In this document: positions 1-64,000 of the stretch, piece after piece
How positions within the stretch are numbered: the first letter of the stretch is position 1
Layout: every line of letters begins with the position of its first letter
DNA from: Symbiobacterium thermophilum
GTDB lineage: Bacteria; Bacillota; Sulfobacillia; DYFQ01
Direction of reading: 5' to 3'
Length of the DNA: 64,000 bases
Assembly: GCA_020725105.1 (NCBI GenBank)
Contig: DYFQ01000001.1
Span: forward strand, 88,069-152,068
Notes under the pieces: model-generated
Database searches by the model: none
What the model was told of the DNA's origin: nothing
The model's input: only the letters and a program-made list of their open reading frames with translations
Position numbers and translations under genes: made by a program

Positions 1-115
1 GTGGAGGCGCCAGAAGGCCGGCACTCCAGGGCGAAGTAGGCCTGGGGCGCGCCCGGCGCCCGGTAGGCGCCGACCGGTGACTTCTGGGTCAGGACCTCGT
101 AGGCGGCCGGGTCCA
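1..115 (-). pseudogene. Fragment of xanthine dehydrogenase/aldehyde oxidase-type molybdopterin large subunit, truncated at its upstream end and running off the window
   Basis: Reverse-complement translation LDPAAYEVLTQKSPVGAYRAPGAPQAYFALECRPSGAS; the GAYRxPGxPQAxFALE motif is typical of CoxL/XdhA. No start or N-terminal part to the right. Confidence 0.6.
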
Positions 116-230
116 GTTCGGCTACGGAAAGTACGTCTATGCCGGCGAGGTCACGACGCGGGTGCGCGAGGTCATGCCCCCGCTCATCGCGGCCAGGTTG
201 CCCCGGGCGCGGCCGGAGTACGTCGTGTGA
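80..230 (+). pseudogene. C-terminal remnant resembling the spore photoproduct lyase (SplB) family
   Basis: Frame ...GQDLVGGRVQFGYGKYVYAGEVTTRVREVMPPLIAARLPRARPEYVV-stop, bounded upstream by an in-frame TGA; resembles SPL C-termini from memory. Confidence 0.35.
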
Positions 231-429
231 CGCGGCACCCGTGCCTGACGACCCACCACCGAGCGACAGAACCTGCAAAGATCCGGGAGGATTTCGCGTA
301 GTTTTGTCGAACGCGGTGGCCAAATTGGTCAGACCGGTGGCCTGCCGCAGCAGGCCAGCGGCCAGCCGCGGTTAGTCCGCGGCCAACCAGGTCACGGGAC
401 CTTGACACGGACGGAATCCGGGGTGAGCC

Positions 430-1197
430 ATGAACATCACGGATCTGCGCGACCGGGACCGTGAGCGGCGGCGTTACGAGGAGATCATTCACAAGGTAAA
501 AGAGCTCATGCTTCAGGGCAAGCTCGGGCCGGGCGACAAGCTCTTACCCGAGCGCCAGCTGGCGGAGATTCTGGGCGTGAGCAGGGCCTCGGTGCGGGAA
601 GCCCTCACGGTGCTCCAGGCCATGGGCATTCTGGAGGTTACTCCCGGTGGAGGGACCTACGTCCGGGAGTTCAGCCTCACCGACCTCGTTCAGCCTTTTG
701 CCGTCGTTGCCATCAGAGAGTACCGGCAGGTTCAGGACTTACTTGAGGTGCGCAAAGTGCTGGAAGTGAGAGCCGCGGAGATGGCGGCCGAACGGGCCCA
801 GCCGTCGGACCTCGCCCTGATCTACGAAGACGCTCGAGCCTTCAAGGAAGATATCGAGGCCGGACGTTCCCCGGACGAGTCGGATAGCAACTTCCACGCC
901 CACATCGCGGCAGCCACCAAGAACGGTGTCCTGATCAGCGTCATGTCCATGCTGAGCACCCTCTACCGTGAGACGTACGGCCCGACCCGGCTGCGGCTGG
1001 TGACGGCCGCCGGCGCGGACTACGTGGCCGACCACTTCAAGGTGTACGAGGCGCTCAAGGATCAGGATGTGAAGGGGGCGGGGGCGGCCATGGCCGCCCA
1101 TGTCGAGCGAATCCTGTCCGCCTTCAGGCAACTCGAGCACCAGGAGGGCGAGAGGCACCGCGGTCCCCGGCGGACTGCTCAGGGGGGACAGAGGTGA
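430..1197 (+). CDS. GntR/FadR-family (FCD domain) transcriptional regulator
   Basis: N-terminal wHTH (GDKLLPERQLAEILGVSRASVREAL) and FadR-like C-terminal domain. Confidence 0.9.
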   Translation: MNITDLRDRDRERRRYEEIIHKVKELMLQGKLGPGDKLLPERQLAEILGVSRASVREALTVLQAMGILEVTPGGGTYVREFSLTDLVQPFAVVAIREYRQVQDLLEVRKVLEVRAAEMAAERAQPSDLALIYEDARAFKEDIEAGRSPDESDSNFHAHIAAATKNGVLISVMSMLSTLYRETYGPTRLRLVTAAGADYVADHFKVYEALKDQDVKGAGAAMAAHVERILSAFRQLEHQEGERHRGPRRTAQGGQR

Positions 1198-2396
1198 GAG
1201 ACGGGCCACCCCTCAGGGGTCTGAGAGTTGTGGACGCCGCCACGATGATGGCTGCGCCTTGGGCCGCGACCTACCTCGCCGACTTCGGGGCAGAGGTCAT
1301 AAAGATCGAGCACCCGAAGACCGGCGATCAGGTCAGGCGCTTTGGCGGGGTCAAGGACGGCAAGGGCTTCTTCTGGAAAACGCTCTCTCGCAACAAGAAG
1401 TGCGTCACCCTCAACCTCAGCAAGGACGAGGGTAAGGCCCTACTCCTCCGGCTGCTGAAGCACACCGACGTCTTCATCGAAAACTTCAGGCCCGGCACGC
1501 TCGAGCGCTGGGGCCTGGGCTGGGACGTCCTGCACGAGGCGAACCGCCGGCTCATCGTTCTCAGGTGCTCCGGTTTTGGCCAGTCCGGCCCCTATGCCGA
1601 GCGGGCAGGATTCGGCAGCATCGCCGAGGGCATGTGCGGTTTCGCCGCGCTGAACGGCTACCCCGACAGCCCGCCGACGCTACCGCCGATTGCCCTGGCT
1701 GACGGGGTCACCAGCGTCTTCGCCGCGCTCTGCGTCATGGTGGCCGTCTACGAGCGGGACGTGCTGGGTAGCGGCGAGGGCCAGGTCATTGACATCTCCC
1801 TGTACGAGCCGCTGATGCGGTTCATGGAAGCCTACATCGTCGAGTACGGCGTGCTGGGGACGGTGCCTGGCCGGGCCGGCAACCGGATCGCTTCCGCGGC
1901 GCCAAGAAACGTCTATCAGACCGCGGACGGCAGGTGGGTCAGCCTGTCGGCCAGCGCCCAGCCCATCGCCGAGAACGTCTTCCGGGCCATCGGCCGGCCC
2001 GAACTCATCACCGACCCGAGGTTCTGCGACAACCCGAGCCGGGTCAAGCACGTGGACGAACTGGACGCCATCATCGGTGAGTGGATGTCCCGCCATACCG
2101 CCCAGGAAGTCATGGATACCCTGCTTTCCGCCGGCGCGGTGGTCGGCCCGATCTACAGCATCGACCAGCTCTTCGCCGATCCCCAGGTGGTCCACCGCCA
2201 GTCCCTCGTGGAAGTCGACGACCCGGACTTCGGCAAGGTCACCATGCCCAACGTGGTAGCCCGCTTCTCGCGCACGCCCGGCCGGATCGCCTTCACGGGG
2301 CCGGACAAGGGCCAGCACAACAAGGAGATCTATGGGGGCCTGCTGGGACTCTCCGACGAGGAACTGGCGAGGCTCGCGGAAAGCGAGGTGACCTGA
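1194..2396 (+). CDS. Type III CoA-transferase (CaiB/BaiF family)
   Basis: LRVVDAATMMAAPWAATYLADFGAEVIKIEHP...ENFRPGTLERWGLG motifs; 4-nt overlap with the upstream gene. Confidence 0.93.
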   Translation: MRDGPPLRGLRVVDAATMMAAPWAATYLADFGAEVIKIEHPKTGDQVRRFGGVKDGKGFFWKTLSRNKKCVTLNLSKDEGKALLLRLLKHTDVFIENFRPGTLERWGLGWDVLHEANRRLIVLRCSGFGQSGPYAERAGFGSIAEGMCGFAALNGYPDSPPTLPPIALADGVTSVFAALCVMVAVYERDVLGSGEGQVIDISLYEPLMRFMEAYIVEYGVLGTVPGRAGNRIASAAPRNVYQTADGRWVSLSASAQPIAENVFRAIGRPELITDPRFCDNPSRVKHVDELDAIIGEWMSRHTAQEVMDTLLSAGAVVGPIYSIDQLFADPQVVHRQSLVEVDDPDFGKVTMPNVVARFSRTPGRIAFTGPDKGQHNKEIYGGLLGLSDEELARLAESEVT

Positions 2397-2400
2397 ACCG

Positions 2401-3024
2401 TTGAACACGCTGGCCAGCCGCAGTTTCGCCCTACGGAAGGTACACTCGCTAGCCGGCGTGGTCCCGGTCGGCCTGTTCTTCCTGGAGCACCTCGTCTCCA
2501 ACAGCTACGCCGTTTACGGCCCTGAGCGGTTCGACGCCCACGTGCGCCGGCTGCACAGCATTCCGTTCCTGTTTGCCGTGGAGCTGGTGTTCATCATCCT
2601 GCCCATCCTTTACCACGGCTTCTACGGGGCCTACGTCACCCTTTGCGGCCAGTGCAACGTGGGGCGGTACGGCTACGGCCGCAACTGGGCGTATCTGTTG
2701 CAGCGGGCGACCGGCGTCGTGACGCTGGTCTTCGTGGTCTGGCACTATTGGACCCTGAAGCTGCAGAGCCTGCTCTCCGGCAGGCTAATCGGTTTCTCGG
2801 ACCTGGCTGAGCTGTTCGCCAACACGTGGACGGCCTTGCTCTATCTGGCCGCGACGGTGTGCGCCATCTACCACTTCACCAACGGATTGTGGGGGTTCAC
2901 CGTATCGTGGGGGATTGTGTCAGGTCCCCGCGCCCAGGCGACGCTGGTCCGGGCCACCTGGGTGCTCTTTGCCGTCCTGACGGCGGTTACGGTATGGTTC
3001 GTCGCCGCTTTCGCCGGGTGGTAA
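2401..3024 (+). CDS. sdhC: Succinate dehydrogenase/fumarate reductase cytochrome b558 subunit
   Basis: Multi-TM b558-type sequence (HSLAGVVPVGLFFLEHLVSNS), TTG start, followed by sdhA and sdhB. Confidence 0.9.
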   Translation: MNTLASRSFALRKVHSLAGVVPVGLFFLEHLVSNSYAVYGPERFDAHVRRLHSIPFLFAVELVFIILPILYHGFYGAYVTLCGQCNVGRYGYGRNWAYLLQRATGVVTLVFVVWHYWTLKLQSLLSGRLIGFSDLAELFANTWTALLYLAATVCAIYHFTNGLWGFTVSWGIVSGPRAQATLVRATWVLFAVLTAVTVWFVAAFAGW

Positions 3025-3049
3025 GGTTCCGGGAGTGTGAGGGAGAGCC

Positions 3050-4798
3050 GTGAGGCGACTGGTGGTCGTAGGCGGGGGTCTGGCGGGGCTGATGGCCGCG
3101 CTCAAGGCGGCCGAGGCCGGCGTCGCCGTGGACCTCCTGGCCCTCGGGCCGTGTAAGCGCTCTCATTCCGCCGCCGCGCAGGGTGGCATCAACGCGGCCC
3201 TGGACACGCTGGGCGAGGGCGATTCGCCGGAGCGGCACTTCGACGACACCATCTATGGAGGTGACTTCCTGGCGGACCAGACCCCGGTCAGGCGGATGTG
3301 CGAGGCGGCCCCGGCCATCATCCACCTGTTCGACCGGATGGGCGTCCCCTTCAACCGCACCCCGGAAGGGCTCATCGCCTTGCGGCGGCTGGGTGGCACC
3401 AGGTTCCACCGGGTCGCCTTTGTGGGTGCCACCACCGGGCAGCAGCTTCTTTACGCCGCCGACGAACAGGTCCGCCGGTTCGAGGTGGCCGGCCTGGTGA
3501 AACGGTACGAGGGGTGGGAGTTTCTCTCGGCGATTCTTGATGGTTCCGGTCGCTGCCGCGGGGTCGTGGCCCAGGAACTGAAGAGCATGGAAATCCGGGC
3601 TTTCCCGGCGGGGGCCGTGGTCATCGCCACCGGGGGTCCGGGCCTCATCTTCGGCCGCACTACCAACTCGGAGCACAACAACGGCTTTGCCGCCGCCGCC
3701 CTCCACCGGCAGGGGGTCAAGTACGCCAACGGCGAGTTCATCCAGGTACACCCCACGGCCATCCCCGGCGCCGACAAGCACCGGCTGATCTCGGAGTCGG
3801 CGAGGGGCGAGGGCGGCCGCGTCTGGACCCTGCGGGACGGCAAGCCCTGGTACTTTCTGGAGGAATGGTACCCCGCCTACGGCAACCTGGTGCCCCGCGA
3901 CATCGCCACCCGCGCCATCTTCAAGGTCTGCGTCGAGATGGGCCTGGGCGTTGACGGCGAGAACGCCGTTTACCTGGACATGTCCCACATGGATCCGGCC
4001 GAGGTCAGGCGCCGGCTCGAGGGGATCCTCGAGATATACCAGGTGTTCACCGGCCGGGACCCCTGCCGGGTACCGATGAAGATCTTCCCGGCGGTGCACT
4101 ACTCCATGGGCGGGCTCTGGGTCGATTTCGACCAGATGACCAACGTCCCGGGTCTCTTTGCCGCCGGCGAGTGCGAGCACCAGTACCACGGGGCCAACCG
4201 GCTGGGCGGAAACGGGATGCTGTCGGCTATTTTCGGCGGGATGGTGGCCGGTGAGGCGGCGGTGCGGCTCATAAACGCCGGTGAGGCTGGTCCTGTCCCG
4301 TCGTCCCTGCTGGAGGCCGAGGCCCGCCGCGAGGAGGAGAAGGTCCAGGCGCTGATGCGGCTGGACGGCCCCGAGAACCCTTACCGCCTCCACGAGGAAC
4401 TCGGCGAGTGGATGAACGACAACGTCACGGTCGTGCGGTACAACCACCAGCTCAAGCGCACCCTCGAGAAGATCGCGGAGCTGAAGGACAGGTTTTCCAG
4501 GGTCGGCCTGCACGACACCGGCCTCTGGTCGAACCAGGCCCTGTCGTTCACCCGGCAACTGGGCGGCATGCTCGACCTGGCGGAGGTCATCACCGTCGGG
4601 GCGCTCTTGCGCGACGAGAGCCGCGGGGCCCACTACAAGCCCGAGTTCCCGGAGCGCGACGACGCCAACTGGCTGAAGACCACCATCGCGACGTACCACC
4701 CCGACGGGCCCAGGGTCACTTACGAGCCCGTGGACCTGCAGTTCATCAAGCCTCGCGTGCGCAGGTACGACACCGAGGAGGCGACGCGAGGTGGCTGA
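3050..4798 (+). CDS. sdhA: Succinate dehydrogenase/fumarate reductase flavoprotein subunit
   Basis: FAD motif (VVVGGGLAGLMAALKAAEAG), AAAQGGINAAL, GANRLGGNGML. Confidence 0.96.
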   Translation: MRRLVVVGGGLAGLMAALKAAEAGVAVDLLALGPCKRSHSAAAQGGINAALDTLGEGDSPERHFDDTIYGGDFLADQTPVRRMCEAAPAIIHLFDRMGVPFNRTPEGLIALRRLGGTRFHRVAFVGATTGQQLLYAADEQVRRFEVAGLVKRYEGWEFLSAILDGSGRCRGVVAQELKSMEIRAFPAGAVVIATGGPGLIFGRTTNSEHNNGFAAAALHRQGVKYANGEFIQVHPTAIPGADKHRLISESARGEGGRVWTLRDGKPWYFLEEWYPAYGNLVPRDIATRAIFKVCVEMGLGVDGENAVYLDMSHMDPAEVRRRLEGILEIYQVFTGRDPCRVPMKIFPAVHYSMGGLWVDFDQMTNVPGLFAAGECEHQYHGANRLGGNGMLSAIFGGMVAGEAAVRLINAGEAGPVPSSLLEAEARREEEKVQALMRLDGPENPYRLHEELGEWMNDNVTVVRYNHQLKRTLEKIAELKDRFSRVGLHDTGLWSNQALSFTRQLGGMLDLAEVITVGALLRDESRGAHYKPEFPERDDANWLKTTIATYHPDGPRVTYEPVDLQFIKPRVRRYDTEEATRGG

Positions 4799-5537
4799 GA
4801 CCGTAACCTTGCGCGTCAAACGCCGGAGCGCGCCCGACTCCCGCGCCTGCTGGGAGGAGTTCCGGGTTCGGGTCCCCCCCACTGCCAACGTGGTAGCGGC
4901 GCTCAAGGAGATCAGGAAGACACCCGTCAACGCCGCCGGCCGGCCCACCCCGCCTGTCGTCTGGGACTGCAGTTGCCTGGAGGGCGTCTGCGGCGCCTGC
5001 GCCATGCTGATCAACGGCAAGGCGCGGCTGGCCTGCACCGCGCTCCTGAAGGACCTGGCCCAGCCCGTCAGGCTGGAGCCCTTGAGCAAGTTCCCGGTGG
5101 TTCGCGACCTCATGGTGGACCGGACGGCCCTCTTCGAAGGCCTCAAGCGGGCGAAGGCCTGGATCGAACTGGACGGCACCCACGACCTGGGGCCGGGCCC
5201 GCGGGTGCAGCAGTCCTTGCAGGCATGGACCTACGAGCTGTCTCGCTGCAACAGTTGCGGGTGCTGCATGGAGGCCTGTCCCCAGGTCAACGGCCGGTCA
5301 GCCTTTATCGGGCCGGCCCCGCTGGCCCAGATCACGCGGTTCAACGCCCACCCACTTGGCGAGTCGCTCCGGGCCGAGCGGCTGGAAGCGGCCAGGGGGC
5401 CGGGTGGGGTGCACGAGTGCGGCAAGGCGCAGAACTGCGAGAAAGTCTGTCCCAAACGTCTCCCGCTGGTCTGGGCCATCGCCGAGTTGAACCGACAGGC
5501 GGTGGCCTACAGCATCAGGCAGTGGCTCAGCCGCTAG
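4791..5537 (+). CDS. sdhB: Succinate dehydrogenase/fumarate reductase iron-sulfur subunit
   Basis: 2Fe-2S motif (CSCLEGVCGACAMLING) and C-terminal CNSCGCCMEACP / CEKVCPKRLP. Confidence 0.95.
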   Translation: MAETVTLRVKRRSAPDSRACWEEFRVRVPPTANVVAALKEIRKTPVNAAGRPTPPVVWDCSCLEGVCGACAMLINGKARLACTALLKDLAQPVRLEPLSKFPVVRDLMVDRTALFEGLKRAKAWIELDGTHDLGPGPRVQQSLQAWTYELSRCNSCGCCMEACPQVNGRSAFIGPAPLAQITRFNAHPLGESLRAERLEAARGPGGVHECGKAQNCEKVCPKRLPLVWAIAELNRQAVAYSIRQWLSR

Positions 5538-5607
5538 CCCGCCAGGCGGCCCCGGGGCACGTCCTGGCCGGGCGCGGGTTGCCGGCGGTCGGAGGAGGCA
5601 GCGGTCG

Positions 5608-6480
5608 ATGCAGGTCTACCTCAACGGTGAACTGGTCGAGGCCAGCGAGGCCAGGGTCTCCGTGTTCGACCACGGTTTTCTGTACGGCGACGGCGTGTTC
5701 GAGGGTATCCGGGTCTACGACGGGCGGGTCTTTCGGCTCGACGCCCACGTGGACCGGCTGTTTGACTCGGCCAAGGCGATCGAGCTGACCATCCCCCTCA
5801 CCAGGGCCGAAATGAAGGAGGCCATCCTTGCCACGGTGAGGGCGAACGGGCTGCGCGACGCCTACGTCCGGCCGGTGGTCTCCCGTGGCCCCGGCGCCCT
5901 CGGGCTGGACCCGCAGAACTGCGCCAGGGCGACAGTGGTGATCATCGTTGACAGCATCAAAGTCTACCCCGAGGAGTTCTACCTCAAGGGCCTCAAGGTG
6001 ATCACCGCGGCGACCCGCCGCTACTCCCCCGACGTCCTCAGCGCCCGGATCAAGTCCTTGAACTACCTCAACAACATCCTGGCCAAGCTCGAGGCAAGGC
6101 GGGCGGGGGCCGCCGAGGCGGTGATGCTCGACCGCAACGGCTACGTGGCCGAGTGCACGGCGGACAACGTGTTTGTGGTGCGCGGCGATAAGGTCATCAC
6201 CCCGCCCACGCACGTCGGCGCGCTGCGCGGGGTCACCAGGGACGTGGCCATGGAGGCGGCGCGGCACCTGGGCTACGAGGTTCGGGAAGAGGTCTTCACG
6301 GTGTTCGAGATGTTCACCGCCGACGAGTGCTTCCTGACGGGCACCGCCGTGGAGGTAGCGCCGGTGGTGTGGGTCGACGGCAAGGCCGTCGGCCAGGGCG
6401 CCCCGGGGCCGGTGACCCTGGCCATCAGGCAGCGCTTCCGGGCCGTGACGGCCGCTGAAGGCACGCCCGTTTGGAGCTAG
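5608..6480 (+). CDS. ilvE: Branched-chain amino acid aminotransferase (class IV)
   Basis: YLNGELVEASEARVSVFDHGFLYGDGVFEGIRVYDG; class IV PLP fold motifs. Confidence 0.92.
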   Translation: MQVYLNGELVEASEARVSVFDHGFLYGDGVFEGIRVYDGRVFRLDAHVDRLFDSAKAIELTIPLTRAEMKEAILATVRANGLRDAYVRPVVSRGPGALGLDPQNCARATVVIIVDSIKVYPEEFYLKGLKVITAATRRYSPDVLSARIKSLNYLNNILAKLEARRAGAAEAVMLDRNGYVAECTADNVFVVRGDKVITPPTHVGALRGVTRDVAMEAARHLGYEVREEVFTVFEMFTADECFLTGTAVEVAPVVWVDGKAVGQGAPGPVTLAIRQRFRAVTAAEGTPVWS

Positions 6481-6521
6481 GGTGCAGCGGGCGTGCAGAC
6501 CCGCCGGGGAAGGAGAGCGCG

Positions 6522-7592
6522 GTGCAGGAACCGACCAGGCGCGTCTTGATGAAGGGCAACGAGGCCATCGGGGAGGCGGCGATCCGAGCGGGCTGCCGGT
6601 TCTACTTCGGCTACCCTATCACCCCCCAGAACGAGCTCCTGGAATACATGGCCAGCCACCTCCCGGCGGCCGGTGGTGTCTTCCTCCAGAGCGAAAGCGA
6701 ACTGGCGGGCATCAGCATGCTCTACGGGGCGGCGGCGGCCGGCAAACGGGCCATGGTCTCCTCGTCGAGCCCTGGCATCAGCCTGATGCAGGAGGGCATC
6801 TCCTATCTGGCCTCCGCCGAGTTGCCAGCCCTGATCGTGAACATCTCGCGAGGCGGGCCGGGCCTGGGCCGGATCGCGCCGGCCCAGTCCGACTACCTGC
6901 AGGCGACCAAGGGCGGCGGCCACGGCGACTACAACATCCTGGTGCTGGCGCCGGCCTCGGTCCAGGAAATGGCCGACCTCACGGTTCTCGCGTTCGAACT
7001 GGCGGACGCCTACCGCGTTCCCGCCATGGTGCTGGGCGACGGTATCGTGGGGCAGATGATGGAACCGGTGGCCCTTCCGCCGCCCGTGACGGAGCTTCCC
7101 CCCAAACCCTGGGCCGCCACGGGGTGTGAGGGCCGGCCACGCAACCTGATCCTCTCGGCGCCGTACACCGACGCGGAGCTCGTCGAACTGAACCGCAGGC
7201 TCCAACGCAAGTACGCCGCGATCCGGGCGCGGGAGCAGCGGGCCGAGTGCGTCCTGATGGACGACGCGGAGCTCGGCATCGTCGCCTTTGGCATCGCCGC
7301 CAGGCTGGCCCTGGCCGCCGCCGACAACCTTCGGGAGCGGGGCTACCGGGTGGGCGTCATCCGGCCCGTCACCCTCTGGCCGTTCCCCGAGACGGCCTTT
7401 CGTGCCTACCCGGCCGTCAGGGCCTACCTCACCGTCGAGATGAACGAGGGTCAGATGGTTCAGGACGTGAGGCTGGCGGTGAACGGCGCGGTTCCCGTCC
7501 ACTTCCTGGGTCAGGGGGGTGGCTACGTGCCCCCCGTAGACGCCATCGAGGAGCAAGCCCTGGCCATCCTGGAAGGGGGCCTGGCCCGGTGA
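6522..7592 (+). CDS. 2-oxoacid:ferredoxin oxidoreductase alpha subunit (VorB/KorA-like)
   Basis: LMKGNEAIGEAAIRAGCRFYFGYPITPQNELLEYMA; GTG start at 6522 is in frame and follows a purine-rich RBS. Confidence 0.92.
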   Translation: MQEPTRRVLMKGNEAIGEAAIRAGCRFYFGYPITPQNELLEYMASHLPAAGGVFLQSESELAGISMLYGAAAAGKRAMVSSSSPGISLMQEGISYLASAELPALIVNISRGGPGLGRIAPAQSDYLQATKGGGHGDYNILVLAPASVQEMADLTVLAFELADAYRVPAMVLGDGIVGQMMEPVALPPPVTELPPKPWAATGCEGRPRNLILSAPYTDAELVELNRRLQRKYAAIRAREQRAECVLMDDAELGIVAFGIAARLALAAADNLRERGYRVGVIRPVTLWPFPETAFRAYPAVRAYLTVEMNEGQMVQDVRLAVNGAVPVHFLGQGGGYVPPVDAIEEQALAILEGGLAR

Positions 7593-8338
7593 GGGAGCTG
7601 TTCGGCAGGCCGGCCTGCCTTACCGACGAGCCCTTCCTGTACTGCCCCGGCTGCAGCCACGGCATCGCCCACCGCCTGGTGGCCGAGGCCATCGACCGGC
7701 TGGGCATCCGCGGTCGGACCGTCTGTGTGTCCAGCATAGGCTGCTCGGTGCGGTGCTGGCGCAATTTCGACCTGGACGTGGTCCAGGGCGCGCACGGCCG
7801 CGGGCTGGCGGTGGCGACGGGGCTGAAACGGGCCCAGCCGGACAAGGTCATCTTCACCTATCAGGGTGACGGCGACCTGGCTGCCATCGGCATGGGCGAG
7901 ACCATCCACGCCGCCGCAAGGGGCGAGGCCATCACCGTCATCTTCATCAACAACGCCGTCTTCGGGGCAACCGGGGGCCAGCTGGCTCCGACCACCCTTG
8001 TGGGCCAGGTGACCTCGACTTATCCCGGCGGCCGGGACCCGAGCTGGGTGGGCTGGCCCATCCGCGTCGCGGAACTGCTGGCACAGCTGCCCGCCACGGC
8101 GTACATCGCCCGGGAAGCCCTGACCACCCCGCAGCGGGTGCTCAGGGCCAGGCGCGCGGTCCAGCTGGCGTTCGAGGTTCAGATCAAAGGGCAAGGGTTT
8201 GCCCTGGTGGAACTCCTGGCGGCCTGTCCGCCCAACCTCAAGCTCGACCCCGTCCAGGCCCTCAACTGGGTAGAGACCAAAATGATCCCTCACTACCCGC
8301 TGGGCCAGCTGAAACCGGCCAAGGGAGCGGCGAGATGA
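7589..8338 (+). CDS. 2-oxoacid:ferredoxin oxidoreductase beta (TPP-binding) subunit
   Basis: YCPGCSHGIAHRLVAEAID...TYQGDGDLAAIGMGETIHAAARGE; GTG start chosen at 7589. Confidence 0.92.
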   Translation: MRELFGRPACLTDEPFLYCPGCSHGIAHRLVAEAIDRLGIRGRTVCVSSIGCSVRCWRNFDLDVVQGAHGRGLAVATGLKRAQPDKVIFTYQGDGDLAAIGMGETIHAAARGEAITVIFINNAVFGATGGQLAPTTLVGQVTSTYPGGRDPSWVGWPIRVAELLAQLPATAYIAREALTTPQRVLRARRAVQLAFEVQIKGQGFALVELLAACPPNLKLDPVQALNWVETKMIPHYPLGQLKPAKGAAR

Positions 8339-8913
8339 AACGCGAGTACACTTTCGCCGGCTTCGGCGGGCAGGGCATCCTGTTCATGGGCCAGGTCCTG
8401 GCCCACGCTGCCATGTTCGCCGGCTTCGAGACCTCGTGGATGCCCTCCTACGGGCCCGAAATGCGGGGGGGCACCGCCAACTGCTCGGTGGTCATCTCCG
8501 ACCGCAAGGTCAGGTCGCCCCTGGTCTACCGGCCCGACCTCGCCGTCGTGTTCAACAACCCGTCCCTGCAGAAGTTCGGGCCGCGGGTGAAGCCCGGCGG
8601 CACCGTCCTGATGGTCGCCGACCTGATCGACGGCGGGCCCGACCGGGACGACGTGGCGGTTTATCCCGTCCCGGCCAGGGGGATCGCCGAGCGGTTGGGG
8701 CACCCGGCCGCCGTGAACATGGTGATGGCCGGGGCGCTCTTGGCCGTCGATCCCACCGTTACCCCGGAGCAATTCGAGGCGGCTCTCCGCACGGTGACCC
8801 CTGCCCACCGGCTGGCCACGCTCGGCGCGAACCTGCAGGCGATCAGAGAGGGGATGGGCTTCGTGACGGCCCGCCGCCAGGACAGACCCGCCACCGGTGG
8901 AGGTGGTGAGTGA
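8335..8913 (+). CDS. 2-oxoacid:ferredoxin oxidoreductase gamma subunit
   Basis: FAGFGGQGILFMGQVLAHAAMFAGFETSWMPSYGPEMRGGTANC. Confidence 0.93.
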   Translation: MKREYTFAGFGGQGILFMGQVLAHAAMFAGFETSWMPSYGPEMRGGTANCSVVISDRKVRSPLVYRPDLAVVFNNPSLQKFGPRVKPGGTVLMVADLIDGGPDRDDVAVYPVPARGIAERLGHPAAVNMVMAGALLAVDPTVTPEQFEAALRTVTPAHRLATLGANLQAIREGMGFVTARRQDRPATGGGGE

Positions 8914-9116
8914 TGGCGACCCTCACCGTGGCCGCCACCTACTGCAAAGGCTGCGGCCTGTGTGTCCACTTCTGCCCGCGACAGGTGCTGGCCCTGGGTG
9001 ACAAGTTCAACGCGGCAGGGTACCGAGTGGTCGGGATCATCGCCCCCGAGAACTGCAACGGCTGCACCTTCTGCGCGATCATGTGCCCTGACCTGGCAAT
9101 CAAGGTCTACCGTTGA
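8910..9116 (+). CDS. 4Fe-4S ferredoxin-type delta subunit of the 2-oxoacid:ferredoxin oxidoreductase
   Basis: YCKGCGLCVHFCPRQVL and NCNGCTFCAIMCPDLAI, two 4Fe-4S motifs. Confidence 0.92.
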   Translation: MMATLTVAATYCKGCGLCVHFCPRQVLALGDKFNAAGYRVVGIIAPENCNGCTFCAIMCPDLAIKVYR

Positions 9117-9277
9117 CGACCAGACAAGGGGGGATGCCATGGCCCCAGGCCGGGCCAGTGGCGGGTCTGAGCCCGACGAGCGTTCACCTTTCCGTCAGGC
9201 AGGAGAGCTTCACGGTTCCCGACCTGATACCCGCGTTCAACGACAAGGCCGCAAACCGGCGGAAAGGAGTCGGGTGG

Positions 9278-10549
9278 ATGAGCGGAAGGTATGGGCTCTT
9301 CGTGATGGTACTGCTCTTGGCCGCGGCGCTGGTGGCCACCGCGTGTGCCGGCCAGAAGGCGGAAGAGAAGAAGATAGTCAAGGTCGGCGTGATCTACCCC
9401 ATGACCGGCGACCTGGCTGCGGTTGGCAACGACCATAAAGCCATCATGGAACTGGCCCAGGAGATCATCAACGGCGAGTACGACCTCAACATCCCGCTGG
9501 CCAAGACCAGGGGCCTGCCAAACCTCAAGGCCGAGCTTCAGCTGGTCTTCGGCGACTCCCAGGGCAAGCCCGAGATCGCCAGGTCAGAAGCGGAGCGCCT
9601 GATCAACGAGGAGAAGGTCGTGGCCCTGCTGGGGGCCTATGCCAGCTCCAGTACGGCCCCCGCCAGCCAGGTGGCCGAGCGCTACGGCATTCCCTTCATG
9701 ACTCCCGAGTCCACGCGTGCCGACCTGACGGAACGGGGCTTCAAGTGGTTCTTCCGCAACATCCCCTACGACCGCATGGCGGTGGAAAGCCAGTTCAAGT
9801 TCCTGGCGGCCGTGCGGGACAAGGGCATCAACGTGGGCAACCTCGGCCTGCTGTATGAGAACTCGCTGTGGGGCCAGGGGGCAGCCCAGGAGCAGCGGGG
9901 TCTGGCGGCCAAGTACGGTTTCACCATCGTGGTCGAGGTCGCTTACCCCAAGGAAATCACCGACGTGACCAGCGAGGTCCTGAAGCTGAAAGCGGCCAAG
10001 GTCGACACCGTGCTCTCCACCAACTACATCAACGACGCCATCCTTTTCATGAAGGCCTTCAAGGAGCAGGACTTCACCCCTGGCGCCATCATCGGCCTGG
10101 AAGGCGGAATGGTGGCCAAGGAGTTCATCCCGTCTCTCGGCAAGGACGCGGGCTACGTCTTGACCACGGCCACCTGGTCTCCCGCCCTCATCGAGACCAA
10201 GCCCATCGTGGGCAAGATCAACGCCATGTACAAGGAGAAGCACGGGAAGAACATCAGCGCTTACCAGCCCCACGCCTTCACGGCCGTCATGGTCATGGCC
10301 GACGCCATCAACCGGGCCGGCTCCACCGAGCCCGAGGCTATCCTGAAAGCGCTGAAGGCGACGGACTACCCGGGCGAGAGCCTGATCATGCCCTGGAAGG
10401 GCGTCAAGTACGACGAGAAGGGCCAGAACATCTACGGCGACGTGCCTATCCTGCAGATCCTTGACGGCAAGTACGAGGTCGTCTTCCCGTTTGAGCTTGC
10501 CAGCAAGCAACTGGTCTGGCCCGCTCCCCCGTGGTCTGAGCGAAAGTGA
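9278..10549 (+). CDS. livK: ABC transporter substrate-binding lipoprotein, branched-chain amino acid (HAAT) family
   Basis: Lipobox (LVATAC), VGVIYPMTGDLAAVGNDHKA; followed by LivHMGF. ATG at 9278 preceded by GGAAAGGAG. Confidence 0.9.
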   Translation: MSGRYGLFVMVLLLAAALVATACAGQKAEEKKIVKVGVIYPMTGDLAAVGNDHKAIMELAQEIINGEYDLNIPLAKTRGLPNLKAELQLVFGDSQGKPEIARSEAERLINEEKVVALLGAYASSSTAPASQVAERYGIPFMTPESTRADLTERGFKWFFRNIPYDRMAVESQFKFLAAVRDKGINVGNLGLLYENSLWGQGAAQEQRGLAAKYGFTIVVEVAYPKEITDVTSEVLKLKAAKVDTVLSTNYINDAILFMKAFKEQDFTPGAIIGLEGGMVAKEFIPSLGKDAGYVLTTATWSPALIETKPIVGKINAMYKEKHGKNISAYQPHAFTAVMVMADAINRAGSTEPEAILKALKATDYPGESLIMPWKGVKYDEKGQNIYGDVPILQILDGKYEVVFPFELASKQLVWPAPPWSERK

Positions 10550-10565
10550 CGCCAAGCCGAGTCTA

Positions 10566-10599
10566 CCGCGGCGCGGGGGTGCACACCCCCGCGCCGCGG
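10566..10599 (+). other. Perfect 16-bp stem-loop in the livK-livH intergenic region (mRNA stabiliser or attenuator candidate)
   Basis: CCGCGGCGCGGGGGTG-CA-CACCCCCGCGCCGCGG; no T-run follows. Confidence 0.75.
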
Positions 10600-10638
10600 G
10601 GCACCCCGACGCCTGACCCGAAGGGGGAGCCAACCTAG

Positions 10639-11499
10639 ATGGACCTGGCCGTTATCCTGCAGACCCTCTTGAGCGGCGTCATGATGGGCTTCGTCTATGC
10701 CCTCGTGTCGATCGGCCTCAACCTTATCTACGGGGTCATGGAAATCATCAACTTCTCGCACGGGGCGTTCCTGATGCTCGCCATGTACATCGCCTACTGG
10801 CTCAACGTAATGGCCGGCACGGACCCGGTGCTTGCCGCTCCCGCTTCCGGCCTGGCCATCGGGCTGTTGGGGGCGCTCACCTACAAGCTCATCATCAAGC
10901 GGGTGATGAAGGCGCCCGCCCTGGCCCAGGTCTTTTCCACCTTCGGGTTGCTGGTGTTTCTGGAGGCGCTGGCTCACTTTCTCTGGACGGCGGACTACCG
11001 GACCGTGGAAAAGACGGCGTTCTCGGGCGTCGTTTCCCTCTTCGGACTCAGGGTGGGCCTGGCCAAGCTGGTGGTGGCCGCCTGCGCCATCCTGACCACC
11101 GCCGTGCTGTTCTGGTTTTACAACCGGACCAAGACCGGCAAGGCGCTGCAGGCCACCGCCATCAGCCACCGTGCCGCCAAGCTGATGGGGATCGACACCG
11201 ATCGGATGTTCCTCATCTCCTGGATCCTGGGGGGTGCCACGGTGGGAATGGCCGGAGCGTTCCTGGCGAGCCTCTACAACATCTTTCCCACCATCGGCAC
11301 CACTTTCGTGCTGCTTGCCTTTGCCGTCGTCGTCCTGGGCGGCTTCGGCAGCATCACGGGCACGCTTTACGCCGGCCTGATCATCGGCCTCATCGAGAAC
11401 GTGGCGGGTATCTTCGCCCCGGCTTTCAAGTACGCGGTCGTCTACGCCCTGTTCATCGGGGTCATCGTCTTTCGCCCCAAGGGCTTGCTGGGGAGGTAG
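10639..11499 (+). CDS. livH: Branched-chain amino acid ABC transporter permease
   Basis: LivH-type permease (YALVSIGLNLIYGVMEIINFSHGAFLMLAMY). Confidence 0.93.
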   Translation: MDLAVILQTLLSGVMMGFVYALVSIGLNLIYGVMEIINFSHGAFLMLAMYIAYWLNVMAGTDPVLAAPASGLAIGLLGALTYKLIIKRVMKAPALAQVFSTFGLLVFLEALAHFLWTADYRTVEKTAFSGVVSLFGLRVGLAKLVVAACAILTTAVLFWFYNRTKTGKALQATAISHRAAKLMGIDTDRMFLISWILGGATVGMAGAFLASLYNIFPTIGTTFVLLAFAVVVLGGFGSITGTLYAGLIIGLIENVAGIFAPAFKYAVVYALFIGVIVFRPKGLLGR

Positions 11500-11503
11500 G
11501 GGA

Positions 11504-12531
11504 GTGACGCGTAAGCCGACAAAAGAGACCTTGCCAGCGCTCCCCGGGAGCTCGCTGCTGAAGCCCGGTTTCCTGGTGCCCCTCCTGGCGTTTGTGGTGG
11601 CCTTTCCCTGGGTGTTTCAACGGAGCACCTTTCAGAACACGGCCATCCTGGTCCTGCTGTACGCTTTCCTGGGCCAGGCCTGGAACATCCTGGGGGGCTA
11701 CGCGGGACAGGTGTCTTTCGGGCACGCGGTGTTCTTCGGAATTGGAGCCTATACCTCAAGCCTGCTGCTGATCAACACCGGCCTCAACCCCTGGTTGGGG
11801 ATGCTGGTCGGAGCCGCCGTGGCGGCCACCGTCGCGGCTGTCATCGGGATCCCGGCCTTCCGGCTGACCGGCCACTTCTTCCTCATGGCCACCGTCGGCT
11901 TCGGCGAGATCATCAGGACGCTCTTCGTCAACCTCCCGGAGGTCACCCGGGGGGCCCAGGGCGTTTTCTTGCCGCTCCTGGAAAGTTCCATCAAGAACCT
12001 GATGTTTCGCCAGAGCAACACCGGCTATTACTACATCATTCTTGTCATGACCGTGGCCCTCTTTGCCGGAACCGCGTGGCTCGAACGATCCAAGCTGGGC
12101 TACTACTTCAAGGCGATCAAGGAGGACTGGGAAGCCGCCGAAGCGCTGGGCGTCAACGCCACCCGGTACAAGTTCATCGCGCTGGCCATCAGCGCTGCCC
12201 TGACCGCCATGGGCGGCACTTTTTACGCTCAGTGGGTCCTGTACCTGGACCCGTACAGCACCATGCCCCTCATGGTGTCAGTGCAGATTGCCCTGGTGGC
12301 CATCTTGGGCGGGGTAGGCACGGTGATGGGGCCGTTTCTTGGCGCCGCCCTGCTGCTCCCCGTCTCCGAGGTGATCCGGGTGGCGGTTGGTGGCGGCGGT
12401 CGGGGCATCAGCCCGATGATCTACGGCCTGGCCATCATCCTGATCTCCGTCTGGCAGCCCAACGGCATCATGGGCTGGGTCCAGGCGAGGGAGCGCCGCG
12501 CCCCGCAGGACCAGACTGGGGGGGCTGAACC

Positions 12532-12535
<4 letters not shown>
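11504..12535 (+). CDS. livM: Branched-chain amino acid ABC transporter permease
   Basis: LivM-type (LGQAWNILGGYAGQVSFGHAVFFGIGAY). Confidence 0.93.
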
Positions 12536-13246
<711 letters not shown>

Positions 13247-13275
<29 letters not shown>

Positions 13276-13954
13276 CTACGGCAAGGTCCGGGCCATCCAG
13301 GGCGCGTCCCTCCGGGTGGAGGCCGGTCAGCTGGTGTCCATCGTCGGCTCCAACGGCGCCGGCAAGTCCACCATCCTACAGGCCATCTCGGGGCTGGTCC
13401 CTGTCAGCGGCGGTGAGATCTGGTTTGACGGCGAACGCCTGGACAGGCTACCGGCCCACGAGATCGTCCGGCGGGGCATCGCCCACGTCCCTGAGGGCAG
13501 GGCGCTTTTCGGGCGGCTGACGGTTCTTGAAAACCTGGAACTCGGCGCCTACGCCAGGCAATATACCAGGCGTGAGTTTGACCGGGTGCTGGAAGAGGTC
13601 TGCACCATGTTCCCCATTCTCAAGAAACGGGCGCGGCAGAAAGCCGGCACTCTGAGCGGCGGCGAGCAGCAGATGCTGGCCATCGCCCGTGGGCTGATGC
13701 TCAGACCCAGGTTGCTCATGCTCGACGAGCCCTCCCTGGGGCTCATGCCCAGCCGGGTGTCACAGATCTTTGAAACCTTGAGCCAGATCAAGCGACGGGA
13801 CCTGACCATTGTCCTGGTGGAGCAGAACGTCCAGGAATCCCTCGAGCTGGCTGACTACGCCTACGTCCTTCAGACCGGGCGGGTCGTCCTGGAGGGTCCC
13901 GGTGACGTGCTTTTGCAACAAGACATGATTCGCCAGGCGTACCTGGGGATGTAG
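13247..13954 (+). CDS. livF: Branched-chain amino acid ABC transporter ATP-binding protein
   Basis: GSNGAGKST, LSGGEQQMLAIARGLM, LLMLDEPSLGLMP; GTG start at 13247. Confidence 0.94.
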
Positions 13955-13969
13955 CGGGAGGGGACCTGC

Positions 13970-15865
13970 ATGCCACACGGTTACAACGGTAAGATCCTCA
14001 AAGTAGACCTCACCGACGCCTCGTACTCGGTAGAAGAACGAGATGAGGCTTTTTTCCGGTCGTTTCTCGGGGGTAGTGCCCTTGCTGCCTACTACCTGCT
14101 CACGGAGATGCCGGCGGGGGTCGACCCCCTGGGCTCCGAGAACGTCCTGGTCTTCGCCACCTCCGTGGTGGCGGGAGCGCCGGTGCCCGGCGCCAGCCGC
14201 TTTACCGTGGCGGGTCGCTCGCCGCTGAGCGGCAGCTTCGGCGAGGCCGAAGCCGGGGGCTACTGGGGCCCCGAACTGAAAAAGGCCGGCTTCGAGGCCA
14301 TCGTCATCAAGGGGCGCGCGCCCCGCCCCACCTGGCTGTGGATCCACGACGGCAAGGTGGAGTTCAGAGACGCGGGCGACCTCTGGGGCAAGGACAGCGG
14401 CCACGCTGAGGCCGCCATCCGCGGCACCCTCGGGGACGAGCTGGTGCGGGTAGCCTGCATCGGGCAGGCCGGCGAGAACCTGGTCCGTTTCGCGTCAGTG
14501 GTCAACGAGCTCAAGCATTCCAACGGCCGGACCGGCATGGGCGCGGTGATGGGATCCAAGAACCTGAAGGCGGTCGCCGCGCGCGGCGCCGCGGCGCCGG
14601 CGGTCTACGACCGGGCCAAGCTGGCTGAGCTTCAGAAGTTGTTCACCCAGAACTTCAGGCGCCATCCCATTCAAAGCCTCCTCTGGGAGGGCGGGACCAT
14701 CGGCTGGGACATCGAGTCGCTGGACGCCGCGGGCATTCTTCCGACCAGGAACTTCCGGGGCGGGTCCTTCGACCAGATGGAGACCATCACCTACACCGCC
14801 GCCGAGCAGACGGTGCTGCAAGGCAGGGGTACCTGCGCCGGCTGCGCCAACCGGTGCAAGCTCGTCTGCGGCGGCGGCAAGTACGCCGTGGATCCCCGGT
14901 TCGGCGGGCCGGAGTACGAGACCACAGGCGCCTTTGGCTCGAACGTCTGCGTGGGCGACATCGAGGTGGTGGCGAAGGCCCACGAGCTCTGCAACAGGTA
15001 CACCCTGGACACCATCAGCACGGGAATGGTCATTGCCTTCGCCATGGACTGCTACGAGGCCGGCATCCTGACCAGGGAGGACACCGGTGGCCTCGAGCTT
15101 CGCTTTGGCAACGGCGAGGCGGTGCTCAAGCTCATCGAGGACATCGCCTTCAAGCGCGGGCTCGGGGCGCTGCTGGCCGAAGGCAGTGTCCGGGCCGCCC
15201 GGCGCCTGGGGAAGGGCGCCGAGAGGTTGGTACGGGCCGTCAAGGGGCAGGAAGTGGCCATGCACGAGCCACGCGGCAAGGCTGGGCTGGCGCTCCAGTT
15301 TGCCCTGGCCCCCACCGGGGCCGACCACGTGCGGTGCCCGCACGATCTTCTCTTCGAGGAGGATAAGTTCGGGGTCGAAGATCTGAAGGAGCTTGGCATC
15401 CAGCATGGCGTGGCGGGCCGCGACCTGGGTCCGGCCAAGGTGAGGTTCTCCTGCTACGGGCACCAGACCTGGAATCTGTTCAACTCGCTGTCGCTCTGCT
15501 GTTTCACCTGGGGCCCGGGCAAGCTCCTGAAAATGGGCCATGTGGTGGAGCTGGTTAACGCCGTCACAGGCTGGAATACCAGCCTGTTCGAGTTGATGAA
15601 GGCCGGCGAGCGCACGATGACCCTGGCCCGGCTGTTCAACTGCCGCGAGGGCTTCACCGCCGAGCATGACAGCCTGCCCGAGATCTTCTTCGAGCCCCTT
15701 GAGACGGGTATTCTGGCCGGCAAGTCGCTGGACCGCAAGACCTTTGACGAGGCTGTGAAACTGTTCTACGACATGATGGGCTGGGACCGGGAAACGGGGG
15801 CACCGACCCCTGGTCGCCTGGCGGAGCTGGGCATCGCTGATCTGGCCCGCTCCGCCAGAGCTTAG
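13970..15865 (+). CDS. Aldehyde:ferredoxin oxidoreductase (AOR) family, tungsten/Mo-pterin enzyme
   Basis: GGSALAAYYLL, GRSPLSGSFGEAEAGGYWGPELKKAG, TGMGAVMGSKNLKAVA, Cys-rich CAGCANRC. Confidence 0.95.
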   Translation: MPHGYNGKILKVDLTDASYSVEERDEAFFRSFLGGSALAAYYLLTEMPAGVDPLGSENVLVFATSVVAGAPVPGASRFTVAGRSPLSGSFGEAEAGGYWGPELKKAGFEAIVIKGRAPRPTWLWIHDGKVEFRDAGDLWGKDSGHAEAAIRGTLGDELVRVACIGQAGENLVRFASVVNELKHSNGRTGMGAVMGSKNLKAVAARGAAAPAVYDRAKLAELQKLFTQNFRRHPIQSLLWEGGTIGWDIESLDAAGILPTRNFRGGSFDQMETITYTAAEQTVLQGRGTCAGCANRCKLVCGGGKYAVDPRFGGPEYETTGAFGSNVCVGDIEVVAKAHELCNRYTLDTISTGMVIAFAMDCYEAGILTREDTGGLELRFGNGEAVLKLIEDIAFKRGLGALLAEGSVRAARRLGKGAERLVRAVKGQEVAMHEPRGKAGLALQFALAPTGADHVRCPHDLLFEEDKFGVEDLKELGIQHGVAGRDLGPAKVRFSCYGHQTWNLFNSLSLCCFTWGPGKLLKMGHVVELVNAVTGWNTSLFELMKAGERTMTLARLFNCREGFTAEHDSLPEIFFEPLETGILAGKSLDRKTFDEAVKLFYDMMGWDRETGAPTPGRLAELGIADLARSARA

Positions 15866-15889
15866 GCGGGGCCGCCGGGAGGTGGCGGG

Positions 15890-16195
15890 ATGGCTCTGGT
15901 CCGGACCAACGTCGCGGCATGTGTCCAGCTTGCCGGAACCCGGCGCCTGACCGTGGCCGGCGACAGCGTGGCGCAGGTCCTGGCTGAGCTCGAGCGTTGC
16001 TTTCCGGGGATGCTGGCGGCCATCGTGACGGAGGGCGGCGGGTTTCAGGGCCACTTGATGGTCGTGGCTCGTTTCAGGGACGACACCGCCTTCCAGATGG
16101 TGAGGACCGCCCGGGACAATCGCGGGGGTCTCGAGGAACTGGCCATTCTGGCCATCCCCGCCGGCGGCGCCGGCGGCAGGTCACCGGGGGCCTGA
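15890..16195 (+). CDS. MoaD/ThiS-like beta-grasp protein adjacent to AOR; GG followed by tail RSPGA
   Basis: Size, beta-grasp-like pattern, Gly-rich end (AIPAGGAGGRSPGA) and position directly after AOR. Confidence 0.6.
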   Translation: MALVRTNVAACVQLAGTRRLTVAGDSVAQVLAELERCFPGMLAAIVTEGGGFQGHLMVVARFRDDTAFQMVRTARDNRGGLEELAILAIPAGGAGGRSPGA

Positions 16196-16250
16196 CGCAG
16201 GTCAGGCCCGGTCCCGGGAACGGGCTGGCTGGAACAGGGGGAAAGACCGG

Positions 16251-17144
16251 GTGGGCCTCATGCGTAGCCTGCTTTTCATGCCCGGCAACCGCGAGAGGAT
16301 GCTGGCCAAGACACCCACCATGGTTGCCGACGGGGTGATCTGGGACCTTGAGGATGCCGTGCCCTGGGAAGAGAAACAGGCGGCCAGGGAACTGGTCCGG
16401 CAGGTCCTGGCCGAACAGGGCGTCCAGTTTCCCGACAGTCTCAGGCTCTACGTACGTGTCAATCCCGAGGTATCGGACCTGCTCGAGGCAGACCTCGGGG
16501 CGGTTGCCGGTCCCTGTCTGCACGGGGTGATGCTGCCCAAGGTAGAATCCGCAGAGCAGGTGCTACGGCTCGACAGGCTTCTCGGTGAGCTGGAGGAGGA
16601 GCGGCGCCTCGCGCCCGGCAGCATCAAGGTGCTGATCCTGGTAGAAACAGCGTTGGGCGTCATCCGGGCATATGACTCCGCCAGCGTTTGCGGGCGGGTT
16701 GAAGCGGTCTGCTTTGGCGGGGAGGACTTCACCCGCGACCTGGGGATCCAGCGGACACCTGACGGCGACGAGATCCACCACGCCCGTTGCGCTATCGTGC
16801 TCGCCGCCGCCGCGGCCGGGCTCCAGGCCGTGGATACCGTCTACACGAGCCTGGACGACCTGGCCGGTCTCGAGAGAGACTGCGCCCTCGCGCGCCGGCT
16901 GGGTTTCGGCGGAAAACTGGCCATCCACCCCCGGCAGGTGGACCTCATCAACCGGACCTTTGCCCCCACCGAGGCCGACCTGGCCTTTGCCCGCCGGGTG
17001 GTCGAGGCCTTCGCCGACCCCGCGGCCGCCGGCCGGGGCGTGGTGGTGGTCAACGGGAAGATGGTCGACAAGCCCGTTGTCGAACGCGCCCGGCGTCTCT
17101 TGAGTGAGGCTGCCGCCCGCCGGCCGCCGGGCGCCAGCTTGTAG
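16251..17144 (+). CDS. HpcH/HpaI aldolase/citrate lyase beta (CitE-like) family; possible malyl-/citramalyl-CoA lyase
   Basis: RSLLFMPGNRERMLAKTPTMVADGVIWDLEDAVPWEEKQAAR and GGEDFTRDLGIQRT. Confidence 0.9.
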   Translation: MGLMRSLLFMPGNRERMLAKTPTMVADGVIWDLEDAVPWEEKQAARELVRQVLAEQGVQFPDSLRLYVRVNPEVSDLLEADLGAVAGPCLHGVMLPKVESAEQVLRLDRLLGELEEERRLAPGSIKVLILVETALGVIRAYDSASVCGRVEAVCFGGEDFTRDLGIQRTPDGDEIHHARCAIVLAAAAAGLQAVDTVYTSLDDLAGLERDCALARRLGFGGKLAIHPRQVDLINRTFAPTEADLAFARRVVEAFADPAAAGRGVVVVNGKMVDKPVVERARRLLSEAAARRPPGASL

Positions 17145-17374
17145 CTGTAGCTAGCCAGCACGGGGGCCAGGGTGGTCAGCAGGACCATTCCGGCCGCGAG
17201 CACGATGCCGGCCGGCCACCACCAGCGCTCGGGCGCGGCGCTTCAGGCGGTGCGGACGACCAACCGGCGCGGGACCGGTCGGCACGCCGCGCGGAGGGTG
17301 CCGGCCCGCCTTCCTCCACCCTCATACATCCAGACGAGCCAGGTTTTCCCTGGCCAACCCGGAATACTCAGGGC

Positions 17375-17950
17375 ATGATGCTCGAACGGCACAGGCTTGA
17401 TCTGATGGATATCCTGCGGGCGTATCCCGCGCTGGACGCCGCAGAGGCCGGCCACGTGTCCCGGACGCTGTCCTTTCTGGAGCGCGCGGCCGGGCCTTTT
17501 TCCAGGCACACTGCCGCCGGGCACATCACCGCGTCGGGGTTCCTGCTCGACCCGGCGGGCCGCCGCGTCGCCCTGGTGTTCCACGGAAAGCTGGGCCGGT
17601 GGCTGCAGCCGGGCGGCCACTGCGAGCCCGACCTGGATGCGACCACCCTGGAAACCGCCCGGCGGGAACTGGACGAGGAAACGGGCTTTTCCCGCGACGC
17701 GCTGGTCCCGGCGGGCAGCCTGGTCGGCCTGGCGGACGGCGCCCCGCTCACGGTGGACGTCCACGAGGTCCCCGCCGACGGCGGGTTTCCGGCCCACCTC
17801 CACTACGACCTGGTATACCTGTTCCGGTTGGCCGACGTGGCGCCCCGGCAGTCGGCCGCCGTACGCTGGACGCCCCTGGCCGGCCTGACCTACAATCCTG
17901 ACCGGAGCCTGGGCCGCTGCGCGCGCAAGGTCGGTCAGTTCATCCGCTGA
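17375..17950 (+). CDS. NUDIX hydrolase
   Basis: QPGGHCEPDLDATTLETARRELDEETGF Nudix box-like motif. Confidence 0.85.
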   Translation: MMLERHRLDLMDILRAYPALDAAEAGHVSRTLSFLERAAGPFSRHTAAGHITASGFLLDPAGRRVALVFHGKLGRWLQPGGHCEPDLDATTLETARRELDEETGFSRDALVPAGSLVGLADGAPLTVDVHEVPADGGFPAHLHYDLVYLFRLADVAPRQSAAVRWTPLAGLTYNPDRSLGRCARKVGQFIR

Positions 17951-17979
17951 CTGCCCGCCGATGGGAGGTCCGGTCGTGG

Positions 17980-18163
17980 AAACGCGGCCCTGGAAGCAGG
18001 CATCACCTACTTCGACACCGCTCCGTACTACGGTGGCGGACGCTCCGAGGCGCGCCTGGGGGCCGCCCTCCGACAGGTGCTCGCCGGCCCCGACCGGGAT
18101 CGGGTGGTGGTCGCCACCAAGACCCTGGCCCGGGACGCGCGGGGCGCCGAGGCGGACCTGCGA
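17980..18163 (+). pseudogene. Aldo/keto reductase fragment
   Basis: ALEAGITYFDTAPYYGGGRSEARLGAALRQVLAGPDRDRVVVATKTL; no N- or C-terminal continuation. Confidence 0.8.
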
Positions 18164-18176
18164 GTGGGGGAGGGAG

Positions 18177-18410
18177 GCATGGCAAACGCCCGGAAGAACT
18201 CGGGCCGGGCGACCCAGAGGCCGGCCGCCGAGGCCAGGAGCACGGCCGGCAGCAGCGCCGGGTCCCCGGCCAGGGCCGGCACCCGCGACCCCAGGGCACT
18301 CAGGAGAAAAGCCAGACCCTCCAGGCCTGTCCCCACCCGCCGGAGGTGACTCCTCGCCGTCGCCAGGAGCAGCGCCAGCACCGCGACGCCCAGGAGCCGA
18401 GGGGCGATGG
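18177..18410 (-). pseudogene. Hydrophobic membrane-protein fragment
   Basis: RLLGVAVLALLLATARSHLRRVGTGLEGLAFLLSALGSRVPALAGDPALLPAVLLASAAGLWVARPEFFRAFA; terminates inside antisense AKR remnant. Confidence 0.45.
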
Positions 18411-18414
18411 CCCG

Positions 18415-18620
18415 GGAACACGTCCCTGGCCCGCAGGAGCTGCAGCGTGTCCAGGCGCACCAGGAGCGGCAGGTCGGTGAAGGACTTGACGTGACCGTCG
18501 TCCCAGAGCCGTTCCTTGACGATCACGTGGCGAACCCCAGGGCCAGCGCGGCGTCGGTGCCCGGCCGGATGACGATGACCTCGTCGGCCTTGCTGGCCGT
18601 GGCCTGGTACTCGCAGGCGA
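18415..18620 (-). pseudogene. Molybdopterin oxidoreductase (DMSO reductase/NarG-like superfamily) fragment with frameshift
   Basis: [29 protein letters not shown] in one frame, then [41 protein letters not shown] in another. Confidence 0.75.
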
Positions 18621-18735
18621 TGACCACCTTGAGGAGGCGCAGCGCCTGGTGCCGGTGACCCAGGCGCTCCACGGTCAGGGGCTCGCCGTCCAGCAGGACG
18701 GAAAACCGGCCGAGGCACCTGATCTCCAGCCGGGC
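18620..18735 (-). pseudogene. BTAD/SARP-type (Trans_reg_C-like) regulator N-terminal fragment fused in-frame to the molybdopterin fragment
   Basis: [36 protein letters not shown]. Confidence 0.6.
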
Positions 18736-18737
18736 CC

Positions 18738-18880
18738 GGGCCGGCCCGCCGCCTCGTGGCCCGGCCAGCCCATGAGCCTCGAGGCAGCAGGGTTGACTTC
18801 TTGCACCCGCCCGTCCGTGGCGACGACAATGGCCGCTGGCCACGTCCCGGCCCACGGCTCCCGCCCGGGCATGAAGGCCA
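18738..18880 (-). pseudogene. PAS-domain fragment
   Basis: [32 protein letters not shown] in a different frame from the BTAD piece. Confidence 0.55.
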
Positions 18881-18989
18881 TCCCTCGCCGTATCGCGACG
18901 TCGCTGTTGCGTAAACCATAACAAACGCGGGTCCGTTCGGACCATGGTACAGAGGAGCTACGCTCCGGGGCGCCGCGGGGACGGTCGCC

Positions 18990-19042
18990 CGGGAACGGAT
19001 GGACGGCGAGAGCGGCCGGGAACGGATGGGCGGCGAGAGCGC
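18990..19042. repeat. Two-copy imperfect tandem repeat, period 27 nt
   Basis: cgggaacggatggacggcgagagcggc / cgggaacggatgggcggcgagagcgcc. Confidence 0.8.
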
Positions 19043-19065
19043 CCCGGCCGAAAGGAGGCGGCCTT

Positions 19066-20624
<1,559 letters not shown>

Positions 20625-20660
20625 CCGGGTCCGCCGGAAAGGGCGGCGCCGGCGGGTGAA

Positions 20661-20707
20661 GCGGCGGGGGGCGGGCCCCGGGGGGCACGCTTCCCGCCGC
20701 CCCTTTT
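20661..20707 (+). terminator. Putative intrinsic terminator after P5CDH
   Basis: gcggcggg...cccgccgc followed by cccctttt. Confidence 0.5.
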
Positions 20708-20720
20708 CGGCCCCGGCTGA

Positions 20721-21197
20721 TCAGATCAGGTCGGTGTAGGGTGGCTCGTGTCCCAGCAGCCGGAGCATGGCCACCACCTGGCCCCGGTGGTGGATCTCAT
20801 GGGTCATCACGTGCAGGAGCGCCTTGCCCACGGTGAACCGGACCGCTTCACCGCTGGACCACCGCCACGCCACCTCCCGTTCCAGGTCGGCGTCGGCCAG
20901 CCCCGCCAGGTAGGCGGTGGTCCGGTCGACGACCGGCTGCCAGACCGCGGGCAGTTCCGCCGGGGGCGGCAACCGCTCCCGCTTCACCTCGGGGAGGCGC
21001 GGGCCGTCCCCCACCAGCACCCGGCCGAACCAGTAGTCCTCCGACTCGGCCATGTGCCAGAGGGTGTAACAGATCCGGCCCACCCCCGTTTTCAGGTCCC
21101 GGCGGTACTCCTCATCGCTCAGCTCCCTCAGCGCGGCAAAGAGTTTCTCCCGGACGGCCAGGTTATGCCGGTAGAGCTCCCTGATGGCCTCGAGCAT
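20721..21197 (-). CDS. DinB/YfiT-family putative metalloenzyme
   Basis: MLEAIRELYRHNLAVREKLFAAL...LLHVMTHEIHHRGQVVAMLRLLG (His triad pattern). Confidence 0.88.
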   Translation of the reverse strand: MLEAIRELYRHNLAVREKLFAALRELSDEEYRRDLKTGVGRICYTLWHMAESEDYWFGRVLVGDGPRLPEVKRERLPPPAELPAVWQPVVDRTTAYLAGLADADLEREVAWRWSSGEAVRFTVGKALLHVMTHEIHHRGQVVAMLRLLGHEPPYTDLI

Positions 21198-21246
21198 CAC
21201 GTTCTCCCCCTTCCCCGTGAGTTCACTTCCGCGTCCGGAGCGCGCT

Positions 21247-22224
21247 CTAGCTCGCTCGGGCAGGCCTGCGCTTCCTCCAGGCCACCAGGGCCAGCAACTG
21301 GTAGGCCAGGTTGGCCGCGGCAACGGCGGTGATGCCGGCCGGGTCGTGGGCGGGCAGGACCTCCACCACGTCGGCCCCCACCAGCCGGACCCCGGCCAGG
21401 GTCCAGAGGAGGGTGACCGCCTCTCCCGAGGTGAAGCCCCCGATCTCCGGGGTACCGGTCCCCGGGGCGTACGCCGGGTCGAGGCTGTCGATATCGAAGC
21501 TCAGAAACACCGCCCGGTCGCCGGCCCGGGCCCTCATCCGCCGGCTGGCCTCGTCCAGACCGAGCCGGCGGACCTCCCTCATGGTCATGACCTCGATGCC
21601 CAGTTCCCGCGACTGGTCCAGGTCTTCCGGGCCGTAGCCGGAACCCCGCAGTCCCACCTGGATCGACGCGGCGGGATCGACCAGCCCTTCCTCCACGGCC
21701 CGCCGGACAAAGGTGCCGTGGGTGTAGCGCTGCCCGAAGTGAAGGTCCCAGCTGTCGGGGTGGGCGTCCACCTGGAGCAGCCCCACCGGGCCGTGGACCG
21801 CGGCCACGGCCCGGAGTTCGGCCAGGGTGACGGAGTGGTCGCCGCCGAGGCCGATGGGCACTGCCCCGCGCCGCACAAGGGGGGCGAGGCCCGCCTCGAT
21901 CCGCTGGTAGCTCTCTTCGGTGAACCCGGGAACGACCGCCACGTCGCCCCAGTCCACCGCCCCCACCCAGCGGAAGATGGGCAGGTCGAGTTCAGGGTGG
22001 TACGGGCGCAGCAGTGCCGAACCCGCCCGGATGGCTTCGGGGCCGAACCTGGAGCCCACCCGGAAACTGGACCCGGTGTCGAAAGGAAGGCCCACGAAAG
22101 CCACGTCGACCCCGTCGGGGCCGTCGGCCGGGCCCGCGTCCGGCCTGGCGTGGGGCAGGCGCATGAAGGTTCTCACGCCGGAAAAGCGTGGTGACTCCAG
22201 CGAGTTGACCGGTTCGTACCGCAC
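21247..22224 (-). CDS. Agmatinase/arginase (ureohydrolase) family
   Basis: GGDHSVTLAEL, QVDAHPDSWD, SFDIDSLDPAYAPGTGTPEIGG metal-binding motifs. Confidence 0.92.
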   Translation of the reverse strand: MRYEPVNSLESPRFSGVRTFMRLPHARPDAGPADGPDGVDVAFVGLPFDTGSSFRVGSRFGPEAIRAGSALLRPYHPELDLPIFRWVGAVDWGDVAVVPGFTEESYQRIEAGLAPLVRRGAVPIGLGGDHSVTLAELRAVAAVHGPVGLLQVDAHPDSWDLHFGQRYTHGTFVRRAVEEGLVDPAASIQVGLRGSGYGPEDLDQSRELGIEVMTMREVRRLGLDEASRRMRARAGDRAVFLSFDIDSLDPAYAPGTGTPEIGGFTSGEAVTLLWTLAGVRLVGADVVEVLPAHDPAGITAVAAANLAYQLLALVAWRKRRPARAS

Positions 22225-23669
22225 TATGGCAGGGCTCCTTCCCGGGGCCGGCGCGGAGGCGCTTCCACCCGGGCGAAGCGGTCGAGTAGCCGGATGACGT
22301 GCTCGACGCCGAGGTGGTAGTCCTCGACCCGGCAGTGCTCGTTGGGCGCGTGAACCAGCGAGCCGTGGTAGCCGATGCCGGCCCCTGAAACGGTGGGTAG
22401 TCCCAGGTCCCGGTTGAACAGGTACATCGGCCCGGTACCCGCCATCCGGGGCCTGATCACCGGTTCGGTCCGGTAGGTTTCGCGGGCGGACTCGGCCACT
22501 ACCTCGATGAGGGGATCGTCGGCCGGGGTCTGCCCCGGGTCCTCCGGCCCGAGCAGCCGGATCTCGATATCGCCGAAGCCGCGCCGCGCCAGGTGCCGGC
22601 GGAGCTTTTCCAGCACGTCCCCGGCCCGCTGGTCCGGCACAAGGCGGAAGTCCAGTTTGGCCCGGGCTGCTCTGGGGAGCACCGTCTTGGAGCCCGGTCC
22701 GGTGTATCCCGACACCAGGCCGCAGATGGTGCAGGTGGGCTCGTAGAAGAGCTTCAGCGCCAGGTCCAGACCGGTGAGCCCGCCGATGAACCTGGAGATG
22801 CCCCAGTGGCGCAGCATCTCCGCCTCTTCCAGGGGGTAACGACGGAGAAGGTCCAGTTCCCGCTCGGTCGGTGGGCGGACGTCGTCGTAGAACCCGTCAA
22901 TCAGACACCGGTCGGTGCGCAGGTCCTTCAGGTTGTTCAGGGCCGCCACCAGGCGCCAGGCGGGGTTCTCGACGATGGCGGCCTGGCTGGAGTGGAGGTC
23001 CTGGTTGGCGCCGCGGGCCACCAGTTCCACGTAGAGGATGCCTTTGCAGCCGAAGCTGATGACTGGCCGGCCCCGGGCGTCCCGGCTCCCGGACTCCCAG
23101 ACCACTCCCCGGGCGTCCCGCAGCCGGCCACCGTGGTGGTGGACGAAGTCGTGCAGGTGGACGCTGCCGATCTCTTCCTCGCCCTCCACCACCAGCTTCA
23201 CGTTGACCGGCAGCCGTCCCTCGCCTTCCAGCCAGGCCTGGATCGCCTTCAACCGGGCCACCAGGTTGCCCTTGTTGTCGGCCACCCCGCGGGCGTAGAT
23301 CATCCCGTCGCGCACGGCGGCGCTGAAGGGGTCGGACTCCCACTCGTCAAGGGGCTCGGGGGGCTGGACGTCGTAGTGGTTGTAAAAGGCCAGGGTCCGG
23401 GCGGCGCCCGCGTCCAGTTCCCCGTATACCACCGGGTGGCCGCCGGCCAGCGGGACGACCTCGGCTTTGAGCCCGACCTCCTCCATCATGGCCGCCACCA
23501 GCCGGGCGCAGTCCTCCATGCCAAGGTCCTGGGCGGCGACGCTGGGCTGGCGCAAGAGCCGCCTGAGGTCCTCCAGGTTCTGTTCCCGGTGCTCCCGGGC
23601 GTAGGCCAGGGCTCGCTCCACGGCCGGACCCTCTCCTTTTCCCGACGAAGTGGGTGCGTTCAACGTCAT
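22224..23669 (-). CDS. M20-family dipeptidase/deacylase
   Basis: FYNHYDVQPPEPLDEWESDPFSA, EGEEEIGSVHLHDFV. Confidence 0.92.
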   Translation of the reverse strand: MTLNAPTSSGKGEGPAVERALAYAREHREQNLEDLRRLLRQPSVAAQDLGMEDCARLVAAMMEEVGLKAEVVPLAGGHPVVYGELDAGAARTLAFYNHYDVQPPEPLDEWESDPFSAAVRDGMIYARGVADNKGNLVARLKAIQAWLEGEGRLPVNVKLVVEGEEEIGSVHLHDFVHHHGGRLRDARGVVWESGSRDARGRPVISFGCKGILYVELVARGANQDLHSSQAAIVENPAWRLVAALNNLKDLRTDRCLIDGFYDDVRPPTERELDLLRRYPLEEAEMLRHWGISRFIGGLTGLDLALKLFYEPTCTICGLVSGYTGPGSKTVLPRAARAKLDFRLVPDQRAGDVLEKLRRHLARRGFGDIEIRLLGPEDPGQTPADDPLIEVVAESARETYRTEPVIRPRMAGTGPMYLFNRDLGLPTVSGAGIGYHGSLVHAPNEHCRVEDYHLGVEHVIRLLDRFARVEAPPRRPREGALP

Positions 23670-23766
23670 GGCTTCGCCCTCCGGGGCCCGGGGGCCTGCA
23701 TCTCGGGCGGGTGCCGGCAGGCGCCGCGTCTCCGCCCGTCGAACCCGCCCACGTGGAGGTGGCGCC

Positions 23767-24222
23767 GTGGAGCCGGAACGGGCTGGAAGCCCCGACCGCG
23801 CCGTGGAACAGGCCAGGGAGTTCGCCCGGCTGGTCGGGGTCATCCAGCGGCAGGCTATCGCCCGGTGCGGGGTGACTCCGGGGCAGTGCTTCGTCCTGGG
23901 AGAGATCGGGCGGTCGGGGCCGCTGAACCTCAAGCGCCTGGCTTACAACCTGGGGCTTGATCCGGGGTGGGTGAGCCGGGCGGTGGAGCGACTGGTCCGG
24001 GCCGGCCTCATCCACCGCCAGGCAAACCCCGCCGACCGCCGGGAGGTCCGCCTGCAGTTGACGGCGGCCGGCGAGGCGGCCAACGGGCGGACCCAGACCT
24101 TGCTGAACGCCCAGATGGCACGGATCCTCGCCGCGGCACCGCCCGCCTACCGGGGCGCCCTGGCCGAGGTCTTTGCCGCACTGGTGAGGGAGTGCCGCCA
24201 GGTCCGGGCGGAACTCCAGTAG
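23767..24222 (+). CDS. MarR-family transcriptional regulator
   Basis: wHTH: LNLKRLAYNLGLDPGWVSRAVERLVRAGLIHRQANPADRREVRLQLT; GTG start with GGAGGTGG RBS. Confidence 0.85.
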   Translation: MEPERAGSPDRAVEQAREFARLVGVIQRQAIARCGVTPGQCFVLGEIGRSGPLNLKRLAYNLGLDPGWVSRAVERLVRAGLIHRQANPADRREVRLQLTAAGEAANGRTQTLLNAQMARILAAAPPAYRGALAEVFAALVRECRQVRAELQ

Positions 24223-25340
24223 CCCTCGGCCACCAGGGCGCCGGCTCCCAACCAGGCCAGGCCGCCCGCGATCCCGAACAGGCCACCGAAGCCGGCCCGA
24301 CCCAGGACGGCGCCCAGCAGCCAGGACCCGGGGCCGATGCCGAGGTCGAACGCCAGGTAGAAGGCACCCACTCCCCGGCCCCGGGCGCCGGCGGGCACCC
24401 GGTCCATGGCCAGGGCGATGAGGCCCGGGTGGGCCAGCCCGCAGCCCCAGCCAAACGCGGTCACCGCCACCAGCAGCCACGCCCGGGACGGCGCCAGGCC
24501 CATCCCCAGGAGCGAAAACCCCAGCCCCGCCAGGACGGGTGCCAGCACGTACCGCCGGTCACGCCGGTCCAGCAGCCAGCCGCCGGTAACCCTGGCCAGG
24601 ATGATGGCGGCCGCGTACGCCGTGAACAGGGGGCCGGCGTCGCCGAAGCCTCGCGCCGGGCTCAGCAGGCTCAGGAAGTTGAAGAACGCGCCGAAGCCCG
24701 CGCCAAAGACGAGCGAGACCAGAGCCGGCACCGCGAGTCCGCGCGCCCACGGCCGGACCCCGCCGGCGGTACCGGCGGGCGCTTCAGCGACCTGCCGGCG
24801 ACCTGGCCTGGTCACGGCCAGCAGGGGCAGGGTCAGTAGTGCCAGTCCCGCTGCCAGCCAGAAGGCGAAGCCAGGGGAGCTCCACCCCATCACGTGCTGC
24901 CCGGCAAGGGGGGCGAACCCCATGGCCACGTTGGCCGCCATCCCGTAGTGGGCCATGGCGCGGCCCCGCAGGGTTTCAGGGGCCAGTTGCGCCGCCAGCA
25001 CCGTGCCGGCGGTGGTGAAAGCGGCGTAGGCGACCCCGTGCAGAGCGCGGGCAAGCCAGAGGGCGGCCACCCCGTGCAGCCGGCCCAGCGCCGCCGAGCC
25101 CAGGGCAAGCAACAGGCCGCCCGCCACCGCCACCGCCACCGGCCGGACCCTGTCGGTGGCGAGGGCGGCCAGGGGGCGGGCCACGATGGCGGCCGTGGCG
25201 AACGCACCGAGCACGGCGCCAAGCTGGGTAGGGGACAGGCCAAGGGCGGCCAGGTGTCTGGGCAGCGGTACCAGCAGGCTATAGAAGGCAGAGAAGAAGG
25301 AGACGGTGGCCAGCCACAAGAGGAGGAACCGGAAGGTCAC
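24147..25340 (-). CDS. MFS transporter
   Basis: 12-TM-like MFS sequence (LGAVLGAFATAAIVARPLAALATDRVRPV). Confidence 0.9.
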   Translation of the reverse strand: MTFRFLLLWLATVSFFSAFYSLLVPLPRHLAALGLSPTQLGAVLGAFATAAIVARPLAALATDRVRPVAVAVAGGLLLALGSAALGRLHGVAALWLARALHGVAYAAFTTAGTVLAAQLAPETLRGRAMAHYGMAANVAMGFAPLAGQHVMGWSSPGFAFWLAAGLALLTLPLLAVTRPGRRQVAEAPAGTAGGVRPWARGLAVPALVSLVFGAGFGAFFNFLSLLSPARGFGDAGPLFTAYAAAIILARVTGGWLLDRRDRRYVLAPVLAGLGFSLLGMGLAPSRAWLLVAVTAFGWGCGLAHPGLIALAMDRVPAGARGRGVGAFYLAFDLGIGPGSWLLGAVLGRAGFGGLFGIAGGLAWLGAGALVAEGYWSSARTWRHSLTSAAKTSARAPR

Positions 25341-25344
25341 CGGC

Positions 25345-25776
25345 CTAGAGGTCGCGCCGCATGACGGTGGCCGTCTGCGGGCAGGCGCCCTGGAACTCGG
25401 CGGAGACCACCACCGGCCCGGTCACGGCACGGCGGTCCACGGTGGAGAAGCCGAAGCGGGGGAAGTAATCGGGAGCGGTGGTGGTCAGCAGATAGACCTC
25501 GCGGGCCCCGGCGGCGGCCGCCCGGGCCAGGCAGGCTTCCACCAGCCGGCGGCCGACGCCCTGCCGCCTGGCTGTGTCGGCCACGGCCAGCGAGCGCAGC
25601 AGAGCCTGTTCACCGTACAGTTCCAGCCCCACGACCCCGACGATGACTCCATCCGGTGACCGGGCCACCAGGAACCGCCGGAAGTGCTCCTCGACCCCAT
25701 CGAGTGGCAGGCCGCAGGCGGACAGCAGTTCCCTCACGGTGTTCAGGTCGACCGGTTGCACAGGTTCTACGGTCAT
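25345..25776 (-). CDS. GNAT-family N-acetyltransferase (ArsN2/YjgM-like)
   Basis: LRSLAVADTARRQGVGRRLVEACLARAAAAGAREVYLLTTTAPDYFPRFGF. Confidence 0.9.
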   Translation of the reverse strand: MTVEPVQPVDLNTVRELLSACGLPLDGVEEHFRRFLVARSPDGVIVGVVGLELYGEQALLRSLAVADTARRQGVGRRLVEACLARAAAAGAREVYLLTTTAPDYFPRFGFSTVDRRAVTGPVVVSAEFQGACPQTATVMRRDL

Positions 25777-25894
25777 CGCCGGCTCACCCGTTCCCCGTAG
25801 CGGCTGATCCTTACTCCTCGGCGACGGCTCATCCGCTCTTCCAGCGCCAGCTCAATGTTAGCACCAATAGTTGCGATTGACAAGGACTTGGTGG

Positions 25895-25930
25895 GAAAAA
25901 ACAACCCGGCGCCTTCGCGCCGGGCGTTTT
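25895..25930 (-). terminator. Intrinsic terminator (U-run on minus strand; possibly bidirectional)
   Basis: Minus: CCCGGCGCGAAGGCGCCGGG followed by TTGTTTTTT. Confidence 0.75.
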
Positions 25931-25950
25931 CGGCCAACCCGCCATGGCCT

Positions 25951-26022
25951 CCGGCAGTGAGCTTGCCTCCGGGCGCGGCGGCCTGCTGGGCAACTGAGAA
26001 AACTTCTCAATCTCACTGCCGG
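25951..26022 (-). ncRNA. Candidate structured RNA: three-way junction immediately upstream of a terminator
   Basis: 11-bp P1 (CCGGCAGTGAG/CTCACTGCCGG), hairpin TGAGAA-GTT-TTCTCA, and TTGCC...GGCAA helix on the minus strand. Confidence 0.5.
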
Positions 26023-26076
26023 ATTTCACGGTATCAGTCCCCGCGGGCCCTGTCAAGACCTTTACGCAACTTTTAG

Positions 26077-26406
26077 CTACGAATTCACGACAATATCCGT
26101 TCGCGGCGATGCGGCAGAGGCTGACCCACCGGAAACCAGCGGGTGGATGTTCACCTGATCGCCCGCCGCCAGCCGGCGCTCCCAGGGGGCCATGGTTCCG
26201 TTTACCACCACCATGACCGCCCGGTCCCAGGCGGGGTTGAGCGCCCGCACCAGTTCTTCAACGGTCGTCCCCTCGACTACCTGGTAGGTCGTCTCGCCGG
26301 GGGTAACGGCCGCGCGGGGCCCGGTCCCCAGGGCGGCCAGCGCCCGGCTGAGGTTGAGCCGGATGGTCACCGGCGACCGGTCCACCGGTGCTCGGCCCCT
26401 TTCCAC
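26077..26406 (-). CDS. MoaD/ThiS-like beta-grasp protein with tail after GG
   Basis: VMVVVNGTMAPWERRLAAGDQVNIHPLVSGG followed by SASAASPRTDIVVNS; 6 nt downstream of AOR paralogue. Confidence 0.85.
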   Translation of the reverse strand: MERGRAPVDRSPVTIRLNLSRALAALGTGPRAAVTPGETTYQVVEGTTVEELVRALNPAWDRAVMVVVNGTMAPWERRLAAGDQVNIHPLVSGGSASAASPRTDIVVNS

Positions 26407-26412
26407 CGGCGT

Positions 26413-28182
26413 TCACTTCCCCGCGCCGCGCGCGCCGGCCCCCGCCCGGTCGCGCTTCACCAGGGCGGCCCAGCCTTTCGTCACCTGGTCCAGTTCGTCG
26501 TCGGGCACGTCGAACACCAGCCCGTGGGGCGGCAGGGGCTCTTCCCGGAAGACCCGGGGCAAGCGGTCGTAGACCTCCGTGAGTCCGGCCCGGCGGTTGA
26601 ACTCGACCTCCCGGGCCAGCACCTCCCGGGCCTGGCGGAACAGGTCTTCCACGGTCACGCTGGTGCCCAGCCTGCCGTTGACCAGGTCCGCCAGGATCTC
26701 CAGGTTGTCCTTGACGGCGTTGTGGGCGAACACGCAGAGGCCCAGGCTGTCAAAGACCATGCAGTACTGCTGCATCTTGACGGAGGCCTCCCGCTGGCCT
26801 TCCGGCTTGTGGTGCTCCACGGCTTCCCGCATCGTCTGGCCGGCGGTGTGGTCGGCCCCCATGGCCGAGGTGGCGTAGGTCACGCCGAGCCCCTTGACGG
26901 CCCGCGGGTCGTAGGCGGAGATGGCCTGCCCCTTGACGGCGGGAACCCGCTTCACGCCGAGCACCCGGCCGGTGAGGGCCGCGCCGTGGCCCAGCAGCCG
27001 CCCCAGCACGGTACCCTGGAGAATCTCGCGGATCAGGCGCCGGGCGGCTTCGGCGTCGCCGAACTCCGCCAGCCCCGCTTCCATGGCGACACCCAGCGTG
27101 GCGCCGATCTCGATGGTGTCCAGGCCGCCCTCGTTGCACAGGCGGTTGATCCGGGCGATGTCGTCCAGGTCGCCGATGCCCAGGTTCGAGCCGCACAGGC
27201 CGATGGTCTCGTACTCCAGGGAGCGGACGATCTCGTTGCCGCACCGGTCGACGTAGACGTTGGAGGACCTGATGACGCAGCCGGGCATGCAGGGGTGGCT
27301 CGGGTCGCCGCCCCGTTTCAGGATGGTCTCGCGGAGGGCGGTAGCGTTTATCGCCTCGGCCCGGTCGAAGCTTCCCGAGGCGAAGTTGCAGGTGGGCAGG
27401 CCGCCCAGGTTGTTGACGACGTCCACCATGGCCGCCGTGCCGAACCTGGGGTAGGTCTCGGCCGTGGCGGGGGTGGTCCGCAGGTTGGATACGTACCGCT
27501 TCCGTCCGGCATGGTAGCGCTCCCGGTCGGCGAAGTCCACGCGCCGGCGGGAACCGGGGTCCACGATGAGGGCCTTCAGCCCCTTGGACCCCATGACCGC
27601 GCCCAGCCCGCCCCGGGCGGTGATGCGGGCCGGGACACCGTCCTTGTCGGTGTGCATGGCGCCGGCCGCGGGGAGCCGCATCTCCCCGGGGGTGCCGATC
27701 ACGGCGAAGGCGCAGTGGGCGCCGTGGGCCTCGTGGATCAGGGCGCCCGCCTCGTAGGTGGACTTGCCCCACCAGGCGCCGGCGTCGGCGATCTCCGCCG
27801 CCGGGCGGCCGCCGGGCCCCTCGAAGACCCTGACCGCCACCCGCCGGCCCTCGGGAGCCGCTCCCTCGACGACGACGGCCTTCACACCCAGCAGGGAGAG
27901 CTGATAGCCGACGGTGCCTCCGGCGTTGGACTCCTTGATCCCGCCCGTAAGCGGGCTCCTGGCGCCGAAGGACACCCGGTGGTTGGACGAGGCCGGCCCG
28001 CCGGACAAGAGCCCCGGGGCCACCACCAGCTTGTTGTCGGGTCCCAGCGGGTCGCAGGTGGGGTCGACCTCTTCGAAGACCAGGGTAGAGGTGAGCGCCC
28101 GGCCGCCCAGGAGGCGGTACCGCGTGGGGGCCTCCTGCGCCTTGACCGTCCCGGTTGAAAGGTTGACCCGTATGAATGTCAA
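26413..28182 (-). CDS. Aldehyde:ferredoxin oxidoreductase family protein (second paralogue)
   Basis: GGRALTSTLVFEEVDPTCDPLGPDNKLVVAPG, GARSPLTGGIKESNAGGTVGYQL; TTG start at 28182 preceded by GGAGGA. Confidence 0.93.
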   Translation of the reverse strand: MTFIRVNLSTGTVKAQEAPTRYRLLGGRALTSTLVFEEVDPTCDPLGPDNKLVVAPGLLSGGPASSNHRVSFGARSPLTGGIKESNAGGTVGYQLSLLGVKAVVVEGAAPEGRRVAVRVFEGPGGRPAAEIADAGAWWGKSTYEAGALIHEAHGAHCAFAVIGTPGEMRLPAAGAMHTDKDGVPARITARGGLGAVMGSKGLKALIVDPGSRRRVDFADRERYHAGRKRYVSNLRTTPATAETYPRFGTAAMVDVVNNLGGLPTCNFASGSFDRAEAINATALRETILKRGGDPSHPCMPGCVIRSSNVYVDRCGNEIVRSLEYETIGLCGSNLGIGDLDDIARINRLCNEGGLDTIEIGATLGVAMEAGLAEFGDAEAARRLIREILQGTVLGRLLGHGAALTGRVLGVKRVPAVKGQAISAYDPRAVKGLGVTYATSAMGADHTAGQTMREAVEHHKPEGQREASVKMQQYCMVFDSLGLCVFAHNAVKDNLEILADLVNGRLGTSVTVEDLFRQAREVLAREVEFNRRAGLTEVYDRLPRVFREEPLPPHGLVFDVPDDELDQVTKGWAALVKRDRAGAGARGAGK

Positions 28183-28455
28183 TGCGGCTCCTCCTCCACG
28201 CTGAAAGGGCCAGTAGCTCCGTCGAAGCATGGAGTTCCGGCCGTCGGCGGGGATTCCCTCCCGTCCGGGCCCGCCGCGCGGGCCCGGAGCTTGTGGCGTC
28301 CCAGCCCGCGACGTCCCAGCCACATTGTGTTATGCGCCCGCGGGCGGGGACAGGGAGGGGGGGCCCCTCCGGTTACGAATGCTCTGAGATGGGCGCTTGA
28401 CCGGGCGTCCTCAGCGGAAGGACTGAAGGGGCTTTCGTGACGGGACGGTCGCACC

Positions 28456-29145
28456 ATGGTGCGGCGAAGGAGGCTGAGCGAGGTGGCGGAGCCCAACGGT
28501 GAGCACTCTGCCGACGAAGCGGTCCGGATGATCACCTACGAGGACCTGGCCAATCTCTTGCTGGACCAGGCCGAGGAGGTGGGGCTTGAGCCCCTGGACG
28601 TGTCTCACCTGGTGGAGTGGCCGGCGGGCCGCCGGACCTTCACCATGTACTGCGTGCCCGAGGACTGGGACCCGCCCTTTGACATCGTTGCCGAGTTGCG
28701 CTTCTCCTACGAGGCCATGGACGTGGCGCTGTCCCATTACGGCCAGGAGGAGCTGTGCGCCATGTACCACGACCCGGGCGTGCCCTGTCCTCACCTGGGT
28801 ATTCCTCCGGACCTCACCATCGTGCTGGAGGTCAAGTACCAGTTCCAGCCGCCCGACGTCTACAGCGTGCCCGAGGTCACCGGGGAACTGCGGCGGCTGT
28901 TCCGCCAGCACATCCCCCACGACAACCAGCCCGAGATGAAGTTCGAGGTCTCCAGCCTCCCCGACGCCAGCCTCCAGGTGCACCAGGCCTATGCCTACTA
29001 CTGGTGGGAACTGCGGGAAGAGCTGTTCGAGGAGGAGCCGGACTTCACCGACGTCTTCCGGGAGATCCATGCCGTGATCGATGCCATCAAGGCCAGCGGG
29101 CTGATCGAGGGCCACCCCCGCGAGGACGAGCCTTTTCGCGGCTAG
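28456..29145 (+). CDS. Hypothetical acidic protein, no family recognised
   Basis: Long ORF (ITYEDLANLLLDQAEEVGLEPLDVSHLVEWPAGRRTFTMYCVPEDWDPPFDIVAELRFSYEAMDVALSHYG) with coding-like composition. Confidence 0.75.
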   Translation: MVRRRRLSEVAEPNGEHSADEAVRMITYEDLANLLLDQAEEVGLEPLDVSHLVEWPAGRRTFTMYCVPEDWDPPFDIVAELRFSYEAMDVALSHYGQEELCAMYHDPGVPCPHLGIPPDLTIVLEVKYQFQPPDVYSVPEVTGELRRLFRQHIPHDNQPEMKFEVSSLPDASLQVHQAYAYYWWELREELFEEEPDFTDVFREIHAVIDAIKASGLIEGHPREDEPFRG

Positions 29146-29206
29146 GAGCGGCCGTCGTGGCCGCTCCGCCTCGCCGAGGCCGGAGGCCCGGTGGCGCCGG
29201 CGGGCG

Positions 29207-30871
29207 TCACGCCCAGGCGACCCCGCCTTCGCCCCGCGGGTCGGAGCCGGCGTCCAGCCGCCGGCCGGCCCACGCGGAACCGGCTTCGCCCCCGGCGGGG
29301 GACTGGCCGACCGCGTCCCGCACCAGGATCAACTGGACCCGCCCGAAGCGGGAGTCGAAGCCGGCCGGGCTTGGCAGCACCCGGTGACCCCGTTCGGCCA
29401 GGGCGCGGGCGTGGCCCGAAGGCCAGCGGCCTTCCAGTTCCACGTGTTCCCCCTCGCAGTGAAGCCTGGGGAAGCTCACCGCCTCGGCAGCCGACATGCC
29501 GTGGTCGAGCACGTTCACGATGGCCTGGAGCACGCTGGTGATGATGGCGGTACCGCCCGGCGCGCCCACCACCATGGCCAGCCGGCCGTCCTTGAAGACC
29601 AGGGTGGGACACATTCCGGTTAGCCGCGCCTTGCCGGGGGCGATGGCGTTGGGTGTGCCGGGAATCGGGTTGGCCAGGGACAGGCAGTTGTTGTACATGA
29701 ATCCCAGGCCCGGTGTGACCACGCCCGAGCCGCGGCCCAGGGTGTGGGTGAGGCTGGCGGCGTGGCCCCCGGGGTCGACCACGCACAGGTGGGTGGTGGA
29801 GGGGGGGCCCGACGTCTGCCACTCGGGGTAGACCACCGGGAGCCCGTCGTCCAGGTGCTGGCGCCACTGATGGGCCCGCTCCCGGGAGAGGAGCCTGATG
29901 ACGGGGACCTCGACGAAGGCCGGATCGCCCACGTACCACTCGCGGTCGGCGAAGGCGGCCCGCATGGCCCCGGCCAGCAGGTGAAGGGTCTGGGGGTCGT
30001 ACGGATCCAGCGGGCGCAGGTCGTAGGTGGCCAGGATGTTCAGCGCCTGCAGGAGGGTGAGGCCGCCCCCCGGCGGGACGACGGTGTAGATGGTGTAGCC
30101 GCGGTAGGTGCCACGCAGCGGCTGCCCTTCGACCGGCCGGTAGCCGGCCAGATCTTCGGCGGTGACCAGGCCTCCCTTGGCGGCCAGGTCGGCGGCCATG
30201 GTCGCGGCGATGGTCCCCCGGTAAAAGGCCTCGGCGCCCTCCCGGGCCAGGGTGCGCAGGGTCCGGGCCAGGTCGGGGTTGGGCACCCGCTCGCCGATGT
30301 ACGGAAAGTTGCCGTCGGACTTGCCGAACAGGCGGGCCGACTCCGGAGTGGCGCGCATCCGCTCGGGTCCCGACCGCACGCCGGGTTCAGGCGAAGGGGC
30401 CGTCCAGGCGCGCCAGACGGAGGGGCTGACGACGAACCCCTCCTCCGCCGTGGCAACGGCCGGTTGCAGGCACCGGGCCCAGGGCAGTCGGCCGTACTTC
30501 TGATGCGCGTGCCACAGGCCGGCCACAGTGCCCGGGGTCATGATGGAAGCGTAGCCGACGTCGTTGGCCCCGCCCTCCACCAGGTACTGCCCCCACATCC
30601 GGGTCCGGCCGGTGATCCGGTCGAGCCACAGGTCGGGCCGGGCCAGGCTGCCGGCCCTGGCGTGGAAGTGGACCTCCACCGGGTCGCCCCCGAGCCACAG
30701 CACCAGCTGGCCCATGCCTCCGGGGCTGCACATCTGGGGGTCCACCACCATCTGCACGAAGGCGGCGGTCACCGCAGCGTCGATGGCGTTCCCGCCTTCT
30801 CTCAGGCACACGGCCCCCGCCTCGGCGGCGGGCGGCTGGGGACAGACGACCAGGCCTGGCCAGTTGGCCAC
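29207..30871 (-). CDS. ggt: Gamma-glutamyltransferase
   Basis: GGNAIDAAVTAAFVQMVVDPQMCSPGG, PSTTHLCVVDPGGHAASLTHTLG (nucleophilic Thr region), VVGAPGGTAIITSVLQ. Confidence 0.94.
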   Translation of the reverse strand: MANWPGLVVCPQPPAAEAGAVCLREGGNAIDAAVTAAFVQMVVDPQMCSPGGMGQLVLWLGGDPVEVHFHARAGSLARPDLWLDRITGRTRMWGQYLVEGGANDVGYASIMTPGTVAGLWHAHQKYGRLPWARCLQPAVATAEEGFVVSPSVWRAWTAPSPEPGVRSGPERMRATPESARLFGKSDGNFPYIGERVPNPDLARTLRTLAREGAEAFYRGTIAATMAADLAAKGGLVTAEDLAGYRPVEGQPLRGTYRGYTIYTVVPPGGGLTLLQALNILATYDLRPLDPYDPQTLHLLAGAMRAAFADREWYVGDPAFVEVPVIRLLSRERAHQWRQHLDDGLPVVYPEWQTSGPPSTTHLCVVDPGGHAASLTHTLGRGSGVVTPGLGFMYNNCLSLANPIPGTPNAIAPGKARLTGMCPTLVFKDGRLAMVVGAPGGTAIITSVLQAIVNVLDHGMSAAEAVSFPRLHCEGEHVELEGRWPSGHARALAERGHRVLPSPAGFDSRFGRVQLILVRDAVGQSPAGGEAGSAWAGRRLDAGSDPRGEGGVAWA

Positions 30872-31245
30872 GGAGCTCTCCTCCCTTGTCGCCTTCCCGG
30901 GCGATACGGGCCCGGAGCCGGGCGATTCCGGCCCCGGCGCGCATCGTCATCCGGCAAGGAGTGCATCGAGTACAGGCGCCCTTGGGCCGGCGGGGCGGCG
31001 GCCGCCCCGCCCGACACGGGCGGGATGAGCGCCACCTCGTCGCCGTCCTCGAGGGTCCGGTCCGCCGGGGCGTAGTCACCGTTGACGGCATAGACGGCCC
31101 GCGGCCCGTCTCGCAGCCGCGGGTGGCGTTGGGCCAGCAGCGTGGCCAGGTCGGCGACGGTCGAGCCCGGCGGAAGTTCCACCTCGTCCCAGGCCCGCCC
31201 TGCCAGGTCTTTCAGGGCGGCGAACAGTCTGACCCGCACGCGCAT
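30802..31245 (-). CDS. MoaD-like sulfur-carrier protein with long (~60 aa) C-terminal extension overlapping ggt start
   Basis: MRVRVRLFAALKDLAGRAWDEVELPPGSTVADLATLL...VYAVNGDYAPADRTLEDGDEVALIPPVSGG then AAAAPPAQGRLYSM... Confidence 0.85.
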   Translation of the reverse strand: MRVRVRLFAALKDLAGRAWDEVELPPGSTVADLATLLAQRHPRLRDGPRAVYAVNGDYAPADRTLEDGDEVALIPPVSGGAAAAPPAQGRLYSMHSLPDDDARRGRNRPAPGPYRPGRRQGRRAPWPTGQAWSSVPSRPPPRRGPCA

Positions 31246-31278
31246 TCGGCTCAATCCTCCCGTGTCGGGGCCTTTCAC

Positions 31279-32010
31279 CTACCGGCCCGCCAGCACCGGC
31301 AACTCGGTCCCGACCCCCTGCTGGCGCGCCTTGCGGACCGCCAGCGCGGCGGCGGCCACGTCTTCCAGGCCCAGGCCCAGCGAGTTGAAGAGGGTGATGT
31401 CCCGCTCCGAGCGGCGGCCCGCCGCCTTGCCGGCCACCACGGCGCCCAGTTTTACCACGGCCTCCCAGGCCAGGACGCCTTCTTGGACCGGAAAGAGGAG
31501 GTCCCCCGACTCCAGTCTGGACTGTTCCAGGGAGTCGGTGACCACCAGGTCGGCCCGGCGAACGGCCTCGGAGTCCACCTCCCGCCGGTCGGCCCGGTTG
31601 GAGCCGATGGCGTCACGTGGACGCCCGCCGGAAGCCACTCGCCCACACGGGGTCCCGGGCCGTGGTGGCGGTGACCACCACGTCGGCACCCTCCACCGCC
31701 TCCCGGGCGCCGGCCACCGGCCTGACAGAAATCCTCAGCCGGGACTCCATCCGCCGGGCAAAGGCCGTCCGGCGGTCAGGGAAGCCCAGGCCGTCTCCGG
31801 CCACTCCGGCGCCCATCAGGTGAAGCAGCGCTCCGGGGACCTGGGCACGCCGGCGGGGCAGGTCTCGGCCGCGCCCTCGCCGTGCTTCCGGAAGGCACCC
31901 TCCACGGCGGCGATGACCTCGTCCATGGAGAGCAGTCTCTCTACCTCGCCCTCGGTAAGATACAGGGCCACCGGCCCACCTCCCCGGTGAAAGGGTACCC
32001 ACGGCCTTGC
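31279..32010 (-). pseudogene. Ornithine cyclodeaminase/mu-crystallin family, frameshifted and internally deleted
   Basis: ALYLTEGEVERLLSMDEVIAAVEGAFRKHGEG; then in other frames REAVEGADVVVTATTARDPV and AIGSNRADRREVDSEAVRRADLVVTDSLEQSRLESGDLL...; the Rossmann GxGxQ region is missing. Confidence 0.85.
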
Positions 32011-32051
32011 CGGCATGGAATTGGCGGGGACAGAGCCGGGTCCCTCCCCGC

Positions 32052-32816
32052 TCAAGCTTGGCGCCTGGCACTCTCGGCCAGCCGCTCGGCCGCCCGGCGG
32101 AAGGCGGCTCCCGCCGGGGAGGACGGGGCGGCCGCGGCGGGAACGCCGCGGGCCAGGGCCTGAACCATGGCATCGTCCTCAGGGATGACGCCCAGCACCT
32201 TCACGCCCAGCAGGGCGGTGAGGTCGTCGGGGCGGTCAAGCCCCGGAGCCGGCCCGGGCCGGTAGCGATTGAAAAGCAGCCAGAGTTGACCGTCGTCGAA
32301 CCCCGCCTCAGCCCGCAGCGCGCCCAGCACCCGGTCGGCGGACCGGACGGCCCCGGCGCCCGGCGCCAGGACCACGATGGCTTGCCGGGCTCCGGCGGCG
32401 GCCAGGCGTAACCCGTTCTCGAGGCCCGCCGGGCAATCGACCAGGACGAAATCAAACCGCTCGGCCAGGTCCGGCCAGAGCGCCCGGGCAGCCGCCGGGT
32501 CAAGATCAGGCCGGGCCGGCAACCCCACGGGGAGACCGGGCAACAGGGCCAGGCCCGGCCAGCGGGGGTGGGGGACCAGGGCCTCCTCGGCCGGCACCCG
32601 GCCGGCCAGAACGGCGGCCAGCCCGGAACCGACCCCGGCTTCCAGCCCCAGGATCAGGTCAAGGCTGGGCAGCGCCAGGTCGCCGTCGACGGCCGCCACC
32701 CGGTAACCCTGCTGGACCAGGGAGACCGCGAGGTTGCCGACGCTGACCGACTTGCCGACGCCGCCCCGGCCGGAGACGACGGCCACCACCAGCCCGTGCC
32801 GGCCACGGTCGCCCAC
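32052..32816 (-). CDS. MinD/ParA-type P-loop ATPase
   Basis: Deviant Walker A VVSGRGGVGKSVSVGNLAVSL; DFVLVDCPAGLENG. Confidence 0.9.
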   Translation of the reverse strand: MGDRGRHGLVVAVVSGRGGVGKSVSVGNLAVSLVQQGYRVAAVDGDLALPSLDLILGLEAGVGSGLAAVLAGRVPAEEALVPHPRWPGLALLPGLPVGLPARPDLDPAAARALWPDLAERFDFVLVDCPAGLENGLRLAAAGARQAIVVLAPGAGAVRSADRVLGALRAEAGFDDGQLWLLFNRYRPGPAPGLDRPDDLTALLGVKVLGVIPEDDAMVQALARGVPAAAAPSSPAGAAFRRAAERLAESARRQA

Positions 32817-32876
32817 GGCGCACCTCCTTCAAGGTGGGGCGTTAGGCGCGGCGGGACGGCAATCCTGTCGGCCGGG

Positions 32877-33917
32877 TTACCGGGCGCCGCAGGCCGGGCA
32901 GTAACCGGCGCCGACGGGCCGCGGTCGCCCACAGGCGCCGCACGGGGCGGACAGGGCGGAACCGCAGTCCGGGCAGTAGGCCCAGGCGGCGGGCGACAGG
33001 GCCGCCGGTCGGGGAAAGCCGCACTGCGGGCACTGACCCCGCCGCAGACGGACGCGGGCGATCCGCTCCGGGGCCGCCAGGTACCGGCGAACCGCCACCA
33101 GGCCGGCGGCCGTCGCCGCCGTCCCGGCGACGGACACGCCCAGTTGCGTGAAGCCGCGCAGCCAGTGCCAGCCGTACATGCCGACCAGGGCGGCCAGCTG
33201 GATCGTGGCAAAGGCCAGCCCGGCGGTGCCCAGGATCAGGTAACGACTCTGGCGTCGCCTCAGTCGCTGCCAGACGGCGAAGCTGGCGGCAAAGACCGGT
33301 AGCGCGTAGCCGAACCGGAGGGCCAGGAGCGCCAGTTCGCGCCGCCGCCGGGCCTGATCGTAGGCCGCCTGAAACAGGGCCTGGCGCTGGCGATAGGTCG
33401 CTTCCGGTTCCGACAGGGCTTCCCTGGCCCGGTCCCGGACGGCGGCGGCCGCGTCCCGGTTGGTCTCCGCTTGCAGCAGGCTCTCGCGGGCCGCCTCGAA
33501 CTCCCGGCGTCTGACCGGGTCGTCGACGCCCCGGTCGAGGACGGTGCGGTACTCTTCCCGGCGAAACTCGTACGCCCGGCGGAGTTCCTCCACCCGGGCC
33601 GCACGCTCCGCCAGGACGGACTCGGCATGCCACAGGCTATTCTCGGCCTGGCGGTAGGCTTTCTCGGCCTCGGGCAGTCCGAACCGATCGGCCAGAACCT
33701 GGTAATCGGGGGGCCGGGGAATGGCCGACAGCCGGGCCAGGACCCAGAGGCCGCCCAGCAGCATGAACACGACCATGCCCGCGGCCAGCACCTTCTCGGC
33801 CCGCGAGGACTCGGTAAGGGTGACTTCATCGGCGTCAACGGCGTAACCCGGCTCCACCAGAAACCCTCCCTGGCCAGCCGAAAGAGCGTTCTTCGCGCCC
33901 GACCGGTAACCTCCCAC
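32877..33917 (-). CDS. Membrane protein with coiled coil and C-terminal double zinc ribbon
   Basis: CPQCGFPRP, YCPDCGSALSAPCGACGRPRPVGAGYCPACGAR; N-terminal TM; exact start uncertain. Confidence 0.75.
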   Translation of the reverse strand: MGGYRSGAKNALSAGQGGFLVEPGYAVDADEVTLTESSRAEKVLAAGMVVFMLLGGLWVLARLSAIPRPPDYQVLADRFGLPEAEKAYRQAENSLWHAESVLAERAARVEELRRAYEFRREEYRTVLDRGVDDPVRRREFEAARESLLQAETNRDAAAAVRDRAREALSEPEATYRQRQALFQAAYDQARRRRELALLALRFGYALPVFAASFAVWQRLRRRQSRYLILGTAGLAFATIQLAALVGMYGWHWLRGFTQLGVSVAGTAATAAGLVAVRRYLAAPERIARVRLRRGQCPQCGFPRPAALSPAAWAYCPDCGSALSAPCGACGRPRPVGAGYCPACGAR

Positions 33918-34216
33918 CCGTATCGACCACCGGCCCGGCCTGAAAGTTCCCGCCGCGGGACCCTGGTCCTGGTTGGCAGCGGGGGCGGCGGCGAACAGGT
34001 CCAGGCCGTCGGGCCGGAACGGGCCGGGTCGCCGACGCAGACACCCTCCCGGTCCTAGCTGGCAGGGAAAATGTCAAAGGCGTCGAATCACCCGGCTTAC
34101 CATCGGCCAGTGGGTGGGCGACCTGCCCCGGCTGAACCGGTTGCGCTATATTGACCAATGGGAGGAGCCGCGAGTTCCCCGCTGTCACCGGAACTCGTGG
34201 CGGAGGGAGCGACCCG

Positions 34217-35065
34217 TTGAGTCCTGAACTGGTGGCCTTCGCGGCGGTCGCCGCCGGTATGCTGGGCGTTCGATGGATCGGCAGCCGGCGAGGCAGGCGT
34301 GGCCTGGAAGCTGCCCGCCTGGACCATGGTTCGCCCGACCCGGTGGTGCTGGCCGTCGGCGCCCATCCCGACGATCTCGAGTTCTACGCCGGGGGGAGCC
34401 TGCGCCTGCTGTCCCTCAGCGGCGCCCGGGTGGTGACCGTGGTGGCCACCGACGGCGAAAAAGGCGGCTCCCTTCCGGACCTGGCCGACGTGCGCCGCCG
34501 GGAGCAGGAGGCCGCGGCCGCCATCCTGGGCCTGTCGGACGTGATCTTCTTGGGCCTGCCCGACCGGGGCCTCGCCCGGGTCCAGGAAGACCTGGAAGCC
34601 GCCCTGCACGCGGTGTGGGAGCGGGTTCACCCGGCGGTCGTTTTCAGCTTCGACCCGGTCGCGCCCCAGCCGCCCTACGTGCACCCGGACCACCAGGCGC
34701 TCGGCCGGGCGGTCCTGCGGGTGGCGGCGGCCCGGGCTTCGGCGGGCGAGCCGCCGGCCAGGCTGTATCTCTTTCACACCCGACGGCCCAACGCGGCGGT
34801 GGACGTGGAATCGGTCTTCGACGAGAAGCTGGCCGCCTTCCGGGCCCACGCGAGCCAGATGACCCGGCTTGAGTGGCTGGTGGGGCCCGTGATCAGGCGG
34901 ACCGCGCGGCTCAACGGGCGCCGGGCCGGCTTCCGCTGGGCGGAGGCGTTTTTCGTCTGCGCCGCGGGGGACCCCGCCGTCTGGTTCCGGCGGCAGTCGC
35001 GCCGGCCGGCCGTCCGGCGGCTGCCGGGCCTTCGCTGGCCCCGCACCGGGCGCGGGGCCGCCTGA
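34217..35065 (+). CDS. PIG-L/LmbE-family deacetylase
   Basis: VLAVGAHPDDLEFYAGGSLRLLSLSG...HPDH; TTG start with GGAGGGA RBS. Confidence 0.92.
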   Translation: MSPELVAFAAVAAGMLGVRWIGSRRGRRGLEAARLDHGSPDPVVLAVGAHPDDLEFYAGGSLRLLSLSGARVVTVVATDGEKGGSLPDLADVRRREQEAAAAILGLSDVIFLGLPDRGLARVQEDLEAALHAVWERVHPAVVFSFDPVAPQPPYVHPDHQALGRAVLRVAAARASAGEPPARLYLFHTRRPNAAVDVESVFDEKLAAFRAHASQMTRLEWLVGPVIRRTARLNGRRAGFRWAEAFFVCAAGDPAVWFRRQSRRPAVRRLPGLRWPRTGRGAA

Positions 35066-35072
35066 AGCGCCC

Positions 35073-35738
35073 TCAGGTTCCGGGGGTCAGTCCCCGTATT
35101 CCCAGGTAGACCGCGAAACCCAGCAGGGCCAGCCCCGCCAGGACCGACACGGCCCGGAACAGCCCGGGCGTGGCGTACCGGCGCCCCCAGTGCACCAGGC
35201 CGGCCAGCCAGACTCCCCAGAGCATGGATCCCGCCAGGAAGCCCGTGAGGAACACGACCAGCACACCGGGTTCGGCGCCCGCCGCCCGCGAACCCATCCA
35301 CGCCCCGCCCACCGAGAGCAGCCAGGCGGCGGCCATGGGGTTGGATACCGAGACGGTCAGGCCGGTGAAGAAGGCCGCCGTCGCCCCGCGCCGGGAGAGT
35401 GCCTGCCTGGGGCTGGTGGCGGCGCGCCAGCGGGAGGGCGCCCGGGCGGACAGCCCCTCGCGAATGCTGGACCAGCCCAGGTAAGCCAGGACGAGGGCCC
35501 CCAACAGTCCCAGGGCCAGGCGCAAGGCCGGCACCTGCACGGCCGAGGCCAGCCCCACCATGGCCACGACGGCGTAGAGCCCGTCGCCCACGAGGGACCC
35601 GAGGGCAACCAGGAAGGCGAGCCAGAACCCGGCCCGCAGGCCGGCCTGGACCTGCGCGACGGTCACCGGGCCGACCGGCGCCGCAAAGGCAACCCCGAGG
35701 GCCGCGCCGGCCATGATCACCTGCCACCAGCCGTCCAT
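35073..35738 (-). CDS. LysE/RhtB-family amino acid exporter
   Basis: GVAFAAPVGPVTVAQVQAGLRAGFWLAFLVALGSLVGDGLYAVVAMVGL. Confidence 0.92.
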   Translation of the reverse strand: MDGWWQVIMAGAALGVAFAAPVGPVTVAQVQAGLRAGFWLAFLVALGSLVGDGLYAVVAMVGLASAVQVPALRLALGLLGALVLAYLGWSSIREGLSARAPSRWRAATSPRQALSRRGATAAFFTGLTVSVSNPMAAAWLLSVGGAWMGSRAAGAEPGVLVVFLTGFLAGSMLWGVWLAGLVHWGRRYATPGLFRAVSVLAGLALLGFAVYLGIRGLTPGT

Positions 35739-35786
35739 CCGGCGATCGTTCCTTTCTACACGGTCGAGGACCGGTCTCGGGCCTCC

Positions 35787-35816
35787 GGCGCGCCCCGGGG
35801 CTTCCCGGGGCGCGCC
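35787..35816 (-). terminator. GC-rich perfect hairpin downstream of glnA
   Basis: GGCGCGCCCCGGG-GCTT-CCCGGGGCGCGCC 13-bp stem; no U-run. Confidence 0.5.
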
Positions 35817-35827
35817 GCCGGGAACCC

Positions 35828-37288
35828 TCAGGCGTCGAAGTAGAGGTAGAACTCGTAGGGATGCGGCCGGACGGCCACCTCCCGGATCTGCCGCCGCTTG
35901 AAGGCGATATAGGCCTCGAGGAGGTCCGGGGTGAAGACCTCGCCCTCCAGCAAGAAGGCGTGGTCCGCCTCCAGGGCGTCAAGGGCGTCCTCGAGGGAGC
36001 CGGGGACGCTCCGGACCCGGGCCGCCTCCTCCGGTTCCAGTTCGTAGATGTTCTTGTCCAGCGGCCCGAAGCCGGCCTTGACCGGGTCGATCTGGCGGCG
36101 GATGCCGTCCAGGCCGGCCATGAGCATGGCGGCGAAGGCCAGGTACGGGTTACACGTCGGGTCGGGGCAGCGGAACTCCACCCGCTTCTGCGACGCGCCC
36201 GCCGGGCCCACCCGGTACATGGGGATCCTGACCGCCGCCGACCGGTTGCGCCGGGAGAAGGCCACGTTCACGGGGGCTTCGTAGTGCGGCACCAGCCGCC
36301 GGTAGGAGTTGGTGGTCGGGCTGGTGAGCGCCAGCAGCGCGTCGACGTGGGTCAGGAGCCCGCCGACGTAATACAGGGCCGTTTCCGACAGATCCGCGTA
36401 TCCGTCCCCGTAGAACAGGTTCCTTCCGCCGGCCCACAGGCTCTGGTGGGTGTGCATGCCGGTGCCGTTGTCCCCGAACAGCGGCTTGGGCATGAAGGTG
36501 ACCGTCTTGTTGTGGCGGCGGGCCACGTTGCGCAACACGTACTTGTAGGCCATGCAGTGGTCGGCCATCCGGGTCAGCCGGTCGTACCGCATGTCGATCT
36601 CGCCCTGGCCGGCGGTGGCCACCTCGTGGTGGTGCATCTCCACCGGGATGCCCCACTCCGCCAGCCTGAGCGCCGCCTCGGACCTGAAGTCCTGGAGCGA
36701 GTCGGCGGGTGGGGTGGGGAAGTAGCCCTCCTTGTTACGGAGGGTGTAGCCCAGGTTCGGGGTGGAGTTGCGGTTGGAGTTCCAGTAGGCCTCCACCGAG
36801 TCGATGGCGTAGCCGGCCCGGTGGGGCTCAACCACGTACTCCACGTGGTCCAGCACGAAGAACTCGATCTCCGGACCCCAGAAGCTCACCTCGGCGATAC
36901 CCGTGGCCGCCAGGTACGCTTCGGCCTTCTGCGCCACGTGCCGGGCGTCCCGGCTGTACGCCTCCCCGTTGACGGGGTCCCGGATGTTGCAGGTCAGCGA
37001 GAGCGTGGGCACGGTGCAGAACGGGTCCACGTGGGCCGTGCTGGCATCGGGTACCAGCAGCATGTCGGATTCGTGGATGGCCTGGAAACCGCGGATGGAA
37101 GACCCGTCAAACCCGATGCCCTGCTCGAAGGCGTCCTCGTCCAGGGCGGCCAGGGGCACCGTGGCATGCTGCCAGGTGCCGGGCAGGTCGCAGAACCGGA
37201 GGTCCGCCATGGTGACACCCTGCTGCCGTGCCCGTTCCAGCACGGCCGCGGGAGTTTTCGCCTCGACGGCGAGTTCCAGTGTTGCCAA
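35828..37288 (-). CDS. glnA: Glutamine synthetase
   Basis: DGSSIRGFQAIHESDMLLVPD, MPKPLFGDNGTGMHTHQSLW, NSYRRLVPHYEAPVNVAFSRRNRSAAVRIP; TTG start at 37288 with GGGAGAGG. Confidence 0.96.
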   Translation of the reverse strand: MATLELAVEAKTPAAVLERARQQGVTMADLRFCDLPGTWQHATVPLAALDEDAFEQGIGFDGSSIRGFQAIHESDMLLVPDASTAHVDPFCTVPTLSLTCNIRDPVNGEAYSRDARHVAQKAEAYLAATGIAEVSFWGPEIEFFVLDHVEYVVEPHRAGYAIDSVEAYWNSNRNSTPNLGYTLRNKEGYFPTPPADSLQDFRSEAALRLAEWGIPVEMHHHEVATAGQGEIDMRYDRLTRMADHCMAYKYVLRNVARRHNKTVTFMPKPLFGDNGTGMHTHQSLWAGGRNLFYGDGYADLSETALYYVGGLLTHVDALLALTSPTTNSYRRLVPHYEAPVNVAFSRRNRSAAVRIPMYRVGPAGASQKRVEFRCPDPTCNPYLAFAAMLMAGLDGIRRQIDPVKAGFGPLDKNIYELEPEEAARVRSVPGSLEDALDALEADHAFLLEGEVFTPDLLEAYIAFKRRQIREVAVRPHPYEFYLYFDA

Positions 37289-37409
37289 CGCCTCTCCCTC
37301 CCCTGCGGGGCCGGCCGGAAACCTGACCACGCAGCCCGGTTCCCGGCCGGCCCGGCTCCAGGAACCTGGTCCCATTCTATGCCTGGCGTGTCAGAAGCTC
37401 AACAGTGTA

Positions 37410-37477
37410 TGTAAGGTTTTCTAACCCCAAGGCCGAGTCTGTGTCATTTAGCCGGTGCCCAGGGCCAAAACCTTACA
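37410..37477. promoter_or_regulatory. Inverted repeat between divergent glnA and M20 gene; GlnR/TnrA-like operator candidate
   Basis: TGTAAGGTTTTCTAACC at 37410 and inverted copy AAAACCTTACA at 37467-37477. Confidence 0.55.
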
Positions 37478-37557
37478 TTTCGTGTCCGAGGTCCGCCGGA
37501 AGAGGACACCCGCCCCGCGCCGGGAGAAAATGTGGGGCGGGGGAGGTGGAGCCGGTA

Positions 37558-38820
37558 ATGCCCCGGGAGAACGGGCCTGGCGATGCCCAACTGGTGCTGG
37601 GGGTCCTGGACCCCAGGTACGCCATCGGGCTCCTCCAGATGCTGCTGCGGTTTCCGACGGTCAACCCGCCCGGCCGCGAACTGGCGCTGGCCAGGTTCCT
37701 GGCCGAGGAAATGGAGCGGCTGGGCCTCGAGGCGCGCCTCTATCCCCTTGACCAGGAACGGGGGAGCGTGGTGGCGTGGCTGCCCACCGCGGGGGCGCCT
37801 CCCGGCCCCGGGCCCGCCGGTGGGCAAACCGGCGGCGGGTCCGCCCGGTGGCGGCGGGCGCTGGTCTTCAGCGGCCACCTGGACGTCGTTCCGCCCGGTG
37901 ACGAAGCCTGGGATTTTGATCCCTTCGACGGCGTCTTCCAGCCGGGCCGGGTCGGTGGGCGGGGCGCCTCCGACATGAAGGGGGCCGTCGCGGCCATGGT
38001 GGCCGCCGCCGGGGCGCTGGCCCGCGCCCGCCTCCGCCGCGATTACGACCTGGTCTGGGCGTTCACCGCCGGGGAGGAGGTCGACTCCGCCGGCGCCCAG
38101 GACCTGGTCCGGCGGGGAGCCCTCGACGGAGCCGCCGCCCTGGTGGTGGGGGAGCCCACCGACCTGGAGATCGCCGTGGCCGAGAAAGGCGCGCTGTGGC
38201 TGGAACTGACCGTCCACGGCCGGGCCGCCCACGGCTCCATGCCCGAGCAGGGCGACAACGCCATCCTGCGCATGGCCCGGGCGCTGGAGGCCATCGACCG
38301 GCTGGAACTGGACGCCGATCCCCACCCGCTGCTGGGCCGGCCCACCGTCAGCGTGGGGACCGTGAGCGGCGGCACCAAGACCAACGTCGTCGCCAGCCGC
38401 TGCATGGTCACCCTGGACGTGCGCACGGTGCCGGGCCAGGATCACCAGGCGGTGGCAGCGGCGGTGGCGGAGGCGGCCAGCCGGGCGGCGGGCGGGGAGG
38501 CCCGGCTCGAACTGAGGATCGTCAACGACCGGCCGCCGGTGGAGACCAACCCTTCCCACCCTCTGGTCGGCCTGGTCACCGACGTTTCGGCGGCGGTGGC
38601 CCGGCGGCCCGGGCCGCCGCGCGGCGTGCCCTACTACACCGACGCCGCGGTGCTGGCGCCGGCGCTCGGGGTCCCCACGGTGATCCTGGGGCCGGGCGAT
38701 CCGGCCCAGGCCCACCGGACCAGCGAGTGGGTCAGCGTGGACAACGTGATCCACGCGACCCGGATCTACGCGGTGCTGGCGGCCAGATTCGGCGAGTACC
38801 TGGCGGCCGGGGGCCCGTGA
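37558..38820 (+). CDS. M20-family peptidase (ArgE/DapE/acetylornithine deacetylase-like)
   Basis: FSGHLDVVPPGDEAWDFDPFDGVFQPGRVGGRGASDMKGAVAAMV. Confidence 0.93.
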   Translation: MPRENGPGDAQLVLGVLDPRYAIGLLQMLLRFPTVNPPGRELALARFLAEEMERLGLEARLYPLDQERGSVVAWLPTAGAPPGPGPAGGQTGGGSARWRRALVFSGHLDVVPPGDEAWDFDPFDGVFQPGRVGGRGASDMKGAVAAMVAAAGALARARLRRDYDLVWAFTAGEEVDSAGAQDLVRRGALDGAAALVVGEPTDLEIAVAEKGALWLELTVHGRAAHGSMPEQGDNAILRMARALEAIDRLELDADPHPLLGRPTVSVGTVSGGTKTNVVASRCMVTLDVRTVPGQDHQAVAAAVAEAASRAAGGEARLELRIVNDRPPVETNPSHPLVGLVTDVSAAVARRPGPPRGVPYYTDAAVLAPALGVPTVILGPGDPAQAHRTSEWVSVDNVIHATRIYAVLAARFGEYLAAGGP

Positions 38821-38841
38821 GGGCCGCCCGGCCCCAGGGAA

Positions 38842-39012
38842 TCAGGACGGGCCCGCCCGCAGCCGGCGCCAGCTGGCGGCGGCCCACAGCACTCCCGCGA
38901 TCACCAGGATCCAGGGCACCAGCGCCAGGCCGGCGGTGAGCACCAGCAGTCCGATGCGGGCCGCCACCCATAGCATGAGGCCCAGGACCACCAGGGTCAC
39001 GGCGAAGATCAC
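38842..39012 (-). CDS. Small hydrophobic membrane protein (56 aa), below the ORF-track cutoff
   Basis: GTG start after GGGAGGGATGCCGC; (M/V)IFAVTLVVLGLMLWVAARIGLLVLTAGLALVPWILVIAGVLWAAASWRRLRAGPS. Confidence 0.6.
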   Translation of the reverse strand: MIFAVTLVVLGLMLWVAARIGLLVLTAGLALVPWILVIAGVLWAAASWRRLRAGPS

Positions 39013-39115
39013 GCGGCATCCCTCCCGTCATAGGCTCCCGCCGGGGCCGGGGGTTCTATCCGGGCAGGTTATCCCCGCCCCGCCGGAGAAGGCACCGGCG
39101 CTGGAGGCGAGGTCT

Positions 39116-40900
39116 TTGTTCTCCCTGGAACGACACGCTCCCCGACCACTGGAACACGAACCGCCCGCCCTGCGCCCGGCGGTGGCCGGCCGGAACGGGA
39201 TGGTGTCCAGCGGGCACCCTCTCGCCACCGCCGCCGCCTACGACGTGCTCCGATCCGGCGGCAACGCCGTTGACGCCGGGGTGGCCGCCGGGCTCTGCCT
39301 GAACGTGGTCCACTCCGACATGACCAGCCTGGCGGGGGTGGCCCCCATCACCATGTACCTGGCCGGCCCGGACCGGGTGGTGACCCTGGACGGCCTGGGG
39401 GTCTGGCCCGCCGCCGCCACCCTCCAGCGGCTCACCGGGGCCGAGCGCCAGCGGATCCCGGAGGGGTTCCGGTTCGCGGTGGTGCCGGCGGCGGCGGCGG
39501 CCTGGCTGACGGCGCTGGAGCGGTACGGCACCTTGAGCTTCGGGCGCGTGGCCGGGGCGGCCATCGGCTGGGCGGAGGGGGGCTTCCCCATGCACCCCTT
39601 CATGGCTTATAACCTGGCGCGGGACGCCGAGGCCTACCGGCGCTGGCCCACCACGGCCGAGGTGTTCCTGCCCGGCGGCGAGCCGCCGCGGCCGGGAGCC
39701 GTCTTCCGCCAGCCCGACCTGGCCCGGACCCTCAAGGGAATGGCCGACGCGGAACGGAAGGCGGCTCACCTCGGCCGGGCCGAGGGAGTGGCGGCGGCCC
39801 GGGACTTCTTCTACCGGGGCCCCGTGGCCGAGGCGGTGGCCGAATTCTCGGCCCGGCACGGCGGCCTGATGACCCTGGAAGACCTGGCTGGCTTCCGGGT
39901 CCGCGAGGAACCGGCCGCCACCGTCCGCTTCCGCGACGTCGACGTCCACGGCTGCGGCCCGTGGTGCCAGGGACCGGCGCTCCTGGAGGCGCTGGCCATT
40001 CTGGAGCACCTGGACCTGGCCGCCATGGGCCACAACACCACCGCCTACGTCCATGCGGTGACCGAAGTGCTCAAGCTGGCCTACGCGGATCGAGAGGCCT
40101 ACGTCGGGGACCCCGCCTTCGTGGAGGTGCCCCTGGCCGGCCTTCTGTCGGAGAGCTACGGGGCGGAACGGGCGGCGGCCATCCGGACCGACCGGGCCTT
40201 CCGGGGCCTGCCCGATCCCGGGAACCCCTGGCCCCACCAGGGCGTGCCGGACCGGGGGCCGGCCCCCATGCCCGCCCCGCCGGGGCCGACCGGGGTCGTG
40301 GGCCCCGGGGGCGGTTCTGACACCAGCTTCGTCTGTGTCATGGATGGGGCGGGCAACGTCTTTGCCGCGACGCCCAGCGACTCGACGGGAGGCGGGCCGG
40401 TCATTCCGGGGCTCGGGTTTGCCCTCTCGGCCCGGGGCAACCAGTCGCGCCTGGACCCGGGGCACCCCGCCTGCCTGGCTCCCGGCAAGCGCCCCCGGCT
40501 GACGCCCAACCCCGCCCTGGCCTTCCGGGACGGCCAACCGTGGCTCGTCTGGGGGACGCCGGGAGGCGACGTCCAGCCCCAGGCCATGCTGCAGGTCCTG
40601 CTGAACCTGGTGGAGTTCGGCATGCACCCGCAGGCGGCCGTCGAGGCGCCGCGGTTCGCCACCTTCAGCTTTCCGAACTCCTTCTACCCGCACCAGTACT
40701 TCCCCGGCCGGCTGGCGGTGGAGAGCCGGATCCCCGCGGCGGTCCGGGACGAGCTGGCCAGCCTGGGCCACCAGGTGGTAGGGTGGCCGGCGTTTGCCTC
40801 CCAGGCGGGCGGCGTGTGCCTGGTGTTGCGGGACCGGGACACCGGCGTGCTGTACGGGGCCGCCGACCCCCGGCGGGAGTCCTACGCCTTCGGCTGGTGA
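39116..40900 (+). CDS. ggt: Gamma-glutamyltransferase family protein (second copy)
   Basis: MVSSGHPLATAAAYDVLRSGGNAVDAGVAAGLCLNVVHSDMTSLAG; SDTSFVCVMDGAGNVFAATPSDSTGGG; TTG start is a guess. Confidence 0.9.
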   Translation: MFSLERHAPRPLEHEPPALRPAVAGRNGMVSSGHPLATAAAYDVLRSGGNAVDAGVAAGLCLNVVHSDMTSLAGVAPITMYLAGPDRVVTLDGLGVWPAAATLQRLTGAERQRIPEGFRFAVVPAAAAAWLTALERYGTLSFGRVAGAAIGWAEGGFPMHPFMAYNLARDAEAYRRWPTTAEVFLPGGEPPRPGAVFRQPDLARTLKGMADAERKAAHLGRAEGVAAARDFFYRGPVAEAVAEFSARHGGLMTLEDLAGFRVREEPAATVRFRDVDVHGCGPWCQGPALLEALAILEHLDLAAMGHNTTAYVHAVTEVLKLAYADREAYVGDPAFVEVPLAGLLSESYGAERAAAIRTDRAFRGLPDPGNPWPHQGVPDRGPAPMPAPPGPTGVVGPGGGSDTSFVCVMDGAGNVFAATPSDSTGGGPVIPGLGFALSARGNQSRLDPGHPACLAPGKRPRLTPNPALAFRDGQPWLVWGTPGGDVQPQAMLQVLLNLVEFGMHPQAAVEAPRFATFSFPNSFYPHQYFPGRLAVESRIPAAVRDELASLGHQVVGWPAFASQAGGVCLVLRDRDTGVLYGAADPRRESYAFGW

Positions 40901-40916
40901 GGGGGAGGGGTTGCCC

Positions 40917-41972
40917 GTGAAGGAGTGGGTGCGGGTCCAGGGGGTGCGGGCGGTAGCCGGCGGGAAGGCCGCCGGCTACCTGGAACTGCCGGGGCCGGAG
41001 CGGGTGCGTGTCCCCGTCGTCATCGCCAACGGGGTGCTGGAAGGTCCCACCCTGGTGGTGACCGCCGGCGTCCACGGTGGGGAGTACGCGGCCATCGAGG
41101 CGGCCGGGCGGTTCGCCGCGGCGGTGGACCCCGAGACCCTGCGGGGGGCCGCCGTGGTCCTGCCCGTGGTGAACCCGCCGGCCTACTTCGCCAGAACGGT
41201 CTACGTGAGCCCGCTCGACGGGAAGAACCTGAACCGGGTCTTCCCCGGCCGCCCCGGCGGCAGTCCCTCCGAACGCCTGGCGCACCTGTTGACGGAGGAA
41301 GTCTTCGCCATCGCCGACGTCCTGGTGGACCTGCACGGCGGCGACCTGAACGAGGCCCTCGAGCCGTTCGTCGTCTGGTCCCCGGTGGGCAACGCCCGGC
41401 TGGACCAGGTGGCCCGGGACCTGGCCACCGGTTTCGGCATCCGCTACGTGGTGAGCGGCGGTGTTCCCGGCGCGGCCTTCGTCGCCGCGGCCCGGGCCGG
41501 CGTGCCGGCCATCCTGGCCGAAGCGGGCCAGCAGGGGATCGTGGACGAGGCCAGCGTGGGTTTGCTCCTTCGGGGGCTTGGCCGGACCTGCCGGCGGCTG
41601 GGCATGGCCCGGCCGGGCGCCGGCTGGCTGGACGGCCTCGATCCCGCCGGCACCGGCGTGAGCCTGCCGGACCCGGCCGGCGTGGTCGAGGTGCCGGAGT
41701 TGCTGTGGCACCGCTCCGAGCACGACGGCATGTGGTACCCGGCCGTCCGGCCCGGCGAGCGGGTGGTTCCCGGCCAGGCGCTGGGGCGGATCACCGACCT
41801 GTTCGGCCGCCCGTTGCAGGCGCCCGTGGCCGGGGGCGGCGGCACGGTGCTCTTCACCGTCACCTCGCTGGCCATCAACCGGGGCGATCCCCTGGTGGGA
41901 ATCGCCGACACCACGGGCACCTGGTGTCAGGTCTCGTGCCAGCAGGCCCGGAGGCGGCGGAGGCCGGCGTGA
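40917..41972 (+). CDS. Succinylglutamate desuccinylase/aspartoacylase family (M14-like Zn hydrolase)
   Basis: VVTAGVHGGEYAAIEAAGRFA, NLNRVFPG, DLHGGDLNEALEPF. Confidence 0.92.
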   Translation: MKEWVRVQGVRAVAGGKAAGYLELPGPERVRVPVVIANGVLEGPTLVVTAGVHGGEYAAIEAAGRFAAAVDPETLRGAAVVLPVVNPPAYFARTVYVSPLDGKNLNRVFPGRPGGSPSERLAHLLTEEVFAIADVLVDLHGGDLNEALEPFVVWSPVGNARLDQVARDLATGFGIRYVVSGGVPGAAFVAAARAGVPAILAEAGQQGIVDEASVGLLLRGLGRTCRRLGMARPGAGWLDGLDPAGTGVSLPDPAGVVEVPELLWHRSEHDGMWYPAVRPGERVVPGQALGRITDLFGRPLQAPVAGGGGTVLFTVTSLAINRGDPLVGIADTTGTWCQVSCQQARRRRRPA

Positions 41973-43192
41973 ATCCGCGGGTGGAAGGTGATGGGGGCCT
42001 GGCGCCGGGCCAGTTTCACCGCCAGGCGGGCCCGTTGCTTCAGTCCCCCGGCTTCGGCCCGGGAGATCCGCCCCAGTGTCTCGGCGATGGCCAGGCCGGC
42101 CAGGGTTCCCTGGGCGGCGGCCACGTCGGCGCCTTCGACCCCCGCGGCCCCTCCGGCCACATAGACCCCTTCCAGTGTCGTCTGGAAGTCCGGGCCGGTC
42201 ACGGGGACGCGCCCCCCGAGTTCAGGAACGCAGGCCAGTCTGGCGCCGGCGGCGGCCACCAGCTCTATGAGCGGGTGGAGGCCGCCTGAGAGGCAGACGG
42301 CGTCGACCACCAGCCACAGGGTCTTTCCGTCGGCCAGCCGCCCGTCGGGGCTCACCGGTTCCAGCCTGGCCTCGGTTACCTGGCCGGTACCGCGGAGTTC
42401 GGTGACCGCCTGCCGGAGGTAGAAGGGAATGCCCCAGCGCTTCACCGGCCGGGCCGGCAACCTGCGGAGGGCGAAGCCGGCCAGTCCCTCCCTGGCCAGG
42501 CCCCGGGCCGCCAGTCGCAGGGGCGGAGGCAGCAACGAGCCGCCGGCCACCGAGCCGGCCAGGTCGGCCAGGGCCCGGGCCGGGACGCCCCGCCGGCCAG
42601 AGGCCGGCCCCGGCGGAGCCTGCGCCACGCCGACCACCTCGGCCCCGGCCAGGGCCAGCGAACGGGCGACGGCCACGCCCAGCGGGTCCAGGCCCACCAC
42701 CAGCACCCGGCGGCCCGGCAGGACCCGGTGAACGTTGGCCAGCACCTGGGCGGCCCCCGCCGTGATCACCCCCGGCAGCGTCCAGCCGGGGACGGGCAGC
42801 GCTCCTTCGGTGGCGCCCGTGGCCACCAGCACGGTCCGGGCGGTCACGGGGCCGGTGTGCCAGCCGGTGCACTGGAGCACCCAGCCACCGGGGCCCGGGC
42901 CTGGCCGGCCGCCGTGCCCCCGGCCGTTTCGGGGAAACAGGCCCCATACTGATGTCTCGGTCAGCAATCGGGCGCCGGCCGCCCGGGCCGCCTCCGCCAG
43001 TTCCTCGGCCTTCGGCCGGCCGCTGGACCAGCCGCGGCCCGCCGGGTGAAGCTGGCACCGCAGCCGCCCGCCGGTCACGGGGTGCTCGTCGAAGACGGCC
43101 ACCGTGGCGCCCCGGCGGGCCACTTCACGGGCCGCGGCAAGCCCTGCGGGCCCGGCCCCTACGACAGCCAGGTCAACTTCCATCGGCCCCAC
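41927..43192 (-). CDS. FAD/NAD-dependent oxidoreductase (HcnB/OoxA-like alpha subunit)
   Basis: VDLAVVGAGPAGLAAAREVARRGATVAVFDEHPVTGGRL; next to 2Fe-2S and D-amino-acid oxidase-like genes. Confidence 0.9.
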   Translation of the reverse strand: MGPMEVDLAVVGAGPAGLAAAREVARRGATVAVFDEHPVTGGRLRCQLHPAGRGWSSGRPKAEELAEAARAAGARLLTETSVWGLFPRNGRGHGGRPGPGPGGWVLQCTGWHTGPVTARTVLVATGATEGALPVPGWTLPGVITAGAAQVLANVHRVLPGRRVLVVGLDPLGVAVARSLALAGAEVVGVAQAPPGPASGRRGVPARALADLAGSVAGGSLLPPPLRLAARGLAREGLAGFALRRLPARPVKRWGIPFYLRQAVTELRGTGQVTEARLEPVSPDGRLADGKTLWLVVDAVCLSGGLHPLIELVAAAGARLACVPELGGRVPVTGPDFQTTLEGVYVAGGAAGVEGADVAAAQGTLAGLAIAETLGRISRAEAGGLKQRARLAVKLARRQAPITFHPRIHAGLRRLRACWHET

Positions 43193-43553
43193 CTGCCGCC
43201 TCGGGTTTCCGGCCCTCCGCCACGGGCCCCCCGACGGCCGGCCGGGCTTCTTCCAGCAGGTCGGGCGGCTGGGAACGCACGTCCATGCCGGCCACCACCG
43301 GCGTCAGACAGGCCCGGCGGTCCCGCACCCCGTTGACCGTCACCCGGCACTCGTAGCAGTGGCCCACCCCGCAATACATGCCGCGGGGCTGCCGGCCCGA
43401 GAAAGAGTGGCGGAGAATCCGGATGCCGCTGGCCCACAGGGCTGCGGCCAGGCACTCGCCTTCCAGCGCCTGCACGGGGACGCCGTCGAAGGTGAAGGTG
43501 ACGGTGGGGGTGGGCGGGAGCGGTCCCAGCACGGGGTGGTCCTGGATGCGCAC
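43173..43553 (-). CDS. 2Fe-2S-binding protein (HcnA-like)
   Basis: VTFTFDGVPVQALEGECLAAALWASGIRILRHSFSGRQPRGMYCGVGHCYECRVTVNG; GTG start at 43553. Confidence 0.9.
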   Translation of the reverse strand: MRIQDHPVLGPLPPTPTVTFTFDGVPVQALEGECLAAALWASGIRILRHSFSGRQPRGMYCGVGHCYECRVTVNGVRDRRACLTPVVAGMDVRSQPPDLLEEARPAVGGPVAEGRKPEAAGGADGS

Positions 43554-43555
43554 GC

Positions 43556-43858
43556 CTACCCCTCCTTCCCGGCGTGCTCGCCGTGCTGGCGGGCCAGTTC
43601 GTCGAGGCGCACCAGCCGGACGGGGGGCCGGTAGGAAGCCGGGACCAGGGCTTCGGGTGGCAGGCCCGTTGCCTCGGCCACCAGCGCCTCCACCAGGTAG
43701 CGGCACACCCGGCCCTGGCAGGCGCCCATACCCGCCCGGGTCAGCACCTTGATCTCGGTGGGACTCCGGGCCCCCGCCGCCAGGGCCGCGGCGATGGCGG
43801 AGGCGGTCACGTCCTCGCAACGGCAGATGGTGCTGTCTCTGGTGCTGTCTTCGGCCAC
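43556..43858 (-). CDS. BFD-like [2Fe-2S] protein
   Basis: ICRCEDVTASAIAAALAAGARSPTEIKVLTRAGMGACQGRVCRYLV. Confidence 0.9.
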   Translation of the reverse strand: MAEDSTRDSTICRCEDVTASAIAAALAAGARSPTEIKVLTRAGMGACQGRVCRYLVEALVAEATGLPPEALVPASYRPPVRLVRLDELARQHGEHAGKEG

Positions 43859-43870
43859 GGCGCGCCTCCC

Positions 43871-44968
43871 TCAGGCGAATCGTCCCGGGTCGAAGGCCTC
43901 CAGCCACGGATAGCCCGGCCTGCCCCGGATCAGTTCGGCGATGGCGGCGCCGGTCGCCGGCGCCTGGCCCATCCCGTTCCGGAAGTGGCCTGCCGCCACG
44001 AACAGGCCGCGGACTCCCGGCGCCTCGCCAATGATTGGCACCTGGTCCTCTGCCCTGGGCCGCAGGCCCGCCCAGGAGCGGATCACCGGTACGCCGCCCA
44101 GGCACGGCATGAGCCCGATGGCGCCGGCGGCGAACTCGGCCAGCACCGGCACCTCCGTGGCCTTGTTGAAGCCCACCCGCTCCGGGATGCTGCCGATCAG
44201 CAGCTGGCCGTAGGGCGACTGGCGGACGTACGGCTCGTGGCCCATGATCACGTGGCGGACCATGGGCGGGACGGGCTCGGTGACCAGCATCTGCCCACGG
44301 CTGGGCTCGATGGGCAGCCTGACGCCGACGGTGGCGGCCAGGGCCGGCGACCAGGCGCCCGCAGCCAGTACCACTGCCTCCGTCCTGATCCGGCCCCGGT
44401 CGGTGACCACCGCGGTGACCCGGCCCCCCTCGGCCTCCAGGGCCGTGGCCGCCGTGTGGGTCAGCACCCTGGCGCCGTGGCGGAGGGCGGCCCGGGCGTA
44501 CCCGTGACACAGGGCGAAGGGGTAGATGGTGCCGTCCAGGTTGCACCAGAGGCTCCCGGCGACCCCGGGGTGCAGCGCCGGCTCCAGGCGGCGCGTCTCC
44601 GCCCGGCCCAGGACCTCCGCTTCCAGGCCGCGGGAGCGGAGGTCAGCCGCGCGGGCTTCCGCTCCGGCCATGGCGTCCGGGGAGGTGTACACCAGCAGGG
44701 AGCCGGATCGCTCGTATTGCACCTGGTAGTCCAGTTCCGCCGCCAGGTTGCCGTAAAGTCGAGCGCTCTCCAGCGACAGCTCGAAGAGGGGTCCGGGAGG
44801 CTTGTCGGAGACCAGCAGCAGGCCGAGGTTGGCCCCGGAGGCCTCAGCCCCCAGGCCGGATCGTTCCACCAGGGTGACCTCGTCACCGGCCCGGGCCAGG
44901 TAGTAGGCGCAGGCGGTGCCGACGGCGCCGCCGCCGATCACCACCACCTTGCTGTCGTCGCCGGCCAT
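43871..44968 (-). CDS. FAD-dependent amino acid oxidase (HcnC/OoxB/DadA-like)
   Basis: KVVVIGGGAVGTACAYYLARAGDEVTLVER...GHFRNGMGQAPATGAAIAELI. Confidence 0.92.
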   Translation of the reverse strand: MAGDDSKVVVIGGGAVGTACAYYLARAGDEVTLVERSGLGAEASGANLGLLLVSDKPPGPLFELSLESARLYGNLAAELDYQVQYERSGSLLVYTSPDAMAGAEARAADLRSRGLEAEVLGRAETRRLEPALHPGVAGSLWCNLDGTIYPFALCHGYARAALRHGARVLTHTAATALEAEGGRVTAVVTDRGRIRTEAVVLAAGAWSPALAATVGVRLPIEPSRGQMLVTEPVPPMVRHVIMGHEPYVRQSPYGQLLIGSIPERVGFNKATEVPVLAEFAAGAIGLMPCLGGVPVIRSWAGLRPRAEDQVPIIGEAPGVRGLFVAAGHFRNGMGQAPATGAAIAELIRGRPGYPWLEAFDPGRFA

Positions 44969-45243
44969 CCGCTCACCTTCCCCGAGCCGCGCTAAGCTAG
45001 TCTACCTGCGGCGGCGGCTTGCCTTCGGTGACCGGCGTCACAGCGCTCCCGGCCGTGGGTCATCCCGCCCGAGGCCAACTCACCCGCGGTCATGCTCGGC
45101 CCGGTGCTGGCCGGACTGGTAGGCGGAGGAGGCGTTCGGCGTTTCGCTGCCCTGGTCTGGCCCTTCAGACCTGCCGCATACGCCGCCGCCGGCAAGGGAA
45201 CCCTCGCACCAGGACGGCAAGACCCGGACCGGAGTGAGGTACC

Positions 45244-45693
45244 TTGCCGAAAGCGCGTCGGAGACGCTGGGTGACGGCCGCCTTTGGACTGGTCGCCTTC
45301 GTGCTCGTTCTCGCCGCCGCCTGCGCGCCGATGCAACGGCCGCAGGGCCAGCCGACCGATGAGGTGATCCGGGCGGCGGTGCGGGACGAGTTGCGCTCCC
45401 CCGAGTTTCAGGCCCTGCTCCGCCAGGTGCTCCAGGAGACTCAGGTCATGGAACTGATCAAGGAGACCCTGAAGTCGCCCGATACCCAGAAAGTGCTGCA
45501 GGATACCACCAGGCAGATGCTGGAGACCCCTGAGGTACAGTCCACCCTCCAGGACCGGATGAAGGAGATCATGCAGGCACCCCAACTCCGGCAGGCCATC
45601 GACCAGGCCGTCCGCCAGAGCCTGATGCAACTGGTTCAGCAGGGCGGCGGAGGGGGTGGCGGCGGAGGCGGCGGCGGCGGAGGCGGCGGCTAG
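45244..45693 (+). CDS. GerD-like spore germination lipoprotein with poly-Gly C-terminus
   Basis: Lipobox LAAAC; DEVIRAAVRDELRSPEFQALLRQVLQETQVMELIKETLKSPDTQKVLQDTTRQMLETPEVQ...; terminal (Gly)16. Confidence 0.7.
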   Translation: MPKARRRRWVTAAFGLVAFVLVLAAACAPMQRPQGQPTDEVIRAAVRDELRSPEFQALLRQVLQETQVMELIKETLKSPDTQKVLQDTTRQMLETPEVQSTLQDRMKEIMQAPQLRQAIDQAVRQSLMQLVQQGGGGGGGGGGGGGGGG

Positions 45694-45776
45694 CAGGACC
45701 GCCACGTCGGTGCCGCCTGTACCGGGGTCGCTCGGGCTGCGACAAGTGTGGTATCTTGCACGGCTTTACAGGCGGG

Positions 45777-45818
45777 CCGGGCCGCGCCCCGGGAAGCAGG
45801 TCCTGGGGCGCGGCCCGG
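45777..45818. terminator. GC-rich hairpin between convergent genes
   Basis: CCGGGCCGCGCCCC...GGGGCGCGGCCCGG 14-bp stem. Confidence 0.55.
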
Positions 45819-45879
45819 CGGCCTTCCCGTCTCGTGCGGCCCGGACTGAGTCCCGGCCGCCGATTCAGCTGATTCCGGC

Positions 45880-48339
45880 TCAGTGGATCACGATTTTGAC
45901 CGCCGGCAGACGGTCGCCGCCCGGCTCCTGGTAGGCGACGACCGTCACCGCCTGGCCGACCGCCAGGTCGGCAAACGCCCTCAGGTCACTGCCCCGGAGG
46001 ACGGTGGTGTCAGACGTCACGTGAACCGTTCGAACCGCCACCGCCTGGCTGCCATCGGATCCGGTCACCGTCACGGCCACGGCTACCGTCAGGTTGGTGG
46101 CGTCAAGGGCCTGGACCGTGCCGTCGAACGTCTCGGCCCGGCTGAGGATCCTCACGGCGGTCACGGTCGACCCGTCCAGCCGCACTTCGACCAGATCGCC
46201 GAAGGCCAGCGACCCGAAGGCCTCCGCCTGACCATCGTGGGTCACCTGCACGGTCGGGGACACAGGGTAAGCCGTCTGGACCCCGTCGGCCCGCAGGGTG
46301 ATGCCGGACGGGTGGCCAAAGGCGTTGGTACCGGTGGCCACCACTGTGCCGGCCCGGTACTCCACCCGTTCGAGCACCGTCACCCGGGTGACCGTCCCGT
46401 CCTCCAGCCGGACCTCCACCGTGTCGTCAACCCGGAGGTCGGCGAAGCTCATGGGCTGGTCGTCGTGGAACGTCTGTACGGTCGGGGACACCGGGTAGGC
46501 CGTCTCGGCACCGGCGGCGTCGCGCAGGGTGATGCCGGACGGGTGGCCGTAGGCGTTGAACTCGGTCCGCACCACCCGGCCGCCGGCGGCCACCACTCGC
46601 TCCACGATGGCGATCTTGACCGCCGTTCCGCCCGACAGGGCAAGGGTGACGCTGTCGCCAACGCGGATTGACGCGAAGGTAGCCGGGTTGCCGGCCAGGG
46701 TGACCTCGACCGTCGGTGACACGGGGTAGCTTGCTTCCGACCCGCCGGCAAGACGCAAGCGGACGGAGGCTGGATGCCCGAAGGCGTTGGTGTGCGTCTC
46801 CACAACCGTCCCGGTTACCGACTGGGGCCGGGCGTCCAGGGCGATCGCGGTCACCAGGGCCCCTTCAAAGGTCAGGGTGGCCACGTCCTCCGCCCGTACC
46901 TCCGAAAACGGCACCGGCTGCCCGGCCAGGGTGACCTGGACGGTGGGGGAGACGGAGTAAGTGGCCTCCTGGCCGTCCTCCGGCCTTATGGTGATCGACG
47001 CCGGATGGCCGAAAGCGTTGGTGGCGGTGGCAAGCACGCTCCCCCGGACGGTGCTGGTCATGACCACGATCTCGATCCGGACGACCAGGTCCCGCTCGAC
47101 GGTGAGCTTGACCCGCTCGCCCACGGCCACCGCATCATAGGTGGCCGGCTGGTCGTTCCTGACCACCTGGACGTCGGCGGCCACGGTGTAGGTGGTGTCG
47201 CTCCCGGCCACGTCCCTGAGGGTCAGGCGCCGGCTCCCGTTGTCGGTGGTCAGGCTGACCACGACGCCTTCCCTGACAACGGTGGCCTTGGTGGCCTTGA
47301 TCAGCTGGACCTGGCCCTGGGCGTTGAGGAACAGGCGCACGCCGTCGCCCGGCCGGAGGTCGGACAGGGCGGCCGGCCGGTTGCTGAGGAAGACCACGGC
47401 GGAGGGGCTGACGGGGTACGACGCCTCGGTCCCGTCGGTGCGCCGCACGGTGACGCTGGCGGTTATCTGGTCCCCGGAGCCGGTGGTGGCCACCGACACG
47501 AGCGTGCCCCGCACCTCGAGGGCCCCGGTCGCCGGCAGGCCGCCGCCGGCCCGGGCCAGGACGGCGGCGAGTTCGGCCCGGGTGATGGGCCGGCGGGGCT
47601 GGAAGGCATGGTCGGGCATGCCCGTCACCAGCCCCTGCTCGACGGCTACCAGCACGTAGCCGGCCAGTTCGGCGGGGATCAGGTGGCCGTCGACAAACGG
47701 CGCGGCCTGCCCCGCCCGGGCCTGGGCGGCCGGCTCCAGGCCGAGGGCGCGGACGAGCAGGACGGCCACTTCGAGCCGGGTGGCGTTACGACCCAGGTCC
47801 AGGTCGTCGGTGGCCTGGATCAGCCCCTCCTCCAGGGCGACCAGGACGTAGCCGCAGGCCCATACAGGCAGGGAGCCGAGGGCCCCGGCGACGGCCAGAC
47901 CGTACTGCGAGGCCACGTAGGTCCGGAACGCCTGTTGCTGCTGGCCGGGCGTGGTGGCCCCCGCCAGCACCGCCTCGGCCATGGCCCGGGCCGCCTCCTC
48001 CCCTCCCCGGAGCCGGACGGCGGTGATGACCGTCTCCAGACGGCTGGCCGGCTTGTTGGGCAGGAACTTCCCACCGGCCCCCTTCAGGATCCCCCGGAGC
48101 TTCATCTCGGCCACGTAGGGCAGCGCCCAACTCGCTTCCTCCAGGTCAGGGAACAGCCAGTCCAGGCGGGCCAGTTGGCCGAGACCCAGTTTGCCGCCGA
48201 GGACAAACGGGGGTGGACCGGCGTATCCCCACGGCGGTTTGGCCTCGGCGGGAGCGGGGGCGGCGGCCAGCACCAGGGTGAGCATGACGGCCGCCACCAG
48301 GGCGGCGGCGACGGAGCGGTGCCTGCGCAGGGCCCTCAT
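45880..48339 (-). CDS. Secreted S-layer homology (SLH) domain protein with tandem beta-type repeats
   Basis: Signal peptide; SLH-like segments (FQPRRPITRAELAAVLARAGG); repeated TNAFGHPxxITLRxxxGxxxxYPVSPTVQV modules. Confidence 0.88.
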   Translation of the reverse strand: MRALRRHRSVAAALVAAVMLTLVLAAAPAPAEAKPPWGYAGPPPFVLGGKLGLGQLARLDWLFPDLEEASWALPYVAEMKLRGILKGAGGKFLPNKPASRLETVITAVRLRGGEEAARAMAEAVLAGATTPGQQQQAFRTYVASQYGLAVAGALGSLPVWACGYVLVALEEGLIQATDDLDLGRNATRLEVAVLLVRALGLEPAAQARAGQAAPFVDGHLIPAELAGYVLVAVEQGLVTGMPDHAFQPRRPITRAELAAVLARAGGGLPATGALEVRGTLVSVATTGSGDQITASVTVRRTDGTEASYPVSPSAVVFLSNRPAALSDLRPGDGVRLFLNAQGQVQLIKATKATVVREGVVVSLTTDNGSRRLTLRDVAGSDTTYTVAADVQVVRNDQPATYDAVAVGERVKLTVERDLVVRIEIVVMTSTVRGSVLATATNAFGHPASITIRPEDGQEATYSVSPTVQVTLAGQPVPFSEVRAEDVATLTFEGALVTAIALDARPQSVTGTVVETHTNAFGHPASVRLRLAGGSEASYPVSPTVEVTLAGNPATFASIRVGDSVTLALSGGTAVKIAIVERVVAAGGRVVRTEFNAYGHPSGITLRDAAGAETAYPVSPTVQTFHDDQPMSFADLRVDDTVEVRLEDGTVTRVTVLERVEYRAGTVVATGTNAFGHPSGITLRADGVQTAYPVSPTVQVTHDGQAEAFGSLAFGDLVEVRLDGSTVTAVRILSRAETFDGTVQALDATNLTVAVAVTVTGSDGSQAVAVRTVHVTSDTTVLRGSDLRAFADLAVGQAVTVVAYQEPGGDRLPAVKIVIH

Positions 48340-48517
48340 GGCAAACGGTTGCCTCCTTTCAGGTAGGCAGGGGATGGGACGGGGCCGAAGGCCCGCCGGC
48401 GGAGCACCAGTGGATGCGGGATCGGTCCGGGTCCTCCGGCCCCACGGATAAAGATACGGGCGCCGTACGGCGCTTCAGGGGGTACCGACGGGCGAAGTTG
48501 GGTGGGAAAGACCCTTG

Positions 48518-49108
48518 CTACTCCAGGCCGTCAACCAGCACGGCGACGACGGTACCCGGGCCGTGGACGCCCAGGGTGAGTTGAAGCTCGATGTCGGCCG
48601 TCCGGCTGGGGCCGGTTACCAGGGCGACCGTCGACGGAGGGACCGAGCCGCCCAACCGGGCGAGGGCGGCGGACAGGTCGGGGACCAGGCGGGCCGTGGG
48701 CACGACGGCGGCGTGGACCGGCGGCAGGAGGTCCACCGTCCGGCCCGCGCCGGCGGCCGGCACCAGCACCAGGGTGCCGGTGTCGGCGATGGCCAGGCGG
48801 GGGACGGTCACCCCTACCCTGGCGCGGGTAGCCGCCTGGCGCAACCGGTTGGGCGGCTGGCCCGGCTCCCAGAAGCTTGTCTCCACCCCGGCCGCCGCCA
48901 GGGCCTCGGCGGCGCCGGCGGCCTCCAGCACCGGGTCGCGGACCAGGAGGACCGGTCCCCCGCCGGCGGTCTTGACCACTTCTACCAGGATCTGCCCGCC
49001 GGCCACGGCGTCGGGGGCGCGCCGGACGCCGCCGGCCGCGGCTTCCAGGGCGGTGGTGAACCGCCGCACCAGTCCTTCACGGTCGAGCGAGGTCCCGGGC
49101 CCGTTCAC
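48518..49108 (-). CDS. lutC: LUD-domain protein LutC/YkgG
   Basis: LAIADTGTLVLVPAAGAGRTVDLLPPVHAAVV; downstream of LutA/LutB. Confidence 0.88.
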   Translation of the reverse strand: MNGPGTSLDREGLVRRFTTALEAAAGGVRRAPDAVAGGQILVEVVKTAGGGPVLLVRDPVLEAAGAAEALAAAGVETSFWEPGQPPNRLRQAATRARVGVTVPRLAIADTGTLVLVPAAGAGRTVDLLPPVHAAVVPTARLVPDLSAALARLGGSVPPSTVALVTGPSRTADIELQLTLGVHGPGTVVAVLVDGLE

Positions 49109-50562
49109 CGGGTACCCCCTCCCGCGTCCGCGTCGCCGCTTCCGGCGGCGGAATCCAGGCGCCCCGACGCCCAGAGCTGCTGGAACGACCGGTCGGCCAG
49201 GGCCGGGAAGTCCCGGTCCCGGAGCCAGGCGGCGAGCGGCGCCGGACCGCGGACCAGGTGGCCGTCACGGACCAGGGGGCGCTGGGCCAGGGCGGCCAGG
49301 CTCACGGCCAGCCGGTACGCGGCGGGCCGCGCCGCCACAAAAGCCCAGAGCCGGAAGGCGAGCCGCTCGCCGGCCCCCGCCAGCCCCCGCCGGACCCGCG
49401 CCGAACGCAGCCGCAGCAACAGGTCGTGGAGGGGGATCTTGACGGGGCAGACCTCGGTGCAGGCGGCGCAGAGGCTGGAGGCCAGGGGCAGGTCGTCCCA
49501 GGTCTCCATGCCGGCCAGGAGCGGCGTCAGCACGGCGCCGATGGGCCCGCTGTAGACCCAGCCGTAGGCGTGGCCGCCCACCTGCCGGTAGACGGGGCAA
49601 ACGTTGAGGCATGAACCACACCTGATACAGTGCAGCACTTCCTCGTATTCGGTCCCCAGGAGGGCCGACCGGCCGTTGTCCACGATGACCAGGTGGAATT
49701 CCTCGGGTCCGTCGGCCTCCCCGGCCCGGCGGGGTCCGGTGATGAACGACACGTAGCTGGTCATCTTTTGCCCCGTGGCGCTGCGGGGCAGGAGCGTCAG
49801 GAGCACCGCCAGGTCGTTCCAGGTGGGGACCACCCGCTCCAGGCCCATGAGCGCCACGTGCACCCGGGGCAGCGAGGTCACCAGCCGCCCGTTACCCTCG
49901 TTGGTCACCAGCACGATGGTGCCCGACTCGGCCACCGCGAAGTTGACCCCCGAAAGGCCCACGTCGGCCCGGAGGAACTCTTCCCGCAGCCTCGCCCTGG
50001 CCCACGCCGTCAGCGCCGCCGCGTCGGGCTCGGCCCCGCCGTCGGAGGCCAGGCCGAACAGATCAGCCACCTGCCGGCGGCTCTTGTGAATGGCCGGCGC
50101 CACCAGGTGGGAGGGAGGCTCCCCCGCAAGCTGGATGATGAACTCGCCAAGATCGGTCTCGACCACCCGCACCCCCTCGGCCCCGAGGGCATGGTTCAGA
50201 CCGACCTCTTCCGAGACCATCGACTTGGACTTCACCACCAGCCGGGCGCCCCGTTCCCGGCAAACACCCGCGACGTAGCCGCAGGCCTCGGCCGCGGTGG
50301 CGGCCCGCACCACGTGCCCGCCCGCCGCCCGTACCCGCTCCTCGAGCCGGTCGATCAGGTCGGGCAGGCGGGCGAGGGTCGCCGCCCGGATGGCCCGGGC
50401 GCGGTCCCTCAAGCCCTCGGGATCGTCCAGGGCGTCCAGGGCGGCGCGGCGGGCGGTCCGGAAGCGGTCGGTGGCCGCCGCGACGGCCCGGCGGGTGAGG
50501 GGATCCGCCAGGGCCCGCCCGGCCCGGTCCAGAAAGCCCGGTCTAGCCCGCAACCCGGACAC
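49105..50562 (-). CDS. lutB: Lactate utilisation iron-sulfur protein LutB
   Basis: AESGTIVLVTNEGNGRLVTSLPRVHVALMGLERVVP; CIRCGSCLNVCPVYR; CAACTEVCPVKIP. Confidence 0.95.
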   Translation of the reverse strand: MSGLRARPGFLDRAGRALADPLTRRAVAAATDRFRTARRAALDALDDPEGLRDRARAIRAATLARLPDLIDRLEERVRAAGGHVVRAATAAEACGYVAGVCRERGARLVVKSKSMVSEEVGLNHALGAEGVRVVETDLGEFIIQLAGEPPSHLVAPAIHKSRRQVADLFGLASDGGAEPDAAALTAWARARLREEFLRADVGLSGVNFAVAESGTIVLVTNEGNGRLVTSLPRVHVALMGLERVVPTWNDLAVLLTLLPRSATGQKMTSYVSFITGPRRAGEADGPEEFHLVIVDNGRSALLGTEYEEVLHCIRCGSCLNVCPVYRQVGGHAYGWVYSGPIGAVLTPLLAGMETWDDLPLASSLCAACTEVCPVKIPLHDLLLRLRSARVRRGLAGAGERLAFRLWAFVAARPAAYRLAVSLAALAQRPLVRDGHLVRGPAPLAAWLRDRDFPALADRSFQQLWASGRLDSAAGSGDADAGGGTR

Positions 50563-51292
50563 CCCGCGGGCGCGTGCCCTCGTCCAGCACCTGGGCCAGG
50601 TGCATGACCCGGACCCGGCTGCCCAGCCGCCGGAGCCGCCCGCCCAGGTTCATCAGGCAGCCCAGGTCGGCGCCGACCAGGAAATCGGCGCCGGAGGCCA
50701 TGATCTCGGCGGCCTTCTCGCCGGCCATGGCCCCGGAGACGGGCGCCAGCTTGACCGAGAAGGCGCCGCCAAAGCCGCAGCAGTCGGTGGCGTGGGGCAG
50801 TTCCACCAGTTCCAGGCCGCGGACGCGGCGCAACAGGACCAGGGGCTCGTCCACCGCGCCCAGCAGGCGAGTCATGTGGCAGGAGCGGTGGTAGACGGCC
50901 CGGGCCGGAAACCGCGCTCCCAGGTCTTCCAGGCCGAGGGTGCGCACGAGAAAGCAGGAGAACTCCTGAACCGCGCCGGCCAGTTCCCGGGCGGCGGGTC
51001 CCCACCGCCGGTCCCCGTCCAGCAACCCGGGGAGGTAGTGGGTGAGCATGGCGGCGCAGGATCCCGACGGCGTCACCACCCGCTCGGAGCCTGCGAGGGC
51101 CCGGACCAGGGAGCGGGCCACCGACCTGGCTTCCCGGTGAAAGCCGCTGTTAAAGGCGGGCTGGCCGCAACAGGTCTGGCCGGAGGGGCAGCTGACCCGC
51201 ACCCCGTGGCGGCGCAGAACCCGCACCGCGCTGGCGGCGACCTCAGGGTAGAAGAGGTCGGCCAGGCAGGTGACGAACAGGGAAACCGTCAA
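50543..51292 (-). CDS. lutA: Lactate utilisation protein LutA (CCG-domain Fe-S oxidoreductase)
   Basis: GQTCCGQPAFNSGF; HATDCCGFGGAFSVK. Confidence 0.94.
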   Translation of the reverse strand: MTVSLFVTCLADLFYPEVAASAVRVLRRHGVRVSCPSGQTCCGQPAFNSGFHREARSVARSLVRALAGSERVVTPSGSCAAMLTHYLPGLLDGDRRWGPAARELAGAVQEFSCFLVRTLGLEDLGARFPARAVYHRSCHMTRLLGAVDEPLVLLRRVRGLELVELPHATDCCGFGGAFSVKLAPVSGAMAGEKAAEIMASGADFLVGADLGCLMNLGGRLRRLGSRVRVMHLAQVLDEGTRPRGVRVAG

Positions 51293-51295
51293 GCA

Positions 51296-51805
51296 TCACG
51301 CCTCTTCCGGTTGCAGCCAGCGCTTGAGCAACGGCACCAGGCGCTCGGCGGCGGCCTCCAAAAACCGCTGGTCCTGTTCGCTGAAGGCGGCCGGGCGGTC
51401 GGAGTCGACGTCGATCTCCCCGTACACCCCTTCGTCGTCCTTGATGGGCACGACGATCTCGGAACGGGTGGTGGGAAAGCACGCCAGGTATCTGGGGTCG
51501 GCGTTCACGTCGGGCACGTTGACCGTCTCCCCGGTCCTGGCCGCCAGGCCGCAGATCCCCTGGCCGATGGGAATGCGCACGTGCTCCGTGGCCCGGGGGC
51601 CCGTCCAGCCGCGGAGCACCAGTTCCTCGCCTTCCAGCCCGTACACCCCGACCCAGTCGTAGTGGGGAAAGCCGCGGTGCAGGAGGTCGGTGATGAGGGA
51701 CAGGGTGCGCTCCAGGGAAATGCCCCGCTTGGCCAGGCGGTCAATCTGGGCCAGGAGCATGGTCTCGTCGTACTTGGTGGGCGCCTTTTCGGCTTTTTCC
51801 TGCAT
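51296..51805 (-). CDS. GAF-domain protein, possible free methionine-(R)-sulfoxide reductase
   Basis: IPIGQGICGLAARTGETVNVPDVNADPRYLACFPTTRSEIVVPI resembles fRMsr with two cysteines kept. Confidence 0.75.
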   Translation of the reverse strand: MQEKAEKAPTKYDETMLLAQIDRLAKRGISLERTLSLITDLLHRGFPHYDWVGVYGLEGEELVLRGWTGPRATEHVRIPIGQGICGLAARTGETVNVPDVNADPRYLACFPTTRSEIVVPIKDDEGVYGEIDVDSDRPAAFSEQDQRFLEAAAERLVPLLKRWLQPEEA

Positions 51806-51831
51806 CCCGGCGATCCCCCTCCGGAGGTGGC

Positions 51832-52251
51832 CTACTCGCCGACCTTGACCGGGTCGATCCGGGCCCGCTGGAGCCGGCCCGAGAAATCGACATAGATGGA
51901 CTTCCCCTCGCAGACCACGTCCAGCGCCGCCCAGGCCGCCTCACGGCGGCCGTTGCCCGTGCCTTTGGTACCGCCGAAGGGCAACTGGATCTCGGCGCCG
52001 ATGGTGCCGTGGTTGACGTAGAGGATGCCCATGTCCAGGTCGCGCATGGCCTGGAATGCCTTGCGCACGTCGCTTGTGTAGATGGAACTGGCGGGCAGGA
52101 CCTTGCCCCGCTGGGCCTCCCAGGCCGCCTCCACGGCCCGCTCCACGTCGGCCCCGGAGGCCTGGCTCACGACGGCCAGCACCTCACCGGTGGCCGGATT
52201 TACGTCCTCGAACAGCCGGCCCTCGCTGCCGTCCACCCACCGGCCGTCCAC
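51832..52251 (-). pseudogene. Aldehyde dehydrogenase with in-frame loss of the catalytic core
   Basis: N-term MDGRWVDGSEGRLFEDVNPATGEVLAVVSQASGADVERAVEAA joined directly to C-term SIYTSDVRKAFQAMRDLDMGILYVNHGTIGAEIQLPFGGTKGTGNGRREAAW. Confidence 0.88.
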
Positions 52252-52468
52252 GGCCCGAACCTCCTCGGAATGAATGGTGTCTTCGGCCAGGCGCGCGGGC
52301 GGCCCTGCCGGCGTGCCTCCCCGGCTCGCTCCCCATTTTAGACCGGCCGCGGATGGGGTTCAAGCAGCAGGATCGGCGTCCCGGACCGCCCGGTGGCGGG
52401 GGACCCCGATCCTGCCGGACTGGGTGGCCTCTTGTTCTGTTGCGGGTCGGGGTTGCGACTGCCTGGCG

Positions 52469-52633
52469 TCAGCCGTCGCCAGGCTTGTCGGGAGGCCGGA
52501 GCGGGCCGGGGGCCGGGGCGATGGTATGCTCGGGCCCGACCTCCGCCCCGCAGGCGGGACATTCCCACACCCGGTCCTCCGTCTCCGCAGAGTAGACCTT
52601 CTGGCCACAATCGGGACACCTACGCCAGGGCAT
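52469..52633 (-). CDS. Small zinc-ribbon protein (54 aa), below the ORF-track cutoff
   Basis: MPWRRCPDCGQKVYSAETEDRVWECPACGAEVGPEHTIAPAPGPLRPPDKPGDG, two CPxC pairs. Confidence 0.65.
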   Translation of the reverse strand: MPWRRCPDCGQKVYSAETEDRVWECPACGAEVGPEHTIAPAPGPLRPPDKPGDG

Positions 52634-52805
52634 CCCTATCACCCGCACTCTCGGAGGTGGTGCCGGGTCCCGCTCCGCTCAACCCTGCCTTCTCGGCGGG
52701 GTGAGAATATTCCTGTATGGCTGAGAATGGTCCCCTGGAAAGCAAGCGAGTCGTTGGAATAAAATCCCCGCGAGTCCGCTGGTTACGGGCCTCAATCCTG
52801 CATCA

Positions 52806-52833
52806 TTGAATTTCAAGCAGATCTGGCTAAATT
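52806..52833 (+). promoter_or_regulatory. Candidate sigma-A-like promoter in an AT-rich island
   Basis: TTGAAT-16 nt-TAAATT. Confidence 0.35.
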
Positions 52834-52885
52834 GTAGTAACGAGAGGTAAATTTCCCTGGATTAGTGCCGATAACCTCAGTGACG

Positions 52886-52967
52886 GGTCTCACGACGAGA
52901 CCTGGCCCCCGAGGATCCGGAAGAAATCGCCTGACCGCGCGCCCGCGCGAAAGGACTCGCCAGGTCT
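52886..52967 (+). promoter_or_regulatory. Leader with mutually exclusive stems
   Basis: GGTCTC:GAGACC hairpin competes with AGACCTGGC:GCCAGGTCT. Confidence 0.45.
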
Positions 52968-52998
52968 GCGTGGTAGGTAATGAAGGGAGGGCGCGCCG

Positions 52999-53088
52999 GT
53001 GCTCGCACGCATGGTTCGGACGCTTCTCTTCCTGCTGCTCCTGGCAATGGCTGCGGCTTCGAACCTGACCTATCCAGCGCTTCCGTAA
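52999..53088 (+). CDS. Candidate 29-aa hydrophobic/secreted small peptide
   Basis: GTG start after GAAGGGAGG; VLARMVRTLLFLLLLAMAAASNLTYPALP-stop. Confidence 0.4.
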   Translation: MLARMVRTLLFLLLLAMAAASNLTYPALP

Positions 53089-53133
53089 GTAGTAGTGGGA
53101 AGACCGGGCGCCGGGGAAAGGGCCTGGTGCCCC

Positions 53134-56100
53134 ATGTCAGGATTGCCGCTGAAACGGCTCTACATCGGAATGGTGGGCGTGGCCGGGCTCATTGCCTTCA
53201 TCGCATGGGCGCCGGCCATCGCCTTTTGGGATCTGCCGAGGCTGGCCCTGATTGGCCCCCTGGTTACCCTGGCCGAGGTCTGGCGAGTGGCACTTCCCTC
53301 GGGAGAAGGCATCTCCGCAGGCGCCGTGCTCATCCTGATGGCCCTCTTCACCTGGGGCCCCGGGGCGGCCATCGCCGTGCTGGCGGCGGGGCTGCTCGGT
53401 TCGACCCTGATCCGGCGGGTCCCGGTCACCTGGTGGGTGTTCAACGCCGGGCAGCTTGCCGTGGCCACGGGCGTGGCCGGCGCGGTGGCCCTGGCGGTGG
53501 GTCGCGTCCCGCCGGGCAGGGACCCGGCCGGCCTGGTCGGAGCGGCCCTGGCGGTCGCCAGCTATTTCGCGGTCAGCCTCTCTCTGGTCACGGGCCTCAT
53601 GTACCTCGACGCCGGGTTGCCCTACGGCCGGACCTGGTTACGCTCCGCCGCGCGGTTGGCGCCCCAGGCTGCCGTGTGGGGCGCCCTCGGCGTGGTGCTG
53701 GCCTGGTCCCACCCCTGGGGCTGGGGCCAGGTGGCGCTGGCCGCGGGCCTGGTCGGCCTGGAATACCTGCTCCTGCGCTACCACGGCCGGCTGCTGGCCG
53801 ACCGGGCCGTCAGCCAGTTGCTGAAGCAGGTGGCCCGCGTGGACCCCCAGTGGCGGGCCCAGGCCGAACGCGCCGCCCGGCTGGCCACGACGGTTGGCCG
53901 GTCGCTGGGCCTGGGCCCGGGCGACCTGCTGGCCCTGCGCTACGCTACCCTGCTCCACGACATCGGCCTGTGGGGCCGGGGATCCTCGCTCCTGGAGAAG
54001 CGGCTCCCCCTCGGCCCCGAAGAGCACGAGGTCGTCAGGCGCCACCCGGTGGCGGGAGCGGAGATCGTGGGCCAGTTCCAGGCGCTGGTGGAGGTGGCCA
54101 GGCTCATCCGCCACCACGGCGAGTGGTTCAACGGGCTCGGCTACCCCGACGGGCTCAAGGGCGAGGAGATCCCCCCCGGCTCCCGGATCATCGCCGTGGT
54201 GACCGCTTACGACGCCATGACCGCCGGGCGGCCGTACCGGTCGCCCATGGCTCCCAGCCACGCGCTGGCCGAGATCCAGCGGTTGAGAGGCGTCCAGTTC
54301 TGCCCCCGGGTGGTGGACGCCCTGGCCGCCACCCTGGCCGAGCAGCAACTCCGGACGGGCGAGCCGCTGATCGTGCCGCCGGCCGCGGTGGGCCCCACGG
54401 CGGCCGGCGGCCAGCCCGACCGGCCGGCGTCCGACCTGAACCGGCTGGCGGAGGAACTGTCCGGCCTGCTCAAACGCTCTCCCCTCCGGGTTCCGGACTG
54501 GCTGGCGAGCCCCTTGCCCTGGACCGCCCGGGGCTGGGCTCGCGCTTGCGGCGCGGCGCACCTGGACACCCTTTCGGCCGCCGGCAGGGTGCTCAACGCC
54601 TCCCTCGGCCTCGACCGGCTGCTCGAAAGCTTCTGCCGGCTGGTGGGCGAGGTGTTCAGGGCTCAGTGCCTCATCTACCTGGTGGACGAGACCGGGACCA
54701 GGCTGGTGTGCCGGGCGGCGTCCGGGCTACGGCAGCCGCCCGCCGGCCTGGCCACCCTGTCGGTGATGGAGGACCTGGCCGGACGGGCCCTGCTGGAGCA
54801 GCGGGTTCAGTTCAGCTACCGGGTGGCCGCCGACCCGCGCGTCGCCACCGCCGAACGGCTGGCCCGCGCCGGGGTCTTTTCCGTGCTCTACGTGCCGCTG
54901 AACGGCATGGGCCACGCCTCGGGCGTGCTGGCCGTCGCCTCGGACCGGCCCCGCCGGTTCAGCGCCCAGGAGGTGGCGCTCCTGCGCGTCCTGGCCGGCC
55001 ACGCCGGCCTGGCCATCGACCACGCCGGGCTTCACGAGGAGACTTCCCGCCGGCTGGCCGAGGTGTCCTCGATCAAGGGCTTCGTGGATCAGGTGGTGAC
55101 CCACGTCCCCGTGGGGATGGTGGTCGTCGACGCCGCCGGGGTGATCCGCCTGACCAACCGCGCCTTCGTGGACCTCCTCCGGTCTGGCTCCCTCGCCTCC
55201 GGGGGGTCGGTCGTCGGCTGCCGGCTGGAGGAACAGCCGTGGGCCCAGGCGCCACCCTTTGACCTGATCGCCCGGTCGGTAGCCAGCGGTCTGCCGTACC
55301 AGGCCGAAACCCGGGTCGGGCGGGGGGCGCCGCTGGTCGTCCGGCTCCAGACGGTGGTCCTGCCGGGCCTCTGGGGGGACGCCCCCGGCGTCATCGCCGT
55401 GGCCCACGACCTGACCGAAGCCCGGCGCCTGGAGGAACAGGCGCGGCAGTCGGAGAAGCTGGCCGCCCTGGGTGAACTGGCCGCCCGGGCCGCCCACGAG
55501 ATCAGAAACCCCCTGGCCGCCATCCGCGGCTTCACCCAGTTGCTCCAGGCCAGGTTGCCCACGGGGGACAACGCGCGCTACCTGGGCATCATCGTGCGGG
55601 AGATCGACCGCATCGACCAGTTGCTCCGGGAACTGCTGGGCCTGGCCCGGCCGCCGGGTTCCCTCTTCCAGCAGCTGGACCTGACGACGGTGGTCGAGGA
55701 GTCCTGCCTGCTGGTGGCCGCCGAGGCCGGGCGTTGCGGGGTCCGGCTGGAGCGGAACTACGCCCTTCCCTCCCCGTGGGTGAGGGGGAGCCCGGAGCAG
55801 TTGAAACAGGTGGTGCTGAACCTGCTCACCAACGCCGTCCAGGCCATGCCGGGCGGCGGTACCGTGCGGGTGGAGGTGGAGCCGGGCCCCGGGACCGGAT
55901 GGGTGAGCATCCGGGTGAGGGACGAGGGGACGGGTATCGCCCCGCAGGACCGGGCCCGGCTGTTCGAGCCGTTCTTCTCGACCAAGCCCGGGGGCACCGG
56001 ACTCGGCCTGGCCGTGTCCCAGGGCATCGTCCGCGGCCACGGGGGCTGGATCGAGGTGGAGAGCGAGCCGGGCAGGGGGAGCAGCTTCACGGTGGTCCTG

Positions 56101-56184
56101 CCGGCCGGCCAGCCTGCCGCGGGCGCCGGGCCGCTGCGCCCCGCGGGTGACGCCGCCCTGCCCCGGCCGGGCCACGGACGGTAA
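53134..56184 (+). CDS. Membrane sensor histidine kinase with HD-GYP, GAF, PAS, HisKA and HATPase_c domains
   Basis: N-terminal TM block; LLHDIGLWGRG...RHHGEWFNGLGYPDGLKGEEIP; GAF; PAS; AARAAHEIRNPLAAIRGFTQLL; HATPase GTGLGLAVSQGIVRGHGG. Confidence 0.9.
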   Translation: MSGLPLKRLYIGMVGVAGLIAFIAWAPAIAFWDLPRLALIGPLVTLAEVWRVALPSGEGISAGAVLILMALFTWGPGAAIAVLAAGLLGSTLIRRVPVTWWVFNAGQLAVATGVAGAVALAVGRVPPGRDPAGLVGAALAVASYFAVSLSLVTGLMYLDAGLPYGRTWLRSAARLAPQAAVWGALGVVLAWSHPWGWGQVALAAGLVGLEYLLLRYHGRLLADRAVSQLLKQVARVDPQWRAQAERAARLATTVGRSLGLGPGDLLALRYATLLHDIGLWGRGSSLLEKRLPLGPEEHEVVRRHPVAGAEIVGQFQALVEVARLIRHHGEWFNGLGYPDGLKGEEIPPGSRIIAVVTAYDAMTAGRPYRSPMAPSHALAEIQRLRGVQFCPRVVDALAATLAEQQLRTGEPLIVPPAAVGPTAAGGQPDRPASDLNRLAEELSGLLKRSPLRVPDWLASPLPWTARGWARACGAAHLDTLSAAGRVLNASLGLDRLLESFCRLVGEVFRAQCLIYLVDETGTRLVCRAASGLRQPPAGLATLSVMEDLAGRALLEQRVQFSYRVAADPRVATAERLARAGVFSVLYVPLNGMGHASGVLAVASDRPRRFSAQEVALLRVLAGHAGLAIDHAGLHEETSRRLAEVSSIKGFVDQVVTHVPVGMVVVDAAGVIRLTNRAFVDLLRSGSLASGGSVVGCRLEEQPWAQAPPFDLIARSVASGLPYQAETRVGRGAPLVVRLQTVVLPGLWGDAPGVIAVAHDLTEARRLEEQARQSEKLAALGELAARAAHEIRNPLAAIRGFTQLLQARLPTGDNARYLGIIVREIDRIDQLLRELLGLARPPGSLFQQLDLTTVVEESCLLVAAEAGRCGVRLERNYALPSPWVRGSPEQLKQVVLNLLTNAVQAMPGGGTVRVEVEPGPGTGWVSIRVRDEGTGIAPQDRARLFEPFFSTKPGGTGLGLAVSQGIVRGHGGWIEVESEPGRGSSFTVVLPAGQPAAGAGPLRPAGDAALPRPGHGR

Positions 56185-56228
56185 AATGGCTCTGGGTGCC
56201 ACATCGGGAGGAACGGGGATGGACCGCG

Positions 56229-58476
56229 ATGGCGGACGGTGAGGTGACCACGCCTGCCAGGGGCTGGCGGCAGGCGGTGGCCGGGGCGACCCGGCGGCTG
56301 CTGGACGACCTGAACCCGAGCCAGCGGGAGGCGGTCACCCATCCCGGCGGCCCCCTGCTGGTCGTGGCGGGACCCGGTTCGGGCAAGACCCGGACCCTGA
56401 CCCACCGGCTGGCCTACCTGATTCTCAACGGCGTCCACCCCCGCCGGCTCCTGGCGGTGACCTTCACCAACAAGGCGGCCGGCGAGATGCGGCAGCGGGT
56501 GGAGGCGCTGGTCGGACCGGTGGCCCGGGACATGTGGCTCAGCACCTTCCATTCGGCCTGCGTCCGCCTGTTGCGCCGGGACGTCGAGCGCCTGGGCTAC
56601 CGCTCGAACTTCGTCATCCTTGACGAGGACGACCGCCTGGTGGTGGTGCGCGAGGCCCTGTGCCGCCTGGGGATCGACGAGGACCGCCTGCACCCGGTGG
56701 TTGCCCGCGCCGCCATCAGCCGGGCCAAGGACGAGTTGCTGGGCCCGGAGGAGGTGGCCGCCGCGGCCCGCGGCGAGTTCGAGACCCGGCTGGCCGAGGT
56801 CTACCGGGTCTACCAGGCCCGGCTCCGCGAGTCGGACGCCCTGGACTTCGACGACCTGATCCGCCTGGCGGTGCTGCTCCTGCGGGAGTATCCCGCTGTC
56901 CTGGAGTACTCCCGGGACCGGTTCCAGCACGTCCTGGTCGACGAGTACCAGGACACCAACCACGCCCAGTACGTGCTGGTCCGGTTGCTCGCCGGAGGGC
57001 ACCGGAACCTGACCGTCGTGGGCGACCCCGACCAGTCCATCTACGGCTTCCGGGGCGCCACCATCAGGAACATCGTCGAGTTCGAGAAGGATTTTCCCGC
57101 CGCCCGGGTCATCCGCCTGGAGACCAATTACCGGTCCACCCAGCCGATCCTCGACGTGGCGCAGCACCTGGTCCGGCACAACCGCAACCGCAAGGAAAAG
57201 GAGCTTCACGCCGTCGCCGGCGCCGGGGCGAGCCCCCGGTACTACCAGGCCTGGGACGAGCGGGACGAGGCCCGCTTCGTGGCCCGGACCGCGCTGGCCC
57301 TCTACGGCGACGGCGTTCCCCTGCGGGAGATGGCCGTGCTCTACCGGACCCACGCCCAGTCGCGGGTGGTGGAGGAGGCCTTCCTGGAGGCCAACGTCCC
57401 CTACGCCATCGTTGGCGGGCTCAAGTTCTACCAGCGCAAGGAGGTCAAGGACGTCCTGGCCTACCTCCGGCTGGTGGCCAACCCGGCCGACCGGCTCAGC
57501 CTGAGAAGGGTGATCAACGTGCCGCGGCGGGGCGTGGGCGAGGGCAGCCTGGCGCGGATCGAGGCCTTCCTGGACCAGACCGGCCTCGACGCGGCCAGCG
57601 GGCTCAGGCTCGCCCACCAGATCCCCGGGCTCACCCGGAAAGCCGCCGGGGCCCTGGCGGAACTGGGCGAACTCCTGGCGTCCCTGCACCTGGCGGCCGG
57701 GGAACGTTCCCTCACGGACCTGGCCGAAACCGTCATGAAGGATACCGGCTACCTGCGGGGACTGGAGGCGCAGCGAACGGTGGGGGCCCAGGCGCGCGTA
57801 GAGAACCTGGGGGAGTTTCTGTCCCTGGCCGCCGAGTTCGACCGGCGGTGGCGGTCGGAGGAGCGGCCTGCCGGGGACGGGAGCCGGCCGTCCGCCCTGG
57901 CCGAATTCCTGGCCGAGGTGGCGCTGGTGTCCGATGCCGACACCTACCAGGACGAGCTGGACGCCATTGTCCTGATGACCCTGCACAGCGCCAAGGGCCT
58001 CGAGTTCACCGCCGTGTTCCTGGTCGGCCTGGAGGAAGGCCTCTTCCCTCACAGCCGGTCGATGGACGATCCCGGCGAACTGGAGGAGGAGCGACGCCTG
58101 GCGTACGTGGGGATCACCCGCGCCAAACGGTTCCTTTACCTGACCCACGCCCGCCGGCGGACCATCTTTGGCGCCAGCCGGGCCACCGAAGCGTCGCGCT
58201 TTCTGAACGAAATACCCCCGTCCCTGCTGGAGGAGATTGCCCCGGCCTCGCCGCCGGGATGGAACGCGGCCGGGCGGGAGCTGCCGGGGCTCGCCGGGAC
58301 CGCCGGCGGCCAGGAGCCGCGGGCGCGCTCCGCCACCCACCGTTACGCGGCCGGTGACCGCGTGCTCCACAGGTACTGGGGCGCCGGAAAGGTCCGGGCC
58401 GTCCGGGACCTGGGCGACGACACCGAGTTGACCATCGAGTTTCCCGGTTACGGCACCAGGACCGTGCTGGTGAGCT

Positions 58477-58499
<23 letters not shown>
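56229..58499 (+). CDS. pcrA: ATP-dependent DNA helicase PcrA/UvrD
   Basis: LNPSQREAVTHPGGPLLVVAGPGSGKTRTLTHRLAYLI; DEYQDTNHAQY; GDPDQSIYGFRGA. Confidence 0.95.
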
Positions 58500-63705
<5,206 letters not shown>

Positions 63706-63718
63706 GAGGGGTGGCGCG

Positions 63719-64000
63719 ATGAGCGACGCCGCCAGCATCTTCATCATGGGCCCGCCCGAGAGCGGCAAGACGGCCATCGCCATGACCCTGGCCCGGCGGT
63801 GGACCGAGCGAGGGCTCCGGGTGGCCTACTTCAAGCCCGTCGGCGGCACGACCGGGCACGGCGGGCCCGACGAGGACGTGCTCCTGATGCGGGCGCTCCT
63901 GGGCGAAGCCGCGGTGCCCGAGCCCGTGCTGCTGGTGACCAGCCCCCACTACCTGTCGGCCTACGCCCGGCACCTCCGCCCCATGGCGGCGTGCACGGCG
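63719..64000 (+). CDS. N-terminus of a P-loop (BioD/CobQ-like, phosphotransacetylase-associated) protein, runs off the window
   Basis: MSDAASIFIMGPPESGKTAIAMTLARRWTERGLRVAYFKPVGG. Confidence 0.75.
   Translation, partial: MSDAASIFIMGPPESGKTAIAMTLARRWTERGLRVAYFKPVGGTTGHGGPDEDVLLMRALLGEAAVPEPVLLVTSPHYLSAYARHLRPMAACTA

Follow-up and report, generated by a model that had tools for sequence, protein, structure and literature searches.

Does the structured element on the minus strand between the AOR-MoaD and arsN2-MFS operons of Symbiobacterium thermophilum serve one of these operons, or is it a transcription unit of its own? We examined it within a window of 64,000 nt, the whole stretch of DNA analysed, to which the coordinates refer (Table 1). 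The original prediction had described an unassigned three-way-junction RNA with a terminator. All of the minus-strand stretches it named were present on reading the sequence, and the perfect P1, given there as 11 pairs, is in fact one pair longer. As set out below, we favour with moderate confidence a stand-alone, orphan and lineage-specific sRNA gene.

Table 1. Parts of the minus-strand element and adjoining genes, with positions in the 64,000-nt window.
Feature	Position	Strand	Remarks
-35 hexamer TTGACA of the predicted sRNA promoter	26051-26056	-	-35 to -10 matches the genome at G000:C33:114096-114124, minus strand
-10 hexamer TACCGT	26028-26033	-	spacer 17 nt; TG one base upstream (extended -10 type)
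P1-enclosed domain	25950-26023	-	12-bp P1, 26023-26012 with 25961-25950; arms CCGGCAGTGAG / CTCACTGCCGG plus one further T-A pair (T26023-A25950)
P2 hairpin TGAGAA-GTT-TTCTCA	25995-26009	-	8 bp in the minimum-energy fold; abuts P1
Third arm (uncertain)	25963-25993	-	either TTGCC (25993-25989) paired with GGCAA (25967-25963) around a C/G-rich loop of 21 nt or, in the minimum-energy fold, a pair of short hairpins
Small hairpin GGCCA...UGGCC	25932-25949	-	between P1 and the terminator
Intrinsic terminator	25896-25925	-	stem-loop CCCGGCGC-GAAG-GCGCCGGG (25925-25904), then T tract TTGTTTTTT to about 25896
Second promoter-like site TTGTCA-17-TAACAT	25855-25883	-	3' of the terminator, toward arsN2
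GNAT acetyltransferase gene	25345-25776	-	downstream; ArsN2 by NCBIfam (155 bits, cut-off 125)
MFS transporter gene	24147-25340	-	downstream
ThiS/MoaD-like protein gene	26077-26406	-	upstream
Aldehyde ferredoxin oxidoreductase (AFOR) gene	26413-28323	-	upstream
MarR-type gene	23650-24222	+	just past the MFS gene

The sequence TTGACA-17 nt-TACCGT, which the original prediction had overlooked, lies 20 bases past the MoaD stop codon. Since the genome (2.74 Mb) contains the pattern TTGACA, 16-18 nt, TANNNT 72 times and its reversed control 2 times (36-fold), a chance match here is very unlikely and the site is very probably a genuine promoter signal. The RNA is predicted to start at the 5' end of P1 or slightly inside it, among the first bases of the 5' arm; as the start may lie a few nucleotides inside this arm, the outermost pairs of P1 may go untranscribed. 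Judged by its sequence, the element thus possesses its own promoter and its own intrinsic terminator, two of the features expected of a stand-alone sRNA gene, and this promoter lends support to the earlier suggestion that it could be an independent sRNA.

The loci with this promoter pattern were also surveyed together with Rfam, and as a positive control the SAM riboswitch, the c-di-AMP riboswitch and two tRNAs of the genome were recovered. Among the fetched loci, the 123 nt from promoter to terminator of the element is the shortest distance that ends in a strong T tract. One locus (L087) has its terminator nearer, at 113 nt, but this has a weak T tract and the locus contains a tRNA. The leaders of the SAM and c-di-AMP riboswitches are longer, measuring 209 and 308 nt from promoter to terminator.

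The element folds far more stably than expected from its composition, with a minimum free energy of -73.4 kcal/mol as compared with -52.6 +/- 3.7 kcal/mol in 200 dinucleotide shuffles (z = -5.6; none of the 200 as good). The predicted three-way junction held in part: P1 and P2 are stable and robust across the ensemble, whereas the third stem, TTGCC/GGCAA, is absent from the minimum-energy fold. There, P1 is kept, the P2 hairpin joins it without a linker and the third arm is made up of two smaller hairpins. The third arm is therefore ambiguous between these two forms. It should be noted that P1 by itself is not exceptional, because there are 13 inverted repeats in the window that are perfect over 11 bp or more and enclose loops of 20-70 nt (about 2.9 in shuffles); a perfect P1 with short linkers, regarded in the original prediction as typical of ligand-binding junctions, is not specific to them. 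What does exceed chance is a consensus promoter and a terminator combined with a P1 that lies where the RNA is predicted to start.

No Rfam family matched at the gathering level in the entire window, which agrees with the earlier description of an unassigned structured RNA with a terminator. Below this level, only chance matches were seen near the element, the best having 15.9 bits (E = 1.9) on the opposite strand. A covariance model built from the single sequence of the element was run against two sets of genomes, 154 from the class and 399 from across the phylum. It recovered only the element itself and one chance match (L043), which was weak (27.5 bits) and lay inside an MFS-like reading frame; a conserved aptamer core common to several leaders was not found among these matches. 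BLASTN of the element against 61 genomes gave short partial matches, and those inspected (e.g., L003 and L004) resemble GC-rich coding sequence and have no other part of the element in common. A match of the P1 arms to a viral contig (L052) likewise shared nothing else with the element, and matches to plasmids extended over no more than 24% of the query and had E values of 0.05 or worse.

Homologues with compensatory changes, proposed earlier as a check, were thus missing from the 154 class and 399 phylum genomes. Without a homologue, compensatory changes cannot be counted and selection on the structure cannot be demonstrated, so that the junction is a predicted one and any ligand hypothetical. 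As the relatives searched all lie outside the genus, family and order of this bacterium, the missing homologues may reflect sampling; they refute only a conserved class and not an RNA of this lineage. We conclude that a genome-specific non-coding RNA is probably real.

Several other identities were considered for the element and rejected. It matches neither 6S RNA (RF00013) nor the SRP RNA (RF00169), and since a genuine 6S RNA and a small SRP RNA score above the family cut-offs elsewhere in the genome (contigs C63 and C22), a hidden copy of one or the other can be dismissed. The hammerhead-like motifs CTGAT...GAAA by the 5' end have no stem between them. A 75-codon frame runs through the element, but its TTG start falls within the -35 box and no ribosome site lies at a useful distance. 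Two short matches in the genome, considered as antisense targets, are both within coding genes.

The genes on either side bear on whether the element acts as a leader. The arsN1 and arsN2 clades of arsenic operons have been named previously (PMC6465285), and the arsN2-MFS pair is likely an arsenical-resistance operon. From the terminator to the arsN2 start codon there are about 120 nt, within which the second promoter-like site is located. A MarR-type gene lies no more than 1.5 kb away in about half of the 29 fetched arsN2 orthologues of the class, and the one found here is likely the arsN2 regulator. With MarR genes near arsN2 both here and in the class, a protein regulator would be the more economical control of arsN2. 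Meanwhile, the spacer of the arsN2 promoter-like site contains CAAT-N7-ATTG, a possible operator. A 19-codon frame, MSRRRGVRISRYGERVSRR (25773-25832, minus strand), was also seen 3' of this site; its terminal ATGA overlaps the arsN2 start, and it is possibly a translationally coupled leader peptide.

It is improbable that the element is a riboswitch leader belonging to an undescribed class, in which a ligand bound at the P1-closed junction would decide read-through of the terminator into arsN2-MFS. The order of the parts (promoter, structured domain, terminator, gene) is indeed that of the SAM and c-di-AMP riboswitches of the genome, and the 3' arm of P1 can pair with the 5' arm of the terminator (6 bp, -11.4 kcal/mol). 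However, 17% of shuffles pair as well, and this weak energy test gives the same 17% for the SAM riboswitch control; when P1 was blocked in constrained folding, the terminator still formed in the element and likewise in the control. Because the real SAM riboswitch of the same genome behaves alike, the antiterminator tests do not discriminate. What weighs against the leader is that arsN2 has its own promoter-like site past the terminator, although read-through into arsN2 may still take place, that none of the 29 arsN2 orthologues, many of them adjoining a MarR regulator, has a significant match to the element model alongside, and that homologues are missing from the class and phylum genomes. The earlier term "riboswitch-like" consequently finds no backing, there being no homologues whose covariation could reveal a conserved aptamer core, and, in view of the same promoter-like site and orthologues, neither does the proposed control of the two downstream genes. 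A broader possibility is an undescribed, lineage-restricted structured RNA, possibly ligand-binding, with relatives in as yet unsampled members of its family or order, which would control arsN2-MFS or act in trans; we regard this as quite improbable.

One objection to an sRNA gene is that the same anatomy could equal an operon-end terminator with a chance stem, given the frequency of such perfect repeats in the window (13 with arms of 11 bp or more). The element would then amount to no more than the 3' end of AOR-MoaD, with a terminator and a stabilising stem upstream of it and with no function of its own. It does begin about 50 nt past the MoaD stop codon on the same strand, and in a genome this GC-rich, perfect repeats of 11 bp turn up fairly often. 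This explanation is nevertheless rather unlikely: a consensus promoter is located between the MoaD stop codon and P1. Moreover, 29 related AFOR loci had no consensus promoter over the 900 nt that follow the AFOR gene and no significant match to the element model, and a terminator-like site followed AFOR in only 2 of them. Highly improbable is a mobile or palindromic repeat remnant, with the P1 arms as repeat ends and the RNA fold arising by chance. It draws on GGCAAGCTCNCTGCCGG, the P1 3' arm with 6 inner bases, which recurs without a mismatch at one other genomic place, upstream of dnaA in the presumed origin region; there it is part of a perfect hairpin flanked by DnaA-box-like sequences. 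Yet there are two copies only and the remaining sequence of the element is unique; similar hairpins are few in relatives and not clearly above the rate of control patterns, and none of the adjacent genes examined was recognised as encoding a transposase.

The hairpin upstream of dnaA, CCGGCAGGGAGC-GGCAA-GCTCCCTGCCGG (L051, 19425-19459; G000:C22:39424-39458), repeats the sequence of the P1 arm save for one compensated pair, the differing position being a T-A pair in one of the two and a G-C pair in the other. The link between the two may be due to chance or to a common palindromic origin. Elsewhere in the window, a perfect 12-bp inverted repeat, ATGTAAGGTTTT/AAAACCTTACAT (37409-37478; 46 nt between the arms), is unusually AT-rich for this GC-rich stretch and is possibly the end of a mobile element or another structured RNA.

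For the stand-alone sRNA gene, we infer the following course of events. A housekeeping-sigma promoter (26056-26028, minus strand) would drive the synthesis of an RNA of about 120-130 nt, whose first base would fall at the 5' arm of P1 or slightly within it. This transcript would fold into the P1-closed branched domain followed by the small hairpin, and its 3' end would be formed at the intrinsic terminator near 25896. The same terminator would also stop read-through from AOR-MoaD, and transcription of arsN2-MFS would restart at its own promoter. As a free sRNA, the molecule would most likely act by base pairing or protein binding, and because most of it is paired, this action would go through its few open segments, namely the third-arm loop and the UGGCGGG loop.

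If transcribed, the element is one more small RNA without a known family, from a bacterial lineage that has been little sampled, beside a likely arsenical-resistance operon. So long as no relatives are known, it falls short of defining a class, and its main use is as a clear target for RNA-seq and for metagenome searches in the same lineage.

Among known systems, 6S RNA (RF00013) and the small SRP RNA (RF00169) resemble the element as small stable non-coding RNAs. The S-box (SAM, RF00162; L105) and ydaO (c-di-AMP, RF00379; L139) leaders of the same genome have a like promoter pattern, a P1-closed multi-branched domain and a terminator; these leaders match Rfam, whereas the element has no recognised aptamer core and, unlike them, is followed by a gene with its own promoter-like site past the terminator. 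Generic intergenic sRNA genes, which have their own sigma-70 promoter and an intrinsic terminator, differ from the element in that it is without an Rfam family, a known homologue, a target or a chaperone and its transcript is a predicted one, but they share with it the promoter, the structured RNA of about 125 nt, the terminator and the location between operons.
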